Source: Williamsia maris (GTDB taxonomy: Bacteria > Actinomycetota > Actinomycetes > Mycobacteriales > Mycobacteriaceae). Taken from it: a stretch of 64,000 bases of DNA. Below, piece after piece: positions 1 through 64,000 of this stretch (its first letter is position 1; each line of letters begins with the position of its first letter). The stretch is from NCBI RefSeq assembly GCF_024171815.1, contig NZ_JAMTCJ010000003.1, positions 620,001-684,000 of the forward strand. Reading direction: 5' to 3'. The position numbers and the translations under genes are program-made. A model generated the notes under the pieces. That model searched no databases. It was given only the letters and a program-made list of their open reading frames with translations, and was not told the DNA's origin.

Positions 1-1
1 C

Positions 2-841
2 CTGTTCCCGCATCTGCACGTACGGGACAACGTGGCGTTCGGCCTGCGGGCGCATCGTGTTGCCCGCAGTCAGATCTCCGATCGAGTACGCGAAGCACTC
101 GAGATGGTCAGCATGTCCGGGTACGCCGACCGACTGCCGCGGGAGCTCTCCGGCGGGCAGCAGCAGCGCGTCGCCATCGCCCGCGCGCTGGCGATCCGTC
201 CCGGGGTGCTGCTGCTCGACGAACCACTGGCCGCTCTCGACGCCGCCCTGCGGCAGTCGATGCTCACCGAGTTGCAGGAGCTGCGGGCCGCCCTGCCCGA
301 CACGGCGATGCTCTACGTGACCCACGATCAGACCGAGGCGCTCGCCCTGGCCGACCGGGTGGCGGTGATGCGCGACGCGCGTCTGGTCGACGTCGACACC
401 GCCGACACGCTATGGACCCGCCCTCCGTCGGCGTTCACCGCTGCCTTCCTCGGTGGCGCGAACCTCCTTCCCTGCACGATCGGGCGGGTGTCGGGGACCA
501 GCGCCCTGGTCTCGGTCGGTGATCGCATGCTCGACGTCACCGCGCCGGCCACCCGTGTCGGGGCGCCGGGCTGGTCCCCGGGCACACCGGCGATGGTCTG
601 CATCCGGCCCCACGAGATCTCCGTCGCCACGACCTCGGGACGCGGCGCGATCCGCGCGCGGGTCACGGCTGCGGTGTGGCAGGGGGCGACGACGCGCGTC
701 ACCCTGGCCGTCGACGGTCTCCCGGACGTGCTGCTCGACGCCGATCTCCCGGGCCGGTCCGACCACGCGATCGACTCGGTCGTGTGGGTGACGTTCCCAC
801 CCGGCTCCGGAGTGCTCGTGTCGACGAACAGCGCGTCATGA
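2..841 (+). CDS. ABC importer ATP-binding subunit, 5' end outside window
   Basis: Cytoplasmic ATPase of an ABC importer. The gene is open from the left edge, so the start and Walker A are missing. What remains begins at the Q-loop region (LFPHLHVRDNVAFGL). It then shows the signature LSGGQQQR (146-169), Walker B with D-loop LLLDEPLAALD (209-241) and the H-loop histidine in VTHDQ (323-325). A C-terminal TOBE-like substrate or regulatory domain follows (about 430-830). This matches the spermidine/iron/phosphonate (PotA/FbpC/PhnT) class. Its TGA overlaps the ATG of the next gene (ATGA), so the permease is probably translationally coupled. The two permeases look most like the 2-aminoethylphosphonate PhnU/PhnV pair, so this would be the PhnT-like partner. 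Family is certain; substrate is inferred. Confidence 0.9.
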   Translation: MFPHLHVRDNVAFGLRAHRVARSQISDRVREALEMVSMSGYADRLPRELSGGQQQRVAIARALAIRPGVLLLDEPLAALDAALRQSMLTELQELRAALPDTAMLYVTHDQTEALALADRVAVMRDARLVDVDTADTLWTRPPSAFTAAFLGGANLLPCTIGRVSGTSALVSVGDRMLDVTAPATRVGAPGWSPGTPAMVCIRPHEISVATTSGRGAIRARVTAAVWQGATTRVTLAVDGLPDVLLDADLPGRSDHAIDSVVWVTFPPGSGVLVSTNSAS

Positions 842-1758
842 CCGCCGGTCTCGTCCAACGCCCACCCGGGGCGCCGACCCCGGTGCCCAACCCACCCGTG
901 CGGCGCAGCGCCGCCGTGTGGTGGACGATCGGGCCGCTGGTGATCGTCGCCGTCGTGGCGGTCTACCCGCTGGTGCGGGTACTGCTGAACTCCACGTCGG
1001 GGCGCGGGTCGAGTTCGTGGTCCGGGGTGTTGTCGTCCGAGCTGTTCCGGACGTCGCTGCTCACCACCGCGCGGATCTCGGCCTGTGCGACCCTCGGCTG
1101 CCTGGTGCTCGGCACGTTCATCGCGGTGATCCTGGCTTTCGTCCCGTTCCCCGGCTCGACGATCGTGGGGCGTCTGATCGACACCGTCCTCGCGCTGCCG
1201 TCGTTCCTCATCACGCTCGCCTTCACGTTCATCTACGGCAGCGCAGGCATCGTCAACGCGGCGCTGTTCGAGATCACCGGGTCCCGTCCGGTGAACTTCC
1301 TGACCACCGAGCTCGGTGTGATCGTCGCCGAGATCACCTTCTTCACCCCGTTCGTCGTGCGACCCCTGCTCGCCGCGTTCGCGATGGTCCCGCGTGAACA
1401 GCTCGACGTCGCGGCGAGTCTCGGGGCCTCGCCGTGGCGGGTGTTACGCACCGTCGTGATGCCCGAGGCGTGGCCGGCACTGATCGCCGGCGGCGGCCTG
1501 GTGTTGCTGCTGACGCTCAACGAATTCGGGATCGTCCTGTTCACCGGCGCCAAGGACGTCACCACGCTCCCCGTCCTGATCTACACCCGCGGCATCGTCA
1601 CCTTCGACCTCCCCGGGGCCGCGGTGATCGCCACCGTCCAGGTCGGACTGTCGATCGGCCTGTACCTGCTGTATCGAAAGGCGTTCGCACGGATGACCTC
1701 CGGCCGCGATACGTCGACACGGAAGGACGACGGCAATGCTGTTCTGGACCAGGCGTAG
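838..1758 (+). CDS. ABC transporter permease, 2-aminoethylphosphonate type (PhnU-like)
   Basis: Inner-membrane permease of the importer, 306 aa. The ATG at 838 overlaps the stop of the ATPase gene, which fixes this start; reading further upstream in the frame gives only Arg/Pro-rich shadow sequence. There are about six membrane segments, the first at residues 23-45. The EAA loop that contacts the ATPase reads AASLGASPWRVLRTVVMPEAWPAL around residues 190-215. The sequence TLPVLIYTRGIVTFDLPGAA near the C-terminus resembles PhnU-type permeases. Being encoded next to a second, different permease fits a heterodimeric channel. No periplasmic binding protein gene is visible; it may lie left of the window. 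Phosphonate as substrate is inferred from family resemblance; iron or polyamine remain possible. Confidence 0.85.
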   Translation: MTAGLVQRPPGAPTPVPNPPVRRSAAVWWTIGPLVIVAVVAVYPLVRVLLNSTSGRGSSSWSGVLSSELFRTSLLTTARISACATLGCLVLGTFIAVILAFVPFPGSTIVGRLIDTVLALPSFLITLAFTFIYGSAGIVNAALFEITGSRPVNFLTTELGVIVAEITFFTPFVVRPLLAAFAMVPREQLDVAASLGASPWRVLRTVVMPEAWPALIAGGGLVLLLTLNEFGIVLFTGAKDVTTLPVLIYTRGIVTFDLPGAAVIATVQVGLSIGLYLLYRKAFARMTSGRDTSTRKDDGNAVLDQA

Positions 1759-2533
1759 TCGCGCCGCGGTATGGGCCCTGTTCGGGATCGTGGTGACGAT
1801 CGTCTTCGTCGCGCCGATCGCCACCGTCGTCCTCGCCGCCTTCGCCGGGTCGTGGAACGGCCCGCTGCCGACCGATCTGGGGGTGGCCCGCTTCGGTGAT
1901 GCGTTGTCCGGCGACGACCTCGCCAGCCTGTCGGTGAGTCTGCAGACCGCGGTCATCGCCGGCGCGCTGGCACTGGTCGTCGGGACCTGGGCCGCGCTGG
2001 CCGCCCGCTCGGCGCCGCCGTGGCTGCGGCGCGTGACCGACGCCGCGTTCCACATCCCCATCGCCGTGCCGTCGGTGGCGATCGGCCTGGGACTGCTGAT
2101 CTCGTTCAACTCACGCCCGCTGCTGTTGGGCGGGACCAAGTGGATCGTCATCGTCGCGCACATGGTGTTGGTGCTGGCCTTCGCGTTCAGCTCGGTCTCG
2201 GCGGCGACCGAACGTTTGGATCCCGCACTACGACAGGCGGCTCAATCCCTGGGCGCGAGCCCGGCCCGAGTCCTGTTCCGTGTCGAACTCCCGCTGTTGT
2301 TGCCCGCGCTCGGCGCCGCCGCCGGGCTCGCGATCGCACTGTCGATGGGCGAGCTGGGGGCCACCATCATGGTGTATCCGCCGACATGGAAGACGTTGCC
2401 GGTCAGCATCTTCGGATTGTCGGATCGCGGTCAGGCGTTGTCCGCGGCCGCTCTCACCACCATCCTGTTGGCCGTGACCCTGCTGGTTCTCGCGGCCGTG
2501 AGCAGATTGCGTACCCGCGCGGCCGTCCGCTGA
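1736..2533 (+). CDS. ABC transporter permease, second subunit (PhnV-like)
   Basis: Second permease of the same importer, 265 aa, with about six membrane helices. The EAA loop reads AAQSLGASPARVLFRVELPLLLPAL around residues 165-190. The following stretch SMGELGATIMVYPPTWKTLPVSIF resembles 2-aminoethylphosphonate PhnV permeases. The start ATG at 1736 lies inside the preceding gene (23 bp overlap) and is preceded by GGAAGGA with 8 nt spacing. It is the last gene of the operon: the next gene, 40 bp on, is on the other strand. Family assignment is strong; substrate assignment is inferred from the pair and should be read as probable. Confidence 0.85.
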   Translation: MLFWTRRSRAAVWALFGIVVTIVFVAPIATVVLAAFAGSWNGPLPTDLGVARFGDALSGDDLASLSVSLQTAVIAGALALVVGTWAALAARSAPPWLRRVTDAAFHIPIAVPSVAIGLGLLISFNSRPLLLGGTKWIVIVAHMVLVLAFAFSSVSAATERLDPALRQAAQSLGASPARVLFRVELPLLLPALGAAAGLAIALSMGELGATIMVYPPTWKTLPVSIFGLSDRGQALSAAALTTILLAVTLLVLAAVSRLRTRAAVR

Positions 2534-2572
2534 CTCCCCGCGTCGGGACGCAGCGCTCCCGGACCCGCCGGG

Positions 2573-3871
2573 TCAGAAGATCAGTGACCGAGTGCCCAGC
2601 CCGGCGACACCGTCGCGTGCGAACGCCGCCCAGGTGCGTCGCATGCGCGCCGCCAGTTGGGGTTCGGGCTCCTGGCCGCCGAGCATCATCGCGTCCGACC
2701 ACGAACCGCTGAACAGGAACGGCAACTCGATGGAGTGACACGCCCCGAGCAGGCCGGTCCGCGGCGCCCAGCCGAACACGTACTGCGCTGCGGCTCCGCC
2801 CGCGTCGGTCCACTGTGCGGCGAGACCCTGCGCCGACCGGCCGAACACCGCGTGCGTGACCCGTCGGACGATGAGGCGGTACAGCGCCCGCCCGGGGAAC
2901 CCGGCGCGGGTCAGACCTTCGGCACGCGGGTCACCGAGGACGTAGGGCGACGCATCCTGAGCGGTGTGGCCGACCAGCAATTCGCATCGCCGGGCGACGT
3001 CCGCGAGGCGGGCAACGGCCGACTCCTGCGACGGCAGCGGCGCGATCCCCATCCGCGTCCCGAACGGCAGCGCACCGACGGACTTGTACGACGTCGCCAG
3101 GACGGCGAGTTCGCGCTGCGCGGCGAGGATCTCGTCGGTGGTCGCGGTCGACGGGTCACCGAGCAACTCACCCAGTCGCGCGCGCAGAGCCCCGACCATC
3201 TCGGCGCGACCCATCCGCATCCCCAGCGGCGCACTCTGCACGATGGCGCGCTGGTAGAGACCGTCCGCATCGGCCGACAGCATCATCGACACCACGGCGT
3301 CACCACCCGCCGAGTGGCCGGCGATCGTGACCCGACCCGGATCGCCGCCGAACGCCGCGATGGACGCCCGCACCCACCGCAACGCCGCGATCTGGTCGTG
3401 CAACCCGAGGTTGTCGTGGTCGGCACCGGGTGGTGTGAGGTACCCCAGGACACCCAACCGGTAGGTCACGCTGACGACGACGATCCCCTCCCGCGCAAGG
3501 TCGTCGGCGTCGTACTGCGGGGCCTCACCGGCACCGGAGACGTAGGCGCCGCCGTGGAACCACACCAGGACCGGCTGATCGCGCGCGTCGGCCGCGGCGG
3601 TCACCGACACCACCTGGCAGTCCTCGGACTGGCGGAGATCCGCCCCGACCGCTCCGGCCACGGTGTCGAGACGCGAGGGGTCCTGCGGTGCCGCCGGTCC
3701 ACGGTTCACCGCGGGGCGAGGCTCGGTCCACGGCGACACCGGCCGCGGGAGGCCGAAACGATCGGCGGTGGCGTACGGGATCCCCCTCGCGCGGACGACG
3801 TCGTCGTCCACCGACACGGTGATCGGCCCGTCCGCGGTGACGACGATCTTCTCCGTGGGCCCGTCGCTCAT
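2573..3871 (-). CDS. Type-B carboxylesterase/lipase family protein
   Basis: Serine hydrolase of the carboxylesterase type-B class, 432 aa, acting on carboxylic esters. The oxyanion region reads WFHGGAYVSG (about residue 100) and the nucleophile elbow is GHSAGGDA (about residue 180). No signal peptide, so probably cytoplasmic. It is shorter than the usual 480-550 aa of this class. The ATG at 3871 overlaps the TGA of the upstream hydrolase gene (ATGA), which supports both the start and translational coupling. The natural ester is not predictable from sequence. The gene ends 39 bp from the convergent permease gene. Confidence 0.85.
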   Translation of the reverse strand: MSDGPTEKIVVTADGPITVSVDDDVVRARGIPYATADRFGLPRPVSPWTEPRPAVNRGPAAPQDPSRLDTVAGAVGADLRQSEDCQVVSVTAAADARDQPVLVWFHGGAYVSGAGEAPQYDADDLAREGIVVVSVTYRLGVLGYLTPPGADHDNLGLHDQIAALRWVRASIAAFGGDPGRVTIAGHSAGGDAVVSMMLSADADGLYQRAIVQSAPLGMRMGRAEMVGALRARLGELLGDPSTATTDEILAAQRELAVLATSYKSVGALPFGTRMGIAPLPSQESAVARLADVARRCELLVGHTAQDASPYVLGDPRAEGLTRAGFPGRALYRLIVRRVTHAVFGRSAQGLAAQWTDAGGAAAQYVFGWAPRTGLLGACHSIELPFLFSGSWSDAMMLGGQEPEPQLAARMRRTWAAFARDGVAGLGTRSLIF

Positions 3872-4665
3872 ACGGCTGCGGGAAGCTCGCTGCCGGACAA
3901 CAGGATCGACGCGATCAGCTCGGGGTTGTCGCCCATGGGTACGTGACCGACACCGGGTACCGAGATCAGCCGCGCATGCGGGAAGTGCTCGAGCACATTG
4001 TGACGGTTGCGGTACGGCAGGATGAGATCGCGCGTACCCCAGGCCACGGTCACCGGCACGGCCGGAGACGTCAACGCGGGCAACGGGAACGGCTCGTCGA
4101 CACCGCCGGCCAGGGTGGTGTTGGTCAGCAGCGAGTTCAGGTCGACGACCGCGGCCTCGTACGACACCCGGCTGGGATGGGCGAAGAACGGCGCCAACGA
4201 CGGGTAGCGGATGAACCGGCTCCGGAACGCGGCCGGCGCCCGCTTCCCGAGTTTGGAGGCGGCGGTCCGCAGGATGGCGAACTTGGTCAGGCTGCGTGCC
4301 TGCGCGGCGGGACCGTTCCAGAAACCGGCCGGCGACAACGCCGTCGCCGACGCCACCTCGCCCCGCGCGGCCAGACACATCGAGAGGTAGCCGCCCAGCG
4401 AGTTGCCCGCGACGTGCACGGGTCCGTCGGATGCCTCGAGTTCACCGATGAGCTCGGCGAGCCGGTCGGTGAACTGCTCCAGGCGCTGAGCGCCGAAGAC
4501 GTCGAGATCGTCGGACTCACCGTGTCCGGGAAGGTCGACGGTGACCACCTTCCGGTACGGGGTGAGCAGGTCGAGCACCGGATCCCAGGCCTGGCGTCGA
4601 TGCACGACCCCGTGCACCAGCACCAACGTCGGACCCGCACCCGCCACGTCGTATCGCAATCCCAT
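3868..4665 (-). CDS. Alpha/beta-fold hydrolase
   Basis: Hydrolase of the alpha/beta fold, 265 aa. The oxyanion-hole motif LVHGVVH is near residue 20, DLPGHGES near residue 50, and the nucleophile elbow is GNSLGG around residue 95. The catalytic His is probably in GVGHVPMGDNPE near the C-terminus and the acid in WGTRDLILP. The start chosen is the ATG at 4665, where the fold begins (MGLRYDVAGAGPTLVLVHG); the 83 codons upstream in frame look like antisense of the neighbouring membrane protein gene. It is the first gene of a two-gene unit with the type-B esterase. Substrate unknown. Confidence 0.85.
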   Translation of the reverse strand: MGLRYDVAGAGPTLVLVHGVVHRRQAWDPVLDLLTPYRKVVTVDLPGHGESDDLDVFGAQRLEQFTDRLAELIGELEASDGPVHVAGNSLGGYLSMCLAARGEVASATALSPAGFWNGPAAQARSLTKFAILRTAASKLGKRAPAAFRSRFIRYPSLAPFFAHPSRVSYEAAVVDLNSLLTNTTLAGGVDEPFPLPALTSPAVPVTVAWGTRDLILPYRNRHNVLEHFPHARLISVPGVGHVPMGDNPELIASILLSGSELPAAV

Positions 4666-4714
4666 GGTCGGAACTGTAGCGACGCCCTCGACGGTCACTC
4701 CCGCGTACCGAGGG

Positions 4715-5422
4715 TCAACCGAGAATCGTCTTCCGATCGGTGTGGAAGAAGGTGACCGCGGTGGCCGCGGCGCACAACACACCGGCGCCGTACAGGACGT
4801 ACCCGTCGTCGATGATCGTGCCGACGATGCCGCCGAACGCGGCGCCCGCGATGAAACCCGCATAGAGCAACGTGTAGCCGAGCCAGTCGTACATCGTGCC
4901 GCCGCCGCGGGCATGCCGTTCGATGCCCTGCCCGAGCTTGACCAGGGTGCCGGTGACGTAACTCAACGGGATGGACACCTCGCCGTTCTTGACGAACGCC
5001 GCGTTGAGCGCGCCGACGGAGAACGCCACGATGACGATCGGCACATAGGTGACGTCGTTGCCGTCGAACCCGTTGAGGACGAAGTCGGTCGTCCCCGCGG
5101 TGAACAGTCCGATCGTGGTGAGCACCGTCGCCCCGTGGGGATGGTTCTTCCAGAAGCGGCGTCGCATGTACATCGCGATGGCCACCCCGGAGATGAACGC
5201 CACGATCAGGATTGCGGCATTGAGCGCGGACGGGCCGATCACCCCACGGGATCGGGTTGTGTCGAACCCCTGCAGCACAGCACGTTCGGTGTTACCGGTC
5301 ATGAAGGTGACGAAGTAGCCCTCCGAATCGAGGAAGGCTGCGGCGCCGATCATCCCGGCAACCGCGGCGAGTATCCAGGACAGGCGGGCTTCCGCGCCGA
5401 TCGCATCTTCTTTGGTGATCAT
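4715..5422 (-). CDS. YoaK/DUF1275 family membrane protein
   Basis: Integral membrane protein of 235 aa with about six helices. The N-terminal part, with GYFVTFMTGNTERAVLQG around residues 35-52, carries the TGN-type motif typical of the DUF1275 (YoaK) family, whose biochemical role is not established. Length agrees with the family (210-250 aa). It lies 49 bp upstream of the hydrolase gene at 4665 on the same strand and could be co-transcribed with it; there is no overlap to prove this. Confidence 0.85.
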   Translation of the reverse strand: MITKEDAIGAEARLSWILAAVAGMIGAAAFLDSEGYFVTFMTGNTERAVLQGFDTTRSRGVIGPSALNAAILIVAFISGVAIAMYMRRRFWKNHPHGATVLTTIGLFTAGTTDFVLNGFDGNDVTYVPIVIVAFSVGALNAAFVKNGEVSIPLSYVTGTLVKLGQGIERHARGGGTMYDWLGYTLLYAGFIAGAAFGGIVGTIIDDGYVLYGAGVLCAAATAVTFFHTDRKTILG

Positions 5423-5484
5423 TATTGTCGGATTTTATGTGACAAGACGCTGATCGGCTCGGCAGAGCCGAGTTGATCTGCGTC

Positions 5485-5910
5485 TCAGTAGGGCGCGGGA
5501 GTGTTGGTCCGCGCCCACTCCTTCTCCGCGTCCGAGCGGGCCGGCGGCGGAACCAGGCCGTTGATCATCCAGAGTTCCTCGCTGGTCTCGTCGATGTGGA
5601 ACTCCCAGTGCAGACCATCGTGACGGTCGAGGTAGGGGGCCAACACGTCCCCGACCCACCGCGCCGTGCGGCGCCGACTCGCCGAATCGGGCAGATGCCG
5701 CGCGATGTGGGCGATCTCGACCCGCGCGCTCAACGGCGCCGAGACACCGCCGACGAAGAAGTTGTCGGCGGTCACCTCACGGAAGACGACGACCACGTAG
5801 AACCTCGGCAGTCCGACCTTCTCGTACCGGTCGGTGATCTCGCCGGCGAGCGAGGCCTTGTCGTCGTCGGAGAAGACGCCCGGCGAATGGTGGATCGTCC
5901 AGAGTGGCAT
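5485..5910 (-). CDS. Tautomerase family protein (cis-CaaD-like)
   Basis: Small tautomerase-superfamily enzyme, 141 aa. The start ATG at 5910 puts a proline directly after the initiator Met (MPLWTIHHSPGVF), as required for the Pro-1 general base. The motif LPRFYVVVVFREV (about residues 33-45) and the length of about 140 aa, with two beta-alpha-beta halves in one chain, fit the cis-CaaD-like (Tautomerase_3) group rather than the 60-aa 4-oxalocrotonate tautomerases. It follows the SDR gene by 26 bp in the same direction, so both are probably under the HxlR regulator upstream. Substrate unknown; keto-enol tautomerisation or hydration of a small acid is the family expectation. Confidence 0.8.
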   Translation of the reverse strand: MPLWTIHHSPGVFSDDDKASLAGEITDRYEKVGLPRFYVVVVFREVTADNFFVGGVSAPLSARVEIAHIARHLPDSASRRRTARWVGDVLAPYLDRHDGLHWEFHIDETSEELWMINGLVPPPARSDAEKEWARTNTPAPY

Positions 5911-5936
5911 CGATTTTCTCCTGGTCGGGCGACGGG

Positions 5937-6638
5937 TCAGTGCGCTGAGGTGAACGTGAGGTTCTCGACCGGTCCGGCGAGCATGGCCTTGACCGCGACG
6001 GTGGTGTCGTCGGCCAGTACCTCGACCTCCCCCGCCTCGAGCCCGTCGAGGATGCGAGCCGCGATCACCGCGGGCGACGTCTTCGGCAACCCGATGTCGG
6101 ACACCATCTCGGTGTCGATGAAGCCGGCGTGCACGCCGAGGACATGGGTGTTCTGCTCCGCGAGTTCGGTCCGCAGCGAGTTGGTGATCGACCACAACGC
6201 CGCCTTCGATGCACCGTAGGCCCCGCTTCCGCCGAGCCACGAGAGCACCGAGTGGACGTTGACGACGGCGCCGCCGCCGTTCGCGGCCAGGATCGGGGCG
6301 AACGCTCGGACGACCCGCAGCGGCCCGAAGGCATTGACCTCGAACGTGTTCACGACATCGGTGAGATCACCGGTCAGCAGGGGCGCGGGCAACAACACCC
6401 CCGCGTTGTTGATGACGATGTCCACGTCACCCGCGATTGCCGCCAGCGCGTCGACCGAATCCTGCGAGCCGACCTCGAGTACCGAAGTCGTGACGGCCGG
6501 CCGCGGGTCGTCGAACGCTGAGCGGGCGGTGGAGTGGACTGCCCGCGCCCCGCGCGCCAGCACCTCGTCGACCAGCGCCGCACCCAGACCGCGCCGACCC
6601 CCCGTCACCAGAACCACCGCGCCGTCGATCGATGTCAT
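5937..6638 (-). CDS. Short-chain dehydrogenase/reductase
   Basis: NAD(P)-dependent oxidoreductase of the classical SDR family, 233 aa. The nucleotide-binding motif reads VTGGRRGLGAA (residues 10-20; variant TGxxxGxG), NNAG is near residue 80, and the catalytic YGASK (YxxxK) is near residue 150 with SVLSW supplying the Ser. The Arg after the first glycines and RSAFDDPR at the second strand suggest NADPH. The ATG at 6638 has a GAGGGAG Shine-Dalgarno upstream. It faces the HxlR regulator gene across a 87 bp region with two matching palindromes, and is followed by the tautomerase gene. Substrate unknown. Confidence 0.88.
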   Translation of the reverse strand: MTSIDGAVVLVTGGRRGLGAALVDEVLARGARAVHSTARSAFDDPRPAVTTSVLEVGSQDSVDALAAIAGDVDIVINNAGVLLPAPLLTGDLTDVVNTFEVNAFGPLRVVRAFAPILAANGGGAVVNVHSVLSWLGGSGAYGASKAALWSITNSLRTELAEQNTHVLGVHAGFIDTEMVSDIGLPKTSPAVIAARILDGLEAGEVEVLADDTTVAVKAMLAGPVENLTFTSAH

Positions 6639-6650
6639 GACCCACTCCCT

Positions 6651-6674
6651 CTGACTAATGTTGTCGTTAGCCAG
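6651..6674. promoter_or_regulatory. Imperfect palindromic operator, SDR-proximal
   Basis: The half-sites CTGACTAATG and CGTTAGCCAG around a TTGT centre form an inverted repeat with two mismatches. The core ACTAAyG-N4-CGTTAG is the same as in the perfect copy at 6693-6714, 42 bp (four helical turns) away centre to centre. It sits just upstream of the SDR ribosome-binding site, where a bound repressor would block transcription. Binding by the adjacent HxlR protein is inferred. Confidence 0.65.
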
Positions 6675-6692
6675 GAGTCTAGGCATCTTCCC

Positions 6693-6714
6693 CTGACTAA
6701 CGCAAGCGTTAGTT
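6693..6714. promoter_or_regulatory. Perfect palindromic operator, HxlR-proximal
   Basis: ACTAACG-CAAG-CGTTAGT is a perfect 7 bp inverted repeat (6696-6713). It overlaps the probable -35/-10 spacer of the HxlR gene, so it could serve autorepression. Same core as the site at 6651-6674. Confidence 0.7.
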
Positions 6715-6719
6715 ATAGT
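6714..6719 (+). promoter_or_regulatory. Probable -10 element of the HxlR gene, leaderless start
   Basis: TATAGT lies six bases before the ATG at 6726, so transcription would begin at or next to the start codon. There is no Shine-Dalgarno between them. Leaderless messages are common in Mycobacteriales; this case is an inference from spacing. Confidence 0.45.
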
Positions 6720-6725
6720 GGGGTC

Positions 6726-7196
6726 ATGCCCATGGAGTTCGAGACACGACTGGCCGACCGCGATCGATGGCGCGCCGATCAGTGTTCGGCGGCCAAGGCG
6801 CTCGATCTGCTCAGCACCAAGACCGTGTTCCTCGTCGTACGGGAATGCTTCTACGGCACCTCCCGTTTCGAGGACTTCGTCGACCGCATCGGCGTCTCGG
6901 CGCCCGCGGTCTCCCGCGCCCTGCGACAGCTGGAGTCGGCGAATGTGGTCACCCGCACGCCCTACCGGGAAGCGGGTGCGCGCACACGCGACGAGTACCA
7001 CCTCACCGCGGCCGGCGAGGACCTCCTGCCGGTCGTGCTCTCGCTCGTGCAGTGGGGCGACGCCCACCTACAGGACGGGAGGCCGCCGTTGCGGTTCGTC
7101 GACGGTGACAGTGGCGATGCGATCCGCGTGAGCGTGACGGCCGAACGCGGACGCGAGGTCGGCGCCGACAGCATCTCGATCCGGGCCACCCGCTGA
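6726..7196 (+). CDS. HxlR-family winged-helix transcriptional regulator
   Basis: DNA-binding regulator of 156 aa, probably a dimer. The N-terminal CSAAKALDLLSTKTVFLVVRECFYG (residues 20-44) and SRFEDFVDRIGVSAPAVSRALRQLES (about 45-70) give the HxlR winged helix. TPYREAGARTRDEYHLTAAG forms the wing and the typical HxlR tail. The single Cys near residue 21 is in the position often redox-sensitive in HypR/YodB-type relatives. ATG 6726 is chosen; a second in-frame ATG at 6732 is possible. It is transcribed away from the SDR-tautomerase pair, across two operators. It ends one base from the convergent diacetyl reductase gene. Confidence 0.85.
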   Translation: MPMEFETRLADRDRWRADQCSAAKALDLLSTKTVFLVVRECFYGTSRFEDFVDRIGVSAPAVSRALRQLESANVVTRTPYREAGARTRDEYHLTAAGEDLLPVVLSLVQWGDAHLQDGRPPLRFVDGDSGDAIRVSVTAERGREVGADSISIRATR

Positions 7197-7197
7197 T

Positions 7198-7977
7198 CTA
7201 GCGGTAGACCAACCCACCGTCGATGAGCACCGCCTGTCCGGTCATGTAATCCGAGTCCGGCCCGGCCAGAAACGACACGAACGAGGCCACGTCGTCGGGT
7301 GTCTCGGCGCGGCCCAACGCGATCCCCTCGACGAACTTCTCGTAGGTGGATCCGACCTCGGCGCCGGTCAGGTCCGCGAACCGCTGGTCGATGGTCACCC
7401 ACATGTCCGTCCCGACCACCCCCGGGCAGTAGGCGTTCACCGTTATCTTCTCCGCGGCATACTCTTTCGCCGCCGCCTGGGTCAGTGCCCGCACCGCGAA
7501 CTTCGTGGCGCTGTAGACGCCGAGCATCGCGAAGCCGTCGTGTCCGGCGATCGACGAGGCGTTGATGATCTTCCCGCCGTGTCCCAGCGACCGGAACTTC
7601 GCGGCAGCGGCCTGGATCCCCCACAGGACACCGTCGACGTTGACCGACCAGATGGCGGAGAGCTGTTCGGGCGTCACGTCGTCGAGGGGCGCCACCTGAG
7701 CGATACCCGCGTTGTTCACGATGATGTCGAACCCGTCGAGTGACGACGCCGCCTCGTCGACGGCCGAGAACACCTGCTCCCGGTCGGAGACGTCCGCGAC
7801 GACGGTCAGCGCTCGCCGACCCAGGCCGCGCACCTCCTCGGCGACCGCATCGATCCCGTCCGGTTTGACGTCGACCAGCGCGAGATCGGCACCGTCACGG
7901 GCCAATCGGAGTGCTATACCGCGCCCGATGCCCTGACCGGCGCCGGTGACCAGCGCGACCTTTCCGTCGATGCTCAT
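7198..7977 (-). CDS. Acetoin/diacetyl reductase, SDR family (meso-butanediol dehydrogenase type)
   Basis: SDR enzyme of 259 aa, close to acetoin (diacetyl) reductases, which interconvert diacetyl, acetoin and 2,3-butanediol with NAD(H). Motifs: [12 protein letters not shown] (residues 11-22), VDVKPD giving an acidic NAD-selecting residue, NNAG (about 86), SSIAG and [20 protein letters not shown] (catalytic YxxxK about 155-159), and IDGG near the end. The ATG at 7977 overlaps the TGA of the upstream butanediol dehydrogenase gene, so the two are coupled. The pairing of an SDR and a zinc dehydrogenase for the same C4 substrates supports the assignment. Confidence 0.85.
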
Positions 7978-9032
7978 CGTGTCGCCGCCAACGACGGATC
8001 GATCAGGACCTTCATCTTGGTGCCCGCGTGCAACGCCTCGAAACCCTCGTCGAGGACGTCGTCGAGTGCGATGGTGCTGACCCACCCGGTGGTGTCGTAG
8101 CGCCCCTGCTCCATCAGACCGATGACCGCCTCGTAGTCGGCGGAGGTGTAACAGAGCGAGCCCTGGATCCGGGACTCGTTCATCACCAGGTTCAGAAGCG
8201 GTGTCGTCAGGGGCTTCTCGTAGATCGCGACACTCACCAGCGGTTTGCGCGCGCCCACACAACCCAGTGCGGTCTGCACCGACGCCTCGACCCCCGCGGC
8301 GTCGTACGCCGCGTCGGCGCCGCGGCCCGCGGTGGTGTCGGCAACGAACTCGGGTACGTCGATCGCGGTCGGATCCAGGGTCTTCGCGCCCAGCGCCTCG
8401 ATGGCCGCGCGGCGGGTCGCCGACGGCTCGACGACGTGGACGTGGTCGAGGCCCATGCCCGTGAGGGCGAACCACAGACCGATCCCGATCGGGCCCGCCC
8501 CGAAGACCAGGGCGGTGTCACCGGGATGGACATCACCCAGTGCGGCAGCGTGATACGCCACCGACATCGGTTCCACCAGAGCCCCGAGCTCGAGCGAGAC
8601 GTTGTCCGGGAGTCGATGCAGCATCCGTTGGGGCACAACGGTGTACTGGGCCATCGCGCCGTCGGACATCAGGCCGTGGAAACCGATGGTGGAGCAGATG
8701 TTGTAGTTGCCCGCCCGACACGAATGACACTCGTCGCATCGGTAGAGCGGTTCGACGGCCACCCGATCGCCGGGCGCCCACCCGCTCACGCCGGAGCCCA
8801 CCTCGGTGACGGTGCCTGCGAATTCGTGGCCCATGACCAACGGGAGTTGTTGACCGGTCAGCGCGTGCGGTTCGGTGGGGATGAAGATCGGACCCGCGTA
8901 GTACTCGTGGAGGTCGGTGCCGCAGATGCCGTTGAAACCCACCTCGATCTTCACCTCCCCGGGACCGACCTGCGGCTCGTCGACGTCGGTGACCTCGAGT
9001 TTGTTCGGACCGTAATAGACGGCAGCTCGCAT
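7974..9032 (-). CDS. Zinc-dependent alcohol dehydrogenase, 2,3-butanediol dehydrogenase type
   Basis: Medium-chain zinc dehydrogenase of 352 aa resembling (R,R)-butanediol dehydrogenases. Catalytic-zinc ligands are in [10 protein letters not shown] (Cys near 37) and [13 protein letters not shown] (His-Glu near 68). The structural-zinc cysteines are [15 protein letters not shown] (about residues 97-111). The Rossmann motif is [10 protein letters not shown] (about 175). ATG 9032 is preceded by AAGGAG with 6 nt spacing. First gene of a two-gene unit. Upstream lies a 209 bp divergent region with four GTTGCA half-sites, the probable control region. Function within the acetoin/butanediol pathway is likely, though sorbitol-type polyols cannot be excluded. 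Confidence 0.85.
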
Positions 9033-9103
9033 CGATCGCTCCTTGTTCGGTGGCGTCGTCGCCACGGTGTACGGAACGTATGTGAGCCAGAGCACATGCC
9101 GAC

Positions 9104-9181
9104 AGAGTTGCAGACCGTTGCATGTGTCGAGCGGCCCGACGTGATCGTTCGACGAGATCGACTGCAACCCTCTGCAACTCT
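9104..9181. promoter_or_regulatory. Four GTTGCA half-sites in the bdh divergent region
   Basis: 9104-9122 reads AGAGTTGCAGACCGTTGCA. 9163-9181 reads TGCAACCCTCTGCAACTCT, its reverse complement with two mismatches. Each arm contains GTTGCA twice with a 10 bp period, so the region holds a pair of direct repeats mirrored by a second pair 59 bp away. This is the geometry of an activator that binds tandem major grooves on one face and could bridge both arms. It lies between the butanediol dehydrogenase gene and the divergent membrane protein gene. No regulator gene adjoins it, so the binding protein is unknown. Confidence 0.6.
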
Positions 9182-9241
9182 GCCGGATGGTTGTGATCCA
9201 GCTCATAGTGAGCGCGAATCCATTCATCGAAGGAGCTCACC

Positions 9242-10390
9242 TTGTCCACGACACAGCAGGACGCACGTCCGCAGCCGGCCGCCGAACCACCCGAGGCCGG
9301 CGGCCGCTGGGTCGCGTTCGGCCTGGCCAACCTGGTGGTGGTGATCGTGCTGTCGGTGGGGAGTTGGTACCTGTTGGCCGACCCCGATCTCAGTCCGTGG
9401 AGCTTCTACCCACTCCCGTTCAACGCGGCGCTGTTCTGGGCGATCCTGTTCGTGGTGTTCATCGGGTTCAACGCGGAGTTCGCCGGGTTCGATCGGTTGC
9501 GACAGCCGTGGCGGGGCCTGGCGATCGCCGGGTCCACCGCGGTGTTCTCGGTCGCCGTCACCTGGGTCCTCGGAGAAGGGCTCGGACACATCGACCCCGA
9601 CTTCGCGGTCGGGCGCGACGGCGGGCTCGGATGGTTCACCGGCGCGTTGTTCGTCCTGTTCGGCTTCAGCACGTTCGTGATGGTGGTGCTCAACTGGGGC
9701 CACTGGCCCTGGCCGCAGCTGGGCCTGCGCCAGCCCGCCGTCGGGATGGCCGAGATCGCCGCGGTCGCCGGTCCGACCATGCTCATCTACGTCGTGTTCG
9801 GACTGCCCTCGGTGTCGCTGAGCAGCGGCGTCGACCCGTTGATGTCGGTGGACACCGTTCTCGGCCTCTTCTACTCGTTCATCGTCGCGGTCATCCTCAC
9901 CGGCCAGACGCTCGACAACTGGCCGTGGCGACTGGCGGGCAGTCCCGCGCGGGTCGCCCTCGCCTCGACCGTCGGGAACATCGTCCTCGGTGCGATCTTC
10001 TACCTCGTGGCGATCCCCGCCATCACAGCGCTGTTCGGTTCACTGACCGCCGATGCCCTCGGCGACGTCATCCACCAGTACCCCGCGCAACTCGGGGTCT
10101 GCTGGGCGTTCTGGATGATCCTCTGGGCCAACGCGTTCGGCAACCGACCGACGAGTCTCGGCACGCCCGCGAACCTGGTCATCCGGTTCCTGATCACCCT
10201 GGCCCTCGCAGTGGCGACGTTCGTCTTCTACTACCGCTTCGCCGCCGAACACATCCTGCACGAGCCCGCCGCGGGCCCGGGGATCGCGGGCAACGCGCTG
10301 GGGTTCATCGACTGGATGGTCCTGTGGACCCTGATCTATGTCGTCGGGTTCGAGTCACTGGGCCTGCGACGTCGCCTGCAGCCGACGTGA
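9242..10390 (+). CDS. Polytopic membrane protein of unknown function
   Basis: Membrane protein of 382 aa with about ten hydrophobic helices. The first is around residues 27-48 after a hydrophilic, Pro-rich cytoplasmic start. No family was recognised. Aromatic and Gly-rich loops (LSPWSFYPLPFNAALFW; LNWGHWPWPQLGL) and conserved-looking polar motifs such as AFGNRPTSLGTPANL near residue 300 are visible. The start is TTG at 9242 with GAAGGAG 6 nt upstream. It shares the GTTGCA control region with the butanediol dehydrogenase operon, so a role in uptake, export or sensing of C4 compounds is possible but unproved. Confidence 0.75.
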   Translation: MSTTQQDARPQPAAEPPEAGGRWVAFGLANLVVVIVLSVGSWYLLADPDLSPWSFYPLPFNAALFWAILFVVFIGFNAEFAGFDRLRQPWRGLAIAGSTAVFSVAVTWVLGEGLGHIDPDFAVGRDGGLGWFTGALFVLFGFSTFVMVVLNWGHWPWPQLGLRQPAVGMAEIAAVAGPTMLIYVVFGLPSVSLSSGVDPLMSVDTVLGLFYSFIVAVILTGQTLDNWPWRLAGSPARVALASTVGNIVLGAIFYLVAIPAITALFGSLTADALGDVIHQYPAQLGVCWAFWMILWANAFGNRPTSLGTPANLVIRFLITLALAVATFVFYYRFAAEHILHEPAAGPGIAGNALGFIDWMVLWTLIYVVGFESLGLRRRLQPT

Positions 10391-10415
10391 GTCGGATGCC
10401 GGCGCCCGCCCGGGA

Positions 10416-11150
10416 TCACTCCGATGCGGACGGGTGATCGGTCTCGACGAGCTGCGTGGCCAGTTCGACCAGCTTGACGTTGCTGTCCTGCGACAGCCGA
10501 CGCAGCAACTCGAACGCCTGCACTGCGTCGATGCTGAACCGCTCCATGATCATGCCCTTGGCCTGGCCGATGATGTCGCGGCTGGCCAACGCACTGTTGA
10601 ACTGGATGTTGCGCTCGCTCGCGATCCAGGCGTTCGCGGCGTGGGCGGCGAAGATCGCGCCGATCTCCTCGATGTCCTCGGCGAAGTTGCCCTTGGCACG
10701 CGAGTAGAGCGTCAGCGATCCGAGCGTCTCGGCCGCGGTGTACAGCCGGAAGGACAGGATCGATCGGAACGGGATCGACGCGAGCGCATCGGGGGTGTAG
10801 GCGGGCCATCGGGTCTCGGTGCTCAGATCGTCCACGCGCACGATCGGCTCGTCCCACGCGGCGGCCAGGCAGGGACCCTCGCCGTGGATGACCTGGATCT
10901 GGTTGTGTCGAACGGCCAGTTCGTCGGTGGCGATCTGGGTCTTGAGCTCCGCGCGACCGGTGGTCACCGAGATGCTGGCGGACTCGGCACCCGGCACGTT
11001 CGCCACCGCACCCTCGACCACGTCCCGCAGGACGTCGTCGAGCGATCGGTCCTTCGCCGAGTGCAGCCGCCGAGCGAGCTCGGCTATCCCGCGATGAATG
11101 TTCCTGTCCAGAGACTCGTCGCTCATCGGAGCACCTTCCGTCGACACCAC
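10416..11150 (-). CDS. GAF-ANTAR transcription antitermination regulator
   Basis: Cytoplasmic regulator of 244 aa. A GAF-like sensor domain spans about residues 35-170 (HGEGPCLAAAWDEPIVRVDDL is the typical core). The ANTAR RNA-binding three-helix domain spans about 180-235 (IIGQAKGMIMERFSIDAVQAFELLRRLSQ). ANTAR proteins bind paired hairpins in nascent RNA and prevent termination. The GTG at 11150 has GGAGG 7 nt upstream and is preferred; an ATG at 11126 with GGAAGG is a second option. One of two such regulators in this stress-gene region. The signal is unknown. Confidence 0.88.
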   Translation of the reverse strand: MVSTEGAPMSDESLDRNIHRGIAELARRLHSAKDRSLDDVLRDVVEGAVANVPGAESASISVTTGRAELKTQIATDELAVRHNQIQVIHGEGPCLAAAWDEPIVRVDDLSTETRWPAYTPDALASIPFRSILSFRLYTAAETLGSLTLYSRAKGNFAEDIEEIGAIFAAHAANAWIASERNIQFNSALASRDIIGQAKGMIMERFSIDAVQAFELLRRLSQDSNVKLVELATQLVETDHPSASE

Positions 11151-11163
11151 GTCACCTCCACGA

Positions 11164-12177
11164 TCACACAGTCGTTGGTTCCACCACCGAGTGCACGAAG
11201 GCCATCTTCTCCAACACCCTCGCAGGCAGCACGAACGGGTACAGATCCTGGTGACCCATCGACCGGTTGATCTGGTTCAACGACCACGACAGCGGCAACC
11301 ACAGCTCGATTATCCGCTCGAACCCCACCTCGCCGGGCAGCGCGCTGTCGAGTGTCGCGCCGGCGGGGGCCATCGCGAACGCCGCCGCGGTGTCGAGGGT
11401 GTCGCGGATGTGGAGGTAATGGGCGAAGGTCTCGGCCCAGTCCTCCGCGGGGTGCATCGTCGCGTACGACGAGACGTAGTCGGAATGCCAGTCGGATGGC
11501 GGGCCGTCGTTGTAGTGCCGGTCCAGGGCCGCCTGGTAGTCGTCGTCCGGGTTACCGAACAGTTCCTCGAAACGCGGCCGATGATCGCCCGTCCCCACCA
11601 ACACGGTCTGGAAGTAGTGGCCGATCTCGTGACGGAAGTGCCCGATCAGGGTGCGGTACGGCTCGTCCATCGACACCCGCAGCTGTTCACGGTGCACGTC
11701 GTCGCCCTCGGCGAGGTCGAGCGTGATCAACCCGTTGGCGTGGCCGGTGATGACGTTGCGCTGCTCGCTGGAGAGCAGATCGAAACCCAACCCGTTGTCG
11801 GGGTCCTCGACGCGGCCCACGATCGGCAACTCGAGTTCGGTGAGTTCGAGGATCACCCGTCGCTTGGCCGCCTCGGCCTCGGCGAACTTCTCCAGGGCGT
11901 CGGCGTCGTCGTCGCCGGGCCGGGTGCGGGTCAGGCGGCACGACTCGCACAACGCGTCGTTGTCGGGCCCCTTGGCCACCATCCAGTTGCAGGCTGCAAC
12001 TTTGTTGTTCGCACACCGAATCAGTGCGGTGCCTTCGATTTCGGGCTCCTCGGAGGCGTCGAACGAGTAGATCGTCCGCGTCGGGAGATGAAAACCGAGA
12101 TGGCTCGAACACTTGAGACACAACGTGTTCTCGAAAGAAAGCTGCTGACCGCATGTGCGGCAGACGAAATCACGCAT
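11164..12177 (-). CDS. Zinc-ribbon putative zinc metallopeptidase
   Basis: Protein of 337 aa with an N-terminal zinc ribbon (CRTCGQQLSFENTLCLKC, Cys pairs at residues 6/9 and about 20/23) and a further Cys set CNW...CESC near residues 65-80. A gluzincin-like centre HFRHEIGHYF (HExxH, about residue 190) comes next, and EDWAETFAHYLHI supplies the third, acidic ligand about 60 residues later. This is the architecture of the putative zinc-binding peptidase (Peptidase_Mx-like) family; its substrate is unknown. ATG 12177 has AAGGAG upstream. No signal peptide, so intracellular. It precedes the ANTAR gene on the same strand with only a 13 bp gap and is probably co-transcribed. Confidence 0.8.
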   Translation of the reverse strand: MRDFVCRTCGQQLSFENTLCLKCSSHLGFHLPTRTIYSFDASEEPEIEGTALIRCANNKVAACNWMVAKGPDNDALCESCRLTRTRPGDDDADALEKFAEAEAAKRRVILELTELELPIVGRVEDPDNGLGFDLLSSEQRNVITGHANGLITLDLAEGDDVHREQLRVSMDEPYRTLIGHFRHEIGHYFQTVLVGTGDHRPRFEELFGNPDDDYQAALDRHYNDGPPSDWHSDYVSSYATMHPAEDWAETFAHYLHIRDTLDTAAAFAMAPAGATLDSALPGEVGFERIIELWLPLSWSLNQINRSMGHQDLYPFVLPARVLEKMAFVHSVVEPTTV

Positions 12178-12422
12178 TTGGACGACTCCTTGACGGTGAC
12201 GGCATCGCTCCGTCGGCAACTCGGGCTGCGTCCGCCCACGCATCGCGCGGGCCGATCACAAAGGCACCTCGGCACCTACTCGACCCGACACCCACCCACG
12301 ATCCTTGCCCGCGGCGAGTCCGGAGAGCAAATCCGCGGTCAGAGGGGCACCGCGCCCCGTAGGTTGAGGGGCGTACCGCATCACCCGAACCGGAGGAGAA
12401 CATCATCAATACCGCTACCGCA

Positions 12423-12707
12423 GTGGAGATCCTGGCCGAGCGTTCCACCACGACGACGTCGGTGGGAATCATCGGCTACATCATCATCGGCGGCCTCGCC
12501 GGCTGGTTGGCCAGCAAGTTCATGGGTACCGACAAGCAGATGGGAATCGTCCTCAACGTCATCGTCGGCGTGATCGGCGCGTTCCTGGGCGGATTCCTGC
12601 TCAGCTTCGCGTTCGACACGGCCAGCGGCGGATGGTTCTTCACCTTCCTCACCGCCCTCATCGGCTCGGTCATCCTGCTCTACATCGTCAAGCTCGTGAA
12701 GCGCTGA
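12423..12707 (+). CDS. GlsB/YeaQ/YmgE family stress membrane protein
   Basis: Small membrane protein, 94 aa from the GTG at 12423, with three helices. GIIGYIIIGGLAGWLASKFMG (about residues 15-35) is the hallmark of the GlsB/YeaQ (transglycosylase-associated) family, a stress-induced group of uncertain function. Start is uncertain: the only strong Shine-Dalgarno, GGAGGAG at 12392-12398, is 24 nt before the GTG and would place an ATC codon (12405) at proper distance. In Firmicutes GlsB accompanies Asp23-type proteins, and Asp23-like genes are present at 16.3 and 17.6 kb. Confidence 0.85.
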   Translation: MEILAERSTTTTSVGIIGYIIIGGLAGWLASKFMGTDKQMGIVLNVIVGVIGAFLGGFLLSFAFDTASGGWFFTFLTALIGSVILLYIVKLVKR

Positions 12708-12726
12708 TCAACGATCACCGATCTCG

Positions 12727-12809
12727 CTCGACGCGTCGAGAGTTGACGCGTGCCGGGTGAACCCGAGCGCACCGACGACGGCCGCCACATCATCGTGGGC
12801 GGCCGTCGT
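12727..12809 (+). repeat. Palindrome and hairpin downstream of the glsB-like gene
   Basis: CTCGACGCGTCGAG (12727-12740) is a perfect 14 bp palindrome 19 bp after the stop. A second, longer hairpin follows: 12 bp perfect arms ACGACGGCCGCC (12775-12786) and GGCGGCCGTCGT (12798-12809) around an 11 nt loop. The second hairpin lies inside the first codons of the next gene. Either could end or stabilise the glsB-like transcript; neither has a T-tract. Confidence 0.5.
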
Positions 12810-13040
12810 TGGCGTGCGACCGATCCGCTCATCCCCGACGACCGCAACACCGAACTCCGGTCGATCCTGATGGCCTGGCGTCGCGACGTGAAACGAACAC
12901 AGGGTGCCCCCGAGTCCCGCGCCGGGGTGCAGGACGCGAAGGTCGCGCTCGGCGAGCGCGGTACGCCGTGGTGGGAGCAGACCGACGACGAACGTCGCAC
13001 CCGGTGGGAGACCGAGGTCCCCCGCCCGCCTCAGACCTGA
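12750..13040 (+). CDS. Small conserved actinobacterial protein of unknown function
   Basis: Soluble, highly charged protein of 96 aa. The N-terminal DGRHIIVGGRRWRATDPLIP (residues 10-29) looks like a conserved core and is followed by a basic helix (LRSILMAWRRDVKR) and an acidic Trp-rich end (GTPWWEQTDDERRTRWE). Some databases name such proteins biopolymer transporter Tol, without functional evidence. Start GTG 12750 has no clear Shine-Dalgarno. Its 3' end overlaps the convergent gene by 10 bp. Confidence 0.65.
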   Translation: MPGEPERTDDGRHIIVGGRRWRATDPLIPDDRNTELRSILMAWRRDVKRTQGAPESRAGVQDAKVALGERGTPWWEQTDDERRTRWETEVPRPPQT

Positions 13041-13837
13041 ACGGGCCCCTTCGCGAGCCAGGTGGTGGCCGCCTTGGCGGCGCGCTTGAGCGCCGAGCGC
13101 TCCCCCACGTAGTCAGCGGCTGCACCCACGATCGGTACCGCACTCAACATCTTCGACAGCCGTCCCGGTGCCGGCCGCCGTTTGGCCTCGCCGACCACGG
13201 CACGTAGGAGTTTCGCGGTGGTCCACACCCGCGACACCACATCCCGCGCCGACCACGATCGTGGCGACGGGGTCGGCGAGTCCGCCAGGTCTGCGGCTGC
13301 CTTCTCCGACGCTGTCGCGCGAATGGCCGCGGTGTCCACCGTCCGTCCGCACAGCACCGATGCGAGCAGATCGGTCTGGCGCGAACGCTCGGACACGCCG
13401 TGCACCCGCGCGATCGCGCACAGCACGAACGCCTGTTGCGTGAACCCGAGGACGTCCTGGATCGGCAGACGATCCGAGGCGGCGCCGAAGACCCCCGGGT
13501 ACGCGACCAGCACCGACGTCAGCGCGCCGACCCGCGAGACCCACCAGTCCGACTGTTCGTCGACGGAAAGGCGCTGCCACTTCTCGGATCCGGGCGCCGA
13601 CGCTTTGTTGGTCACCCACGACAACGAGTCGGCTGCCGCCGCGATCGCCTTGTCGGAGAACGACGGATCGTCGCCGGCCCCGACGGAGTCATCGCCGTCG
13701 CCGTCGTCGTCCGAGCGCAGACGCTCGTTGCCAGTGAACGGGTCGTCGTGTTCCAGGGCGTCGAGCACCGGCCCGATGAGACCTGTTGCCCGGTAGAGGA
13801 TGCCGACGAGTTCAGCGTCACCGAGCGGCTTCGCCAT
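13031..13837 (-). CDS. Conserved hypothetical protein
   Basis: Soluble protein of 268 aa, not assigned to a family. It has an acidic linker around residues 40-60 (SDDDGDGDDSVGAGDD). A central region RLPIQDVLGFTQQAFVLCAIARVHGVSER (about 122-150) resembles EcsC-like bacterial proteins, and a basic C-terminus follows. ATG 13837 is well supported by GGAGG 8 nt upstream. It lies 44 bp downstream of the LapA-like gene on the same strand, so it may belong to that transcript. No signal peptide or membrane helix. Confidence 0.7.
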   Translation of the reverse strand: MAKPLGDAELVGILYRATGLIGPVLDALEHDDPFTGNERLRSDDDGDGDDSVGAGDDPSFSDKAIAAAADSLSWVTNKASAPGSEKWQRLSVDEQSDWWVSRVGALTSVLVAYPGVFGAASDRLPIQDVLGFTQQAFVLCAIARVHGVSERSRQTDLLASVLCGRTVDTAAIRATASEKAAADLADSPTPSPRSWSARDVVSRVWTTAKLLRAVVGEAKRRPAPGRLSKMLSAVPIVGAAADYVGERSALKRAAKAATTWLAKGPVQV

Positions 13838-13881
13838 GACTCAGTCCTCCGTGGGTGGAGCGGTCTGGGTGGTCGTGGTGA

Positions 13882-14130
13882 TCATTTCACCGCTCGCCGG
13901 ACACGGATGGCCGCGCTCACGATCAGGGCGATGACGGCGCCGACCACAGCGGCTCCGAGCAGCGCGACGCCGACCCCGAGATCGAAGTCGAAGCTGATGA
14001 ACTCGATCGTCGTGTGCTTGGTGTTCTGCAGGACGAAGACGACCAGCGCGATGATGAGCACCAGGCCGATCACCAGGGTGATCTTCGAGAGGAAGGAGCC
14101 GGAACGGCGGGTGGGGGTTGAGGTGTTCAT
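13882..14130 (-). CDS. LapA-like (DUF1049) small membrane protein
   Basis: 82 aa with two hydrophobic helices (about residues 15-37 and 48-72). The segment between them, VFVLQNTKHTTIEFISFDFDLGVGVAL, is the typical LapA/DUF1049 core (QN..T..v.Fl.w....p.all). The family is implicated in lipopolysaccharide assembly in Gram-negatives; its role in actinobacteria is not known. ATG 14130 has AGGA upstream. The gene lies 31 bp downstream of the aquaporin gene on the same strand. Confidence 0.8.
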   Translation of the reverse strand: MNTSTPTRRSGSFLSKITLVIGLVLIIALVVFVLQNTKHTTIEFISFDFDLGVGVALLGAAVVGAVIALIVSAAIRVRRAVK

Positions 14131-14161
14131 TGTGATTCCTGTCGGTGATGGGTGGTGTCGG

Positions 14162-14863
14162 TCAACGAGATTCGTCGAAAACGACTCGGTGGAGACCTGC
14201 CGCGACGAGCGCGCCGAGCAGAGGGAAGACGATGAAGGCCCAGACTTGGGACAGCGCGAGATCGCCGGCGAACAGCGCCGGGCCGATCGACCGCGCCGGG
14301 TTGACCGACGTGGAATCGATGCCGATGGCGATCAGGTGGAGCACGGTCAGGGTGAGTCCGATGGGCACACCGACGGCAGTTGACGTCGGCGCCGAGCGTG
14401 CGGTCACCGCGAGCACGACGAAGACCAGGATGGCGGTGGCCACCATCTCGACGATCGCGACCGGCACGAGTCCGTAGCCGCCCGTCGACGCCGATCCGAA
14501 ACCGTTGGTGCCCAACCCGTCGGTGTCGACGGAGTACCCCGGACGTCCTGATGCGATCACCAGGACCAGTGCCGCGCCGATGATCGCGCCGAGTATCTGC
14601 GCGACCACGTACGCGATGGCTCGTCGCGCCTCGATGCGGCGCGACACCAGCACACCCAGCGTGACCGCCGGGTTGACGTGGCAGCCGGAGATCGGCCCGA
14701 TCGTGAAGACGAGCGCGAGCAGCGTCAGCCCGAACGCGAGTGCGATCCCCACGGTGCCGACGGTGTCGCCGGCGAGCACCGCGGTGCCCACGCCACCGAT
14801 GACGAGCACGGCGGTGCCCACTCCCTCGGCGATGCTCGCGCGGACCAGGGTGGGCTCACTCAT
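14162..14863 (-). CDS. Aquaporin / MIP family channel
   Basis: Water or small-solute channel in the membrane, 233 aa, with six helices and two half-helices. The two channel motifs are NPAV (in GCHVNPAVTLGVLVSRRI, about residues 63-80) and NPAR (in STSVNPARSIGPALF, about residues 180-194). Length and motif spacing are those of AqpZ-like proteins; water versus glycerol selectivity is not settled by sequence alone. ATG 14863 overlaps the stop of the small upstream ORF (ATGA). Its place among CsbD, GlsB and Asp23-like genes suggests an osmotic or general stress response. Confidence 0.9.
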   Translation of the reverse strand: MSEPTLVRASIAEGVGTAVLVIGGVGTAVLAGDTVGTVGIALAFGLTLLALVFTIGPISGCHVNPAVTLGVLVSRRIEARRAIAYVVAQILGAIIGAALVLVIASGRPGYSVDTDGLGTNGFGSASTGGYGLVPVAIVEMVATAILVFVVLAVTARSAPTSTAVGVPIGLTLTVLHLIAIGIDSTSVNPARSIGPALFAGDLALSQVWAFIVFPLLGALVAAGLHRVVFDESR

Positions 14864-14976
14864 CGGGAGCGCTCGCGGCCCTGTCGCCGCTCGTCGAGCT
14901 TGCGCTTGAGCACGCCCCAGGTGACTCGTCCCAGCCCTGCATAGAGCCTGCTGGCGAGACTGCGCTGTCCACTCAT
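14860..14976 (-). CDS. 38-aa basic small protein coupled to aquaporin
   Basis: Very short ORF, 38 aa (begins MSGQRSLASRLYAGLGRV), that ends in ATGA with the aquaporin start. It is strongly basic (about eleven Arg/Lys) with one amphipathic stretch. The overlap suggests it is translated to couple the aquaporin gene, like a leader, or encodes a small membrane-associated protein. An AGGGGA sequence lies upstream of its ATG at an imperfect distance. No relative was recognised. Confidence 0.5.
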   Translation of the reverse strand: MSGQRSLASRLYAGLGRVTWGVLKRKLDERRQGRERSR

Positions 14977-15118
14977 GTCTTCTGATCCCCTGTGTTGGTC
15001 GGCGCACGACTGATCGGCCGGGCGCGGATGCGTCGGCTGTGGTCGTGCGGTGTGATGGGTGTCGCGAACGATCGGCGACTGCGAGACGGGACTGGCCACC
15101 GTCGAGAAGGAAACGGAG

Positions 15119-15145
15119 CGGTTGGGCGCGAGGTGCGCCCAACCG
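15119..15145 (-). terminator. Hairpin downstream of the csbD-like gene
   Basis: Perfect 11 bp stem CGGTTGGGCGC / GCGCCCAACCG with a 5 nt loop, starting 13 nt after the csbD-like stop. No T-tract follows, as is common for actinobacterial terminators. Confidence 0.65.
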
Positions 15146-15158
15146 GCTCACGCAGGTG

Positions 15159-15329
15159 TTACTTGAAGGTGTCCTTGATGCTCTCGCCGACCTTCTTGAC
15201 GCCGGCCTTGCCCTGGTCGCCCTTGCCCTCGGCCTCGAGGTCCTTGTTGTCGGTCACGTCACCGACGACCTCTTTGGCCTTGCCGATCGCGTCTTCTGCA
15301 GCGTTCTTGGCCTTGTCGACGAAGCTCAT
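15159..15329 (-). CDS. CsbD-like general stress protein
   Basis: Small hydrophilic protein of 56 aa (MSFVDKAKNAAEDAIGKAKE...), rich in Lys, Ala, Gly and Asp and without cysteine or tryptophan. The pattern KAKNAAEDAIGKAKEVVGD followed by KDLEAEGKGDQGKAG is that of the CsbD family, strongly induced by general stress in Bacillus but of unknown biochemical role. ATG 15329 has AAGGAG 7 nt upstream; TAA stop. A hairpin terminator follows. It lies between the aquaporin cluster and the ANTAR-sigma operon. Confidence 0.88.
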   Translation of the reverse strand: MSFVDKAKNAAEDAIGKAKEVVGDVTDNKDLEAEGKGDQGKAGVKKVGESIKDTFK

Positions 15330-15442
15330 GTGTTTCTCCTTGTGTGCGGTCGTGTGTTCGAGGGAGTAGTCGGGCGGACGGCCGGGATGTGCACGCCCAC
15401 CCTTAGGTGAGCTGCATCACACACCGCCGCGGAGCGGCACGA

Positions 15443-16279
15443 TCAGTCCGATTCCTGGGCCGTCCCGGCGATGATCTCGGCGGCGATGTCACGCACGCGG
15501 CGGTTCGTGTTCTGCGACTGCGCACGCAGGACCCCGAAAGCCTGCTCGGCGTCCACCCCGTGGCGCCCCATGATGATCCCCTTGGCCTGCTCGATCGGTG
15601 CGCGGTTGTTCAGAGCCGCTCGCAGGGCGTCCGCGACCTCGAGGGCGGACTTGAACCGGGCGAAGTCACTGATCGCCCGCGACACCGTCGTGGTCAGCAG
15701 CTCGATGATGTCGGCGTCGAGGGCGTCGAACGCCGCCGGCTCGCGGCCGTAGAGGTTGAGCGCGCCCAACGGCTGATCCGGTGCGGCCAGCGCGGCGGCG
15801 AGGAACGAGTGGATGTTCTCCTCCGCGGCCGCCCGCGCGAAGTCCGGCCAGAGCTGCACGCCGGCGTCGACGTCGACCAGCACGGTCTCGCCGGTCCGGG
15901 CGGCGTGCAGGCAGGGGCCGTCGTCGGCGTCGTACTGCCCCTGATCGACGCGAAGGGTCCGGGTGTCGGTGTGCACGGCGGTGTAGGTCCGACCGCCCAG
16001 CGCGATGGTGATGCTCGCGCACTCGGCCCCGTCGATCGCCTCGTGCGCGACATCGACCACCCGTTGCAGCAGTACGACGAGATCGTCCTCGTCGGTGATG
16101 CTGCCCCCGAGCGCGATCAGCATGGTCGCCAACGCCGCCGGGCTGGCGTCGGATTCGGCGACGGCGCCGGCCACCTCGACCGCGTGGTCGGTGGCGCCGT
16201 CCGGGGTGGCGGCGAGCAGCGACTCACTCGTCCGGGGGTCGGATGCGGGATCGTCGCCGGAGAAGGTGGTGCTGGTCAT
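15443..16279 (-). CDS. GAF-ANTAR transcription antitermination regulator (second copy)
   Basis: Regulator of 278 aa. The N-terminal 45 residues are low-complexity and acidic. A GAF-like domain spans about 60-210 (YDADDGPCLHAARTGETVLVDVD is the core). The ANTAR domain spans about 215-270 (IEQAKGIIMGRHGVDAEQAFGVLRAQSQNTNRRVRDIAAEII). The same two-domain build as the protein at 10416-11150, but the sequence is clearly divergent. ATG 16279 overlaps the TGA of the Asp23-like gene, which itself overlaps the sigma factor gene, so this antiterminator is made together with an ECF sigma factor. Targets would be paired hairpins in leader RNAs, none of which was identified. Confidence 0.88.
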   Translation of the reverse strand: MTSTTFSGDDPASDPRTSESLLAATPDGATDHAVEVAGAVAESDASPAALATMLIALGGSITDEDDLVVLLQRVVDVAHEAIDGAECASITIALGGRTYTAVHTDTRTLRVDQGQYDADDGPCLHAARTGETVLVDVDAGVQLWPDFARAAAEENIHSFLAAALAAPDQPLGALNLYGREPAAFDALDADIIELLTTTVSRAISDFARFKSALEVADALRAALNNRAPIEQAKGIIMGRHGVDAEQAFGVLRAQSQNTNRRVRDIAAEIIAGTAQESD

Positions 16280-16779
16280 CTCGCTCCTCGGTCGGGGTCC
16301 GTCGTCACGGTACGGCTCAGGTCGACGTCGACGGTGTGGGTCAGCAGGTCGACCTGCGCCTCGCCCAGCACGTCACGGACGACGGAGAGCACCACCCGCC
16401 GGACACGGTGCACCACCACGCGCAGCTCCGCGTCGATGGTCCCGCGCAGGTCGATCTGCACGCCGGTGAGCTCGCGTCGGTCGATGTCGAGGCCCACCCG
16501 TGAGGTCTCGTAGGCGGCGTCGGCACGCAGGGCTCGGGTCAGCAGGGCGCGCATCGCCTGCTCGCGCACGGTCAGGTCACCGGGCACGGGTGACGACGAC
16601 CCGGTGATGCGCAGCAGCCGACCCGGCCGTGACGCGGCGCGCACCTGCTCGCGGACCGTCTCGCTCACGGCCTCCCAGCCCGTCTCCGATCGCGACTGCA
16701 GGGCTGCGATGATCTCGCTCTTCGGGGGCACCGACGGCTGTTCGGTCACTGCCGACTCCTCTCGGTCACACTCGGTCAC
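16276..16779 (-). CDS. Asp23/Gls24-like envelope stress protein
   Basis: Protein of 167 aa from the GTG at 16779, which overlaps the sigma factor stop as GTGA and has AGGAG 6 nt upstream. The C-terminal half (LTGVQIDLRGTIDAELRVVVHRVRRVVLSVVRDVLGEAQVDLLTHTVDVDL, about residues 100-150) alternates beta strands and a helix as in Asp23 proteins. The assignment is by pattern and context, not by a strict motif. Start ambiguity: a near-identical initiation site (AGGAG, 6 nt, GTGACCGA) recurs exactly 30 nt downstream at 16749, giving 157 aa. Its neighbours are an ECF sigma factor upstream and a GAF-ANTAR gene downstream, both overlapping it. Confidence 0.65.
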   Translation of the reverse strand: MTECDREESAVTEQPSVPPKSEIIAALQSRSETGWEAVSETVREQVRAASRPGRLLRITGSSSPVPGDLTVREQAMRALLTRALRADAAYETSRVGLDIDRRELTGVQIDLRGTIDAELRVVVHRVRRVVLSVVRDVLGEAQVDLLTHTVDVDLSRTVTTDPDRGAR

Positions 16780-16790
16780 TGCCAACTCCT
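16742..16790 (-). repeat. Duplicated ribosome-binding site and start codon
   Basis: AGGAGTTGGCAGTGACCGA (16790-16772) and AGGAGTCGGCAGTGACCGA (16760-16742) are 19 bp direct repeats with one mismatch and an in-frame 30 bp period. Each contains Shine-Dalgarno, spacing and GTG start. The first is coupled to the sigma factor stop; the second could start the gene alone. Confidence 0.75.
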
Positions 16791-17342
16791 CATGGATTCG
16801 CGCAGCGCGCCGCGAGCGCGCGTGTAGTGACCGCGGGCGGCGCCCGCGCCGAGCGTGAGCACCTCACCGATCTCCTGGTACGCCATCCCCTCCACCTCTC
16901 GCAGCAGCCAGGCCGCGCGCTGGCGCGGTGGGAGCGTGGCCAGGCTGGCCTCGAGGGCGTCGACGAAGGCCCCGCCGGAGACCGACGGGTACGGCAGGCC
17001 CAACGTCGAGACCGCCGTGTGGTCGTCGATGTCGTCGCCGATCGGTAGCGGTGCGCGCTTCCGATAGGCGTCGGTGATCTTGCGAGAGCAGATGGCGAAC
17101 AACCACGTCTGCACCGAACTGTCCCTGCGGAACGTACCCAGGCCGCGCCACGCCGCGACGAACGAGTCCTGGACCACTTCCTGCACGGCGCATTCGTCGG
17201 ACAACATCCGACGCGCGTAGCCGTGCAGACGAGGCCCGAACCGGGCGACGAGAACATCGAAAGCCTCGAGGTCCCCACCCGACGCCAGATCGATCAAGGG
17301 CAGGTCGCCGAGATCGGCGAGAGCCTGGCTCTCTGTACGCAT
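16776..17342 (-). CDS. ECF-type RNA polymerase sigma factor
   Basis: Sigma-70 family factor of 188 aa with only regions 2 and 4. Region 2 (about residues 25-95) has DEFDVLV-like FDVLVARFGPRLHGYARRML and VVQDSFVAAWRGLGTFRRDSSVQTWLFAI, including the Trp/Phe core that melts the -10. Region 4 (about 130-185) has LPPRQRAAWLLREVEGMAYQEIGEVLTLGAGAARGHYTRAR, the -35-binding helix-turn-helix. No anti-sigma factor gene adjoins it; an Asp23-like gene and a GAF-ANTAR gene follow with 4 bp overlaps. ATG 17342 has GAGG 8 nt upstream. Group within the ECF classification not determined. Confidence 0.92.
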   Translation of the reverse strand: MRTESQALADLGDLPLIDLASGGDLEAFDVLVARFGPRLHGYARRMLSDECAVQEVVQDSFVAAWRGLGTFRRDSSVQTWLFAICSRKITDAYRKRAPLPIGDDIDDHTAVSTLGLPYPSVSGGAFVDALEASLATLPPRQRAAWLLREVEGMAYQEIGEVLTLGAGAARGHYTRARGALRESMRSWQ

Positions 17343-17572
17343 CTGTAGACCTCACCCATTCGACGGCTCCGCTCAAGAAGCCGTCACGTGGAAGAGGCAC
17401 TCTTACAATAAGACCTTTGCAATGCTCGTTGTCACGGAGGGGTGGCGATCGTTGTGGATTTCATCACAGGCCATTGACGTACGTTGCGTGGATCTCGAAC
17501 CGACAACAGACATGTCGGACGATGCGGGCGCCATCCGCGAGAACTCCCCCGACGCGAGCGAGAGGCTCCCCC

Positions 17573-17830
17573 ATGACCGACCCCATCGACCGGATCGCCG
17601 ACGCGGTGCTGGCCGTGCCCGGCGTGACCGCACTCGGCGACGACCCCGAATCACCGTCGGACCCCATCGATCCGGGCGTCACGGGGATCGCGACCGACGG
17701 ACCGACCACCTCGGTCCACGTCCGCGTCGCGGCGACGGCTTCGACGCGCGGCGTCGCCGAGCAGGTGCAGCGGGCCACCCACGACATCACCGGTGGACGC
17801 GTAGACGTCACCGTCGAAGAGGTGCGCTGA
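17573..17830 (+). CDS. Small Asp23-like protein
   Basis: 85 aa. DRIADAVLAVPGVTALGDDP (residues 5-24), then alternating strand residues TTSVHVRVAATAS, a helix RGVAEQVQRATHDITG and a final strand RVDVTVEEV. This is the compact Asp23-like pattern of one helix packed on a sheet. ATG 17573 lacks a good Shine-Dalgarno. It is divergent from the sigma factor operon across 230 bp, which holds the promoters for both. The operon on the other side encodes a larger Asp23-like protein, which supports a shared stress response. Confidence 0.6.
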   Translation: MTDPIDRIADAVLAVPGVTALGDDPESPSDPIDPGVTGIATDGPTTSVHVRVAATASTRGVAEQVQRATHDITGGRVDVTVEEVR

Positions 17831-17884
17831 GCGCAGGTCCGGGCTCAGACGTCCGGCACACTCGGGGCCAGGACCACGTCGCAC

Positions 17885-17924
17885 AAAAAATCCCGATCCG
17901 CACCGGAGTGCGAATCGGGATTTT
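17885..17924. terminator. Bidirectional intrinsic terminator
   Basis: Stem AAAATCCCGAT / ATCGGGATTTT with an inner GCA/TGC pairing and a CCGGAG loop, flanked by A-rich and T-rich runs. On the minus strand it ends in TTTTTT 11 nt after the tRNA gene, making it the tRNA terminator. On the plus strand it also ends the Asp23-like gene. Confidence 0.9.
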
Positions 17925-17934
17925 CTTAACCTAG

Positions 17935-18008
17935 TAGCGGGGACAGGATTTGAACCTGCGACCTCTGGGTTATGAGCCCAGCGAGCTACCGAGCTGCTCC
18001 ACCCCGCG
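17935..18008 (-). tRNA. Initiator tRNA-fMet (CAT anticodon)
   Basis: 74 nt without CCA. Acceptor GCGGGG/CCCCGC, D arm GAGCAGCTCGGTAGCTC, anticodon arm CTGGGCTCATAACCCAG, T arm with GGTTCAAATCC. Initiator features: an unpaired first base (C1 opposite U72) and three consecutive G:C pairs at the base of the anticodon stem (GGG/CCC). The genome continues with CTA after A73, so CCA is added after transcription. Followed by a strong terminator. Confidence 0.95.
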
Positions 18009-18117
18009 TCGGGTGAACACAACGTTACACAGAGGGCCTCGATGTAGGCAAATCGATCGCTGACCAGCAACGACACCGGTGAACAGCGTCGCCGCCTCGG
18101 CCCCGGAGACGAGAACA

Positions 18118-18144
18118 CCCGGCCGGGATGTGTTCCCGGCCGGG
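18118..18144 (-). terminator. Hairpin downstream of the UPF0182 gene
   Basis: Perfect 11 bp arms CCCGGCCGGGA / TCCCGGCCGGG with a TGTGT loop, 22 nt after the stop of the UPF0182 gene. GC-rich without T-tract. The rest of 18009-18166 shows nothing else. Confidence 0.6.
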
Positions 18145-18166
18145 CGATCTCGTGTTCCTCGCGGTC

Positions 18167-21100
18167 CTACTTCGGCAACGCCTCGTACTTGTCGGTCGCC
18201 GCCTTCAGTCGGTCCAGAGCCTGACCGTAGGCACTGAAGTTGCCCGAACTCTGCGCCTGCTGCAGCGCATCGATCGCCGAGTTCAGTTCCGTGACTGCGG
18301 CATCACGGTCTGCGCTGCTCGCCGAGCCGCCCGGGGCCGGGGTCGTCGACGGCGTGCTCGGTGCCGTGGTCGTGGGCACCTGTCCCGTCTGCGTCTGACC
18401 GTTCGTCGGCTGCTGCTCCTGGCCACCGTTGCCCGTCGTGGGCGCCTGCCCGCTCGGGACACTGTCCGGTGCCGCCGCGGCGGCCGGGCTGATGCCCGCC
18501 TGCTGCAGGGCCTCGGCGATGGTCGGCGCGTAGCCGATGCTCGGCGGGTCCGCGTCCGAGCTGCGGTACCGCACGACGACTCGGAACAGACGCGGGAAGG
18601 TCGCGTCGGAATTCTTCGCCTGCGCGTACAGCGGCACCACGTTCAGCAGACCGTTCTGTCCCACCGGGAGGGTGAGCAGGTTGCCGAACCGGGTGGACGC
18701 CGTGTTCTCGAGGTTCTTCAGGTCGGCGTTGACCTGACCGAAGGTCGACATCGCCGAGAACGCCAGTCGCGGGCCCTCACGTGTCGGGTTGCTCGGGACC
18801 TCGCGAATCGTCATCTGCCCGTAGGTGGACGGATCCGACGACACCGTGAGGTACGACGCCAGGAAGTCCCGGTTCAGGGTGTTCATGACGCTGGTGAGCT
18901 GGAAGCTCGCCTGGTTCTGCCGGCGCGGGTCGGAAGCGACGAAGTAGTACGGGGGCTGATCGAGACCCCGATCCAGTGCGTTCGAGTCCGTCGGGTCGGC
19001 CGGGATCGACCAGAACGAGTTGCCCTGGAAGAACGTGCTCGGGTTGTCGACGTGGTACTTCGCCAGCAACGAGCGCTGGATCTTGAACAGGTCCTCGGGG
19101 TAGCGGACGTGCTCCTTGAGGCTGGTGTTCTTGTCGAACTCCGAGCGCGGCTTCACCGTCCCGGGGAACACCTTCATCCAGGTCTTGAGGACCGGGTCCT
19201 TGTCGTCGAACTGGTAGAGGGTGACCTTGCCGGTGTACGCGTCGACGGTCGCCTTGACCGAGTTGCGGACGTACGCGATCTGCTTGTTGATCTGCGTCCG
19301 ACCGGTCTGGCCCTGGTTCAGCTCCTGCGCGTCGGTGGTCGCGTCCTGCAGCGACGTCTTCTGCGCGTACGGGTAGTCGTCGAGGGTGGTGTAGCCGTCG
19401 ACGATCCACTGGATCGACCCGTCCGCCATGACGGCCGGGTAGGTCTTGGAGTCGACGGTCAGCCAGGGCGCGGCCTTCTTCACACGATCTCGGGGATCAC
19501 GGTTGTAGATGATCTTCGAGTTCTTGTTGATCGCACCCGACAGCAGGATGTTGCGCTCGGTGTACTTGATCGAATACGCGAGCCGGTTGAAGATGTTGCC
19601 CAGCGACACACCGGCGCCGCCGGTGTAGGTGTACTGGCTGGTGGCCGTGTCGTACTCGTTGCGCTGGCCGTTGTCCGACCCGACGATCGCGTAGTCCGGG
19701 TTGACCTTCGAGATCAGCTCACCGAAGTAGATACGGGGCTGCTTGACCTTGATCGGCGCGTTCGCCTGGTAGTTCGGGTCGGCGATGCTGTTGATGTCGC
19801 TGACGTCGAAATCGGGCTGTCCGCCGCTGTTGACGTCGGTGCCGGACGAGGCCGGCTCGTTCACACGGTTGGCAGGCGCAGCGACGAATCCGTTGCCGTG
19901 CGTGTAGACCGTGTGCTTGTTGATCCAGTTCTGCTGGTTGGCCGCGAACCGGCTCGGGTCGAGCTCACGGACCGAGACGATGTAGTCGCGCAGCTGGTTG
20001 TCCACGCGGTACCGGTCGATCGCCAGCTGCGTCGGGAACCCGTAGAAGTTCTGCTGCTGCTGCAGCTGGGTGAACGCGGGCGAGACGATGTTGGGGTCGA
20101 GCAGACGGATGTTGGAGATCGTCGCCGAGTCGTTGTCGACGTTCTGCTGGTTGACCTGACCCCCGGTCCAGTTGTCCTGGTAGGTGACCTTGTCGTCGCC
20201 GATCTGATAGGCCGCCCGCGTCGCATCGATGTTCCGCTGGATGAACGGGGCCTCCTTGCTCGCCGCGTTGGGCTTGACCGAGAACTGCTCCATCACCAGC
20301 GGCCAGCCGACGCCGATGACCAACGCCGACAACAACATCAGCGCGGTGGCCAGGGCCGGGACGCGAAGGTCGCGCAGCACGATGCCGGCGAAGAACGCCG
20401 CGGCGCAGATCACCGCGATGGCCAGCAGGATCAGCTTGGACGGCAGGACCGCGTTGATGTCGGTGTAGCCGGCACCGGTGAAGATCTCCTGCTTACGGGT
20501 GCTCGAGAGCAGCGTGTACCGGTCGAACCAGTAGGCGACGCCCTTGAGCAGCAGGAACAGTCCGGCGATGACGGCCAGCTGGATCCGTGCGGCCTTGGTG
20601 AGCGTGCCGTTGCGGCCGGCCAGCTGGATCCCACCGAAGATGTAGTGCGTCAACAGGCTGACGATGAACGTGATCACCAGCAGGACGAACAGGAAGTTCA
20701 GGACGAAGCGGAAGAACGGCAGATCGAACGCGAAGAAGCTGATGTCGTAACCGAACTGCGGGTCACGCTGCCCGAAGCTCTCGCTGTGCAGGAAGGTCTG
20801 GACCGTGGCCCATGACCCCTGCGCCACGAGGCCCGAGAGCAGACCGATGATCAGCGCGGGGACGATGGAGAACCACCGGATGCGACTCATCACCACGGTC
20901 CGGTAGCGCGCGATGGGGTCGCCCGGCCCGGTCGTCGGGACGAACACCGGCCGCGAGCGGTACGCCAGCGCCAAGCCGGCGAAGACGATGCCTGCCGCGA
21001 TCAGACCCACGACGAAGAACAGGATCACCCGCGTCCAGATGATCGTCGAGAACACCGTGCTGTAGTCGATGTCGTCGAAGAAGAGCAGGTCGGTGTAGAG

Positions 21101-21214
21101 CCCCACGAATCTGGGACCCACCAACAGGATGATCAGGACCGCGACCGCGACACCGATCAGGACCTTGCTTCGTCGCGACAGTGTCGGCATTCCTGCCGGA
21201 CCCCGTACTCCCAC
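18167..21214 (-). CDS. UPF0182 family large membrane protein
   Basis: Membrane protein of 1015 aa (1007 aa if the ATG at 21190 is used), close to the usual 980-1000 aa of UPF0182 (Rv3193c in M. tuberculosis, from memory). Seven hydrophobic helices lie in the first 320 residues (for example VLIGVAVAVLIILLVGPRFVGLYTDLLFFDDIDY). A large extracytoplasmic domain of about 560 residues follows. The last 130 residues are a Gln/Thr/Pro/Gly-rich linker followed by a helical tail (RDAAVTELNSAIDALQQAQSSGNFSAYGQALDRLKAAT). Function of the family is unknown. GTG 21214 has GGGAG upstream. Divergent from the PPA1309-type gene. Confidence 0.92.
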   Translation of the reverse strand: MGVRGPAGMPTLSRRSKVLIGVAVAVLIILLVGPRFVGLYTDLLFFDDIDYSTVFSTIIWTRVILFFVVGLIAAGIVFAGLALAYRSRPVFVPTTGPGDPIARYRTVVMSRIRWFSIVPALIIGLLSGLVAQGSWATVQTFLHSESFGQRDPQFGYDISFFAFDLPFFRFVLNFLFVLLVITFIVSLLTHYIFGGIQLAGRNGTLTKAARIQLAVIAGLFLLLKGVAYWFDRYTLLSSTRKQEIFTGAGYTDINAVLPSKLILLAIAVICAAAFFAGIVLRDLRVPALATALMLLSALVIGVGWPLVMEQFSVKPNAASKEAPFIQRNIDATRAAYQIGDDKVTYQDNWTGGQVNQQNVDNDSATISNIRLLDPNIVSPAFTQLQQQQNFYGFPTQLAIDRYRVDNQLRDYIVSVRELDPSRFAANQQNWINKHTVYTHGNGFVAAPANRVNEPASSGTDVNSGGQPDFDVSDINSIADPNYQANAPIKVKQPRIYFGELISKVNPDYAIVGSDNGQRNEYDTATSQYTYTGGAGVSLGNIFNRLAYSIKYTERNILLSGAINKNSKIIYNRDPRDRVKKAAPWLTVDSKTYPAVMADGSIQWIVDGYTTLDDYPYAQKTSLQDATTDAQELNQGQTGRTQINKQIAYVRNSVKATVDAYTGKVTLYQFDDKDPVLKTWMKVFPGTVKPRSEFDKNTSLKEHVRYPEDLFKIQRSLLAKYHVDNPSTFFQGNSFWSIPADPTDSNALDRGLDQPPYYFVASDPRRQNQASFQLTSVMNTLNRDFLASYLTVSSDPSTYGQMTIREVPSNPTREGPRLAFSAMSTFGQVNADLKNLENTASTRFGNLLTLPVGQNGLLNVVPLYAQAKNSDATFPRLFRVVVRYRSSDADPPSIGYAPTIAEALQQAGISPAAAAAPDSVPSGQAPTTGNGGQEQQPTNGQTQTGQVPTTTAPSTPSTTPAPGGSASSADRDAAVTELNSAIDALQQAQSSGNFSAYGQALDRLKAATDKYEALPK

Positions 21215-21317
21215 TTCTCACGCTCCCATTTGTCGACCGACGCGAGACCACGCGGTCTTTTAACAACACTTTACTGACGAGAATCCATACGACGACCGCG
21301 CACACCGGAATGCAAGG

Positions 21318-21932
21318 ATGGGGTCCGTGACCGACCCGCAATTCCCACCCTTGTCATCCGATGCCCTCGGCATCGCCGTCCGCGAGGTCGTCGAGTTCGT
21401 CGACGCGAACGGTTGGGGTCAGCCTGCCACCCTTTTCGCGCTCGTACCGACCTCTGTGGTGGCCCAGACCCAACCCGATCTCGCCGACGCCCTCGAGGGC
21501 ACCGAGCTCACCCTCATCGAGCAGGACCCGCTGCCGGTGTCCGTCGACAGTGGACTCACCGAACTCGAGTACGTCCTGGGCACCACCAGCTGGCCGGCGT
21601 CGGTGGCCGGGTGTGCGCTGGTCCAGGAGATCATCGTGCTGCCGCCCGAGGCGGAGACCGACCTCGACGAGGCGCTCGTGCCGCTGCTCGCCGATCCCGA
21701 CGCCGCCGACTCGGCCGCACGGCAGGCCGCCGAGGAGCATCCCGAGTCGACCACCGGCCGACTGGTGGCCGCGGTGCTGCGCGACGGTCAGTCGCTGAGT
21801 CTGCTGCAGCTTCAGCCGCCGGCCGGCTCCGACGACGACGGACCGATCGAACTGCTGGCCCATCCCGAGTTGGCGCCCAACCTGCTGGCCGCGCTGGCCA
21901 CGACCCTGGTCAACGACCCCGACGACTTCTGA
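21318..21932 (+). CDS. PPA1309 family protein
   Basis: Soluble acidic protein of 204 aa. VREVVEFVDANGWGQPATLFALVPT (about residues 20-44), the central ELEYVLGTTSWPASVAGCALVQEIIVLPPEAE and TTGRLVAAVLRDGQSLSLLQLQP match the actinobacterial PPA1309 family, which has no known function. It is the usual divergent neighbour of the UPF0182 gene. ATG 21318 or GTG 21327 (MTDPQFPPLS) could be the start; neither has a clear Shine-Dalgarno. Confidence 0.8.
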   Translation: MGSVTDPQFPPLSSDALGIAVREVVEFVDANGWGQPATLFALVPTSVVAQTQPDLADALEGTELTLIEQDPLPVSVDSGLTELEYVLGTTSWPASVAGCALVQEIIVLPPEAETDLDEALVPLLADPDAADSAARQAAEEHPESTTGRLVAAVLRDGQSLSLLQLQPPAGSDDDGPIELLAHPELAPNLLAALATTLVNDPDDF

Positions 21933-21952
21933 GCCGTCCGTCGCGGTGGGGC

Positions 21953-22999
21953 TCAGCATCGGGGTGCGTCCCCACCGGACCGGACCGCCGAGAGCGCCGA
22001 CATGGCGTCGTTCAGGGTGCCGACCTTCAGCAGCGTCAGACCGTCCGGGACATCCGAGCGTGCCTCCGCGCAGTTGCCCGCGGGGACCAGGAACTCGGTG
22101 GCGCCGGCCTCGCGCGCCGCGCGGGTCTTGTGGGTGATCCCGCCGATCTCGCCGACCTCGCCGTTGTCGTCGATCGTGCCGGTGCCGGCGATGAACCGTC
22201 CCCCGGTCAGGTTCTGGTCGCCGAGTTTGTCGATGATCCCGAGCGTCAGCATCAGGCCGGCCGACGGTCCGCCGATGTCGCCGACGTTGAAGCCGATCTT
22301 CAGCGACGGGTCGGCGTTGACCTCGGCGGGTGTCACACCCAGATAGCCCTTGTCCTTCGCGTCCGGACGCGCGCCCAGGGTCACCGTGCGTGCGTCGACC
22401 GTCGCGGCGTCCGGGACACCGAGGACGACCCGTGTGCCCGGGCGCAGGCCGGAGACCGCGGAGCGCAGCTGCTCCGCGGTGGACACCGCGGCACCGTTGA
22501 CGGTGACGACGCGGTCCCCGTCGCGCAGCACGCCGGCGGCCGGTCCCTTCGGATCCACCGTGACCTCCAGGGCCACCGGACGCTTGAGGTACTTCAGGGC
22601 AGCGACGGTGGCGGAGTCCTCGGAGCCGGAGAACTGCGCGACGTCGTCCTTGCGGACCTCTTCGGTGCTCTTGTCCGGCGGGTAGACCTGCTCACGCGGC
22701 TGCAGGGCGTCGCGACCCGACAGCCACATCCCCATCGCCTGGAACAGCGTCAGTCCGTCGGTCACCGACACCGTCGTCAGGTTCAGGTGACCGTCGGTCG
22801 GGCGGACCGGCGCACCGCTGATCATCACGACCTGTTTGTCCTCGATCGTCCCGAGGGTGTTCACCGTCGGACCCGGCCCGAGGCTCACGTAGGGAACGCG
22901 CACGAACGCGCCGACCATCACCAACACGATGAGCAACGCCAGGGTGACCCCCAGGGTCACCATCCGCCGATTCGCGGGAACAACTCTCACGCGCACCAC
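21953..22999 (-). CDS. Secreted PDZ / Lon-like serine protease (YlbL family)
   Basis: Membrane-anchored protease of 348 aa. An N-terminal helix at about residues 13-35 anchors it and the rest lies outside. A PDZ domain spans about 130-210 (GPAAGVLRDGDRVVTVNGAAVSTAEQLRSAV). A Lon-type (S16) catalytic domain follows, with the Ser in GGPSAGLMLTLGI and the Lys in GEIGGITHKTRAAREAG forming the Ser-Lys dyad. Corresponds by order to Rv3194c. The start lies 27 bp after the stop of the last gene of the envelope operon on the same strand, so the protease may be co-expressed with those proteins. Substrates unknown. Confidence 0.9.
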   Translation of the reverse strand: MVRVRVVPANRRMVTLGVTLALLIVLVMVGAFVRVPYVSLGPGPTVNTLGTIEDKQVVMISGAPVRPTDGHLNLTTVSVTDGLTLFQAMGMWLSGRDALQPREQVYPPDKSTEEVRKDDVAQFSGSEDSATVAALKYLKRPVALEVTVDPKGPAAGVLRDGDRVVTVNGAAVSTAEQLRSAVSGLRPGTRVVLGVPDAATVDARTVTLGARPDAKDKGYLGVTPAEVNADPSLKIGFNVGDIGGPSAGLMLTLGIIDKLGDQNLTGGRFIAGTGTIDDNGEVGEIGGITHKTRAAREAGATEFLVPAGNCAEARSDVPDGLTLLKVGTLNDAMSALSAVRSGGDAPRC

Positions 23000-23026
23000 A
23001 GTAGAGGTCGGTGTCGCCGGTCCCGT

Positions 23027-24043
23027 CTACGCGCGCGGTCGGAGGACGTTGACCTGCCCGGGACGCGACAGTGACGGGGTGTGGATGGGCTTGCCCTTCG
23101 CGTTGCGGATGATCTGTCCCTCCAGCGCGACCAGGCATGCGGCGGCCGGGCTCTGGTAGATCTTCGTCAGCACCGGCGTCAGTGACGCGGCGAACTGACC
23201 CTCGGCGGAGATGAACTGTTCGCGGTACGGGCCGTAGAACGGCAGGATCGCCTTGAGGATCACCGCAGTGGCGTCGGAGATGCGATTCAGGATCGGGGTG
23301 ATCCAGGGCAGGTTCTGGTGGATCACCGGTTCGAGCTCGGCGAGCACCGGCCCGAACAACTGCAGCGCCGGTTGCATGGCGGGACCGAGGGCGAAGACCT
23401 CCGACGAGAACGACCCGAACATCGGCGCCAGTTCGACGATCGACGACAGGCCCCCGGACCTGTCCGGCTTCGGGATGCCGGGGCACGCCGGCTGCTCGGC
23501 GATCGGTGCGGTGGCGAATCCCGCTGCGGCGCCGCCGGTTCCGTTGCCGTTGATGGCGACCGACCCGCCGGGCGACGACCCGGTTGCGCCCGGGGTGATC
23601 GGCGTCGCCGGCGAGGCGCCGGGTGCCGCCGGGGTGCCGGGCAGTGTGACGCCCGCACCCGGACTGATGGCGACCGCGGCGGCCGGGGCGTCGGCAGCGG
23701 GGGCTGCGGGGGCGGAGGCTTCGGGAGCGGAGGCTTCGGGAGCGGTCGGTTTCGGCTGCGCGACGGCGGGACCGGCCGGTCCGGGTGTCACCGGGGCGAC
23801 CGCGGCAGCGGCGCGGTCGGCGGCCACCGGCACGGTCACCGCGACCTGGGTCCGGCCCGCGTCGGCGTACCAGGTTGCCGCCACCACCACCGCGAGGACG
23901 GTCAGCCCGGACACCGCCCGAAGGACTCCCACCCCCACCGACCGACGCCCACGGGGCGGGGTCACCGCGGGGAACTCGTCGGTGGCGGGTGCCTCGGGTT
24001 CGGGTGCGTCGAGTTCGGGGGTCTCATCGAAAGCTGGTGACAC
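23027..24043 (-). CDS. Membrane-anchored Ala/Pro-rich envelope protein, unknown
   Basis: 338 aa, family not recognised. The first 35 residues are acidic and cytoplasmic. One helix (about 38-58, VGVLRAVSGLTVLAVVVAATWY) anchors it, followed by a 120-residue Ala/Pro/Gly-rich linker with the repeat PEASA, typical of cell-wall-spanning segments. A helical extracytoplasmic domain (about 185-338) has SGGLSSIVELAPMFGSFSSEVFALGPAMQPALQLFGPVLAELEPV and two cysteines. Fourth gene of the operon that starts at 27131; 75 bp from the lipoprotein gene and 27 bp before the protease gene. Anchor, linker and domain recall the other proteins of the operon, although the domain differs. Confidence 0.75.
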   Translation of the reverse strand: MSPAFDETPELDAPEPEAPATDEFPAVTPPRGRRSVGVGVLRAVSGLTVLAVVVAATWYADAGRTQVAVTVPVAADRAAAAVAPVTPGPAGPAVAQPKPTAPEASAPEASAPAAPAADAPAAAVAISPGAGVTLPGTPAAPGASPATPITPGATGSSPGGSVAINGNGTGGAAAGFATAPIAEQPACPGIPKPDRSGGLSSIVELAPMFGSFSSEVFALGPAMQPALQLFGPVLAELEPVIHQNLPWITPILNRISDATAVILKAILPFYGPYREQFISAEGQFAASLTPVLTKIYQSPAAACLVALEGQIIRNAKGKPIHTPSLSRPGQVNVLRPRA

Positions 24044-24118
24044 GGCGGTGCCTCTCGTGGATACGCGGGTGGCGCGTGGTCGGTGGTCGGGACGTCACGG
24101 GATCGGGGCGCCGGAGGA

Positions 24119-24967
24119 TCACGAGGTCGGCGGCGCGGTGGACGGCGCCGCGGCGGACGGTTCGAAGGCACCCTCGAGGTGCCAGACCCCGGTGAACCCG
24201 TTGAAGGGTCCGCCGACGATGAGGCTGGTCCACTGAAGTTCGTAGGTCTTCGCCGAACTGTCGTAGGTCCCGGTCGCCGACGGACCCTGCACCGGTGCGG
24301 CGGCGGACTGGCCGAGCCACTTCTGCGATACGTAGTCCCACGCCTGCTCGGCCTGCTCGGCCCCGGGCACCTTGGGTCCGGCCTTGGCCGCGACCTTGGG
24401 TGCGCCCTGGTTGAACTCCTGGTTGTTCCAGGAGGCTGCCCACGCGGTGAGGTTCGCGGTGAGCTTGCCGCCGTCGTTCTGAACGGTCGGTGCGACGACG
24501 GGGTTGCGTGTCTGCGGGTCGACGGCGTTGGTCGAGACACCGAACCCCACGCCGAAGAACCTGGTGGGCTTCATGATCGACCCGGCCAACGAGTTGCCGT
24601 TGTCGAAACCGGGTGTCGGCTCGGACTGGAAGGCGCCGGTGCGCAGCCCGCCCTCGGTGCCCGGCGAGAGCAGCGTCACCGACCCGCCCTGGACCGGTGA
24701 GTCACCGTTGGGCATGTACGGGCCGTCCTCGACGGTGCCGCCGGGCTGGACCATCTTGAACCAGGACCCGGTGATGGTGTCGCCGTCGGCTTTTCCGGCC
24801 TCGAGTCGCAGCAGGCCGGTCAGCGCACCCGACTCCGACGCTGCGGCGTCGTCGGACCCGCACGCGGTCAGACCACCGGTGAGCAGTCCCAGTGCCAGCA
24901 CGGCGCCGACGATCGACCGCAGGCACGATCGGAGTGGGTGTGTGGTCGTCGTTCGGTCTGCGTTCAT
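24119..24967 (-). CDS. Lipoprotein, paralogue of the surface protein at 26.1-27.1 kb
   Basis: Predicted lipoprotein of 282 aa. The signal peptide carries the lipobox LTAC (Cys36), so the protein is lipid-anchored outside the membrane. Residues 45-185 align with the protein at 26094-27131. Shared stations are GSWFKM.. / GSFFRM.., PTRFFGVGFG / PVKFYGVGFA, TNxxDPQT, LTANLTAW / LTGNLSAF, NQEFNQGAPK / NKQVFNQGAPK, and near the end WTSLIVGGPFNGFTGVWHLEG / WTSQIVGGPFNNFTGLWHLAG. The insertion QAEQAWDYVSQKWLGQS (about 205-220) is specific to this copy. Function unknown. ATG 24967. Confidence 0.8.
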   Translation of the reverse strand: MNADRTTTTHPLRSCLRSIVGAVLALGLLTGGLTACGSDDAAASESGALTGLLRLEAGKADGDTITGSWFKMVQPGGTVEDGPYMPNGDSPVQGGSVTLLSPGTEGGLRTGAFQSEPTPGFDNGNSLAGSIMKPTRFFGVGFGVSTNAVDPQTRNPVVAPTVQNDGGKLTANLTAWAASWNNQEFNQGAPKVAAKAGPKVPGAEQAEQAWDYVSQKWLGQSAAAPVQGPSATGTYDSSAKTYELQWTSLIVGGPFNGFTGVWHLEGAFEPSAAAPSTAPPTS

Positions 24968-25011
24968 CGAATTGTCCTTCGTACCTGCATGTGTCGATCG
25001 ATCTGGAAAGG

Positions 25012-26097
25012 TCATGCGGTCAGGGCCCGTCCCCGACGTGCGCCGGCGGTGCCGGCCCCGACAAGGACCACCGCCACCCCACCCGCGCCGATCAGCACCC
25101 ACGGCAGGGCCGCGAAGGTGCCGAACCCGAGGGACTCGGTGCGGGAGTTCAGCCGGGCGACTCCGGTGAAGTTCGAGATGTTGTCGTTCATGGTCCCGAT
25201 GAGGCTGGCGAAGTCCGACGACATCAGCTGCCATCGGTTGCTGAGGTCCGAGACCACCGCGACGTCGGCGGCGACCTGCGCCCGCTGCGGCGACGTCGCC
25301 GAGTCGCGGTGCACATCGGCGAGGTATCGGCTGTCGATCTCCCCGACCGCCCCCACCAGCACCACGAAGTACCCCTGGACGTCGCGCACCTTCTGCTTGG
25401 TCAGCACAGATTCGAATCGGGTGACCAGCGGACCAGCGGCGTCTGCGTCCGACACCATCGGGGTCAGCAGCGGCGTCGCGAGGAGCGCGACCGCGGCCAG
25501 CGAGCCGATGACGGCGGCACCGATCGGTCGCCTGCCCGCACGGGTGCGGCGCCATCCCCAGATGCCGGTGGCGAACAACACGAGACCGAATCCGAGTGGG
25601 ATGAACGGGATGGCGTCGAGCGGTTGCAGCTGCGCCAGCCGTCGATAATCGTCTCGGGCACCGTCGATCTCGGTGATCATCGCGGTCATGTCGGCGTCGA
25701 TCGACGGGTACCGCTGTTGGAACTGGCCGATCTGTCGGTACTGCGCCGCGTCGGTTCCCAGGGCGGTGTCGACACGGGTGGTCGCCGCCCGCACGGCGTC
25801 GAGGCGCTGCAGGTCGGCGGTGAACCCGTGGAGGCGCGCAGTGGTCATGTACGGGGCGAAGTCGGCGATCATCGCCCTGCCCTGCGCCGCGGGATAGAAC
25901 ATCCCGCCCGCCAGCGGCGCCACCGCCAGGATGAGCCCCAGCAGCGTCGTCGCGATCCACGGCCAACGTCGACCGACCGGCCGGGCGGCGCCGGACGAGC
26001 CGCTCGCGGAACGGGTCTCGACACCCTCGGGTGAGCCCGGGTAGGCAGGCAGCGCGTCATCGGGCGGCCGCTGCCCGGACGCGCGCACGACGCTCAC
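25012..26097 (-). CDS. Four-helix membrane protein with two outer helical domains, unknown
   Basis: 361 aa from the GTG at 26097, which overlaps the stop of the upstream gene (GTGA). Membrane helices at about residues 46-66, 162-182, 190-211 and 329-349. Two extracytoplasmic segments (67-161 and 212-328) are mostly helical and without cysteine, the layout of four-helix sensor or bundle domains. After helix 2 comes a basic loop GWRRTRAGRRP and the C-terminus is GARRGRALTA, so no cytoplasmic signalling domain is present. Family not recognised. It is encoded between two paralogous surface proteins and probably works with them as a membrane scaffold. Confidence 0.75.
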   Translation of the reverse strand: MSVVRASGQRPPDDALPAYPGSPEGVETRSASGSSGAARPVGRRWPWIATTLLGLILAVAPLAGGMFYPAAQGRAMIADFAPYMTTARLHGFTADLQRLDAVRAATTRVDTALGTDAAQYRQIGQFQQRYPSIDADMTAMITEIDGARDDYRRLAQLQPLDAIPFIPLGFGLVLFATGIWGWRRTRAGRRPIGAAVIGSLAAVALLATPLLTPMVSDADAAGPLVTRFESVLTKQKVRDVQGYFVVLVGAVGEIDSRYLADVHRDSATSPQRAQVAADVAVVSDLSNRWQLMSSDFASLIGTMNDNISNFTGVARLNSRTESLGFGTFAALPWVLIGAGGVAVVLVGAGTAGARRGRALTA

Positions 26098-27131
26098 TCG
26101 CCGCGGCGCCTGCGGACCAGGCGATCGGCGTTGGTCAGCACAGCGGTGGCGATCGCGGTGACGGCGACGAGCAGCGGCAGCAACCACCGGGTTTGTCCGT
26201 CGGGGTCCTCGACGCGGATGGCCTGGGCGGTCAGGGCCGGATCTCCCGAGGCGGACACGGTCTGCGCCTGCGCGGGCGCCGGTTGGGCCGCCGCGGCGGG
26301 TGGCCGTCCCGGCGCGGGTGCGGCCGAGGGTGCGGGCGCACCCGGTGACGCGGCGGGGGCCGCCGGCGCTGCGGCCGCGGGGGCGCCTGCGGCCGGTGTC
26401 CCCGACAGACCGGACCCCTTGTAGGTGCCCGCGAGGTGCCACAGGCCGGTGAAGTTGTTGAACGGGCCGCCGACGATCTGGCTGGTCCACTCGATGAAGT
26501 AGGCGCCGGTGGACCGGTCGATGGTCCCGCGCACGGCCGACGTCTTGCCGGGCAGCGCTCCACCGGGCTTCGGCGCGCCCTGGTTGAACACCTGCTTGTT
26601 CCAGGTCACCCCGAACGCGCTGAGATTGCCGGTCAGGGCTGTCCCGTCGGCGCGCAGCTGGGGGTCAGCGGTGCCCTGGCCGGTCTGGGGATCGGTGCCG
26701 TTGGTGGCCGTCGCGAAGCCGACGCCGTAGAACTTCACGGGCCGGGTGACGCTGCCCGACAGTGCGTTGCCGCTGCCGTCGAAGGCCTGCGCGGGCTGCG
26801 GTTGCAGACTGCCGCTGGTCAGGCCGCCATCGCTACCCGCCGACAGCGGGGTGACCGTCTTGTCACCGCATCCGGAGTCGCTGTTGGACAGGAACGGGCC
26901 CGATGTGCTGCCCGCGGGCAGGATCATGCGGAAGAACGAGCCGGTCACCGAGTTGCCCGAGCACACTCCCCCGTCGATGCCGAACAGCCCGTTCAGTGGT
27001 GTCGGTGCGGCCGAGGCCGGGGCCGACACCGTCCCCGACGCGACCACGATCATCGCCGTCGTCGCCAGCAGCGCTCCCGCACCCCGCACCCGTGATCCCC
27101 ACCTCGACCTGCGCACACCCGACACCTTCAC
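26094..27131 (-). CDS. Secreted, C-terminally anchored surface protein, unknown family
   Basis: 345 aa from GTG 27131 (GGGAG 6 nt upstream; an upstream in-frame TTG at 27146 is possible). Signal peptide of about 45 residues ending PASA-A. A globular domain with two cysteines (GGVCSGNSVTGSFF; SGCGDK) and closing motif WTSQIVGGPFNNFTGLWHLAG spans about 50-235. An 80-residue Ala/Pro-rich linker follows, then a membrane helix (about 318-336) and the basic end RLVRRRRGE, so it is held on the outer face of the membrane. Paralogue of the lipoprotein at 24119-24967. First gene of the operon; 237 bp upstream is free for its promoter. Confidence 0.8.
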   Translation of the reverse strand: MKVSGVRRSRWGSRVRGAGALLATTAMIVVASGTVSAPASAAPTPLNGLFGIDGGVCSGNSVTGSFFRMILPAGSTSGPFLSNSDSGCGDKTVTPLSAGSDGGLTSGSLQPQPAQAFDGSGNALSGSVTRPVKFYGVGFATATNGTDPQTGQGTADPQLRADGTALTGNLSAFGVTWNKQVFNQGAPKPGGALPGKTSAVRGTIDRSTGAYFIEWTSQIVGGPFNNFTGLWHLAGTYKGSGLSGTPAAGAPAAAAPAAPAASPGAPAPSAAPAPGRPPAAAAQPAPAQAQTVSASGDPALTAQAIRVEDPDGQTRWLLPLLVAVTAIATAVLTNADRLVRRRRGE

Positions 27132-27369
27132 GTTCGACTCCCACAACTCGGTGCGAGCGATATCTCGCGCCGCATGATCGAGCGAAATCTACGCAGAAGG
27201 GCGAAAGCGGAGAACGTTTGTGGTCAGGGCGGGTATAAGTCCGCCTGCACACATCCGCGGGCCGACGGGACGATCGCCGACCGCGCCACCGCTCCGCTGA
27301 CAGCGAAACCTCCTCCTCGGACGCGCTGCAGGCCGCATCGGACGCATCGACGCCGGTACCGTGGACGCC

Positions 27370-28845
27370 ATGAATGACCTGCCCTTCGGTTTCAGTTCGG
27401 CCAGCGGTGACGACGACTCCTCGAAGAAGCCCGATCGCGGTTCCGGCGACGGTTCGTCGGGCTCCGGTGCCGGCGGGTCGGACCCGTTCGGCCTGGGTGG
27501 GCAGAACCCGTTCGGCGGCGGTGGCGGCTTCGACCCCAACGCACTCGGCCAGATGCTGTCGCAGCTGGGCTCGATGATCAGCGGGATGGGCGCAGGCGGA
27601 GGCGGTGGTGGCGGCCCGGTCAACTACGAGGTGGCCACCAACCTCGCGCGGCAGCAGATCGGGAACTTCGCGGTCCTCGACCCCAAGCAGATCGGAGCGG
27701 TCACCGACGCCGTGCATCTCGCCGAACTGTGGCTCGACGGGGTGACGACGCTGCCCGCCGGGGTGTCCAAGTCGACCGCATGGACACCGGTGCAGTGGCT
27801 CGAGGAGACGCTGCCGGTGTGGAAGCGGCTGTGCGATCCGGTGGCGGCGCAGATCGCAGGCACCTGGGCGTCGGGATTGCCCGAGGAGGCCCAGCAGTTC
27901 GCCGGCCCGATGATGGGCATGCTCTCGCAGATGGGCGGGATGGCGTTCGGCACGCAGCTCGGCCAGGGCCTCGGCCAGCTCGGCAAGGAGGTCCTCAGCT
28001 CCACCGACATCGGGTTGCCGTTGGCGCCCGAGGGCACCGCGGTCCTGTTGCCCGAGGCGATCGCGGCCTTCGCCGACGGACTCGAGCAACCGGCGCAGGA
28101 GATCATCGTCTTCCTCGCCGCGCGGGAGGCGGCCCACGTCCGCCTGTTCACCCACGTGCCGTGGCTGCGTCAGCGGCTGCTCGCGACGGTCGAGGAGTAC
28201 GCGCGTGGCATCACCATGGACTTCTCCGGGATCCAGGAGGCGGCTGCGGGCATCGACCCGACCGAGCTGCTGTCGAACCCGTCGAAGATCGAGGAGCTCA
28301 TGGCCTCGGGCACGTCGTTCGAGCCGACCACCACCGCCGAGCAGAAGGCAGCGCTCGCGCGCCTGGAGACGCTGCTGGCCCTGATCGAGGGATGGGTCGA
28401 ACACGTTGTCGCCAAGGCACTCTCGGATCGGATCCCGAGTGCGGGCGCCCTCGCCGAGACGATGCGTCGCCGACGCGCCACCGGCGGCCCGGCCGAGCAG
28501 ACCTTCGCCACCCTGGTGGGACTCGAGCTGCGGCCGCGCAAACTGCGTGAGGCCGCCGATCTGTGGGAGAAGCTCCTCACGAGCAGCGACGTGAGCACCC
28601 GCGACGGCGTCTGGGCCCACCCGGACCTGATGCCCGACGCCGACGACGTCGACAACCCGTCCGCCTTCATCGACCGGGTGATCGGTGGCGACGTCAGCTC
28701 GTTCGACGACCCCATGGCCGAGCTGGAGAAGACGATGGCCGCCGAGGCCGCCGAGAAGAAGGCGGCGCTGGAGAAGGACGCGCCCGCCGACGACACCGAC
28801 GGCGACGGCCCGGCCGATCCCGACGAGGGCGACGACAAGGCCTGA
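27370..28845 (+). CDS. Zincin-like putative metallopeptidase/hydrolase (DUF2342 type)
   Basis: 491 aa, corresponding by order and content to Rv3195. The N-terminal 80 residues are Gly/Ser-rich and disordered (GFSSASGDDDSSKKPDRGSG...). The core has IGNFAVLDPKQIGAV and, around residue 255, IVFLAAREAAHVRLFTHVPWLRQRL, where the metal-helix reads REAAH in place of the HExxH of ordinary zincins. RKLREAADLWEKL follows near residue 395, and the tail is Asp/Ala-rich. Enzymatic activity of the family is not established. ATG 27370 is used; the GTG at 27361 is an alternative; neither has a Shine-Dalgarno. Confidence 0.85.
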   Translation: MNDLPFGFSSASGDDDSSKKPDRGSGDGSSGSGAGGSDPFGLGGQNPFGGGGGFDPNALGQMLSQLGSMISGMGAGGGGGGGPVNYEVATNLARQQIGNFAVLDPKQIGAVTDAVHLAELWLDGVTTLPAGVSKSTAWTPVQWLEETLPVWKRLCDPVAAQIAGTWASGLPEEAQQFAGPMMGMLSQMGGMAFGTQLGQGLGQLGKEVLSSTDIGLPLAPEGTAVLLPEAIAAFADGLEQPAQEIIVFLAAREAAHVRLFTHVPWLRQRLLATVEEYARGITMDFSGIQEAAAGIDPTELLSNPSKIEELMASGTSFEPTTTAEQKAALARLETLLALIEGWVEHVVAKALSDRIPSAGALAETMRRRRATGGPAEQTFATLVGLELRPRKLREAADLWEKLLTSSDVSTRDGVWAHPDLMPDADDVDNPSAFIDRVIGGDVSSFDDPMAELEKTMAAEAAEKKAALEKDAPADDTDGDGPADPDEGDDKA

Positions 28846-28957
28846 GCCGAAGTTTCTTCCCGCGTCGGCGACGGCGCAGGTCAGGAACGCTGCGGGGCTG
28901 TGCACAACACCGTCGGTGAAGCCTGCTCCGGGGCGGCACGGTGCGATCCTGACCGGC

Positions 28958-29839
28958 ATGGCCAGAACCGATCTCGCCCCCATGCTCCGATCCGGGCTCG
29001 CGATCGCCCACCGAGGCAACGGCCGCATCCAGATCGGGTGCGATCCCGATCGCGGCATGGTCGTCGATCTGCCGCCGACAATCCGCTCGGAGGACTTCGT
29101 GGTCTTCCTGCGCTTCCTCGGCTCGCCCCGACGCGACGCCGAGATCGCCACCGAGGCCGCGCGAATCGGGTTGTCCGACAACGACGTGGCGGTGCTCGTG
29201 CACCGTCTCGGCCAGGCGGATGCCCTGTGTGTGCGTGAGCCCGACCGTGGTCTGCGGGTGCGCGTGCACGGCCGGGGCCCGCTCGCAGCCCGGATGACCA
29301 CGCTGCTGCGCGACGCCGGGATGGCCGTCGCCGAGTCCACCCAGCGACCCCGCGTCGCGCAGGCCGAGGGCGGCGAGCCGCTGCGCGGATGGACCTCGGA
29401 TCTGGTGGTGCTCACCGACTTCCTCGCCCACGACCCCGCGATCCTGGCCGGGCTGATGATGCGGCGGATCCCCCACCTGCCGGTGCGTCTGCGTGACGGG
29501 ACGGGCCTCATCGGCCCACTGGTCCTGCCCGGCCTGAGCAGTTGCCTGCGCTGCGTCGACCACCATCGTGCCGACCGCGACCCGGGGTGGCCGCTGGTGG
29601 CCGGACAGATCATCGGGCAGACCGGGCACGGCAGCACCGCCACCATGACCGCCACCGCAGCACTGGCGATGGAACAGGTCGAGCAGATCGCATCGGGTCT
29701 CCGGTCGCTCACCGACGGCACCGCCCACACGTCTCCCCAGACCGTCGACCACACGCTCGAATACCTCCCCCAGCCTGCTCGGCTGCGCATCAGGCGGTGG
29801 ACGCCGCACCCGCTCTGCAGTTGCCTCTTTCGTCGGTGA
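28958..29839 (+). CDS. E1-like / cyclodehydratase-type protein without YcaO partner
   Basis: 293 aa, by order the Rv3196 equivalent. It resembles the leader-binding, E1-like half of azole-forming cyclodehydratases: an N-terminal winged region (about 15-75), a Rossmann-like part (LRVRVHGRGPLAARMTTLLRDAGMAV, about 85-110, where HGRGPLA takes the place of a nucleotide loop), and metal-type cysteines SSCLRCVDHHR (about 190-200) and HPLCSC at the C-terminus. No ThiF catalytic Cys or ATP-binding Arg finger is evident. No YcaO or precursor peptide gene is nearby. ATG 28958 is where homology begins. Role unknown. Confidence 0.75.
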   Translation: MARTDLAPMLRSGLAIAHRGNGRIQIGCDPDRGMVVDLPPTIRSEDFVVFLRFLGSPRRDAEIATEAARIGLSDNDVAVLVHRLGQADALCVREPDRGLRVRVHGRGPLAARMTTLLRDAGMAVAESTQRPRVAQAEGGEPLRGWTSDLVVLTDFLAHDPAILAGLMMRRIPHLPVRLRDGTGLIGPLVLPGLSSCLRCVDHHRADRDPGWPLVAGQIIGQTGHGSTATMTATAALAMEQVEQIASGLRSLTDGTAHTSPQTVDHTLEYLPQPARLRIRRWTPHPLCSCLFRR

Positions 29840-29872
29840 ACTATCGTGGAGTCGACCGGAAGGGATTGGCCT

Positions 29873-31189
29873 ATGGCGGATATCACGGAGGGACGCGGGC
29901 GACGCAACGCGAAGCTCGCGGCGCTCCCCTTGGGCATGGCGGGTCGGGCGGCAGCCGGGTTCGGAAAGCGTCTTGCGGGCGGGGACAAGGACGAGATCAA
30001 CCAGGAGTTCATGGAGAAGGCCGCCGAACAATTGTTCGCGGTTCTCGGTGAGCTCAAGGGCGGCGCCATGAAGGTGGGACAGGCCCTGTCGGTGATGGAG
30101 GCCGCGGTCCCCGACGAGTTCGGCGAACCGTTCCGTGAGGCCCTGACCAAGCTGCAGGCCGAGGCGCCGCCGATGCCCGCCAAGCGGGTCCACCAGGTCC
30201 TCGACGCCCAACTTGGCACCAAGTGGCGCGACCGGTTCCGCGAGTTCTCCGAGACCCCCGCCGCATCGGCGAGCATCGGTCAGGTGCACCGCGGTGTCTG
30301 GTCCGACGGCCGCGAAGTGGCCATCAAGGTGCAGTATCCGGGCGCCGACCATGCGTTGCGCGCCGACCTGAAGACGCTGTCGCGCATGTCGAGTCTGATG
30401 CAGCGGATGTCGCCGGGCACCGACGTCCGTGCCCTGATGGACGAGCTGATCGCCCGCACCGAGGACGAACTCAACTACCTCGGCGAGGCCGACAACCAGC
30501 GTGCGTTCGCCGCCGAGTTCGACGGCGACCCCGAGTTCCTGGTGCCGAAGATCGTGGCGAGTGCCCCCAAGGTGGTCGTCAGCGAGTGGATCACCGGCAC
30601 GCCGCTGTCGCAGATCATCGCCTCGGGAACCCAGGAGCAGCGCAACGACGCGGCCACCAAGCTCGCGACGTTCGAGGTGTCGTCGCCTGCCCGGGTGGGT
30701 CTGCTGCACGGCGATCCCCACCCCGGCAACTTCCAGATCCTCGACGACGGTCGGCTCGCGGTCTTCGACTTCGGCGCGGTCGGGCACTATCCGGACGGAC
30801 TGCCGCCGGCCACCGGTCCGATCCTGCGTCTGGCGCGCAACCACGACTACCCCGCGCTGATCGAGAAGATGATCGAGGCGAAGTTCATCCTGGAGCGCAA
30901 TCGCGAACGGGTCAGCGCCGAGGACATCGAGTCCTATCTGCGTACCTACGTCGATCCGCTCACCGCGGACTCGTTCCACTTCACCCGCAAGTGGCTGCAG
31001 CGCGCGGTCGGCAAGGCGACCGACCTCAAGGGCGACGTCTACAAGACCTCACGACACCTGAACGTCCCGCCGGAGTACGTCATGGTGTTCCGGGTGCTCG
31101 GCGGATGCGTCGGTATCGCCGCGCAGCTCGACGCCGAGGCCCCGTACAGCAAGATCATGGAGCGCTGGGTTCCCGGACTGGCCGACTAG
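29873..31189 (+). CDS. ABC1/UbiB family atypical kinase
   Basis: 438 aa protein-kinase-like protein, the Rv3197 equivalent. The family motif KxGQ is in GGAMKVGQALSVME (about residues 65-78). The nucleotide loop variant ASASIGQVHRG (about 140-150) and ion-pair Lys in VAIKVQYPG come next. The catalytic stretch is LLHGDPHPGNFQI (about 280-292) and the metal Asp is in FDFGAVGHYPDG. UbiB/COQ8 members are ATPases that support quinone or lipid metabolism. In mycobacteria the gene has been linked to macrolide tolerance, consistent with its place beside whiB7. ATG 29873 has AAGGG upstream. Confidence 0.9.
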   Translation: MADITEGRGRRNAKLAALPLGMAGRAAAGFGKRLAGGDKDEINQEFMEKAAEQLFAVLGELKGGAMKVGQALSVMEAAVPDEFGEPFREALTKLQAEAPPMPAKRVHQVLDAQLGTKWRDRFREFSETPAASASIGQVHRGVWSDGREVAIKVQYPGADHALRADLKTLSRMSSLMQRMSPGTDVRALMDELIARTEDELNYLGEADNQRAFAAEFDGDPEFLVPKIVASAPKVVVSEWITGTPLSQIIASGTQEQRNDAATKLATFEVSSPARVGLLHGDPHPGNFQILDDGRLAVFDFGAVGHYPDGLPPATGPILRLARNHDYPALIEKMIEAKFILERNRERVSAEDIESYLRTYVDPLTADSFHFTRKWLQRAVGKATDLKGDVYKTSRHLNVPPEYVMVFRVLGGCVGIAAQLDAEAPYSKIMERWVPGLAD

Positions 31190-31218
31190 GGCCGTCCCGT
31201 CGCGACGGCTCGGCCTCG

Positions 31219-31989
31219 TCACGTCTCGGGAATGCCACGGCGCGTGCCGCCGAGATGCGTCTCGACGCCGTCGAGCAGTCGCTCGAGGCCGAAGTCGAAC
31301 GTCCCGTGGGGATCTCCGGGTGCCTGATGTAGTTCACCGACCAGCGCCCCGACGCGGCCGGCGAGCGGAAAGCCTTCCTCGGGCATCACATCTGCGAGTT
31401 CGGGGCCGACGATGTCCCACCACTGCGCGTCGGTCAATCGGGTCTCGACCGTCGCACGACGGGCGTCGATGGTCTCCCGCGCGTTGCCGACCGCGAATGC
31501 GGTGAGCATGGAGATCACCCGATCGCAGTCGATGTCGGAGAGACCGGAGTCGACGAGTAGTCCGAGCTGGCGCTCGTAGCGACGCAACCGGTGCGGACCG
31601 GTCACCTGCCGCCATGTGGAGATCTCGAGCAACCAGGGATGCCGGACGAGTTCGTCCCGGATCGACTCCGTCATGCCGATGAGCCGTGCTCGGAGCGGCT
31701 CGCCGGACACCGACGGCGGGTCCTCGGCCGCGACCGCGTCGACCATGAGTGTCGTCAACACCTCTTTGCTCGGTACGTAGGTGTAAAAGCTCATCGGTCG
31801 TACGCCGAGAGCACTCGACACCGCCCGGACCGACAACCCGGCCAGTCCTTCGCGGTCGGCCAGTTCGACAGCCGCGTTCACCACCTCATCGACGGTGAGT
31901 CGTTGACGAGGCCCCCGGCGGGACCCGTCCGGCAGGTGGGCGCGCCACAGCAGCCGGATGAGCGTTCGCGTGTCGTCCTCCGCTGTCAC
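31219..31989 (-). CDS. TetR-family transcriptional regulator
   Basis: 256 aa from GTG 31989, at proper distance from GGAGGAG; an ATG at 31998 is only 2 nt from that site and is less likely. The N-terminal part (RQRLTVDEVVNAAVELADREGLAGLSVRAVSSALGVRPMSFYTYVPSKEVLTTLMVDAV, about residues 28-85) is the TetR helix-turn-helix. The larger C-terminal half resembles the TetR_C group of tetracycline-type repressors. It faces the reductase pseudogene across 134 bp with TGTAC repeats, and is its probable repressor. It ends 29 bp from the convergent ABC1 kinase gene. Confidence 0.85.
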   Translation of the reverse strand: MTAEDDTRTLIRLLWRAHLPDGSRRGPRQRLTVDEVVNAAVELADREGLAGLSVRAVSSALGVRPMSFYTYVPSKEVLTTLMVDAVAAEDPPSVSGEPLRARLIGMTESIRDELVRHPWLLEISTWRQVTGPHRLRRYERQLGLLVDSGLSDIDCDRVISMLTAFAVGNARETIDARRATVETRLTDAQWWDIVGPELADVMPEEGFPLAGRVGALVGELHQAPGDPHGTFDFGLERLLDGVETHLGGTRRGIPET

Positions 31990-32030
31990 CGCGCACATCT
32001 CCTCCGTGATCCCAACCGCAGACCACTCCG

Positions 32031-32072
32031 TATGCTGTACATTGTTTATTACTCCGTACACCGTACACCGTG
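32031..32072. promoter_or_regulatory. Probable TetR operator cluster
   Basis: The AT-rich stretch between the TetR and reductase genes contains TGTACA, an inverted pair TGTAC-N15-GTACA, and two adjacent direct copies of CCGTACA. On the minus strand they read TGTACGG twice in a row. Such spaced TGTAC half-sites are typical TetR targets; binding by the adjacent regulator is inferred. Confidence 0.5.
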
Positions 32073-32123
32073 TGGTCGCCGAGACCTCGGCCCACACGCC
32101 GTCCGCACAGACAGGAGATCGCC

Positions 32124-32586
32124 ATGCCGCCGGACCCGCACCCCTCCGTCAAACCGCCCCGATGGTTGAAACCGTTGAACAAGGCACTGCTCGCCCTCCG
32201 TGCCGTCGGTGGTCTACGAGAACTCCCGGTGCTCACCGTGGCGGGACGATGCAGCCAGAAACCACGTCGGACACCATTGACCGTGCTGACTCTCGACGGC
32301 TGCCGATACGTACTCGAAGGGTTCCCGGGCGCGGACTGGGCTCGGAATGTGCGGGCGGCACGGGGGGGCGGCGGAACTGACCGTCGGGCGGCGGACCGAG
32401 CAGGTGTCACTGATCGAATTGGACGCCGCGTCAGCTGTTCCCGTGCTTCGAGCGTGGCCCGAGATGGCCGGAACCGACGGGCCGAAGATCATGAGAGATG
32501 CCGGCGTCGTGGAGGAGATCAGCCCGGAGTCGTTCGCGAACCTGGCCGGACGCTGTGCCGTGTTCCGGATCGACCCGGCGCGGTAG
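32124..32586 (+). pseudogene. Deazaflavin (F420)-type nitroreductase/quinone reductase, frameshifted
   Basis: The first 80 codons (MPPDPHPSVKPPRWLKPLNK... to GFPGADWARNVRAARG) and the following frame (AELTVGRRTEQVSLIELDA... to FRIDPAR) together make one 153-aa protein of the DDN-like reductase family, with the typical GADWARNVRA motif before and a beta-strand-rich end after. The frame changes inside a run of seven G at 32362-32368; six G would restore a continuous reading frame. ATG 32124 has AGGAG 6 nt upstream. Either a true pseudogene, a phase-variable gene or a sequencing error. Confidence 0.75.
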
Positions 32587-32602
32587 ACACGTCCGAACGA
32601 CG

Positions 32603-32639
32603 AAACCGCCGCCTGAGCGAGTGGCTCAGACGGCGGTTT
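32603..32639. terminator. Bidirectional terminator between reductase and whiB7
   Basis: Long hairpin: AAACCGCCG pairs with CGGCGGTTT and, inside, CTGAGC pairs with GCTCAG around a 5 nt loop. AAA/TTT flanks make it usable on both strands, ending the reductase message and the whiB7 message. Confidence 0.85.
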
Positions 32640-32685
32640 CTCGCCTGTCGGGTACTGCTCCGGGCGATGTGCTCCCTCTCGGGGA

Positions 32686-33018
32686 TCACGCTGCGACCGG
32701 GTGCTTGCGCGGCCGCCCCCTCGGGCGCTTGCGGGCGATGACGGTCCCCTGATCGAGGATCTCGCCACCCCACACCCCCCATGGCTCGGCGCGCTCGAGC
32801 GCGGCGGCCAGGCACTCGCGCCGCAGCGGGCACTGTGTGCACAGCGCCTTGGCCTGCTCGAGTTCGGTCGGGTTCTCGGCGAACCAGAGGTCGGGGTCGG
32901 CCACCCGGCAGGGCAGCGTGCTCGCCTGGCCCGCCGAGGTACAGGACTCCTCGGCGGAGAGGGCGGACAGGTCGTCGGTGGTGATCGATACGGTCAACGG
33001 TGTGGCCGGCGCGGTCAT
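32686..33018 (-). CDS. whiB7: WhiB7-type iron-sulfur transcriptional activator with AT-hook
   Basis: 110 aa. Four cluster cysteines Cys37, Cys60, Cys63 and Cys69 (LPC...CTQC...EC) would hold the 4Fe-4S cluster. WGVWGG (80-85) is the sigma-contacting turn. RKRPRGRPRKHP (96-107) is the AT-hook that distinguishes WhiB7 from other WhiB proteins. WhiB7 activates intrinsic resistance genes when translation is disturbed. ATG 33018 has GGAGG 7 nt upstream; the longer frame from 33102 lies inside the leader RNA. A 430 nt leader with upstream ORF and terminator precedes it, and uvrD2 lies upstream as in mycobacteria. Confidence 0.93.
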   Translation of the reverse strand: MTAPATPLTVSITTDDLSALSAEESCTSAGQASTLPCRVADPDLWFAENPTELEQAKALCTQCPLRRECLAAALERAEPWGVWGGEILDQGTVIARKRPRGRPRKHPVAA

Positions 33019-33104
33019 GTCGGTTCCTCCACATTGGGTGCGAAATGGTCGGGTGGTCTGTACAACCCGGACATCGCTTGTGTGGATCACATGAATACAC
33101 AAGA

Positions 33105-33143
33105 GAGGCCACGGGTTTCGCGTGTGCGATTCACCGTGGCCTC
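33105..33143 (-). terminator. whiB7 leader attenuator hairpin
   Basis: On the minus strand GAGGCCACGG and CCGTGGCCTC form a perfect 10 bp stem around a 19 nt loop, followed by TCTTGTGTATT. It begins 21 nt after the stop of the upstream ORF and ends 87 nt before the whiB7 start, the arrangement of a transcription attenuator. Confidence 0.75.
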
Positions 33144-33163
33144 GAAAGCTCGTGCGCTGGAAC

Positions 33164-33379
33164 TCAGCTCAGCTGTCGATGTCGTACGGGAACCGCATTG
33201 CGGTGGGCTCGTGCCGGGGCGGACGCGGGAGTGGCGGTTGCGAAGTACAGCTGGGCTGTCGCTTCGAACGTGGGCGCCATGGGCTCAGCAAAGCTGAATC
33301 CCCAGGAATGGACCCCGCGCGTACGCACAGCAGCTGCCGAAGGCATGCCTGCCGACTCGATGACGATTGCGTTGTTCAC
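33164..33379 (-). CDS. Alanine-rich upstream ORF in the whiB7 leader
   Basis: 71-aa reading frame from GTG 33379 with the Shine-Dalgarno GAGAGGAG 7 nt upstream, stop TGA at 33164. 16 of 71 residues are Ala, with SAAAVRT early and an Ala-dense stretch TATPASAPARA near the end. It is a plausible sensor peptide: stalling or slowed translation here would change folding of the hairpin at 33105-33143. In mycobacteria whiB7 is controlled by an upstream ORF of this kind; the peptide sequence is not expected to be conserved. Not predicted to be a functional protein. Confidence 0.65.
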   Translation of the reverse strand: MNNAIVIESAGMPSAAAVRTRGVHSWGFSFAEPMAPTFEATAQLYFATATPASAPARAHRNAVPVRHRQLS

Positions 33380-33417
33380 TGGTCCACTCCTCTCTGTTCC
33401 GATATGACACGAGTCGT

Positions 33418-33433
33418 CCTCGCCGAAGCGAGG
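33418..33433 (-). promoter_or_regulatory. UUCG tetraloop hairpin in whiB7 5' leader
   Basis: CCTCGC-TTCG-GCGAGG on the minus strand: a 6 bp stem closed by the very stable C(UUCG)G loop, about 16-31 nt after the expected transcription start. Possibly an RNA-stabilising element at the 5' end. Confidence 0.55.
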
Positions 33434-33455
33434 TGTTCCCGTACTGACATCAAGG

Positions 33456-33495
33456 AGCTTACGAGATCGTTCGCCGATCGCACAACCTATTTATG
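33456..33495 (-). promoter_or_regulatory. whiB7 promoter with AT-rich activator site
   Basis: On the minus strand -35 TTGTGC (33485-33480), 18 bp spacer, -10 TAAGCT (33461-33456). Directly upstream of the -35 lies CATAAATAGG, the AT-rich element at the position where WhiB7 binds its own and target promoters together with the housekeeping sigma factor. Start of transcription expected near 33449, giving a leader of about 430 nt. Confidence 0.7.
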
Positions 33496-33526
33496 ACCTG
33501 CGGTTTCGATCTTTTCTCGACGCGGG

Positions 33527-35605
33527 TCAGGCCCCGGTGGAGGCGACCAGACCGAGCAGCATCTCGCCGTACTGGTCCAGCTTCTTCGCGCCGATGCCCG
33601 GGATGGCCACGAGTGCGGCCACGTCGTCGGGCCGCTGTTCGGCGATCGCGATGAGCGTGTTGTCCGAGAAGACCACGAACGCAGGCACTTTCTGCTCCTT
33701 GGCCTGCTCGCTACGCCACTCCTTGAGGGCGATGAACAGGTCTTCGTCGAGGTTGCTCGGGCAGCTCTCACACCGGCCGAGCAGCGACGCGGTCTTGCCC
33801 AACAACTGCTTTCCGCACACGCGACACTGCGGTCGCTTGCGAATCTTCTTCGGTTCGGCGATGCGGGACGCCGGCGAGTCGTCGGGTACCAGGTCGACCA
33901 GGAATCGCGATCGGCGTCGACCACGTCGGCCGCCCTCGGCCCGCGCCAACGCCCACGACAGATGTAGGTGCTCGCGAGCGCGGGTGATGCCGACGTAGAA
34001 CAACCGACGCTCCTCCTCGACGTCCTCGTCGGAACCGTTGATGGCCTGGTTGATCGGCAGCGAGCCGTCGACGACGCCGACGAGGAACACCGCGTCCCAC
34101 TCGAGGCCCTTGGCCGCGTGCAGGGAGGAGAGCGTCACACCCTGCACCGTCGGTGGGTGTCGGGCCTGCGACCGCGCCGCCAACTCCGCCGACAGCTCCC
34201 CCAGTCCGATATCGGGGCTGTCGACCAGCAGGTCCTCGGAGAGGGTGACCAGCGCGCGCAGCGATTCCCAGCGTTGCCGGGCCTGGGTACCGGCGGGCTC
34301 TTCGTCGCTCAGACCCAGTGGACCCAGAATCGCCTTGAGCAGGGTCGGGAGGTCGGCGTCGGTGGGAAGGTCGGTGCGGGCGGCGGCCTGCGCGATAGAG
34401 CGCATGGCCTGCCGGATCTCGGCGCGCTGGAAGAACGCCTCTCCCCCGCGCACCTGATACGGGATACCCGCCGCGGTCAGCGCGTCCTCGTGGGCCTGCG
34501 CCTGCGCGTTGACGCGGTAGAGGATCGCGATCTCCGCGGGCGGGATGCCCTGTGCGATCAGTCGTTTGATGCGGGCGGTGACCGCGGTGGCCTCGGCGGG
34601 CTCGTCGTCGTACTCGGCGAACACCGGCTCGGGGCCGGGCGGCCGCTGACCGATCAGCTTGAGGCGGGTGCCGGCCACGCGGCCACGCGCGGCGCCGATC
34701 GCGCGGTTGGCGAGGCCGACGACCTCCGGGGTGGAGCGATAGTCGCGCTCGAGACGGACCATCGCCGCCTCGGGGAAGCGCCGCGAGAAATCGAGCAGGT
34801 AGCGCGGGCTCGCACCGGTGAAGGTGTAGATCGTCTGATTCGCGTCGCCGACCACGGTCAGGTCGTCACGGTTGCCGAGCCAGGCGTCGAGCAGACTCTG
34901 CTGGGCCGGCGTGACGTCCTGGTACTCGTCGACGACGAAGCAGCGGTAGCGGTCGCGGAACTCCTCGGCGAGCTGCGGGTGTCCGGCGAGGATCCCGGTG
35001 GTCACCAGCAGGAGGTCGTCGAAGTCGAGGAGTTGATCGCCGTCGTCGGAGATCTTGGCCGCCTCGTAGGCTCCGTAGACCGCAGCGACCTTCTCGGCCG
35101 GGAACGGGGTCTCACGGCGCCGCCTGGTGACCTCCTCGACGTAGTCGTCGACACCGATCAACGAGGCCTTGGCCCACTCGATCTCCGACGACAGGTCACG
35201 CAGCGTCTCGGTGGAGGTGTCGAGTCCGGACCGGCGGGCCGCCCGGGAGACCACCGGGAACTTGTTGTCGAGCAGTTCCCAGCGGCTCGAGCCGATCGCC
35301 TGCGGCCAGAAGTACCGCAGTTGGCGCATGGCCGAGGCGTGGAACGTCATCGCCTGCACGGTGTTGCCCGACCCGGCCAGACCGAGCGACCGGAGGCGGC
35401 CGCGCATCTCACCTGCGGCGCGGGCGGTGAACGTGACCGCGAGGACCTGGCTGCCGCGGACGTGTTCCTCGTTGACCAGGTGCGCGATGCGACGGGTGAT
35501 GGTGCGGGTCTTGCCGGTGCCCGCCCCCGCCAGCACACAGACCGGTCCGCGGGGTGCGAGGACGGCGGCCTGTTGATCGGGGTCCAGGCCCTCCAGGAGG
35601 TGCAT
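33527..35605 (-). CDS. uvrD2: UvrD2-type DNA helicase with HRDC domain
   Basis: Superfamily 1 3'-5' helicase of 692 aa. Walker A GAGTGKT (residues 27-33), motif II DEYQD (about 230), motif IV-VI stations QTIYTFTGAS, LERDYRS and VTLSSLHAAKGLEWDAVFLVG. After the motor comes a tetracysteine module CRVCGKQLLGKTASLLGRCESC (about 590-611) and a C-terminal HRDC domain. This order is specific to actinobacterial UvrD2. ATG 35605 is preferred because homology starts there, although GGAGGG sits directly against it; ATG 35638 is the alternative. Divergent from the mycoredoxin gene and upstream of whiB7, as in Rv3198c. Confidence 0.93.
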   Translation of the reverse strand: MHLLEGLDPDQQAAVLAPRGPVCVLAGAGTGKTRTITRRIAHLVNEEHVRGSQVLAVTFTARAAGEMRGRLRSLGLAGSGNTVQAMTFHASAMRQLRYFWPQAIGSSRWELLDNKFPVVSRAARRSGLDTSTETLRDLSSEIEWAKASLIGVDDYVEEVTRRRRETPFPAEKVAAVYGAYEAAKISDDGDQLLDFDDLLLVTTGILAGHPQLAEEFRDRYRCFVVDEYQDVTPAQQSLLDAWLGNRDDLTVVGDANQTIYTFTGASPRYLLDFSRRFPEAAMVRLERDYRSTPEVVGLANRAIGAARGRVAGTRLKLIGQRPPGPEPVFAEYDDEPAEATAVTARIKRLIAQGIPPAEIAILYRVNAQAQAHEDALTAAGIPYQVRGGEAFFQRAEIRQAMRSIAQAAARTDLPTDADLPTLLKAILGPLGLSDEEPAGTQARQRWESLRALVTLSEDLLVDSPDIGLGELSAELAARSQARHPPTVQGVTLSSLHAAKGLEWDAVFLVGVVDGSLPINQAINGSDEDVEEERRLFYVGITRAREHLHLSWALARAEGGRRGRRRSRFLVDLVPDDSPASRIAEPKKIRKRPQCRVCGKQLLGKTASLLGRCESCPSNLDEDLFIALKEWRSEQAKEQKVPAFVVFSDNTLIAIAEQRPDDVAALVAIPGIGAKKLDQYGEMLLGLVASTGA

Positions 35606-35681
35606 CCCTCCAGTATCCCGAAGAGGTGCGACAGTCATGGTTCGGGGAACAATTCGGGGCCGTGAGGACGTTGGGACCGGC

Positions 35682-35930
35682 ATGAGCACTGACACCGCCC
35701 TCACCATGTACACCACCTCGTGGTGCGGCTTCTGCGCCCGCCTGAAGACCGGTCTGCGCAGCGAGGGGATCGAATGGACCGAGATCGACATCGAGCGCGA
35801 ACCCTCGGCCGCCGAGTTCGTCGGCAGCGTGAACAACGGCAACCATGTGGTCCCGACCGTCGTCTACGCCGACGGCAGCACCGCCACCAACCCGTCGCTG
35901 AACGACGTCAAGGCCAAGCTCGGCGTCTGA
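35682..35930 (+). CDS. Mycoredoxin (glutaredoxin-like)
   Basis: 82-aa thioredoxin-fold protein. The active site CGFC is at about residues 13-16 (TSWCGFCARLK; mycoredoxin-1 has CGYC), with cis-Pro in VVPTVVY and GSTATNPSL at the end. Mycoredoxin-1 reduces mycothiol mixed disulfides. The order after uvrD2 and before nudC equals that of Rv3198A. ATG 35682 follows a spacer without good Shine-Dalgarno. The stop is followed directly by a tandem repeat array and a strong terminator. Confidence 0.9.
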   Translation: MSTDTALTMYTTSWCGFCARLKTGLRSEGIEWTEIDIEREPSAAEFVGSVNNGNHVVPTVVYADGSTATNPSLNDVKAKLGV

Positions 35931-35931
35931 C

Positions 35932-36069
35932 CCGCCAGTAGGGCATCTGACCCCGCCGGTTGGGCACGTGAGTACGCCAGTTGGGCACGTACACCCGCCA
36001 GTTGGGCACATGGTGCCCAGTGAACGGTCGTAGGTGCCCAACTGGCGGTTTTTACTGCCCAACTGACGG
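35932..36069. repeat. 21 bp tandem repeats with inverted copies, junction mycoredoxin/nudC
   Basis: Four copies of a CCGCCAGTTGGGCAC-type unit begin at 35932, 35953, 35974 and 35995, exactly 21 bp apart, with differing spacer bases. Two inverted copies (TGCCCAACTGGCGG at 36035, TGCCCAACTGACGG at 36056) follow, also 21 bp apart. The block fills the whole 141 bp between two convergent genes. Confidence 0.88.
35995..36053 (+). terminator. Intrinsic terminator of the mycoredoxin gene
   Basis: The fourth direct copy CCGCCAGTTGGGCAC (35995-36009) pairs over 15 bp with the inverted copy at 36034-36048, followed by TTTTT. A smaller hairpin GTGCCCAG can form in the loop. Confidence 0.8.
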
Positions 36070-36071
36070 AG

Positions 36072-37010
36072 CTAGTCCGCGTCGTGCGCCCAGGCCGTGA
36101 CGAGTTGACGCGCGATCGAGATCGAGCCCGGCAGCCGTAGGCGCGGGGCGTCCGGACCGTCGTCGGTCTCCGGCGTCCCGTCGCCGCGCAGCCATTCGTC
36201 TCCGCTGCTCAATGCGGCCAGGACCTCGTCGCGCGGGAACCAGATCGCCTCGGTGATCTCGCCGTCGATGAAGTCCAACGGCTGGTCGCGGTCGGCACGG
36301 GCCTCGAAGCCCAGCATCAGCGAACGCGGAAACGGCCACGGCTGGCTGCCGAGGTAGCGGGGTTCGAACACGTCGAGCCCGGTCTCCTCGTGCAGTTCGC
36401 GGATGACGCACTGCTCCAACGACTCCCCCGGTTCGACGAACCCCGCGAAGGTCGAGAACCATCGATCCGGCCAACCGGACTGCCGACCGAGCAGCACGTG
36501 GTCGGCGCCGTCATGGACGACGGTGATGATGGCCGGGTCCGTGCGGGGGAACTCCTCGACGCCGGTCTCGGTGTTGCGACGGACCCAGCCTGCCCGGGCC
36601 GGCTCCAGCGGATGTCCGTCGACCGGCGAGAAGCCCGCCGCGGCATGCCAGTTCAGGACGCCGAGTGCCGTGCTCACCAGTCCGGCCTCGTCGCCGGTGA
36701 GTCGACCGGCGCTGCGTCGGGCGTCGGCACTGCGACCGGTGATCGCCTCGACCCGGATCGCCCACAGATGGACGCCGTCGAGGATGCCGAGGAACACCGC
36801 GTGCGGCGGGATCGACTCGGCCACATCGGTTGCCGCGATCCAGTTCAGGCCGTTCTCGCCGACGCCGTAGCGCCCGCCGCCGTCGATCTCGAGGACGCGC
36901 GCCTGCGGCCAGTGCGATGCCAGCAGGGCGCCGTCGTGGCGGATCTCGTCGGCCCGATCGATGGTCGACCGGGACAGCAGAGGCGGTTCGATGAACTCAA
37001 AAGTAGCCAC
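36072..37010 (-). CDS. nudC: NAD+ diphosphatase NudC (Nudix hydrolase)
   Basis: 312 aa. The Nudix box GFVEPGESLEQCVIRELHEETGL (about residues 190-212) holds the metal-binding glutamates. The NudC signature SQPWPFPRSLMLGF follows at about 220, selecting NADH/NAD-capped substrates. The region before the Nudix domain, where E. coli NudC has a four-cysteine zinc ribbon, reads WHAAAGFSPVDGHPLEPARAGWVRRN and has no cysteine. GTG 37010. Position equals Rv3199c. It hydrolyses NADH to NMNH and AMP and can remove NAD caps from RNA in other bacteria. Confidence 0.92.
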   Translation of the reverse strand: MATFEFIEPPLLSRSTIDRADEIRHDGALLASHWPQARVLEIDGGGRYGVGENGLNWIAATDVAESIPPHAVFLGILDGVHLWAIRVEAITGRSADARRSAGRLTGDEAGLVSTALGVLNWHAAAGFSPVDGHPLEPARAGWVRRNTETGVEEFPRTDPAIITVVHDGADHVLLGRQSGWPDRWFSTFAGFVEPGESLEQCVIRELHEETGLDVFEPRYLGSQPWPFPRSLMLGFEARADRDQPLDFIDGEITEAIWFPRDEVLAALSSGDEWLRGDGTPETDDGPDAPRLRLPGSISIARQLVTAWAHDAD

Positions 37011-37040
37011 CCGACGAGCTTAGTGATCGTTGGCGACAGC

Positions 37041-37721
37041 TCAGGCGGCGGACTCGTCGGGGCGACGCCACCGACGGGCGTAGTCGTCGACGCGGCGTTG
37101 ACCGGTTCGTGCGGCGATGGCGTCCATCAGCGCGTCCGTGGCGGCACGGATCCCGACCGCGTCCGCGTCCACGCCGCGCAGGTCCAGCGGCGGCAGGAAC
37201 TCCACGCGCACCCGTTCGCGACCGCGGAGTCCGCGCGACGGAGCGGTGGCGGTGATCGCAACCGGGATCAGCGGCGCACCGGTCGCCAGCGCCACCCGGA
37301 CCGTACCGGTCCGACCGCGGTACATCGCACCGTCCGGTGAGCGGGTGCCCTCGGGGTGGATCCCCCACACCCCGTCGCGCCGCAGGATCTCGACCGCGGC
37401 CCGCACTGCCTGGCGGGCGGAGTCGCCGCCCGCGCGGTCGACCGGGATCTGCCCGGTGGCGGCCATGAACCACCGGACCATCCGCCCACGGGCGCCGCGA
37501 GACTCGAAGTACTCGTCTTTCGCGAGGAAGTGCACGCACCGACGCGCGGCCAGGGCGAGATGCAGCGAATCGATCGCCGCCAGATGGTTTGCGGCGAGGA
37601 TGACCGCCCCGCGTCGCGGGACATGTTCTCGGCCGACGATCTCCGGGCGGCCGACGACGCGCAGCACCGGGCCGATCAGCACGGTGCGACACAGGAATTG
37701 GACTGCACCGGCGAGGGACAT
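37041..37721 (-). CDS. 1-acylglycerol-3-phosphate acyltransferase (PlsC family)
   Basis: 226 aa, acyltransferase of phospholipid synthesis, membrane-associated. Motif I is NHLAAIDS (about residues 45-52; family NHxSxxD with Ser replaced by Ala), motif II region VHFLAKDEYFE, motif III HPEGTRSPDG (about 128-137) and motif IV LIPVAITA. Length is normal for the family. The ATG at 37721 overlaps the palindromic operator shared with the TetR gene, with no space for a Shine-Dalgarno, so the message is probably leaderless. The adjacent TetR protein is the probable repressor. Confidence 0.87.
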   Translation of the reverse strand: MSLAGAVQFLCRTVLIGPVLRVVGRPEIVGREHVPRRGAVILAANHLAAIDSLHLALAARRCVHFLAKDEYFESRGARGRMVRWFMAATGQIPVDRAGGDSARQAVRAAVEILRRDGVWGIHPEGTRSPDGAMYRGRTGTVRVALATGAPLIPVAITATAPSRGLRGRERVRVEFLPPLDLRGVDADAVGIRAATDALMDAIAARTGQRRVDDYARRWRRPDESAA

Positions 37722-37757
37722 AGACAGTGTCTACCACCGGTTGGTAGACACTGTCTA
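37721..37757. promoter_or_regulatory. Double palindromic operator between plsC-like and tetR genes
   Basis: TAGACAGTGTCTACCA (37721-37736), CCGGT, then TGGTAGACACTGTCTA (37742-37757): a perfect 16 bp inverted repeat. Each arm itself is a 13 bp palindrome, TAGACA-G-TGTCTA and TAGACA-C-TGTCTA, 24 bp apart centre to centre. The block covers the whole gap between the two divergent start codons. Confidence 0.85.
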
Positions 37758-37758
37758 G

Positions 37759-38343
37759 ATGGTTGATCACCCGACCCGCGCTGCTCTGGTCCGTGCGGGA
37801 GTGGAACTGCTAGAGGAGACCGGGTCCGCAGAGGTGGGCCTGCGCGAGATCGCACGCCGCGCCGGCGTCTCCCACGGTGCCCCGCGCCGCTGGTTCCCGA
37901 CCCATCGAGCGCTGTTGTCGGCGGTGGCCGCGGTGGGCCTGGATGATCTCGCCCGGGTCGTCACGTCTTCGACCGACGGCAGCCGACATCCCGTTCGCGC
38001 CGCGGCCCTGGCCTACATCCGGTTCGCCGTCGACCGACCTGCGATGTTCACGCTGGTGTTCCGACATGACCTGCTCGACGGCGGCGGGTCCGATCTGCGT
38101 GCCACGTCGCGGCCGTTGATGGAGTGGTTCCGCGACCTTGTCGATGACCCTGACCGCGACGAACGTGAGATCCGGGCGGCATCGCTGTGGACCAGCGTGC
38201 ACGGCATCGCGGTCCTCGCGGGTACCGGTGCACTCGCGCTGGTGAGCCCGACCACCTCGCCCGCCGACCTCGTCGACGCGGCGATCGCGGCGTCCCGTAC
38301 CGGGACGCGGCGATCAGATCAGGCCGGGCCCTTGCGGACGTAG
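37759..38343 (+). CDS. TetR-family transcriptional regulator
   Basis: 194 aa. The N-terminal ALVRAGVELLEETGSAEVGLREIARRAGVSHGAPRRWFPTHRALLSAVAAVGL (about residues 8-60) is the TetR helix-turn-helix. The C-terminal domain has the TetR_C WHG-like pattern (ASLWTSVHGIAVLAGTGAL). The ATG at 37759 comes one base after the operator, so the mRNA is probably leaderless. It would repress itself and the divergent acyltransferase. Its last 25 bp overlap the 3' end of the K+ channel gene. Confidence 0.88.
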   Translation: MVDHPTRAALVRAGVELLEETGSAEVGLREIARRAGVSHGAPRRWFPTHRALLSAVAAVGLDDLARVVTSSTDGSRHPVRAAALAYIRFAVDRPAMFTLVFRHDLLDGGGSDLRATSRPLMEWFRDLVDDPDRDEREIRAASLWTSVHGIAVLAGTGALALVSPTTSPADLVDAAIAASRTGTRRSDQAGPLRT

Positions 38344-39383
38344 AGCAGACGGTCGCCGTCCTCGATGGCGTCGACCACGCTGTCGTCCACACGATGCAGC
38401 GTGCCGCCACGGACGACGCCGAGCACGATGTCACTCAGGTGCTGCGGGGATGCGCCGAGCTCGTCGCGCTCCACGTCACGCTCGGCGATGGCGAACCCCT
38501 CGTCCGGCGTGAGCAGGTCCTCGATGATCTCGACGACGGCCGGGGTGGACGTGGCCAGACCGAGGAGGCGTCCGGCGGTCTCCGACGAGACGATCACCGA
38601 GTCTGCGCCGGACTGCCGGATCAGGTGCGTGTTCTCCGCCTCGCGGATGGACGCGACGATCTTGGCGTTCGGCGCGAGCTCGCGTGCGGTCAGTGTCGCG
38701 AGGACCGCGGTGTCGTCGCGGTTGGCGGCGACAATGATCGCCGACGCGTGCTGAGTGCCCGCGAGGCGGAGGACGTCGGAGCGGGTGGCGTCGCCGCGTA
38801 CGGTCACCAATCCCTTCGCGGCGGCGTTCTCGAGGACGGTCGGATTGGAGTCGACGACGACGATCTCCGACGGCTTGGTCCCGTCCTCGACCATCGCGGC
38901 CACCGCGGTCTTGCCCTTGGTGCCGTATCCGACGACGACGGTGTGGTTGCGCACCTTGCTCCTCCAACGCTGGATCTTGAGTGCCTGCCGGGACCGCTCG
39001 GTGAGCACCTCGAGGGTGGTACCGACCAACACGATCAGGAACATGACGCGCAGTGGCGTGATGACCAGGACGTTGATCAGCCTCGCCTCGGGCGCGAACG
39101 GGGTGATGTCGCCGTAACCGGTCGTCGACAGCGACACCGTCGCGTAGTACAGACAGTCCAGGAACGACAGCTCGTTGTCCTGGACGTCGCGGTAGCCGTC
39201 ACGATCGAGGTAGACGATGAACACCGCGGCGAACAGCGCGCCCAACGCGAACAGCACCCGTTTGCTGATCGCCCGCCCCGGGCTCGACTGCATCTCGGGG
39301 ATGCGGACGACACCGACCAGCGCGTGGTCGGGCATGGAGGTGAGTTCGTCAGGACGGAGTCGTCGACGCAATGGTCCGGGCAT
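38319..39383 (-). CDS. Potassium channel with TrkA-N (RCK) domain
   Basis: 354 aa. Two membrane helices enclose a pore loop with the K+ selectivity filter TTGYGD (about residue 88). The pore is followed by an RCK domain with the Rossmann loop VVGYGTKGKTAV (about 150), VVDSNPTVLENAAAKGLVTVRGDATRSDVL and a TrkA-C-like end. Two-helix architecture is that of MthK-type channels. It corresponds to Rv3200c. ATG 39383. The charged N-terminus (PGPLRRRLRPDELT) is cytoplasmic. Gating ligand not predictable. Confidence 0.92.
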   Translation of the reverse strand: MPGPLRRRLRPDELTSMPDHALVGVVRIPEMQSSPGRAISKRVLFALGALFAAVFIVYLDRDGYRDVQDNELSFLDCLYYATVSLSTTGYGDITPFAPEARLINVLVITPLRVMFLIVLVGTTLEVLTERSRQALKIQRWRSKVRNHTVVVGYGTKGKTAVAAMVEDGTKPSEIVVVDSNPTVLENAAAKGLVTVRGDATRSDVLRLAGTQHASAIIVAANRDDTAVLATLTARELAPNAKIVASIREAENTHLIRQSGADSVIVSSETAGRLLGLATSTPAVVEIIEDLLTPDEGFAIAERDVERDELGASPQHLSDIVLGVVRGGTLHRVDDSVVDAIEDGDRLLYVRKGPA

Positions 39384-39488
39384 CGAGGGGACTGTATCCC
39401 GCTGCGAGCGTGGGCGACGAACATCGCCTCAGGAGACGAGTTCACCCGCACACCGGTACAGCCGCGCCCGGTGGTTCATAGTGTCTCC

Positions 39489-39908
39489 ATGGCAACAATC
39501 CTGGAGAAGAATCCTCTGGCCCGGCGTGTACGGGCGGCCCGTGACGACGCGTCCCGCGAGGCGACGGTGATGGGCGCGGGCCTGATCACCATGGGCGTGC
39601 TGCACTTCGTGGTCCCCGGCCCGTTCGACGCGCAGATCCCACGGGAGATCCCCGGCGAACCCCGGACCCTCACCTATGCCTCCGGCGTCGCCGAGGCGGC
39701 CATCGGCGCGGGCCTGCTGATCCCGCGCACACGCAAGCCCGCGGCCGCGGCCGCCATCGCGCTGTTCGTCGCGGTGTACCCCGCCAACCTCAACATGGTC
39801 CGGATCTACTGGGACAAGCCGTTGATCCGAGCCGGGGCGATCGCGCGACTGCCCTTCCAGATCCCGATGATCACCACCGCGGTGAAGATCTGGCGCAGAA
39901 CCCCCTGA
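39489..39908 (+). CDS. DoxX-like small membrane protein
   Basis: 139 aa with four hydrophobic helices. LITMGVLHFVVPGPFDAQIPREIPG (about residues 35-60) and ASGVAEAAIGAGLLIPRTRKPAA (about 68-90) match the DoxX-like group (motif GxxHF... and SGxxE...G). Role unknown; relatives are tied to quinone or redox stress. ATG 39489 is where homology starts. Divergent from the K+ channel gene and convergent with adnB (9 bp gap). Confidence 0.8.
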   Translation: MATILEKNPLARRVRAARDDASREATVMGAGLITMGVLHFVVPGPFDAQIPREIPGEPRTLTYASGVAEAAIGAGLLIPRTRKPAAAAAIALFVAVYPANLNMVRIYWDKPLIRAGAIARLPFQIPMITTAVKIWRRTP

Positions 39909-39917
39909 GACAGAAGG

Positions 39918-42900
39918 TCATCGCTGCTCCGACGCCGCGGCGCCGAGTAGTCGCGCGAGCTCATCGCGGCTGGGCAGGTCGTCGGGCTCGACGGTGACGC
40001 CGGACCGGACGTAGTGGAACGCCGCCCTTACCGACTCGACCGGGACACCGCTCAACTCGGCCCACGCGATGCGGTAGGCGGCCAACTGGATCTGCACCGA
40101 ATGTCGTTGCGCCGCATCGGGCTGCGCGCCGGTCTTCCAGTCCACGACCACCGCTCCGCCGCCCGGCTCCGCGAACACCGCGTCGATGCGTCCACGAACG
40201 ACGGTGTCGCCGATGACGGTCTCGAACGGAACCTCGACCTCCACCGGGCTCCGCGCCGCCCACGACGACCGCAGGAACGCGTCGCGGAGTTCGGCGAGGT
40301 CGGTGTCGGAACCGGCGGTCGCGTCGGCGGCACCGGGCAACTCGTCCATGTCGAGCAGACGGGTGGCGCCGTAGCGCCGTTCCACCCAGGCGTGGAACGC
40401 GGTTCCCCGACGGGCGAGACGGTTGGGCTTGAACGGGATGGGGCGTCGGAGTCGGCGGGCGAACGCCGCCTCGTCGCGGTCCAGCTCGACGAGGTCGCTG
40501 ACCGAGAGGTGCTGCGGCAGAGCGACCTCGAGGTCGATCGAGTTCATACCCGCCCGCTCGGCCAGCAACGCGTCGACCTCACGACGCCACTCGTCGACCT
40601 CCGGGTCCATGGGCTCGCCTGCGACCTCGACCCCGGACCCCAGGGCATCGGCGTCGAACAGGGCCGGCTGTCCGCGACGTCGCAGCGCCTCGAGCACCCG
40701 GTCGGCACCCGCGCGCACCTGTGATCGGCGGTCACCGAGCGGATCACGGGGCCACGGCGCGGCCACCGCGTGCGCGGCCAGCGGGTTCTCCGCCGACTCC
40801 TCCGGCGTCGGATCCCACCGGTCGATCCGCAGACCGGCCATCGACTCGCCCGCCTCGACGAGCTCGGTGACGATGTCGTGGATCTCCTGCAGGAAGATCG
40901 ACGGTCCCTTGGGGTTCGGGCTGCTCTGGGTCCAGTGGTGACCCGAGATCAACAGTCTCCGTTTCGTTCTGGTGAGCGCGACGTAGAGCAGTCGGCGGTC
41001 CTCCTCCAGCCGACGGTCGCGCAGCGCCTGTTTGTGCTCGTCGATGAGGGTCTCGAGTTCCTTGCGATCGGTCACGCCCTCGGTGTCGAATCGGGGGAAA
41101 CCCACACCGGTGGCGTCGGCGAGGTCACCGCGCAGATGCGCGGGCAACTCACGGGCGCTGCCGAGCCAGGTCCCGTCCGAGCGGCCGCCCGGGAAGATGT
41201 TGGTGCACAGGTGCGGCAGCACGATGACGTCCCACTCGAGGCCTTTCGCGGCGTGCACGGTGAGGATCTGCACGCGCTCCTCGGCGATCTCGACCGCGCC
41301 GGGCTCGAGGCCCTTCTCGATCAGGGTCGCCGACTCCAGGAACGCCAACAGGCCGGGCAGCGTCGCCGCCGACCGCTCGGCGTAGCCCGACACGTGCTCG
41401 GCGAACGCGTCGAGATGCTCACGGCCGGTGATGTTCCCGCGCATCCGGCGCGCGCGGATCTGGGTCTCGATGCCCACTCCGAGGGTGGCCTCGACATCGG
41501 CGACGAGTTCCGGCAGCGGTTGCCCCATCCGACGTCGCAGACCGTCGAGCATGGCGCCGAACTCGCTCACCCGGCGGAATCCCTCCGGGCTGTAATGCGC
41601 CTTGTCACCGGGGTCGGCGATGGCGTCACCGAGACCGGCCTGGTCGACGGCGTCGGTGGGCAGCGCCGCGTCGAGCGCGTCGTCGAGCGCTTCGGCCGAG
41701 GTCACCGAGCCGGTCACCGCGGCGAACTCGACGGCAGCGAGCTCACGCGCCCGGCGCCACAGGGCGGCGAGGTCGGCGGCCCCGAGCCGCCATCGGGCCC
41801 CGGTGAGCAGCCGCATCGCCGCACTGCCCGCCATCGGGTCGGCCATCAGCCGCAGCATGGCGACGACGTCCTGGATCTCCGGGACGTGCAGCAGGCCACC
41901 GATGCCGACCACCTCGACCGGGATGCCACGGCTCTCGAGTTCGGCGGCCAGCGGCGCCGAGTCCTCGTTGCGTCGGACGAGGACCGCGGTCGTCGGCGCG
42001 GGTTCACCGGCAGCCTCGGCGGCGGCGTACTCGGCCGACACCCGGTCGGCCACCCAGCTCCGTTCGTCGAGGACGGTGTCGAACAACGCGACCTCCACGT
42101 CGCCGTCCGGAGCACCGTCACGGGCCCGCAGGATGGACACGGGGATACCGGAGGCACGCAGCTGCTCGGAGATCTGGTTGGCCAGGACCAACGCCGTGCC
42201 GGGGTTGCGCCAACTCGTCAGCAGTTCCATCCGGCGCGCCGGAGTGCCGTCGGTGGACGGGAAGTCGTGGGCGAAGCGGGGCAGATTCGCCGCCGACGCC
42301 CCGCGCCACCCGTAGATCGACTGGATCGGGTCGCCGACCGCGGTCACCGCGATGGAGGTGTTCGTCGCGGTCGGGTCGAGACCCGCGCCGAACAGCGTCG
42401 ACAGCAGGATGCGTTGGGAGAAACCGGTGTCCTGGTACTCGTCGAGCAGCACGGCTCGGATGGTCTGTCGTTCGGCGGCAGCCACCTCGGGGTGATCGCG
42501 CACCAACCGCGCGGCCAACGACATCTGGCTGCCGAAGTCGAGCACGTTCTGCTCACGCATGATCTGCGCGAGCCGGGCGACCAAGGGCACCAACCGGTGT
42601 CGTTCGGTGATCACGTCCTGCACCGACCGCATCGCCTGCGACGGATCGGCGCGCTGACGCTTGCCCGGCGGCAGGGTGTCGACGAGCCGATGCAGGTCGA
42701 GCCCGGCCTCGGCGATGTCGGTGAGGTCGACGAGGTGTTCGGCCGCATCGGAGTACAGCTTGAGCACCGCCTCGGTCACCCCCGCCGGCGTCTTGGCGGT
42801 CTCCAGGTCATCGGTCCAGCCGGTGACGACGCCGAAGGCCAACTGCCACAACTCCGTCTCCGACAACAGCGTCGAGGCGGGCTCCACCGGGAGCAGCAGT

Positions 42901-43322
42901 CCGTAGTCGGCGATGAGCCGCCCGGCGTAGGCGTGATAGGTGCTGACCTCGGGATCGGCGCTGCGCAGCAGGGTGCGCATGGAGCCGTCCGGATCCCACA
43001 GCATCATCGCCGACGACCCCGCGAGCATCGCCAGTCGGCGTCGGATACGCGCGGCGAGTTCGGAGGCGGCCTTGCGCGTGAACGTGAGTCCGATGATCTC
43101 GTCCGGTGACACCATCCCGTTGGCCACCAGCCACACGACGCGCGCGGCCATCGTCTCGGTCTTGCCCGCCCCCGCGCCTGCGACGACCAGCACCGGCTCC
43201 ATCGGCGCCTCGATCACCGCGACCTGCTCGTCGGTCGGGGGTGGCAACCCGAGGGCCGCCGACAACGACCGCGCCGAGACCCGTGAGCCGATCGAGCGAT
43301 CGGTGGTGATCTGGTCAGTCAT
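39918..43322 (-). CDS. adnB: AdnB subunit of the AdnAB helicase-nuclease
   Basis: 1134 aa, DNA end-resection motor-nuclease in double-strand break repair. N-terminal UvrD-like motor: Walker A GAGAGKTE (residues 49-56), LLDEYQDTGFSQRIL (motif II), AVGDPIQSIYGWRGAS, HAAKGLEWDVIVLPHL. The C-terminal RecB-like nuclease has GRIDAVFAEPGGGAVVVDWKTG (about 1070-1090) with the catalytic Asp and D-x-K, then QLAAYRIAWAEL. No iron-sulfur cysteines, as expected for AdnB. The start overlaps the end of adnA by 8 bp, so the partners are co-translated. Corresponds to Rv3201c. Confidence 0.93.
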   Translation of the reverse strand: MTDQITTDRSIGSRVSARSLSAALGLPPPTDEQVAVIEAPMEPVLVVAGAGAGKTETMAARVVWLVANGMVSPDEIIGLTFTRKAASELAARIRRRLAMLAGSSAMMLWDPDGSMRTLLRSADPEVSTYHAYAGRLIADYGLLLPVEPASTLLSETELWQLAFGVVTGWTDDLETAKTPAGVTEAVLKLYSDAAEHLVDLTDIAEAGLDLHRLVDTLPPGKRQRADPSQAMRSVQDVITERHRLVPLVARLAQIMREQNVLDFGSQMSLAARLVRDHPEVAAAERQTIRAVLLDEYQDTGFSQRILLSTLFGAGLDPTATNTSIAVTAVGDPIQSIYGWRGASAANLPRFAHDFPSTDGTPARRMELLTSWRNPGTALVLANQISEQLRASGIPVSILRARDGAPDGDVEVALFDTVLDERSWVADRVSAEYAAAEAAGEPAPTTAVLVRRNEDSAPLAAELESRGIPVEVVGIGGLLHVPEIQDVVAMLRLMADPMAGSAAMRLLTGARWRLGAADLAALWRRARELAAVEFAAVTGSVTSAEALDDALDAALPTDAVDQAGLGDAIADPGDKAHYSPEGFRRVSEFGAMLDGLRRRMGQPLPELVADVEATLGVGIETQIRARRMRGNITGREHLDAFAEHVSGYAERSAATLPGLLAFLESATLIEKGLEPGAVEIAEERVQILTVHAAKGLEWDVIVLPHLCTNIFPGGRSDGTWLGSARELPAHLRGDLADATGVGFPRFDTEGVTDRKELETLIDEHKQALRDRRLEEDRRLLYVALTRTKRRLLISGHHWTQSSPNPKGPSIFLQEIHDIVTELVEAGESMAGLRIDRWDPTPEESAENPLAAHAVAAPWPRDPLGDRRSQVRAGADRVLEALRRRGQPALFDADALGSGVEVAGEPMDPEVDEWRREVDALLAERAGMNSIDLEVALPQHLSVSDLVELDRDEAAFARRLRRPIPFKPNRLARRGTAFHAWVERRYGATRLLDMDELPGAADATAGSDTDLAELRDAFLRSSWAARSPVEVEVPFETVIGDTVVRGRIDAVFAEPGGGAVVVDWKTGAQPDAAQRHSVQIQLAAYRIAWAELSGVPVESVRAAFHYVRSGVTVEPDDLPSRDELARLLGAAASEQR

Positions 43323-46300
43323 CGGTCACCGCCTTGCCGCGCAGAGTCGCCGGGCAGGACGCCGCGAGACCGCAGTGTCCGCAACCGGGGTTGATGGTGG
43401 CCACGAACCGCGGCCCGATGCTCGCCCGCGCGGCCGACCGGACCACCTCGATCCACTCCTGCACCTGATCGGGCGTCAACGGTGACTGCGTGCGCACCGT
43501 GGCCCCGGTCTTCTTCGACGCGGTGTTGACGTACACCAGCTGTCCGCCGCCGGGTTCGGCCGACCCGACTTCCGGCACGCCACCGAGGTGCAGCGCGAGC
43601 TGATAGGTGGCCAGCTGCGGATGTACCTCGGCATCGGCTGCCGTGGCCGCGGTCTTGGTGGTCTTCACGTCGACGACGACCGGCCGGCCGGCGTGGTCGC
43701 GTTCGAGCCGGTCGATGCGTCCGCGCAGGCGGATCGGCACACCGGCGATGGGGTCGGGGGCAATGAGGTCAGGGGCCGGATCGGCATCGGGGTCCACCGC
43801 CTCGGGCGGGAGCAGCGCGTCGACGTCGACCTCGACCCCGATCGCGTCGAGGTCGGCGCGCGAATGGGTCAGCCAGTCCGCGAAATGGGTGAGCATCGCC
43901 TCGGTGCGGTCGAGCTCGTGCGCGGAGAACCAGTCCGCGCCGACGTCGACCTGATCCCACACACGGCGCAGGGCGCCGGTCACGTCGGCGGGGTCGATCT
44001 CGCCGGCCACGGCCTGCACGAGGGTGTGCACCAGCGTGCCCGCGACCGCGGGGACCTTGTCACCGTCGCGGCCGCCGTTGCGTTCGAGCATCCACCGCAG
44101 CGAACACCGTTGCAGCGCTTCGATGTTCGACGGGGACAACGTCACCGGGCCGCGTTCGGGAGTCCACAGCGACACCTCGCTGCTGGTCTCGGGCAGTCCG
44201 TACCAGTCGTGCGGATGCGCGCCCGGGACACCGGCGTCGGCGAGGCGGGCGAGCAGCTCGGCGGCCTCGGGGTGCGGGTCGGGGCTGCAGACCTGCGCGC
44301 GCAGCGTTGCCACCAGCGACGGCAACGACAGGATCCGTTGTACCGCAGGGGCCACCGGCAACAGTTCGTCGGCGGACACCGGCACCGCATCGGTCGCGTC
44401 GGGGTCGGCGCCGAGCGCCGCGGCCAGTTCGACGACGAACCGCGACGGCGCGGAATCGCCGCTACCGTCGTCGACCGCGGACACCAGCAGCTGTCGGCGC
44501 GCGCGGGAGCAGGCGACCAGGAACAGCCGTCGTTCTTCGGCCAGTGCAACCGCCGAGCGGGAGACCGTGTCGATGCCCTCGGTGGCGACGCCGTCGAGCA
44601 GGTCGACCAGTTGTGGTGTGGCGAGGATGCTCCCGCGGCTGCGCAGGCTCGGCCACAGTCCGTCGAGCACACCGGCGACGGCCACGACCTCCCACTCGCG
44701 TCCGGCCGAGGCGTGCGCCGAGACGATCGTGACCGCGTCGGAGATCGCGCTGCGCCGTGGCGCCTCCCCGGGGATCTGAAGCTTGCCGACATGCTCGACG
44801 AAGGCACCCAGCGTGGCGGCGGGGAGGTTGTCGGTGAAGCTCGCCGCGACGTCGAACAGCGCGACCACCGCGTCGAGATCCCGGTCGGACTGATCGGCTC
44901 CGGGTCCGCCGCGCAACGCGGTGGCCGACCACCGACGCGACAGCCCGGTGGCCTGCCACGCCGACCACAACACGTCCTCGACCCCGCCTCCGCGGGCGGC
45001 CACGGTGCGCGCGGAGTCGAGCACGTCGAGCACGCGCTCCACCGAGCCCCGCTCGGTCGCGGTCAGGGCGTCCAGATGCGGCTGCGCCAGTGCGCGGTCG
45101 GTCGCCGCCAGCTCGACGATGATGTCGAGCGAATCCCGCTGTGCGGCATCGCTGTCACGCATCTCGGTGTCGACGCGACGCACGCCGCGACGCAGTCGGC
45201 GCAGCGCGGTCGGATCGGCGCCGCCCACCGGACCGGTGAGCAGTTCGACGATCTCGTCGGCGTCGAGGGGGTGTTCGACGGCGCGCAGGACGGTCATCAG
45301 CGCGGCGACCGCGCGTTGCCGGTGCAGCGGCATCTCGGTCGCCGGCGTCACCACCGGCACCCCGGCCGAGCGCAGGGCGCGCCGCAGCGGCGCGATGGCC
45401 CGCGGGACCGACCGGACGACGACGGCCATGTCCGACCACGCGACACCGTCGAACAGGTGCGCCCGCCGCAGCGCGTCGGCGACCGCGGTCGCCTCCTTGG
45501 CCGCCGACGAGTACGAGGTCACGGTGACCGCCGCGCGTCCGCCGGTCTCGGTGTCGGCGCGCACGCCCCGCGTCGGCGGGTGGACGCGCGCACCCGGTAG
45601 GCGCGCGGCGATTCCGACACCCACCGCGGCCACCCCGTGGGCGCTGCGGTGGTTGAGTTCGAGTATCACGTCGTGGTCGCCGCCCGCGGGGACGAGGGTG
45701 TCGAGGAAACGTGAACTGGCGCCGCGGAATCCGTAGATCGACTGGTCGCCGTCGCCGGCGATCACGGTCACCTCGGTGCCGGTACCGACGAGGCGGACCA
45801 GGGCCGCGGCGTGCGGGTCGAGGTGGTGGGCGTCGTCGACGAGGAGGTGGCGGATCCGGGCGCGCTCACGGTCGAGGAGGACCGTGTCGCCGGAGAGTGC
45901 GGTGAGCGCGGAGCCGATCAGTTCGGCGGCGTCGACGGCCGGGGCGGACGCCTGCGGAGCCTCGACCCCGACAGCGCCGCGCAGCAGCATGCTCTGTTCG
46001 TACTGGCGGTACGCGATCCCCGCGGCCACCCATTCCTCCCGACGGTGTTCGCGTCCGAGGGCGATGAGCCCCTCGGGCCCGATACCGCGTTCGGCGGCGC
46101 GCATCATCAGGTCGCGCAGCGCCTGGGCGAAGCCGTCGGTGCCCAGCGCCGGTCGGAGCCGCTCGGGCCAATGGCGTGCGCCGTCGTCGATGTCGCCGGC
46201 GAGCAGCTCGCGCAGCACCGCGTCCTGTTCGGAACCGGTGATCAGGCGCGGCGGCGGGTTCCCGTGTGCGGCCGCCTGGAGCCGGAGCACCGCGAACGCA

Positions 46301-46704
46301 TACGAGTGGATGGTGCGGACCAGGGGTTCGCGCGTGGATCGGCGCAGATCGCGCCGCTGCGCGGACGCGTCGAGCACGCGGGCACTGATCTGCTCACGCA
46401 ACCGGGCCGCGGCGCGTCGGTTCGCGGCCAGTACGAGCACCGACTCCGGGTCGGTGTCGGGATCGGTGAGGCGGGCGACCGCGATGTCGGCGAGCAACGC
46501 GGTCTTGCCGGTGCCCGGACCGCCGGTGACCCGGAACGGATGCCAGCCCGACCGTTCGTCCGCCTCGACCGGCGCGGTCCCCGCGATCAGTGCGGCCGCG
46601 TCGGGGTTCCACTCGTGGTCGGTCGGGGCCGTACGAGGAGGCGACACCAACGTGGCCCGGACCTCGACACGACGCGGCGACGATCCGCGTGACGGCTGCG
46701 TCAT
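43315..46704 (-). CDS. adnA: AdnA subunit of the AdnAB helicase-nuclease
   Basis: 1129 aa, first gene of the pair. UvrD-like motor with Walker A GGPGTGKT (61-68), LLVDDAHHLDPHAAALV as a degenerate motif II, GDGDQSIYGFRGASS and ASAGREWEVVAVAGV (motif V variant). The nuclease module has RGRIDRLERDHAGRPVVVDVKTTK (about 1030) and HPQLATYQLAL. Cysteines QRCSLRWMLER (about 870) and CGHCGLAASC (1108, 1111, 1117) are the four ligands of a 4Fe-4S cluster pinning the nuclease domain. ATG 46704 has a GGGG stretch upstream. Corresponds to Rv3202c. Confidence 0.93.
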   Translation of the reverse strand: MTQPSRGSSPRRVEVRATLVSPPRTAPTDHEWNPDAAALIAGTAPVEADERSGWHPFRVTGGPGTGKTALLADIAVARLTDPDTDPESVLVLAANRRAAARLREQISARVLDASAQRRDLRRSTREPLVRTIHSYAFAVLRLQAAAHGNPPPRLITGSEQDAVLRELLAGDIDDGARHWPERLRPALGTDGFAQALRDLMMRAAERGIGPEGLIALGREHRREEWVAAGIAYRQYEQSMLLRGAVGVEAPQASAPAVDAAELIGSALTALSGDTVLLDRERARIRHLLVDDAHHLDPHAAALVRLVGTGTEVTVIAGDGDQSIYGFRGASSRFLDTLVPAGGDHDVILELNHRSAHGVAAVGVGIAARLPGARVHPPTRGVRADTETGGRAAVTVTSYSSAAKEATAVADALRRAHLFDGVAWSDMAVVVRSVPRAIAPLRRALRSAGVPVVTPATEMPLHRQRAVAALMTVLRAVEHPLDADEIVELLTGPVGGADPTALRRLRRGVRRVDTEMRDSDAAQRDSLDIIVELAATDRALAQPHLDALTATERGSVERVLDVLDSARTVAARGGGVEDVLWSAWQATGLSRRWSATALRGGPGADQSDRDLDAVVALFDVAASFTDNLPAATLGAFVEHVGKLQIPGEAPRRSAISDAVTIVSAHASAGREWEVVAVAGVLDGLWPSLRSRGSILATPQLVDLLDGVATEGIDTVSRSAVALAEERRLFLVACSRARRQLLVSAVDDGSGDSAPSRFVVELAAALGADPDATDAVPVSADELLPVAPAVQRILSLPSLVATLRAQVCSPDPHPEAAELLARLADAGVPGAHPHDWYGLPETSSEVSLWTPERGPVTLSPSNIEALQRCSLRWMLERNGGRDGDKVPAVAGTLVHTLVQAVAGEIDPADVTGALRRVWDQVDVGADWFSAHELDRTEAMLTHFADWLTHSRADLDAIGVEVDVDALLPPEAVDPDADPAPDLIAPDPIAGVPIRLRGRIDRLERDHAGRPVVVDVKTTKTAATAADAEVHPQLATYQLALHLGGVPEVGSAEPGGGQLVYVNTASKKTGATVRTQSPLTPDQVQEWIEVVRSAARASIGPRFVATINPGCGHCGLAASCPATLRGKAVTDD

Positions 46705-46825
46705 GTGGTCCCCCCCCTTGTCGTCGACACGGCGCCCCGGTCGTCTTCCCGTCGCCCGTGCACACCGATCAGATCACGACGGTGCGACAGCCCCGGGTCG
46801 TCGTGGATCCGGCATGATCTCCACC

Positions 46826-47620
46826 ATGACAGCTCTGACGGTGCCGGTGTTCGGGCCGGCCGACGGGACCACGGTACTGGCCCTGCACGGCCTGACCGGG
46901 CACGGCAAGCGGTGGACGAACCTGGCGAACGACCACCTGCCGGAACTGCGGATCGTCGCCCCCGATCTGCTCGGTCACGGTCATTCGTCGTGGGATGCGC
47001 CGTGGACGATCGAGGCGCAGGTGGCGGCGATCATCGAGGTCCTCGACACCCATGTCGACGGCCCCGTGGTGGTCGTCGGGCACTCCTTCGGTGGCGCGCT
47101 GGCGATCCATCTCTCCCGCGCCGAGCCGTCCCGGGTGTCCGGACTGGTCCTGCTGGACCCGGCCATCGGGCTCGACGGCGCCTTCCTGTCGGAGGTGGCC
47201 GCGGCCAACCTCGACAGCTGGTATCTCCGCGACCGGCAGGACGCCCGGGATCGCAAACGGGCCGAGGCGTGGTGGGAGGTGCCCGACGCGCTCCTCGAGG
47301 CCGAGATCGCCGAACACCTGCTCGTGGCCGCCGACGGTCGGATGTCGTGGCGGGTGCATCCGTCCGCGGTGGCGACGACCTGGAGTGAACTCGCCCGTCC
47401 CCACGTGATGCCCGCGCCCGGCATCGACGTCCGGTTGGTGGTGGCCGACAAGGTCCAACCGCCCTACGCGCCCGCCCCGTTCATCGACGAGCTGACCGCG
47501 CAGCAGGGCGAGCGGTTCATCCTGCACCACGAGGACTGCGACCACATGGTGCCGCTGTCGCGCCCGGAACTGACCGCGCGGCTCGTCCGGGACGCCGTGG
47601 CTTCGGTCGCCGCAGGATGA
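46826..47620 (+). CDS. Alpha/beta-fold hydrolase, LipV-like
   Basis: 264 aa. LHGLTGHGKRW (oxyanion region, about residue 20), PDLLGHGHSSWDAPWTIEAQVAAI, nucleophile elbow GHSFGGALA (about 88-96), LDPAIGLDG, and the catalytic His in DCDHMVPLSRPE. The same stations in the same order occur in M. tuberculosis LipV (Rv3203), and the gene keeps the same place next to adnA. ATG 46826 fits that protein's length; ATG 46814, four codons upstream, is possible. Four bases separate it from the ATL gene, so both are co-transcribed. Substrate probably a small ester or lipid; not shown. Confidence 0.88.
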   Translation: MTALTVPVFGPADGTTVLALHGLTGHGKRWTNLANDHLPELRIVAPDLLGHGHSSWDAPWTIEAQVAAIIEVLDTHVDGPVVVVGHSFGGALAIHLSRAEPSRVSGLVLLDPAIGLDGAFLSEVAAANLDSWYLRDRQDARDRKRAEAWWEVPDALLEAEIAEHLLVAADGRMSWRVHPSAVATTWSELARPHVMPAPGIDVRLVVADKVQPPYAPAPFIDELTAQQGERFILHHEDCDHMVPLSRPELTARLVRDAVASVAAG

Positions 47621-47623
47621 GTC

Positions 47624-47920
47624 GTGGCGCCCATCACCGATGACCAGGTCGAGCGGGTGCGCGCCCTGGTGGCGCAGATCCCGTCCGGACGTGTGTCGAC
47701 GTACGGCGACCTCGCCGACGCGGCGGGTCTGTCCAGTCCACGCATCGTCGGCTGGATCATGCGCACCGATTCGGTCGACCTGCCGTGGCACCGGGTGATC
47801 GGCGTATCCGGACGCCCCGCACCGCATCTGCGCACCACTCAGCTCGAGGCGCTGCGCGCCGAGGGGGTAGTCATCACCGATGGCAAGGTGCAGATGTCGA
47901 CGGCGCGTCACCGCTTCTGA
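47624..47920 (+). CDS. Alkyltransferase-like (ATL) DNA-damage recognition protein
   Basis: 98 aa, the DNA-binding domain of the MGMT family. RVSTYGDLADAAGLSSPRIVGWIMR (about residues 23-47) forms the helix-turn-helix and PWHRVIGVSGR (about 53-63) replaces the PCHRV of O6-alkylguanine transferases. The catalytic Cys is Trp, so it cannot repair alkyl groups but should bind O6-alkylguanine and flag it for nucleotide excision repair, as ATL1 proteins do. GTG 47624. Corresponds to Rv3204. Placement beside adnAB fits a repair cluster. Confidence 0.9.
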   Translation: MAPITDDQVERVRALVAQIPSGRVSTYGDLADAAGLSSPRIVGWIMRTDSVDLPWHRVIGVSGRPAPHLRTTQLEALRAEGVVITDGKVQMSTARHRF

Positions 47921-47934
47921 TCGCTGAACACAAG

Positions 47935-48022
47935 GTTTTCGGCACGTTCGGCACGCGTTTTCGGCACGATCGGCGCGCGTTTTCGGCACGGTCGGCGCGC
48001 GTTTTCGGCACGGTCGGCGGGG
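47935..48022. repeat. Four 22 bp tandem repeats, junction ATL/CbiX
   Basis: Units start at 47935, 47957, 47979 and 48001, exactly 22 bp each, all beginning GTTTTCGGCACG and then TCGGC; the third and fourth differ only in the last bases. The block fills nearly all of the 103 bp between two convergent genes, ending 1 bp before the CbiX stop codon. Confidence 0.92.
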
Positions 48023-48023
48023 G

Positions 48024-48749
48024 CTACCGCACGGTCTGAGTGGACACCGATGTCGCGGCGGCGACGAAGCGACTCACCAGCAGATCCGCGATGGCCGGGT
48101 CGGCACCGAGTGGATCGGTGACGGCGTCCGCACCACAGGCCGACAACCGCGTGTGGAACAGTCCGGGCGCCAACAGGTATGCGGCGATGACGACCCGTCC
48201 GGTGCCGTGGGCGCGGGCGGCGGCGACCGCCTCGGGCACCGTCGGCGATGCGGTGGTGACGAATCCGACCTCGACCGGAACCCCGACGAGGTCGGCGAGT
48301 TGTCCTGCGGCGCGGCCGACGTCGGCACACGCGGAGGCGTCCGACGATCCCGCCGCGGCGAGGACGACGGCGTCACCGGGACGCCATCCGGCCTGGATCA
48401 GACGCCGGTACAGCACATGGGCGAGCGCCGGGTCCGGCCCGAGGCTCGGCGTGACCGTGACGTCGGGATGTCCGCTGTGCGCGACGTGGTCAGGAAGATC
48501 CTTGCGCACGTGGTACCCGGCGGCGAGGAAGGCGGGGACCACCACGGCCGGGCCGTCGAGTTCGGAGAGGACGTCGGACGGGTTGGGGCCGAGCACGTCG
48601 ACGAAGGCGACTCGCGTCCGACCGATGCGCTCGGAGACGAGGTCGGCGATCGCGGCGACAACCGACACCCCTGCAGCCGAACGTGTTCCGTGTGCGACCA
48701 ACACCGGTGTCATGTGCGACGGGAACGCGTCGCCGGGCCGCTCAGTCAT
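48024..48749 (-). CDS. Sirohydrochlorin ferrochelatase-like protein (CbiX/SirB type)
   Basis: 241 aa with two CbiX-type halves. Metal/active-site His in VLVAHGTRSAAG (about residue 20), GPNPSDVLSEL, VVPAFLAAGYHVRKDLPDHV (about 75-94, second His), and in the second half VVIAAYLLAPGLFHTRL (about 195). The length fits the long class II form. It would insert iron into sirohydrochlorin to make siroheme, the cofactor of NirB encoded upstream. The start overlaps the hemD-like gene by 8 bp. Cobalt rather than iron is possible. Confidence 0.87.
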   Translation of the reverse strand: MTERPGDAFPSHMTPVLVAHGTRSAAGVSVVAAIADLVSERIGRTRVAFVDVLGPNPSDVLSELDGPAVVVPAFLAAGYHVRKDLPDHVAHSGHPDVTVTPSLGPDPALAHVLYRRLIQAGWRPGDAVVLAAAGSSDASACADVGRAAGQLADLVGVPVEVGFVTTASPTVPEAVAAARAHGTGRVVIAAYLLAPGLFHTRLSACGADAVTDPLGADPAIADLLVSRFVAAATSVSTQTVR

Positions 48750-49911
48750 CGTCACCCTCCTCCTCGTACTCGAGATCGACCGACAACCGGTATCCCCGCT
48801 TGACGACGGTCTGCACCATCTTCGGATCGCCGAGTGCGGTCCGCAGACGCGCCATGGCCGTCTCCACCGCATGGGTGTCGTCCCCGCCGCCGGGCAGCTC
48901 GGCGAGCAGCGCCTGACGGGAGACGACGCGCCCCGGGATCCGCGAGAGTCCCTTGAGCAGTGCGAGACCCGCGCTGGTGAGCGTTCGGACCTCGCCGTCG
49001 ACGACGACGTTGCGCGAGAGGATCGACACGTCGTGTCCGGCCACCCGCAGCACCTGCGCGCGGCGCGGGAGTTCGTCGGCGATGAGCCGGGCCAGCGCCC
49101 CGAGGCGGAACCGGGTGGGTTGCAGTGTCGGGACCTCGAGTTCGTGCAGCGGTCCCGCGGTGACCGCGCCGACGCACATGGCGTGCACCGACGTCCGCAG
49201 GGCGTGCAACAGGGAGTCGAGGACGCCGATGTCGCGGGCACGTCCCAGCATCGACGCGACCGCGGGCGCGCTGGTGAACGTGATCGCGTCGATGTCGGAA
49301 TCGATGGCGGCGGTGATCATCTGGTCCATCGGGCCGTGATCGTCGGGGGGTGTCCACCGATAGACCGGGATCGGTACGACGATCGCGCCCGCCTCCCGCA
49401 GCACCTGACACAGGTCCGGCAGCGGTTCCCACTCGGTGGTCGCACCGTGCAGTTGCACGCCGACCCGGACGCCGTCGACACCCTGCTCCAGCAGGTGATC
49501 GAGCACCTCACTGGACGACTCGTTGGGCGGCGACCACTCCTCACGCAGTCCGGCGGCGCGGATGGACCCCTTGGCCTTGGGACCACGCGCCAGCACCGTG
49601 GACTGTCCGAGCGCGTCGACGAGCTTCTCGGCCATGCCCCAGCCGTCGGCGGCCTCCATCCAGCCCCGGAAGCCGATGCCGGTGGTGGCGACCACCACGT
49701 CGGGCGGCGAGGCGATGATGTCGGCGGTCACCCGTTCGAGTTCGGCGTCGTCGGCCAGCGGGATGATCCGGATCGCGGGTGCGTGCATGACCTCGGCGCC
49801 GCGACGGCACAGCAGGGCCTCGAACTCGTCGGCTCGGCGAGCGGCGGTGATCCCGATGGTGAACCCGGCGAGCGGCCGGTCGGTGAGGCTGGGGACGGGC
49901 GTGGGGGTCAC
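48742..49911 (-). CDS. Uroporphyrinogen-III synthase fused to winged-helix DNA-binding domain
   Basis: 389 aa. Residues about 10-270 are a HemD-like uroporphyrinogen-III synthase (RPLAGFTIGITAARRADEFEALLCRRGAEV; FTSAPAVASMLGRARDIGV; VGAVTAGPLHELEV). Residues about 285-380 are an OmpR-type winged helix (VVVDGEVRTLTSAGLALLKGLSRIPGRVVSRQALL...AVETAMARLRTALGDPKMVQTVVKRGYRL). The same fusion exists in mycobacteria (Rv0260c, next to narK3). GTG 49911 overlaps the stop of nirD (GTGA). It may make the siroheme precursor and also regulate nitrite genes; whether both functions are real is open. Confidence 0.88.
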   Translation of the reverse strand: MTPTPVPSLTDRPLAGFTIGITAARRADEFEALLCRRGAEVMHAPAIRIIPLADDAELERVTADIIASPPDVVVATTGIGFRGWMEAADGWGMAEKLVDALGQSTVLARGPKAKGSIRAAGLREEWSPPNESSSEVLDHLLEQGVDGVRVGVQLHGATTEWEPLPDLCQVLREAGAIVVPIPVYRWTPPDDHGPMDQMITAAIDSDIDAITFTSAPAVASMLGRARDIGVLDSLLHALRTSVHAMCVGAVTAGPLHELEVPTLQPTRFRLGALARLIADELPRRAQVLRVAGHDVSILSRNVVVDGEVRTLTSAGLALLKGLSRIPGRVVSRQALLAELPGGGDDTHAVETAMARLRTALGDPKMVQTVVKRGYRLSVDLEYEEEGDDD

Positions 49912-50273
49912 CGGGGACAGACTTCGACAGTTCCGTCGACGACACGGGTCTCGTAGGTGCCCAGTGCCACGGTGTCGTCGTCGAGACACCGACCGGTGCG
50001 CAACGAGAAGACCTGCTTGAGCAGCGGTGACGCCACGGTCGGTTCGCCTGCGCGGTCGCCGACGATTCCGCGGGACATCACGGCGGCCTGCCCGAACGGG
50101 TCGACGTTGCCGACCGCGTACAGCCGGTCGTCGGACAGCCGGAACAACGCCACCTGGGTCGCGTCGGGAAGCAGTACCGCGACACCGCGACCGGGGACGA
50201 GATCGTCGAGCGCACATGCTGACGTCCACACCCGCGTGGCGGCGTCGGTGTCGTGGTGGTCGATGACGGTCAT
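49908..50273 (-). CDS. nirD: Assimilatory nitrite reductase small subunit NirD
   Basis: 121 aa Rieske-like fold protein without cluster ligands. ALDDLVPGRGVAVLLPDATQVALFRLSDDRLYAVGNVDPFGQAAVMSRGIVGDRAGEPTVASPLLKQVFSLRTGRCLDD is the NirD pattern (DPF..A.V.SRGI.GD). It partners NirB in NADH-dependent reduction of nitrite to ammonium in the cytoplasm. ATG 50273 has GGAGGAG 8 nt upstream. 121 bp separate it from nirB; nothing clear is seen in that gap. Confidence 0.92.
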   Translation of the reverse strand: MTVIDHHDTDAATRVWTSACALDDLVPGRGVAVLLPDATQVALFRLSDDRLYAVGNVDPFGQAAVMSRGIVGDRAGEPTVASPLLKQVFSLRTGRCLDDDTVALGTYETRVVDGTVEVCPR

Positions 50274-50394
50274 GGTGAGAACTCCTCCGGCGGTGGTGTG
50301 ATCGCCGCCCTCCAGTGTGGTCAGCAGATGTGAATGGGGTGTTTCGCCCGTGTCGGTTGGCGGTAAACCGCCAGGTGGGTTCGCTGTGGCCGGG

Positions 50395-52908
50395 TCACGA
50401 CCTCGCCGGGACGGTCGGTGATCCGAGCAGAACGGGCACCTTGCGCCCCGACGAGTCGTCGAAGCCGATGGTCGGATCGGACTCGTCGGGTGCGTTGACG
50501 AACGAGACGAACCGCTTGAGCTTCTCGTCGTCCTCGAGCACCGCCGACCACTCGTCGCGATAGCCCGCGACGTGGGCGTCCATCGCCTCCTCGAGTTGGG
50601 CACAGATGCCGAGGCTGTCGTCGCACACGACGTCACGGAGGTGGTCGAGACCACCCTCCAGGGAGTCCAACCACGGCGCAGTGCGCTGCAGGCGGTCCGC
50701 GGTGCGGATGTAGAACATCAGGTAGCGGTCGATGTAGGCGATGAGGGTCTCGTCGTCGAGGCCGGAGGCCAGCTGCTGGGCGTGCACCGGACTCTGACCG
50801 CCGTTGCCTGCCACGTAGAGGTTCCAGCCGGATTCGGTCGCGATCACGCCGACGTCCTTGCCCCGGGCCTCGGCGCACTCGCGGGCGCAGCCGGACACCC
50901 CGAACTTGATCTTGTGCGGCGACCGCAGTCCGCGGTAGCGCTGCTCGAGCCGCACGGCCATCGCCACCGAGTCCTGGACCCCGTAGCGACACCAGCTCGT
51001 CCCGACGCAGCTCTTCACCGTGCGCAGGCTCTTGCCGTAGGCCTGCCCCGATTCCATCCCGGCGTCGACGAGTCGGCGCCAGATCTGCGGCAGCTGTTCG
51101 ACGCGGGCGCCGAACATGTCGATGCGTTGCCCACCGGTGATCTTGGTGTAGAGCCCGAAGTCCTTGGCCACCTGACCGATCACGATCAACTGGTCGGCGG
51201 TGACCTCGCCGCCGGGCATCCGCGGCACCACCGAGTAGGAGCCGTTCTTCTGCAGGTTCGCCAGGAAGTGGTCGTTGGTGTCCTGCAGCGCGGCCTGTTC
51301 ACCGTCGAGGATGTGGTCGCTGGAGGTCGAGGCGAGGATGGACGCGACGGTGGGTTTGCAGATGTCGCAACCGGTTCCGGTCCCGTACTGCTCGATGAGT
51401 CCGGAGAACGTCCGGACACCGGTGGCGGCGACGATCTCGAAGAGCTCCGAGCGCGACTGTACGAAGTGCTCACAGAGCGACTTGCTGAGCACCACACCGG
51501 ATTCGGCGAGCAGCTTCTTGATGCTGGGGAGGCAGCCACCGCAGGTGGTGCCCGCGCACGTCACCGACTTGACCGCTCCGACGTCACACGCGCCGTCGGC
51601 GATGGCCGAGCAGATGGCCCCCTTCGACACCGCGTTGCACGAGCAGATCTCGGCCGCGTCGGGCAACGCCGACAGGCCGATCGCCGTCCCCGAGGACGAC
51701 GGCGCGATCAGATCGCCGGGGTCGCCGGGGATCTCGCTGCCGACCATGGGCTTGAGCATCGCGTAGGCGTCGGCGTCGCCGACCAGGATGCCTCCCAGTA
51801 GCGTCCGCGCGTCGTCGGAGACGACGACCTTGGCGTAGGTGCCCGCGACCGGGTCGCTGTAGACGATCTCGAGCGCTCCCTCGGTGACGCCCATCGCGTC
51901 ACCGAAGCTGGCGACGTCGACACCGAGCAGCTTGAGTTTGGTCGACATGTCCGCACCGGCGAACGTGGTCGATCCCCCGAGCAACTGGTCGACGACGACC
52001 TCGGCGGTGCTGTAACCGGGCGCCACCAGGCCGTAGCACCGACCTTCGACCGCGGCGACCTCGCCGATCGCGAAGATGTCGGGATCGTCGGTGCGGCAGA
52101 CACTGTCGGTGAGGACACCGCCGCGCTCCCCCACGCCGACGCCGGCGGCCCTGGCGAGTTCGTCACGCGGTCGCACGCCCGCCGAGAACACGAGCAGTCC
52201 GGCGTCGATGGTCGAGTCGTCGCTCAACGTCACCGTCAGCCCGCCCGAGGGCGCCGTCTGCACCGAGGTCGTGGACACCCCCGTGTGCACGGTCAACCCC
52301 AGTTCGGTGACCAGGCTCTCGAGCAGCGCCCCGCCACCGGAGTCGACCTGCAGCGGCATCAGGCGCGGCGCGAACTCCACCACGTGCGGGACCAGCCCCA
52401 TCAGCTTGAGTGCGTTGGCCGCCTCGAGACCCAGCAGACCACCGCCGACGACGACGCCCGTCGCACCCGGCCCCGCCGCCTGCGCGGCCGTGCGGATCGC
52501 GTCGAGATCGTCGAGGGTGCGGTAGACGAAGCATCCCTCGGTGTCCTTGCCGGGGATGGGCGGCACGAACGGGTACGAGCCGGTGGCCAGAACCAAAGCG
52601 TCGTAGACGATCTCGCCGCCCGTGGCGGTGGTGACCGTGTGCCCCGCCCGGTCGATCGACGCGGCCGACTCCCCCAGTCGCACGGTGACGAGGTCGTCGC
52701 CGAGGTAGTCGTTGCCGGCCAACGCGAGCGCGCTGCGATCCCATCCGCTGACGTAGGAGGACAGACCGACGCGGTCGTACGCCGCGTCGGGTTCCTCGCA
52801 GAGCACCACCACCCGCCACTGATCGGTGGCGTCACGCGTCCGCAGATTCTGGACGAAACGGTGGCCTACCATGCCATGACCGACCACGACAACGGTTTTG
52901 GTGCTCAC
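50395..52908 (-). CDS. nirB: Assimilatory nitrite reductase large subunit NirB
   Basis: 837 aa, NADH-nitrite reductase in the cytoplasm. FAD-binding GHGMVGHR (residues 8-15) and NAD-binding VVGGGLLGLEAANAL (about 150). A bacterioferritin-associated-ferredoxin-like 2Fe-2S domain has CSCN...CAGTTCGGC (about 420-460). Two nitrite/sulfite reductase half-domains follow, and the siroheme/4Fe-4S ligands are CVGTSWC and GCARECAEA (about 640-690). GTG 52908 has AGAGGA upstream. The operon order narK-nirB-nirD-hemD-cbiX supplies transporter, enzyme and cofactor. Length is normal for NirB. Confidence 0.94.
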   Translation of the reverse strand: MSTKTVVVVGHGMVGHRFVQNLRTRDATDQWRVVVLCEEPDAAYDRVGLSSYVSGWDRSALALAGNDYLGDDLVTVRLGESAASIDRAGHTVTTATGGEIVYDALVLATGSYPFVPPIPGKDTEGCFVYRTLDDLDAIRTAAQAAGPGATGVVVGGGLLGLEAANALKLMGLVPHVVEFAPRLMPLQVDSGGGALLESLVTELGLTVHTGVSTTSVQTAPSGGLTVTLSDDSTIDAGLLVFSAGVRPRDELARAAGVGVGERGGVLTDSVCRTDDPDIFAIGEVAAVEGRCYGLVAPGYSTAEVVVDQLLGGSTTFAGADMSTKLKLLGVDVASFGDAMGVTEGALEIVYSDPVAGTYAKVVVSDDARTLLGGILVGDADAYAMLKPMVGSEIPGDPGDLIAPSSSGTAIGLSALPDAAEICSCNAVSKGAICSAIADGACDVGAVKSVTCAGTTCGGCLPSIKKLLAESGVVLSKSLCEHFVQSRSELFEIVAATGVRTFSGLIEQYGTGTGCDICKPTVASILASTSSDHILDGEQAALQDTNDHFLANLQKNGSYSVVPRMPGGEVTADQLIVIGQVAKDFGLYTKITGGQRIDMFGARVEQLPQIWRRLVDAGMESGQAYGKSLRTVKSCVGTSWCRYGVQDSVAMAVRLEQRYRGLRSPHKIKFGVSGCARECAEARGKDVGVIATESGWNLYVAGNGGQSPVHAQQLASGLDDETLIAYIDRYLMFYIRTADRLQRTAPWLDSLEGGLDHLRDVVCDDSLGICAQLEEAMDAHVAGYRDEWSAVLEDDEKLKRFVSFVNAPDESDPTIGFDDSSGRKVPVLLGSPTVPARS

Positions 52909-52970
52909 AACAATCCTCTCGGTACAACACTGTGCGGTGCTCGATACGGCCTCGACCAGGCCGTGTCGGA

Positions 52971-54404
52971 CTAGGTGACGGTCGCCGCGGGACTGGCCGA
53001 CGCCGACGGCGAGTCGACCGACTCGGGTGCGAGTGCGCGGTCGGATCGCTCGTTGCGGGCGTAGAACCACCAGGTGACGACGCCGGCGATGACGTAGAAG
53101 GCGAGGAAGATCCAGAACGCCGTGGTGGCCGACTTGTGGGCCTTGTAGCTCTCACGCAGCACCAGGTTGATCGCCACGCCGCCGAGTCCGCCGAAGGCAC
53201 CGGCGATACCGATGAGCGCACCCGACATCGAGCGCGACCAGGTGACCTTGCCGAGCGCGTTGAGACCCTTGTTCGCCTGCGCCTTGGCCTCGAACACGGC
53301 CGGGATGATCTTGTAGACCGAGCCGTTGGCGACGCCGGAGATCAGGAACAGCAGGATGAAGCCGACGATGAACCCGGTCAGCTCCGCGCCACCGATCCGG
53401 TGGTTGTTCGCATCGGCGGACATGCCTGCGATCACCAGGATCGACGACGAAGCGACCATCGCGACGAAGCAGTACATCGTGACGCGTCCGCCACCGACCT
53501 TGTCGGCCAGCCTGCCGCCGACGGGACGGGCCAACGACCCCAGCAGCGGTCCGAGCCATGCGATCTGCGCCGCCGCGAGTGCGGGCTTGTCGGCGCCGTT
53601 GGCGGTGAAGCTGATGTTGAGGACCTGGCTGAACGCGAAGCCGAAGCCGATGAACGAGCCGAACGTACCGATGTAGAGCAGTGAGATCAGCCAGGTGTCG
53701 CGGTACTTGAGGCAGTCGACCATCGCCTTGGCGCTCGACGTCTGGTGGTCGAGGTTGTCCATGAAGACGGCCGCACCGACGCCGGCGAGGGCCAGCGCGA
53801 CGAGGTAGATGGCGCAGACGATCTCGGGGCGGTCGGCGGCCAGCCAGATGACCAGCAGACCGATGAGCTGCACCGCGGGGACACCGATGTTTCCGCCGCC
53901 GGCGTTGAGACCCAGCGCCCAGCCCTTGAGACGCTGCGGGAAGAAGGCGTTGATGTTGGTCATCGACGAGGCGAAGTTGCCGCCGCCGAGGCCGGTGAGC
54001 GCCGCGACGAACAGGAACCAGCCGAACCCGAAGTCGCCCGGGTTGAGCATCAGCATCATCGTCAGACCCGTGGGGATCAGCAGGACGATGGCACTGAAGA
54101 TGGCCCAGTTGCGTCCGCCGAATTTGGCGGTCGCCTGGGTGTACGGGATCCGCAGGCAGGCGCCGAAGAAGGTGGCGGTGGCCGCGATGACGAACTTCTG
54201 GTCGAGCGAGATGCCGTAGGTCGGTCCCATGAACAGCGCCAGGACGGAGAACAGGGACCAGACGGAGAAGCCGACGTGTTCGCAGATCACCGACCAGATC
54301 AGGTTCCGGTTGGCGATCTTCGCGTTTCCGTTGTCCCAGGCCTCACGGTCCTCGGGATCCCAGTCGGTGATGTAGTGCTTCCGGGTGCTGGCTGGTGTGG
54401 TCAC
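52971..54404 (-). CDS. narK: Nitrate/nitrite transporter NarK-type (MFS)
   Basis: 477 aa, twelve membrane helices, major facilitator of the nitrate/nitrite porter family. The two Gly-rich nitrate signatures are GLGGGNFASSMTNINAFFPQRLKGWALGLNAGGGNIGV (about residues 140-177) and LGKVTWSRSMSGALIGIAGAFGGLGG (about 395-420). The N-terminal HYITDWDPEDREAWDNGNAKIANRNL is typical of actinobacterial NarK-type transporters. GTG 54404 has AAAGG upstream. First gene of the nitrite operon; 62 bp before nirB. Probably imports nitrate or nitrite for assimilation. No nitrate reductase gene is in the window. Confidence 0.9.
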   Translation of the reverse strand: MTTPASTRKHYITDWDPEDREAWDNGNAKIANRNLIWSVICEHVGFSVWSLFSVLALFMGPTYGISLDQKFVIAATATFFGACLRIPYTQATAKFGGRNWAIFSAIVLLIPTGLTMMLMLNPGDFGFGWFLFVAALTGLGGGNFASSMTNINAFFPQRLKGWALGLNAGGGNIGVPAVQLIGLLVIWLAADRPEIVCAIYLVALALAGVGAAVFMDNLDHQTSSAKAMVDCLKYRDTWLISLLYIGTFGSFIGFGFAFSQVLNISFTANGADKPALAAAQIAWLGPLLGSLARPVGGRLADKVGGGRVTMYCFVAMVASSSILVIAGMSADANNHRIGGAELTGFIVGFILLFLISGVANGSVYKIIPAVFEAKAQANKGLNALGKVTWSRSMSGALIGIAGAFGGLGGVAINLVLRESYKAHKSATTAFWIFLAFYVIAGVVTWWFYARNERSDRALAPESVDSPSASASPAATVT

Positions 54405-54660
54405 GCCGTTGCCTTTCGTCCGCGCTGCTGCGTGACGCGGTGGGAGCACCGCGTCGGACCGACGTGGCGTCGGTTGATGGCGCAACCGTAGGAAGCCGGT
54501 GTTGCGTCGACTTGTCAGCGCGTGTCCTGGTGGTCACAAGTTGCTCACCCCGGTGCACGGACCCGAGTGAGACGCCGGACCGGCGCGGCGCTCACATCGC
54601 GCGTTCCGGCGAGTGACCTGCGGACCGGAATCACCGATCCGTTATCGTTCCTTGACGTAC

Positions 54661-54676
54661 GGTGAGCTAGCTCACC
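54661..54676. promoter_or_regulatory. 16 bp perfect palindrome upstream of the glycine-rich protein gene
   Basis: GGTGAGCTAGCTCACC, 26 bp before the ATG at 54703, just after a TTGACG (54652-54657). It may be an operator or an RNA hairpin. The rest of 54405-54702 holds the promoters of the nitrite operon and of this gene, but no further element was clear. Confidence 0.5.
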
Positions 54677-54702
54677 ACCGAAACACACCAGGGTTGGGGT
54701 TC

Positions 54703-55530
54703 ATGATCAGAAATCGTGTCGTCGCTGTCGCAGGTGCCGGCGTCATCGCCCTCGCCGGAACGATCCTCGGGGTCGGCCCCGCGGCCGCCGCGCTGCCCGC
54801 AGGGTGCACGCAGGCGCCGTTCCAGGCCACCGTCCGGTGCACCTTCACCTACACCGGTACCTCGCAGACCTTCGTCGTCCCGCGCGGCCTCAACCGCGTG
54901 CTGGTCACCGCGACCGGCGCCCGCGGCGGCGGCGCGATCCAGGGCCGACCCACGGTCGCGTCGAAGATCACCACCTACATCCCCGCTCGCGGCGGACAGC
55001 GTCTGTTCGTCTACGTCGGTGGCGGTGGCCAGACGGCCAAGCAGTTCGGACAGCTCGCCCTCGGCGGCTACAACGGCGGCGGCGCAGGCCGCCCCGCGGG
55101 TGGCGGCGGCGCGAGCGACGTACGCACGGTCGGCGGTCCCGCATCGTCGTTCCAGTCCCTCAAGTCGCGGCTGATCGTCGCCGGAGGCGCCGGCGGTACG
55201 ACCGCTGCGAGCCGCGGCGGCGACGGCGGGCGCCCGGGTGAGAGCAACAGCAACAACGGCGCGGCCGGCGGTGGCCCCGGCGGGCTGTCCAACCCCGCGA
55301 CCCCGGCCGGCCGGTCCGGTGTGGGCGGGTTCGGCTTCGGCGGGAAGGCTGTCGGTGCGGGCGGCGGCGGAGGCGGCGGTTTCTTCGGCGGCTCAGCAGG
55401 ATTCGGCAACGGCGGCGGTGGCGGGGGCTCCAGCTTCCCGGGCGTCCCGTCGCCCGTGTTCACCCCGTCGGGCTCGCAGGTCACCATCAGCTACCCCGGA
55501 CCGTGCTTCCCGTTCTGCTTCGGTAGCTGA
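54703..55530 (+). CDS. Glycine-rich secreted protein
   Basis: 275 aa. Signal peptide of about 28 residues (VVAVAGAGVIALAGTILGVGPAAAA) and no anchor. The mature N-terminus has a Cys pair (GCTQAPFQATVRCTFTYTGTSQTFVVP). A beta-rich head (RVLVTATGARGGGAIQGRPTVASKITTYIPARGGQRLFVYVGGGGQ) is followed by 130 residues dominated by GGG-type runs (GGGGASDV, GGDGG, AGGGGGGGFFGGSAGFGNGGGGGGS). The end, GSQVTISYPGPCFPFCFGS, has another Cys pair. It resembles glycine-rich surface proteins that end in a GSQVTITY-type strand. Function unknown; probably cell-wall or surface located. Confidence 0.8.
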   Translation: MIRNRVVAVAGAGVIALAGTILGVGPAAAALPAGCTQAPFQATVRCTFTYTGTSQTFVVPRGLNRVLVTATGARGGGAIQGRPTVASKITTYIPARGGQRLFVYVGGGGQTAKQFGQLALGGYNGGGAGRPAGGGGASDVRTVGGPASSFQSLKSRLIVAGGAGGTTAASRGGDGGRPGESNSNNGAAGGGPGGLSNPATPAGRSGVGGFGFGGKAVGAGGGGGGGFFGGSAGFGNGGGGGGSSFPGVPSPVFTPSGSQVTISYPGPCFPFCFGS

Positions 55531-55540
55531 CGCGAGGGCG

Positions 55541-56188
55541 TCAGACGACGACGCCGGCGCGGAACGCCTCGATCGCGATCTCCACCCGGTTGCGGGTGCC
55601 GAGCTTGGTCGAGATCGCCGAGACGTGCGACTTCACCGTCGTCTGACCGAGATAGAGCCGACCGGCGATCTCGCCGTTGGTCGCGCCCGAGGCCAACTCG
55701 ATCAGCACCTCGCGCTCACGCGGGGTGAGTGAGCGCAGCGCCGTCGCGGGAACGGGCCGACGTTCGCGCCCGACGAGCTCGCGGAGCGACTCCAGGCTGA
55801 ACAGGGTGTTGCCCGCCGCCACGACACGGACCGCCTGATGGAACGTCTCCGGCGCCTCGTCCTTGCGCAGGAAGCTGTGGGCACCGGCCGCGATCGATGC
55901 GGTGACCACGTCGTCGAGGTCCATCGACGTCATGGCGATGACCTTCGGCGGCGCCGCCAGCGTCATCAGCGCCGCGGTGGCCTCGAGACCGCCGAGCCGC
56001 TTCATCTTCAGGTCCATCAGGACGACGTCGGGTCGGTGGGTGGCCACCGCGTCGAGGACCTGGTCGCCGTCGTCGACCCCGGCGACGACACGGATGTCGG
56101 TGGTGGCCCCGAAGATATCGGTGACACCGCGGCGGACCATGGGGTCGTCGTCGACGACGAGTACGGCGATCTCCGGTGGTGAGGTCAT
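55541..56188 (-). CDS. LuxR/NarL-type response regulator
   Basis: 215 aa. Receiver domain about residues 8-125: acidic pair VVDDDP, phosphoacceptor Asp in DVVLMDLKMK (about 58), Thr in AMTSMDL, Lys in FLRKDEAP. The LuxR helix-turn-helix spans about 148-205 (LTPREREVLIELASGATNGEIAGRLYLGQTTVKSHVSAISTKLGTRNRVEIAIEA). Encoded 38 bp downstream of the histidine kinase gene on the same strand, its cognate partner. ATG 56188. Confidence 0.92.
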   Translation of the reverse strand: MTSPPEIAVLVVDDDPMVRRGVTDIFGATTDIRVVAGVDDGDQVLDAVATHRPDVVLMDLKMKRLGGLEATAALMTLAAPPKVIAMTSMDLDDVVTASIAAGAHSFLRKDEAPETFHQAVRVVAAGNTLFSLESLRELVGRERRPVPATALRSLTPREREVLIELASGATNGEIAGRLYLGQTTVKSHVSAISTKLGTRNRVEIAIEAFRAGVVV

Positions 56189-56226
56189 GGTGTGCGAATG
56201 GTAGACGCACCGACCGACATCGGTGG

Positions 56227-57468
56227 CTAGCTGTGCCAGGGCAACCAGGCGGTCACCACGAACTCCCCCGCCCATTCGCGGGCATCGAATGTCCCACCGA
56301 CCTGCCGGATCTCCTCGGCGACACCCTGTAGTCCGGTCCCGGTGCCGCCGACATGCACGAGGGTGCGGGCCATCGGATTGCGCACCTCGACCCGGACGCC
56401 GGTCGCGGGGTCCCCTCGGACCACCACCGACACGGGGGTGCCGTGAGCGTGCCGCTGGGCGTTGGTCAACGACTCCCGTACGACGCGGTAGGTGACGTGG
56501 CTGCACAGATGGCCCACCCGGCCCGGCGCGACGTCGACGACGAGGACGGCGCGCACGCCCGCATTCCGCGCCGAGCCCACGAGGTCGGCCACCCCGTCGA
56601 GGTTCTGACTACCGGTGGGCCGGCCGGGGTCGCCCTCGCCCCGCAGGACTCCGATGATCCGCTTGAGTTCGTCGAGTCCGTCGTGGGCCGTCTTCTGGAT
56701 CAGTGACGCGGTGTTGGCGACCCGCTCCGGACCGTCGGCGCTGCTCACCTGTAAACCGCCTGCGGTCAACGAGATACGGCTCAACGTCGCGGCGAGGGTG
56801 TCGTGCATGTCCCGGGCGATCCGGGCACGTTCGGCGGCCAGGATCATCTCCTCACGGATGACCACGGACTCCTTCGTGGTGCGGTCGAGCGTCGACGACA
56901 CGGATACGAGGTCGGACTGCGCCCGGCGCAACAGCGCGAGCGAGAGGACCGCCCCCACCAACGCCGCAGCGACCAGGAACGGGACCCACACCGGGACATC
57001 CCATTCCGGGATGGGCACGGCGGACGTGTCCGGACCGCCGTCGTATCGCGGACCGTCGACACCCATGGTGAGAACGGAGTAGTCACGACGACGGAAGGCG
57101 TCGTAGGTCAGTGACACCACGCACGCCGCGTAGACCGCGAGCGATGCGATGAGCAGCCGTCGATCACGGAAAGCGCAGGCCACCGCATACAAAGCGACCA
57201 GGGCCGCGGTCGCGTCGGTGGAGAAGAACAACGGGCCGACGACCGCCACGGCGAGAACCGCCCAGGGAGAGCGGTGGCGCCACACGAGCCCGACACCGGC
57301 CACCAGATTGAGTACGCAACCGAACGCGATGTTCCAGCCGGGGGTGCCCGAGATCCCTGACAGGCCGGCCGTCATCAGGGTGCAGAACAGGCTCAGCGCC
57401 ACCACACCGGTGGTCGCGGCGCGGCGGCGCAGGGTCGCGTTGGGGCCGGCGACCGGCCTCGCACTCAT
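56227..57468 (-). CDS. NarL-system sensor histidine kinase (HisKA_3)
   Basis: 413 aa. About five N-terminal membrane helices and no large outer domain, an intramembrane-sensing layout. The phosphoacceptor His lies in RARIARDMHDTLAATLSRI (about residue 223; HisKA_3). The ATPase part has SLTNAQRHAHG (N box) and GTGTGLQGVAEEIRQVGG (G box). Signal unknown; there is an outer loop with many Asp/Pro/Trp between helices 4 and 5 (PIPEWDVPVWVPF). ATG 57468; an in-frame ATG six codons upstream (57486) is possible. Divergent from the DUF4352 gene. Confidence 0.9.
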   Translation of the reverse strand: MSARPVAGPNATLRRRAATTGVVALSLFCTLMTAGLSGISGTPGWNIAFGCVLNLVAGVGLVWRHRSPWAVLAVAVVGPLFFSTDATAALVALYAVACAFRDRRLLIASLAVYAACVVSLTYDAFRRRDYSVLTMGVDGPRYDGGPDTSAVPIPEWDVPVWVPFLVAAALVGAVLSLALLRRAQSDLVSVSSTLDRTTKESVVIREEMILAAERARIARDMHDTLAATLSRISLTAGGLQVSSADGPERVANTASLIQKTAHDGLDELKRIIGVLRGEGDPGRPTGSQNLDGVADLVGSARNAGVRAVLVVDVAPGRVGHLCSHVTYRVVRESLTNAQRHAHGTPVSVVVRGDPATGVRVEVRNPMARTLVHVGGTGTGLQGVAEEIRQVGGTFDAREWAGEFVVTAWLPWHS

Positions 57469-57647
57469 GGGTTCACCGCCGTCATGGTGGGGACAGTACG
57501 GGTAGCGACGGACATCACGTGATCGGTCGATCGGGCGCTTTCTCCCGACCGGAAGGAGGAGACGCCCCGACCGCTCGGCCGAGGCGCGGGCAGTGGTCGG
57601 CGGGGTCTGCTGGTGGTGTCGTCCGACACCGTCGCGAGAGGAACCCC

Positions 57648-58313
57648 ATGAATCAGAACCCCCCGCCCCCGAACCCCTACGGCCAGAGTCCCTATGGGGC
57701 ACCGCCGCCGCCCGCCCCGAAGAAGAACTGGTTCTCCCGACACAAGATCCTCACCGGTCTCGGCGGTCTCGTCGCGGTCATCGTGGTGGTCTCGGTCGCC
57801 ACCAGCGGCGGCGGGAACTCCGGCGGTGGCGACACCGCCACCGATGCGGCCGGCGCCTCGGCGAGTGCGGGGAACGGCTCGGCCGCGGCCCCGTCGGAGA
57901 AGGCACCGGCGAGTGCGCTGCCGGGCATCGGCCGTCCGGCGCGTGACGGCAAGTTCGAGTTCACCGTCCGCGCCGTGCGCGACGGCGGCACCACCGTCGG
58001 ACCGGAGTTCCTGCAGGAGCGCGCACAGGGCACCTACACGCTCGTCGACCTGACCGTCCGCAACACCGGTGACGAGGCGCAGAGCCTCGACGTGACGGCG
58101 CAGAAGTTGGTGACCCCGTCCGGGTCGCAGCTCTCGGCCGACACCGGGGCGACCATCTCGTTCAACGACGGCGCGATCTTCTACGAGCAGATCAACCCGG
58201 GCAACAGCCTCGACGTGACGATCGTCTACGACGTCCCCACCGGCACGACGCCGGCGTCGATCGATCTGCACGACTCGGTGTTCTCCGGCGGCACGACGGT
58301 GTCGCTGCGCTGA
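57648..58313 (+). CDS. DUF4352 (telomeric-repeat-binding-like) membrane-anchored protein
   Basis: 221 aa. A Pro-rich cytoplasmic start (MNQNPPPPNPYGQSPYGAPPPP), one membrane helix (about residues 34-53, ILTGLGGLVAVIVVVSVATS), a Gly/Ala/Ser linker and an immunoglobulin-like DUF4352 domain (about 95-221: DGKFEFTVRAVRDGG, TYTLVDLTVRNTGDEAQSLDVTAQKLVTPSGSQL, NPGNSLDVTIVYDVPTGTTPASIDLHDS). The Pro-rich Tyr-containing tail is common in actinobacterial proteins of this kind. ATG 57648 has GAGAGGA upstream. Faces the two-component system, possibly its target; function unknown. Confidence 0.85.
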   Translation: MNQNPPPPNPYGQSPYGAPPPPAPKKNWFSRHKILTGLGGLVAVIVVVSVATSGGGNSGGGDTATDAAGASASAGNGSAAAPSEKAPASALPGIGRPARDGKFEFTVRAVRDGGTTVGPEFLQERAQGTYTLVDLTVRNTGDEAQSLDVTAQKLVTPSGSQLSADTGATISFNDGAIFYEQINPGNSLDVTIVYDVPTGTTPASIDLHDSVFSGGTTVSLR

Positions 58314-58331
58314 AACGGCGTCGCACCCACC

Positions 58332-58530
58332 CCGTGTTGGGCCGACGTTCCTCCGTGTTGGGCCGACGTTCCACCGTGTTGGGCCGACGTCCGCATCTGA
58401 TGGGCCGTAGCGGGTCTCGCGATCGCGCTGCGGCCCACCGGGGCGCAACAACGGCCCAACACGCGAGTACCAGGGCCCGACGCGCGGGAGCAACGGCCCA
58501 ACACGGGGAAACGAGGGCCCGACACGGGAG
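58332..58530. repeat. 21 bp tandem repeats with degenerate inverted copies
   Basis: Three adjacent 21 bp units start at 58332, 58353 and 58374, each beginning CCGTGTTGGGCCGACG. From 58451 to 58530 several degenerate reverse-complement copies follow (ACGGCCCAACACG at 58451 and about 58493; GGGCCCGAC at 58473 and 58515). The array could fold into a large cruciform or hairpin. It occupies most of the 264 bp between convergent genes; nothing else is seen there. Confidence 0.88.
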
Positions 58531-58577
58531 TGTGGGGTACGGCAGCGAGCAGGGGCGGGCGTACGAGGGGTCGTCCG

Positions 58578-59432
58578 CTAGAGCATGAGGCGCACGACGT
58601 CGACGACGTGCGACAGACCGGTCAGCGCTCCGGAGGACGACCGTGGATGCAACGCGTGCACGGCGAGTCGGAACATCACCGCGCGCAACATCATCTGCGG
58701 CCACTCGGGCTGATCGGCCCAGCGTTCCACGAGTTCCTCGTCGGCCCCGCCCCACGCCAACGCGTCGACTACGACGACGGCCGCGGCCCACGACGCGGGC
58801 CGCCAGTACGGCACCAGGTCGGTGATGCCGGGCGCGGCAGCACCGGCGAACAGGACCGTGCCGAAGAGATCGCCGTGCACGAGCTGCGACGGTGACTTCA
58901 CCGGCAAGCGGAGGGTGGCAAGGGTTTTGAGCATCTCGATGCTCTTGACCCCGTCCGGGGAGGTCGGATCACCGAAACCGGCGGCCCGCGCCGATCGCAT
59001 CGGGGTGTCCTCCCAGGCCGCCCGGTCCGCGGCGTTGAACACGTCGACGTCGGTGTAAGGCGGCGCCGGGGGTTGCAGCAGGAACCGGGGACGTTCGAGG
59101 TCGGCGGTCACCTGGTGCAGCCGGTTGGCCAACGACACGACCTCGTCGTGGCGGGGCTCCGGCGAGCCGGCGATGTAGGTGTCGGCGCGCCACCCGGAGA
59201 CGACATAGCGTCCGTCGGTGCCGCGCAGTGGCCGCGCCACCCGGACACCGTCGACGTAGAGGTCCTCGCGGATCTTCGCCGACCAGGCCGCGCGGGCGTG
59301 GTCGGGGACGAGGGACAGCACCACCTCGCCGATGCGCCATCCGCCTTCCCACTCGCGGGTCAACGCGATCGGCGTCGACCCGGTGAGACCGAACGTCGCG
59401 ATGACGTGGTCGGGCGGATCCGGGGCATTCAC
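58578..59432 (-). CDS. TIGR02569 family protein (phosphotransferase-like)
   Basis: 284 aa, actinobacterial family of unknown role, by order the Rv3205c equivalent. VIATFGLTGSTPIALTREWEGGWRIGEVVLSLVPDHARAAWSAKI (residues 9-53) resembles the nucleotide lobe of aminoglycoside-phosphotransferase folds. LVHGDLFGTVLFAGAAAPGITDLVPYWRPASWAAAVVVVDAL (about 190-232) matches the catalytic HGDL and the metal-site D of that fold. GTG 59432. Kinase activity is a structural inference only. Confidence 0.85.
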   Translation of the reverse strand: MNAPDPPDHVIATFGLTGSTPIALTREWEGGWRIGEVVLSLVPDHARAAWSAKIREDLYVDGVRVARPLRGTDGRYVVSGWRADTYIAGSPEPRHDEVVSLANRLHQVTADLERPRFLLQPPAPPYTDVDVFNAADRAAWEDTPMRSARAAGFGDPTSPDGVKSIEMLKTLATLRLPVKSPSQLVHGDLFGTVLFAGAAAPGITDLVPYWRPASWAAAVVVVDALAWGGADEELVERWADQPEWPQMMLRAVMFRLAVHALHPRSSSGALTGLSHVVDVVRLML

Positions 59433-59492
59433 GTTCCTGAGATTACCGACCCGACCGCTCCGAGGCGGGGAGGGTGCACGGTGCGGTCGTCG

Positions 59493-60956
59493 TCATTTCG
59501 ACGGAATGGGATGTTCCGGTCGGTGGATCCGGGCCCGGCGCGGCGGTGTCGGCCGCAGACCCACCCAGGACAGGGCGGCGGCCGCGAGCAGCAGCGCCGC
59601 GAAGACGGGGATGGCGCGGGTGAAGGTGTCGTCGAACCCGGCGCCGAGACCTGCGTTCGCCGACGTACCGGTGATCAGCGGGATGGCCGCGACCGAGAGC
59701 AGGCCGGCGGCGCGCGCCACCGCGTTGTTGACGCCGCTGGCCACCCCGGAGTGCTCGTCGCTCGCGGCGTCGAGGACGGTCGCCGTCAACGGCGCGACCA
59801 GCAACACCATCCCGACGCCGAGTACCAGGGCGCCCGGCAATACATCGGTCGGGTAGAACGCGTGCGGACCGATGCGCAGCATCAGCAACAGGCCTGCCGC
59901 GCAGAACAGCGCGCCGACCGTGAGCGGGGCGCGCGGCCCGATCCGGGCGGCGAAGGCACCCGACCGCGCGGAGAACAACAGCATCAGGATCGTCGCGGGG
60001 GTGAGGGCCGCGCCTGCCCAGAACGCCGAGTACCCCGACACCACCTGCAACTGCAGCGCGGCGATGAAGAAGTACCCACCGAACGCGGCGTACACCGCGA
60101 ACGTCATCACGTTGATGACGGTGAACGGACGCGACGCGAAGATGTCGGTGGGGATCATCGGGTTGGCGATGCGTCGTTCGACGGTCACGAAGGCCACGCC
60201 GAAGACCACCGCCGCCAGCGCGACGCCACCGATCTCGATCGCCGAGCCACCGGCCGCGGCCCGGATGAGGGCGAAGGTCGCGCACGCCAGGGCGAACGCA
60301 CCGACGACCGAACCCCCGAAGTCGAAGGGGCCGTGCGCGTCCGGATCGCGGGTCTCCGGTACGTGGCGGATCGCGACGAACACGCACACCACCGCGACCG
60401 GGACGTTGATGAGGAAGGCCCAGCGCCACCCGGGGCCATCGGCGAGCCATCCACCGAGGAACGGGCCGACGGCGGCCGCGACACCACCGAGTCCCGACCA
60501 CACACCGATGGCCCGCGCCCGATCCGAACGACGCAGCGACGACTGGATCATCGACAACGACCCGGGCGTCAGCAGCGCGCCGCCGATCCCCTGCAGTGCG
60601 CGGGCGGCGACGAGCACGACAACGTTCGGGGCCAGGCCGCTGAGCAGCGACGACGCGGCGAACCACACCACCCCGATCACGAACACCCGGCGCCGACCGA
60701 GTCGATCGCCCAGCGAACCGCCCAGCAGGATCAGCGCGGACAGCGTCAACATGTACGAGGTGACAGTCCACTGCAGCGGCGCGAGACCGACGCCGAACTC
60801 CTCACCGATCTTCGGCAGCGCGACGTTGACGACGGTGCCGTCGAGCATCACCATGCCTGACCCGAGCACGGCGCAGGCGACCACCCAGCGACCGCGCGCG
60901 GAGGCGAACACGACCGCGTCGGTGGCGGACGGCGTGTCGGATCCGGGCGTGCTCAC
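59493..60956 (-). CDS. MFS drug/proton antiporter, EmrB/QacA (DHA2) family
   Basis: 487 aa, about fourteen membrane helices. GSGMVMLDGTVVNVALPKIGEEFG (about residues 33-56) is the DHA2 helix-1 motif; GGSLGDRLGRRRVFV is motif A; GIGGALLTPGSLSMIQSSLRRSDRARAIGVWSGLGGVAAAVGPFLGGWLAD covers motif C. Exports toxic compounds by proton antiport; substrate unknown. GTG 60956 lacks a strong Shine-Dalgarno. It follows moeZ by 36 bp on the same strand; co-transcription is possible. Not part of the mycobacterial order around moeB1. Confidence 0.9.
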   Translation of the reverse strand: MSTPGSDTPSATDAVVFASARGRWVVACAVLGSGMVMLDGTVVNVALPKIGEEFGVGLAPLQWTVTSYMLTLSALILLGGSLGDRLGRRRVFVIGVVWFAASSLLSGLAPNVVVLVAARALQGIGGALLTPGSLSMIQSSLRRSDRARAIGVWSGLGGVAAAVGPFLGGWLADGPGWRWAFLINVPVAVVCVFVAIRHVPETRDPDAHGPFDFGGSVVGAFALACATFALIRAAAGGSAIEIGGVALAAVVFGVAFVTVERRIANPMIPTDIFASRPFTVINVMTFAVYAAFGGYFFIAALQLQVVSGYSAFWAGAALTPATILMLLFSARSGAFAARIGPRAPLTVGALFCAAGLLLMLRIGPHAFYPTDVLPGALVLGVGMVLLVAPLTATVLDAASDEHSGVASGVNNAVARAAGLLSVAAIPLITGTSANAGLGAGFDDTFTRAIPVFAALLLAAAALSWVGLRPTPPRRARIHRPEHPIPSK

Positions 60957-60992
60957 CTGGTCACCGTAGTGCCCGCGTGAGCGCGCCGGGGG

Positions 60993-62168
60993 TCAGTAGA
61001 CCGGGAGCGACGGGTCGATCTGCCTGGCCCACGACATCACGCCGCCCTGCAGGTGCTGGGCGTCGGTGAAGCCGGCTCGTTTCACCGCGGCGAGCGCCTC
61101 GGCCGAGCGGATACCGGTCTTGCAGTAGAGGACGACGGGACGATCGTGGGGCAGCTTGGCCAGCCCGGCACCGGACTCGAACTCCCCCTTGGGGATCAGC
61201 GTCGCACCGTCGATGTGGACGATGTCCCACTCCACCGGCTCGCGGACGTCGATCAGCGTGAAGCGCTCCCCCGCGTCGATCTTCTCCTTGAGTTCGATCG
61301 CGGTGAGCGTCGAGCCCGACGCGGCGTCGGAGCCCTCGGCCGAGACCACGCCACAGAACGCCTCGTAGTCGATGAGTCCGGTGATCGGTTCGGCCTCGGG
61401 GTCCTTGCGGATGCGGATGGTCCGGTACTCCATGTCGAGCGCGTCGTAGACCATCAGCCGACCGAGCAGCGTCTCGCCGATGCCGGTGATGAGCTTGATC
61501 GCCTCGGTCCCCATGATCGACCCGATCGAGGCGCACAGGATGCCGAGCACGCCGCCCTCGGCGCACGACGGGACCATCCCCGGCGGCGGGGCCTGCGGGT
61601 AGAGGTCGCGGTAGTTCAGCCCGCGCCCGTCGGGGGCGTCCTCCCAGAACACCGACGCCTGGCCCTCGAAGCGGTAGATCGAGCCCCACACGTACGGCTT
61701 GTGGGCGATCACCGCGGCGTCGTTGACGAGGTAGCGGGTCGCGAAGTTGTCGGTGCCGTCGAGGATCAGGTCGTAGCGACTGAACAGCTCGATCGCGTTG
61801 TCGGGTTCGAGACGGAACTCGTGGAGCTCGACGTCGACGAACGGGTTGATCTCGGTGATCGAGTCGCGCGCGCTCTCCGCCTTCGACCGTCCGATGTCGG
61901 ACTGGCCGTGGATAACCTGTCGCTGCAGGTTCGACTCGTCGACCTCGTCGAACTCGACGATGCCGATCGTGCCGACACCGGCGGCGGCGAGATAGAGCAG
62001 CGTCGGGGATCCGAGTCCCCCGGCGCCGATCACCAGCACCCGCGCGTTCTTCAGCCGCTTCTGTCCGTCCATGCCGACGTCCGGGATGATCAGGTGCCTG
62101 CTGTAGCGGGCGACCTCCTCGCGACTCAGATCGGCGGCGGGTTCGACCAGCGGTGGAAGTGTCGACAT
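60993..62168 (-). CDS. moeZ: MoeZ/MoeB: adenylyltransferase with rhodanese domain
   Basis: 391 aa. ThiF/MoeB domain about residues 15-260: ATP loop VIGAGGLGSP (46-55), RQVIHGQSDIGRSKAES, and the metal/catalytic region PSCAEGGVLGILCASIGSIMGTEAIKL. The C-terminal rhodanese domain spans about 295-390, with active Cys in VVLYCKTGIRSAEAL. It activates sulfur-carrier proteins (MoaD, CysO, ThiS-like) by adenylation and loads sulfur. ATG 62168 has GGAGG 5 nt upstream. Equivalent of Rv3206c (moeB1/moeZ). Confidence 0.93.
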   Translation of the reverse strand: MSTLPPLVEPAADLSREEVARYSRHLIIPDVGMDGQKRLKNARVLVIGAGGLGSPTLLYLAAAGVGTIGIVEFDEVDESNLQRQVIHGQSDIGRSKAESARDSITEINPFVDVELHEFRLEPDNAIELFSRYDLILDGTDNFATRYLVNDAAVIAHKPYVWGSIYRFEGQASVFWEDAPDGRGLNYRDLYPQAPPPGMVPSCAEGGVLGILCASIGSIMGTEAIKLITGIGETLLGRLMVYDALDMEYRTIRIRKDPEAEPITGLIDYEAFCGVVSAEGSDAASGSTLTAIELKEKIDAGERFTLIDVREPVEWDIVHIDGATLIPKGEFESGAGLAKLPHDRPVVLYCKTGIRSAEALAAVKRAGFTDAQHLQGGVMSWARQIDPSLPVY

Positions 62169-62285
62169 CGGGTCCTCCAGGTGCACCTCGAGTGCGTCAT
62201 CGCTCGTGACGACATCACCCCTACTGCAACGACCGGTCCGTCGGGACAATTCCGGCCGGGACCGTCAGGAGAGCTCGGGTGGGGG

Positions 62286-63452
62286 TCAGCGGGTGGGGAA
62301 CGGCCAGGGGTTGGCGCGGCAGACGAGATCACGGTCGGCGCGCATGTCCGGGTCCAGCGCCATGATCTCGCTGTTGGCGACACCGAAGCTCTGTTGCATC
62401 ATCACCGGCGCCAGCGCCCCCTCGGCCTCGCAGGGCTCGTGCTGCTCGTAGCCGATGGCGTGCCCGACCTCGTGGTTGATCTGGTACTGCCGGTAGAGCA
62501 GGTCGTCACCCTGGTAGGCCACCGCGCCGCGGACCCAGCGGGCCTCGTTCAACGTCACGCGGGCCTCGGGCGGGTAGTAGCAGGACGACTCGAGCTTGAT
62601 CTGGTAACCGCACAGCTCGCGTGTCGTGCCCGTCGAGGTCAGCGAGATCCGGAAGTCGGGGTTGCCGGAGGCGATCCGGCGGAACGCGACCTTACCGTCG
62701 CCGGTCCAGCTCTTCGGGTTCGCGAGGGTGGCGTCGACGAGTTTCGCGAAGATCGCGTCGCTGCCGTAATCCTGTGGCACCAGCCCGTTCTCGGCCTCGA
62801 CGGTGTAGGTGTAGACCCGCGACGCGTTGCCGACGACGCCGGTGGTGCCGGGGATGGTCCGCCACGACTTGCGGCCCACCTCGGTGAACGGGCCACCCGC
62901 GGGCAGCTGGCCTGCGGGCAGGACCGTGGCCGTCGCCCCACCCGTGGGCGCGCCGATCGCGGTGGTCGCGGCGTTGACGTTGGTGTTGCGGACACCGGTG
63001 CCCGGCGTCGTCTGGGACGCGGGCGTCGGGGACTCCGAGTCGCGCACGGTCGCGACGATCAGCAGGACGGTGAGCACGACCAGGACCGGGATCGCGTAGG
63101 CACGCCAGCCGTAGGTGTGCAGGAAACGACCGAGTGCCGACTGCGTCTTGCGTTCCGGGCGGGGCATCGGGGCGCGGCCGACGTCCGCGGCGGTCGGGTC
63201 CCAGTGCGCGCGCAACGGCTGGTCGTCGCCGGGGCGCGTCCGCGGTGCGGCGCCGGGGGTCGCGTTCCGATCGCCGATGGGGCCGGACTGTGAGGCGCGG
63301 GGGGTACGTGCAGCCTGTCCGGGCGCACGGCGCGACGACGATCGCGTGCCCTCGCGGGTCCGCGCACGTTCGGAGGGCACGGCGGCGCGCCGATCAGTGG
63401 ACCGTTCGCCGGCCGGGCCGGGAACGCGGGGTCCGCCGCCTGCGGTACTCAC
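62286..63452 (-). CDS. DUF3152 membrane-anchored metzincin-like protein
   Basis: 388 aa, by order Rv3207c. A long, Arg/Pro/Ser-rich cytoplasmic region (1-112), one membrane helix (about 114-136, YAIPVLVVLTVLLIVATV), a short Thr/Gly linker and an outer domain (about 185-388). The domain has YTYTVEAENGL, two Cys (LCGYQIKLESSCYY) and NHEVGHAIGYEQHEPC (about 330-345), a full HExxHxxGxxxH zinc site as in metzincins. It therefore may be an active cell-surface protease, though the family is described mostly by sequence. GTG 63452. Confidence 0.88.
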   Translation of the reverse strand: MSTAGGGPRVPGPAGERSTDRRAAVPSERARTREGTRSSSRRAPGQAARTPRASQSGPIGDRNATPGAAPRTRPGDDQPLRAHWDPTAADVGRAPMPRPERKTQSALGRFLHTYGWRAYAIPVLVVLTVLLIVATVRDSESPTPASQTTPGTGVRNTNVNAATTAIGAPTGGATATVLPAGQLPAGGPFTEVGRKSWRTIPGTTGVVGNASRVYTYTVEAENGLVPQDYGSDAIFAKLVDATLANPKSWTGDGKVAFRRIASGNPDFRISLTSTGTTRELCGYQIKLESSCYYPPEARVTLNEARWVRGAVAYQGDDLLYRQYQINHEVGHAIGYEQHEPCEAEGALAPVMMQQSFGVANSEIMALDPDMRADRDLVCRANPWPFPTR

Positions 63453-63531
63453 CGATCAACCTTCTCACAGGGCAACGGCGTTCTGAGGGAACCGAACCGC
63501 CGGTGCGGCCGTGGTGGTGTCGCGGCCTCGT

Positions 63532-64000
63532 TCAGCCGACCGGGGTCGTCGAGGGGCGGTGCACCTCGAGGTGTCGGGCGATCTCGCGGGCGGTCTCGAC
63601 CGGGATCTCCATCTGGCAGACGTGGCCGACCGCACCGAACATGACCAGTCGCGATCCGGCGATCGTCCGGATCAACCGCGGCGCGATCGCCGAACTCACC
63701 AACTTGTCGCGGCCGCCCCAGATGACCAGGGTCGGCGCGGTGATCTGCCGCGCACGTCGCCAGTGATCGCGTCCCGACATCCACACCCAGCTCGTCACGA
63801 GCGCGTTGAGGCTGCGCGACAACGCCTCCGGAGCCCAGCGCAGTTCAGCGCGGGCGACGGCGTGCTCGACGGCCTGGGCGATCCGCGTGGTGCCCAGCAC
63901 CTCGGGTCGGACCATGATCTCGCGCAGCGTCTGCGCCACCTGCCGCTCGGGGTGCGCGCGGCCGAGGTAGCCGAACACCGCCGGTCCCACCCGCGGCACG
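63532..64000 (-). CDS. Alpha/beta-fold hydrolase, 5' end outside window
   Basis: C-terminal 156 residues of an alpha/beta hydrolase; the N-terminal half with the nucleophile lies beyond the right edge. Visible: LNALVTSWVWM, TAPTLVIWGGRDKLVSSAIAPRLIRTIAGSRLVMFGAVGHVCQMEIPVETAREIARHL. WGGRDKLV carries the acid and GAVGHV the catalytic His. It ends 79 bp upstream of the DUF3152 gene on the same strand; nothing further is seen in that gap. Confidence 0.85.
   Translation of the reverse strand, partial: VPRVGPAVFGYLGRAHPERQVAQTLREIMVRPEVLGTTRIAQAVEHAVARAELRWAPEALSRSLNALVTSWVWMSGRDHWRRARQITAPTLVIWGGRDKLVSSAIAPRLIRTIAGSRLVMFGAVGHVCQMEIPVETAREIARHLEVHRPSTTPVG

Follow-up and report, generated by a model that had tools for sequence, protein, structure and literature searches.

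The 64,000-nucleotide stretch of the Williamsia maris genome analysed here (the window) contains a four-gene envelope cassette, whose genes we call A to D; it encodes two secreted beta-domain proteins (A and C), an internally duplicated protein with four transmembrane segments (TMs; B) and a single-pass membrane protein (D), and whole cassettes come and go in one piece (Table 1). We put the probability of this reading at about 0.97. As to function, modelling leads us tentatively to favour the handling of lipids or other hydrophobic ligands by the cassette, at somewhat below even odds. The first-pass annotation had described four minus-strand genes, the first two coupled by GTGA and the last separated by 27 bp from a gene for a PDZ/Lon-like protease. 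All four reading frames are indeed open and both spacings are as described; the B-C and C-D gaps measure 44 and 75 bp.

Table 1. Features of the cassette, in window coordinates
Feature	Position	Strand	Length or residues	Description or basis
Gene A	26094..27131	minus	345 aa	GTG start; open reading frame confirmed
Layout of A				signal peptide, beta domain, Ala/Pro linker, C-terminal TM, RRRR tail (hydropathy and translation)
A/C-type domain of A	26418..27008	minus	about residues 42-238	alignment and AF2 beta model
C-terminal TM of A	26127..26183	minus	residues 317-335	hydropathy
Gene B	25012..26097	minus	361 aa	4 TMs and two helical hairpins outside the TMs
Repeat unit 1 of B	25540..25968	minus	residues 44-186	TM, helical hairpin, TM
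Repeat unit 2 of B	25042..25524	minus	residues 192-352	homologous to unit 1
Gene C	24119..24967	minus	282 aa	lipoprotein; A/C-type domain with inserted segment
Lipobox LTAC of C	24860..24871	minus	Cys36	lipobox pattern
A/C-type domain of C	24155..24829	minus	about residues 47-271	alignment
Gene D	23027..24043	minus	338 aa	one TM, Ala/Pro linker, Cys-bracketed conserved C-terminal domain
TM of D	23882..23938	minus	residues 36-54	hydropathy
Conserved stretch of D	23135..23485	minus	residues 187-303	between two invariant Cys
Block absent from G356 (L149)	23019..27291			same-genus genome comparison

A search with C as the query yielded 27 loci from 46 candidate stretches, in records titled Williamsia, Gordonia, Antrihabitans, Aldersonia, Tsukamurella, Mycobacteroides or Mycobacterium sp. 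That C is present in these follows from the query; A, B and D flank it in the same order and on the same strand in all 27. With Tsukamurella tyrosinosolvens (L036) added, A and B overlap at 26 of 28 loci and B and C at 27 of 28, gap counts that are approximate since gene starts were chosen by script. The L036 record (NZ_LR134461.1) is labelled as a plasmid; it carries ftsY along with the cassette and may be a chromosomal piece. Two Gordonia types, L016/L017 and L084/L088 (genus inferred for the latter pair), fall in different clades of the B tree.

We then turn to whole genomes, taken as even samples. The A/C domain was detected in 40 of 401 genomes of the family-wide sample, host included. 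Of these 40, 39 were searched for B and D. B was found in 38 of the 39 as against none of 31 A/C-negative genomes (20 from the family-wide sample, 11 from the phylum sample), and the counts for D were the same (38/39 versus 0/31). The neighbourhood survey that the first-pass annotation had suggested thus bears out co-occurrence of the four genes and their standing as one conserved unit, in which a pair of related outer proteins is joined by a membrane partner and by another anchored protein, the fourth. The exception, G512, has A beside an ABC permease, with B and D not found in the genome; the lone A at L085 (7572-9124) is followed by an ABC-2-like permease gene. G214 is counted among the 38, though only fragments of B, C and D are present; these lie in the original order (L035, 1124-2228), a decayed cassette copy.

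The insertion site points the same way. Genome G356, which lacks the block, is ~92% identical to the window on both flanks, and about 8 bp separate the ends of the two alignments there. Of 11 genomes with a located zincin gene, five cassette-free sites were fetched (G356, G330, G301, G618 and G591); in all five the zincin and PDZ/Lon genes adjoin, in line with the earlier statement that the cassette interrupts a mycobacteria-like gene order. The missing block between conserved flanks in G356 and this adjacency elsewhere show gain or loss as a unit. G618 and G591 do have the cassette, at another place in the genome. Mobile-element signs at the cassette ends amount to a direct match of 7 bp and an inverted one of 10 bp, too little to point to an insertion mechanism, and a scan of promoters and terminators gave nothing that exceeded shuffles. 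Elsewhere in the window, 102 bp at 17930-18031, possibly a tRNA gene, are 98% identical to G591, far above the flanks.

For the PDZ/Lon protease, previously put forward as a possible processing partner, a link with the cassette is not supported. It adjoins in 5 of 27 loci, all Williamsia, and keeps its zincin neighbour where the cassette is missing or sits at another place; G356, G330 and G301 have the protease and no cassette. In flanks examined up to 8 kb (less for L013 and L014, at contig ends), the PDZ/Lon, 201-aa, UPF0182 and zincin genes were near the cassette in only the five Williamsia loci of the 27.

The domain that A and C were said to share is plainly common to both: identity with the A domain of Williamsia maris is 40-49% across the 25 C rows, and 45 columns are invariant in the alignment of 48 sequences (A1, in which the window is joined by 22 of 28 loci for A and by 24 of 28 for C). 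C of L005 is 91% identical to C here, and the nearest named relatives are Williamsia. Excluded from A1 was the A gene of L014 (Aldersonia sp. NBC_00410, 5968-6988), which is in two reading frames owing to a frameshift or sequencing error; A is likewise in two pieces in G331. The segments WNxQxFNxGxPKP and GxFxxFxGxW are mostly retained even in distant genomes.

The anchors are more variable. Hydropathy gives A an N-terminal signal peptide and a C-terminal helix, and the LTAC Cys of C is in place, all as first described; a lipobox-like Cys (permissive pattern) is present in 28/28 C orthologues. Two related proteins on different anchors is thus a correct description of Williamsia maris and not of the whole set: by hydropathy the C-terminal TM is missing from 8 of 28 A orthologues, all 8 Tsukamurella, and the A protein of genus g82 (L080) is also without it. 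G644, a genome from another family, encodes two A-like proteins with sortase-type ends, one LPNTG and one LAFTG. Both have two domains, in tandem in the LAFTG-type protein, whose gene overlaps a sortase gene (PF04203, E 1.2e-26). The tail of Williamsia maris A has no LPXTG-like signal, and has the TM and RRRR instead.

Two related domains on different anchors might suggest a structural or adhesive surface complex, with A and C binding to one another or to a polymer outside the cell, B serving as no more than a membrane scaffold, and no small ligand involved; the sortase-type proteins of G644 would fit. We think this less probable, if still a serious alternative, because two long motifs, WNxQxFNxGxPKP and the GGPFNxFTGxW block, are kept across families beyond what we would expect of an adhesive surface, and because Tsukamurella A lacks the C-terminal anchor.

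The AF2 model of the A domain, built from 48 sequences, has a mean pLDDT of 90.2 and is beta throughout except for one three-residue helix. Its best fold matches among 993 aligned chains were BcnB (7.2), YceI (6.8) and BcnA (6.8), followed by a P. aeruginosa antibiotic-sequestering protein (6.6) and ChtA (5.4), and lower down by photosystem II chain O (at most 5.3), a Bacteroides protein (5.2), HtaB (4.9) and LpqH (4.8); every value is below 8. In sequence A/C differ from these families. The lipocalin-like YceI/BcnA proteins show no link by Pfam (PF04264; 22 diverse A/C domains) or by profile (hhalign probability 0.1%, 13 YceI sequences), and the three YceI matches in the 4.93 Mb host genome all lie away from the cassette. 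LpqH, the mycobacterial 19 kDa lipoprotein, had no sequence match to A/C in Pfam and PDB-sequence searches. Profile searches thus agree with the first-pass view that the shared domain has no named family. More broadly, none of the four products had a convincing match in NCBIfam (window proteins only), Pfam, PHROGs, PADLOC or PDB sequences.

Two known systems among these fold matches suggest other roles. According to PMC9113575, BcnA has a membrane protein as its genetic partner, and this pairing, with BcnA and BcnB among the best matches, would suit removal of oxidised lipids as by BcnA and the cytochrome b561 LcoA of Gram-negative bacteria. B is unlike cytochrome b561, however, and has no conserved His able to hold haem (best column 11/35), which makes this role very improbable. 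A role in capturing haem or iron, like that of the HtaA/ChtA surface proteins, we also consider improbable, though less so. A/C differ from HtaA, HtaB and ChtA in having neither a profile link (hhalign probability 0.5%, against three HtaA sequences only; no Pfam match to PF04213) nor an invariant His or Tyr column among 22 diverse domains. The best Tyr column reaches 14/22, and the best His column, the His of WHL, 19/22, which argues against a fixed haem ligand at that site; nor was a haem-import gene recognised by eye among the neighbour genes listed.

B has the four helices and two outer helical segments first described, and we add that its two halves are homologous and arose by internal duplication (hhalign probability 99.9; the score of 181 compares with at most 16 in 60 column-shuffled controls). 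Searching 35 members against Pfam gave 42 families at E <= 1, none convincing. Among the 25 of these 42 families listed, the SPW repeat was hit by 12 members (best 2.5e-5, below the gathering score in the four rows listed) and DUF7541 by 2 (best 6.3e-5); we read both as TM composition.

In structure comparison, TTYH entries took ranks 1-8 and 11 for B. The order TM-helices-TM-TM-helices-TM in B is that which we read for TM2-TM5 of TTYH1-3. Like TTYH2 with APOE, B is paired with outer proteins, here putative carriers. APOE is not a beta protein, unlike A/C. There are further differences. TTYH proteins have five TMs, with TM1 peripheral, and conserved extracellular disulfides (PMC8361169), whereas B has four TMs with no TM1 equivalent, contains no Cys in Williamsia maris, hence no disulfides, and is plainly an internal duplication. 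B is moreover bacterial, and Tweety proteins reportedly first occur in eukaryotes (PMC8327215). Similarity in sequence was not detected: a Pfam search with eight B-family proteins listed no Tweety family at E <= 10, and profiles A2 (alignment of the window plus 26 loci) and A6 did not match Tweety/TTYH chains among PDB sequences at E <= 10. Among the literature matches listed, with subscription literature thinly covered, we found no report of a bacterial Tweety protein or of these four proteins. It is conceivable, and in our judgement doubtful, that B is a bacterial counterpart, perhaps ancestral, of eukaryotic Tweety/prominin that arose by TM-hairpin-TM duplication, and that, together with lipocalin-like A/C, it transfers lipids as TTYH2 does with APOE; the TM-hairpin-TM unit still occurs alone in other actinobacteria.

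D was described earlier as a membrane-anchored, Ala/Pro-rich protein. The single TM and the linker agree with this; the description missed a conserved C-terminal part bracketed by Cys 187 and Cys 303, which are invariant in 19 sequences (alignment A3, the window plus 18 loci; D starts, chosen by script, are probably too long in several relatives). An NCBIfam match to GltJ (E 0.0013, far below the cut-off, over the mostly Ala/Pro-rich residues 9-150) was set aside, and a weak tape-measure match (PHROGs/PADLOC, E 0.0011) gave no convincing identity.

Our preference for lipid handling comes from the agreement of two moderate fold matches within one gene set, where a beta fold resembling carriers stands beside a membrane fold resembling lipid-transfer proteins. 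The A/C domain would hold a hydrophobic ligand, for which a lipid or glycolipid of the membrane is the likeliest candidate. The outer helices of B may serve as a docking hub where ligand is passed between membrane and carrier, by analogy with TTYH2 and apolipoprotein E. C would act close to B owing to its lipid anchor, and A would reach further out; D might be a scaffold or capture part, seen so far only in the family of Williamsia maris. One clade adds an ABC-2-type transporter.

That addition could instead mean that A-D are accessory subunits assisting an ABC-2-type exporter in moving a substrate across the envelope. An ATPase and an ABC2_membrane_4-like permease (below the Pfam cut-off) follow D in L081, L084 and L088, an ABC-domain protein occurs in Tsukamurella L036 and L021, and B of L081, L084, L088 and Tsukamurella forms one clade with support 1.00; in L105 genes for an ABC ATPase and an FtsX permease come after that of a B relative. 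Yet a similar permease is missing from 13 of 14 searched cassette genomes outside the clade and from G644 and G739, with a query of short reach that missed the Tsukamurella form 3/3, and the 14th genome, G421, has a weak match on another contig. We therefore hold the accessory role to be unlikely.

Relatives beyond the family bear on lipid handling through their gene context. In the phylum sample (396 genomes) the A/C profile matched the host, G644 and G739, the last likewise from another family; B adjoins the A/C-type genes in G644 and G739, and D was found in neither. B-type proteins are present in 17 of the 396, host included, and the B loci from 10 of 14 B-positive, A/C-negative genomes hold no A/C-type domain. 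Neighbours of B-type genes include lipid-linked genes (L106, L108) and the ABC/FtsX pair (L105); sulfur-metabolism-like genes are also present, so the context casts only a weak vote for lipids.

Some of these loci merit description. At L105 (8284-13425) a B-type protein precedes an ABC ATPase and FtsX-type permease. A single-unit B lies beside a myo-inositol-phosphate-synthase-like gene at L106 (8109-8591), L111 (7265-7795) and L112 (8125-8709), all of one genus; the synthase-like domain was confirmed in L106, where a CDP-alcohol phosphatidyltransferase and a glycosyltransferase are nearby. In G644 (L076/L077) the A/C double-domain proteins lie near genes that, on reading the ORFs, resemble TusA/DsrE/Hdr and lipoate-binding proteins; the cluster looks like one for sulfur oxidation, and GCV_H, Rieske and Fer4 domains were detected in it.

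Neither Pfam nor NCBIfam offers a convincing match for any of the four proteins, and still the genes are together almost always in the genomes searched. If lipid handling is right, the kind of system, a carrier with a docking membrane protein, is known from animals, while by sequence the four families matched no named family in the libraries searched. Should B and A/C indeed move lipids, Williamsia, Gordonia, Tsukamurella and Mycobacteroides, and in part other actinobacterial families, would have a lipid route through the envelope that is as yet undescribed; Tweety would then have a bacterial counterpart in which lipid transfer is open to genetic testing.
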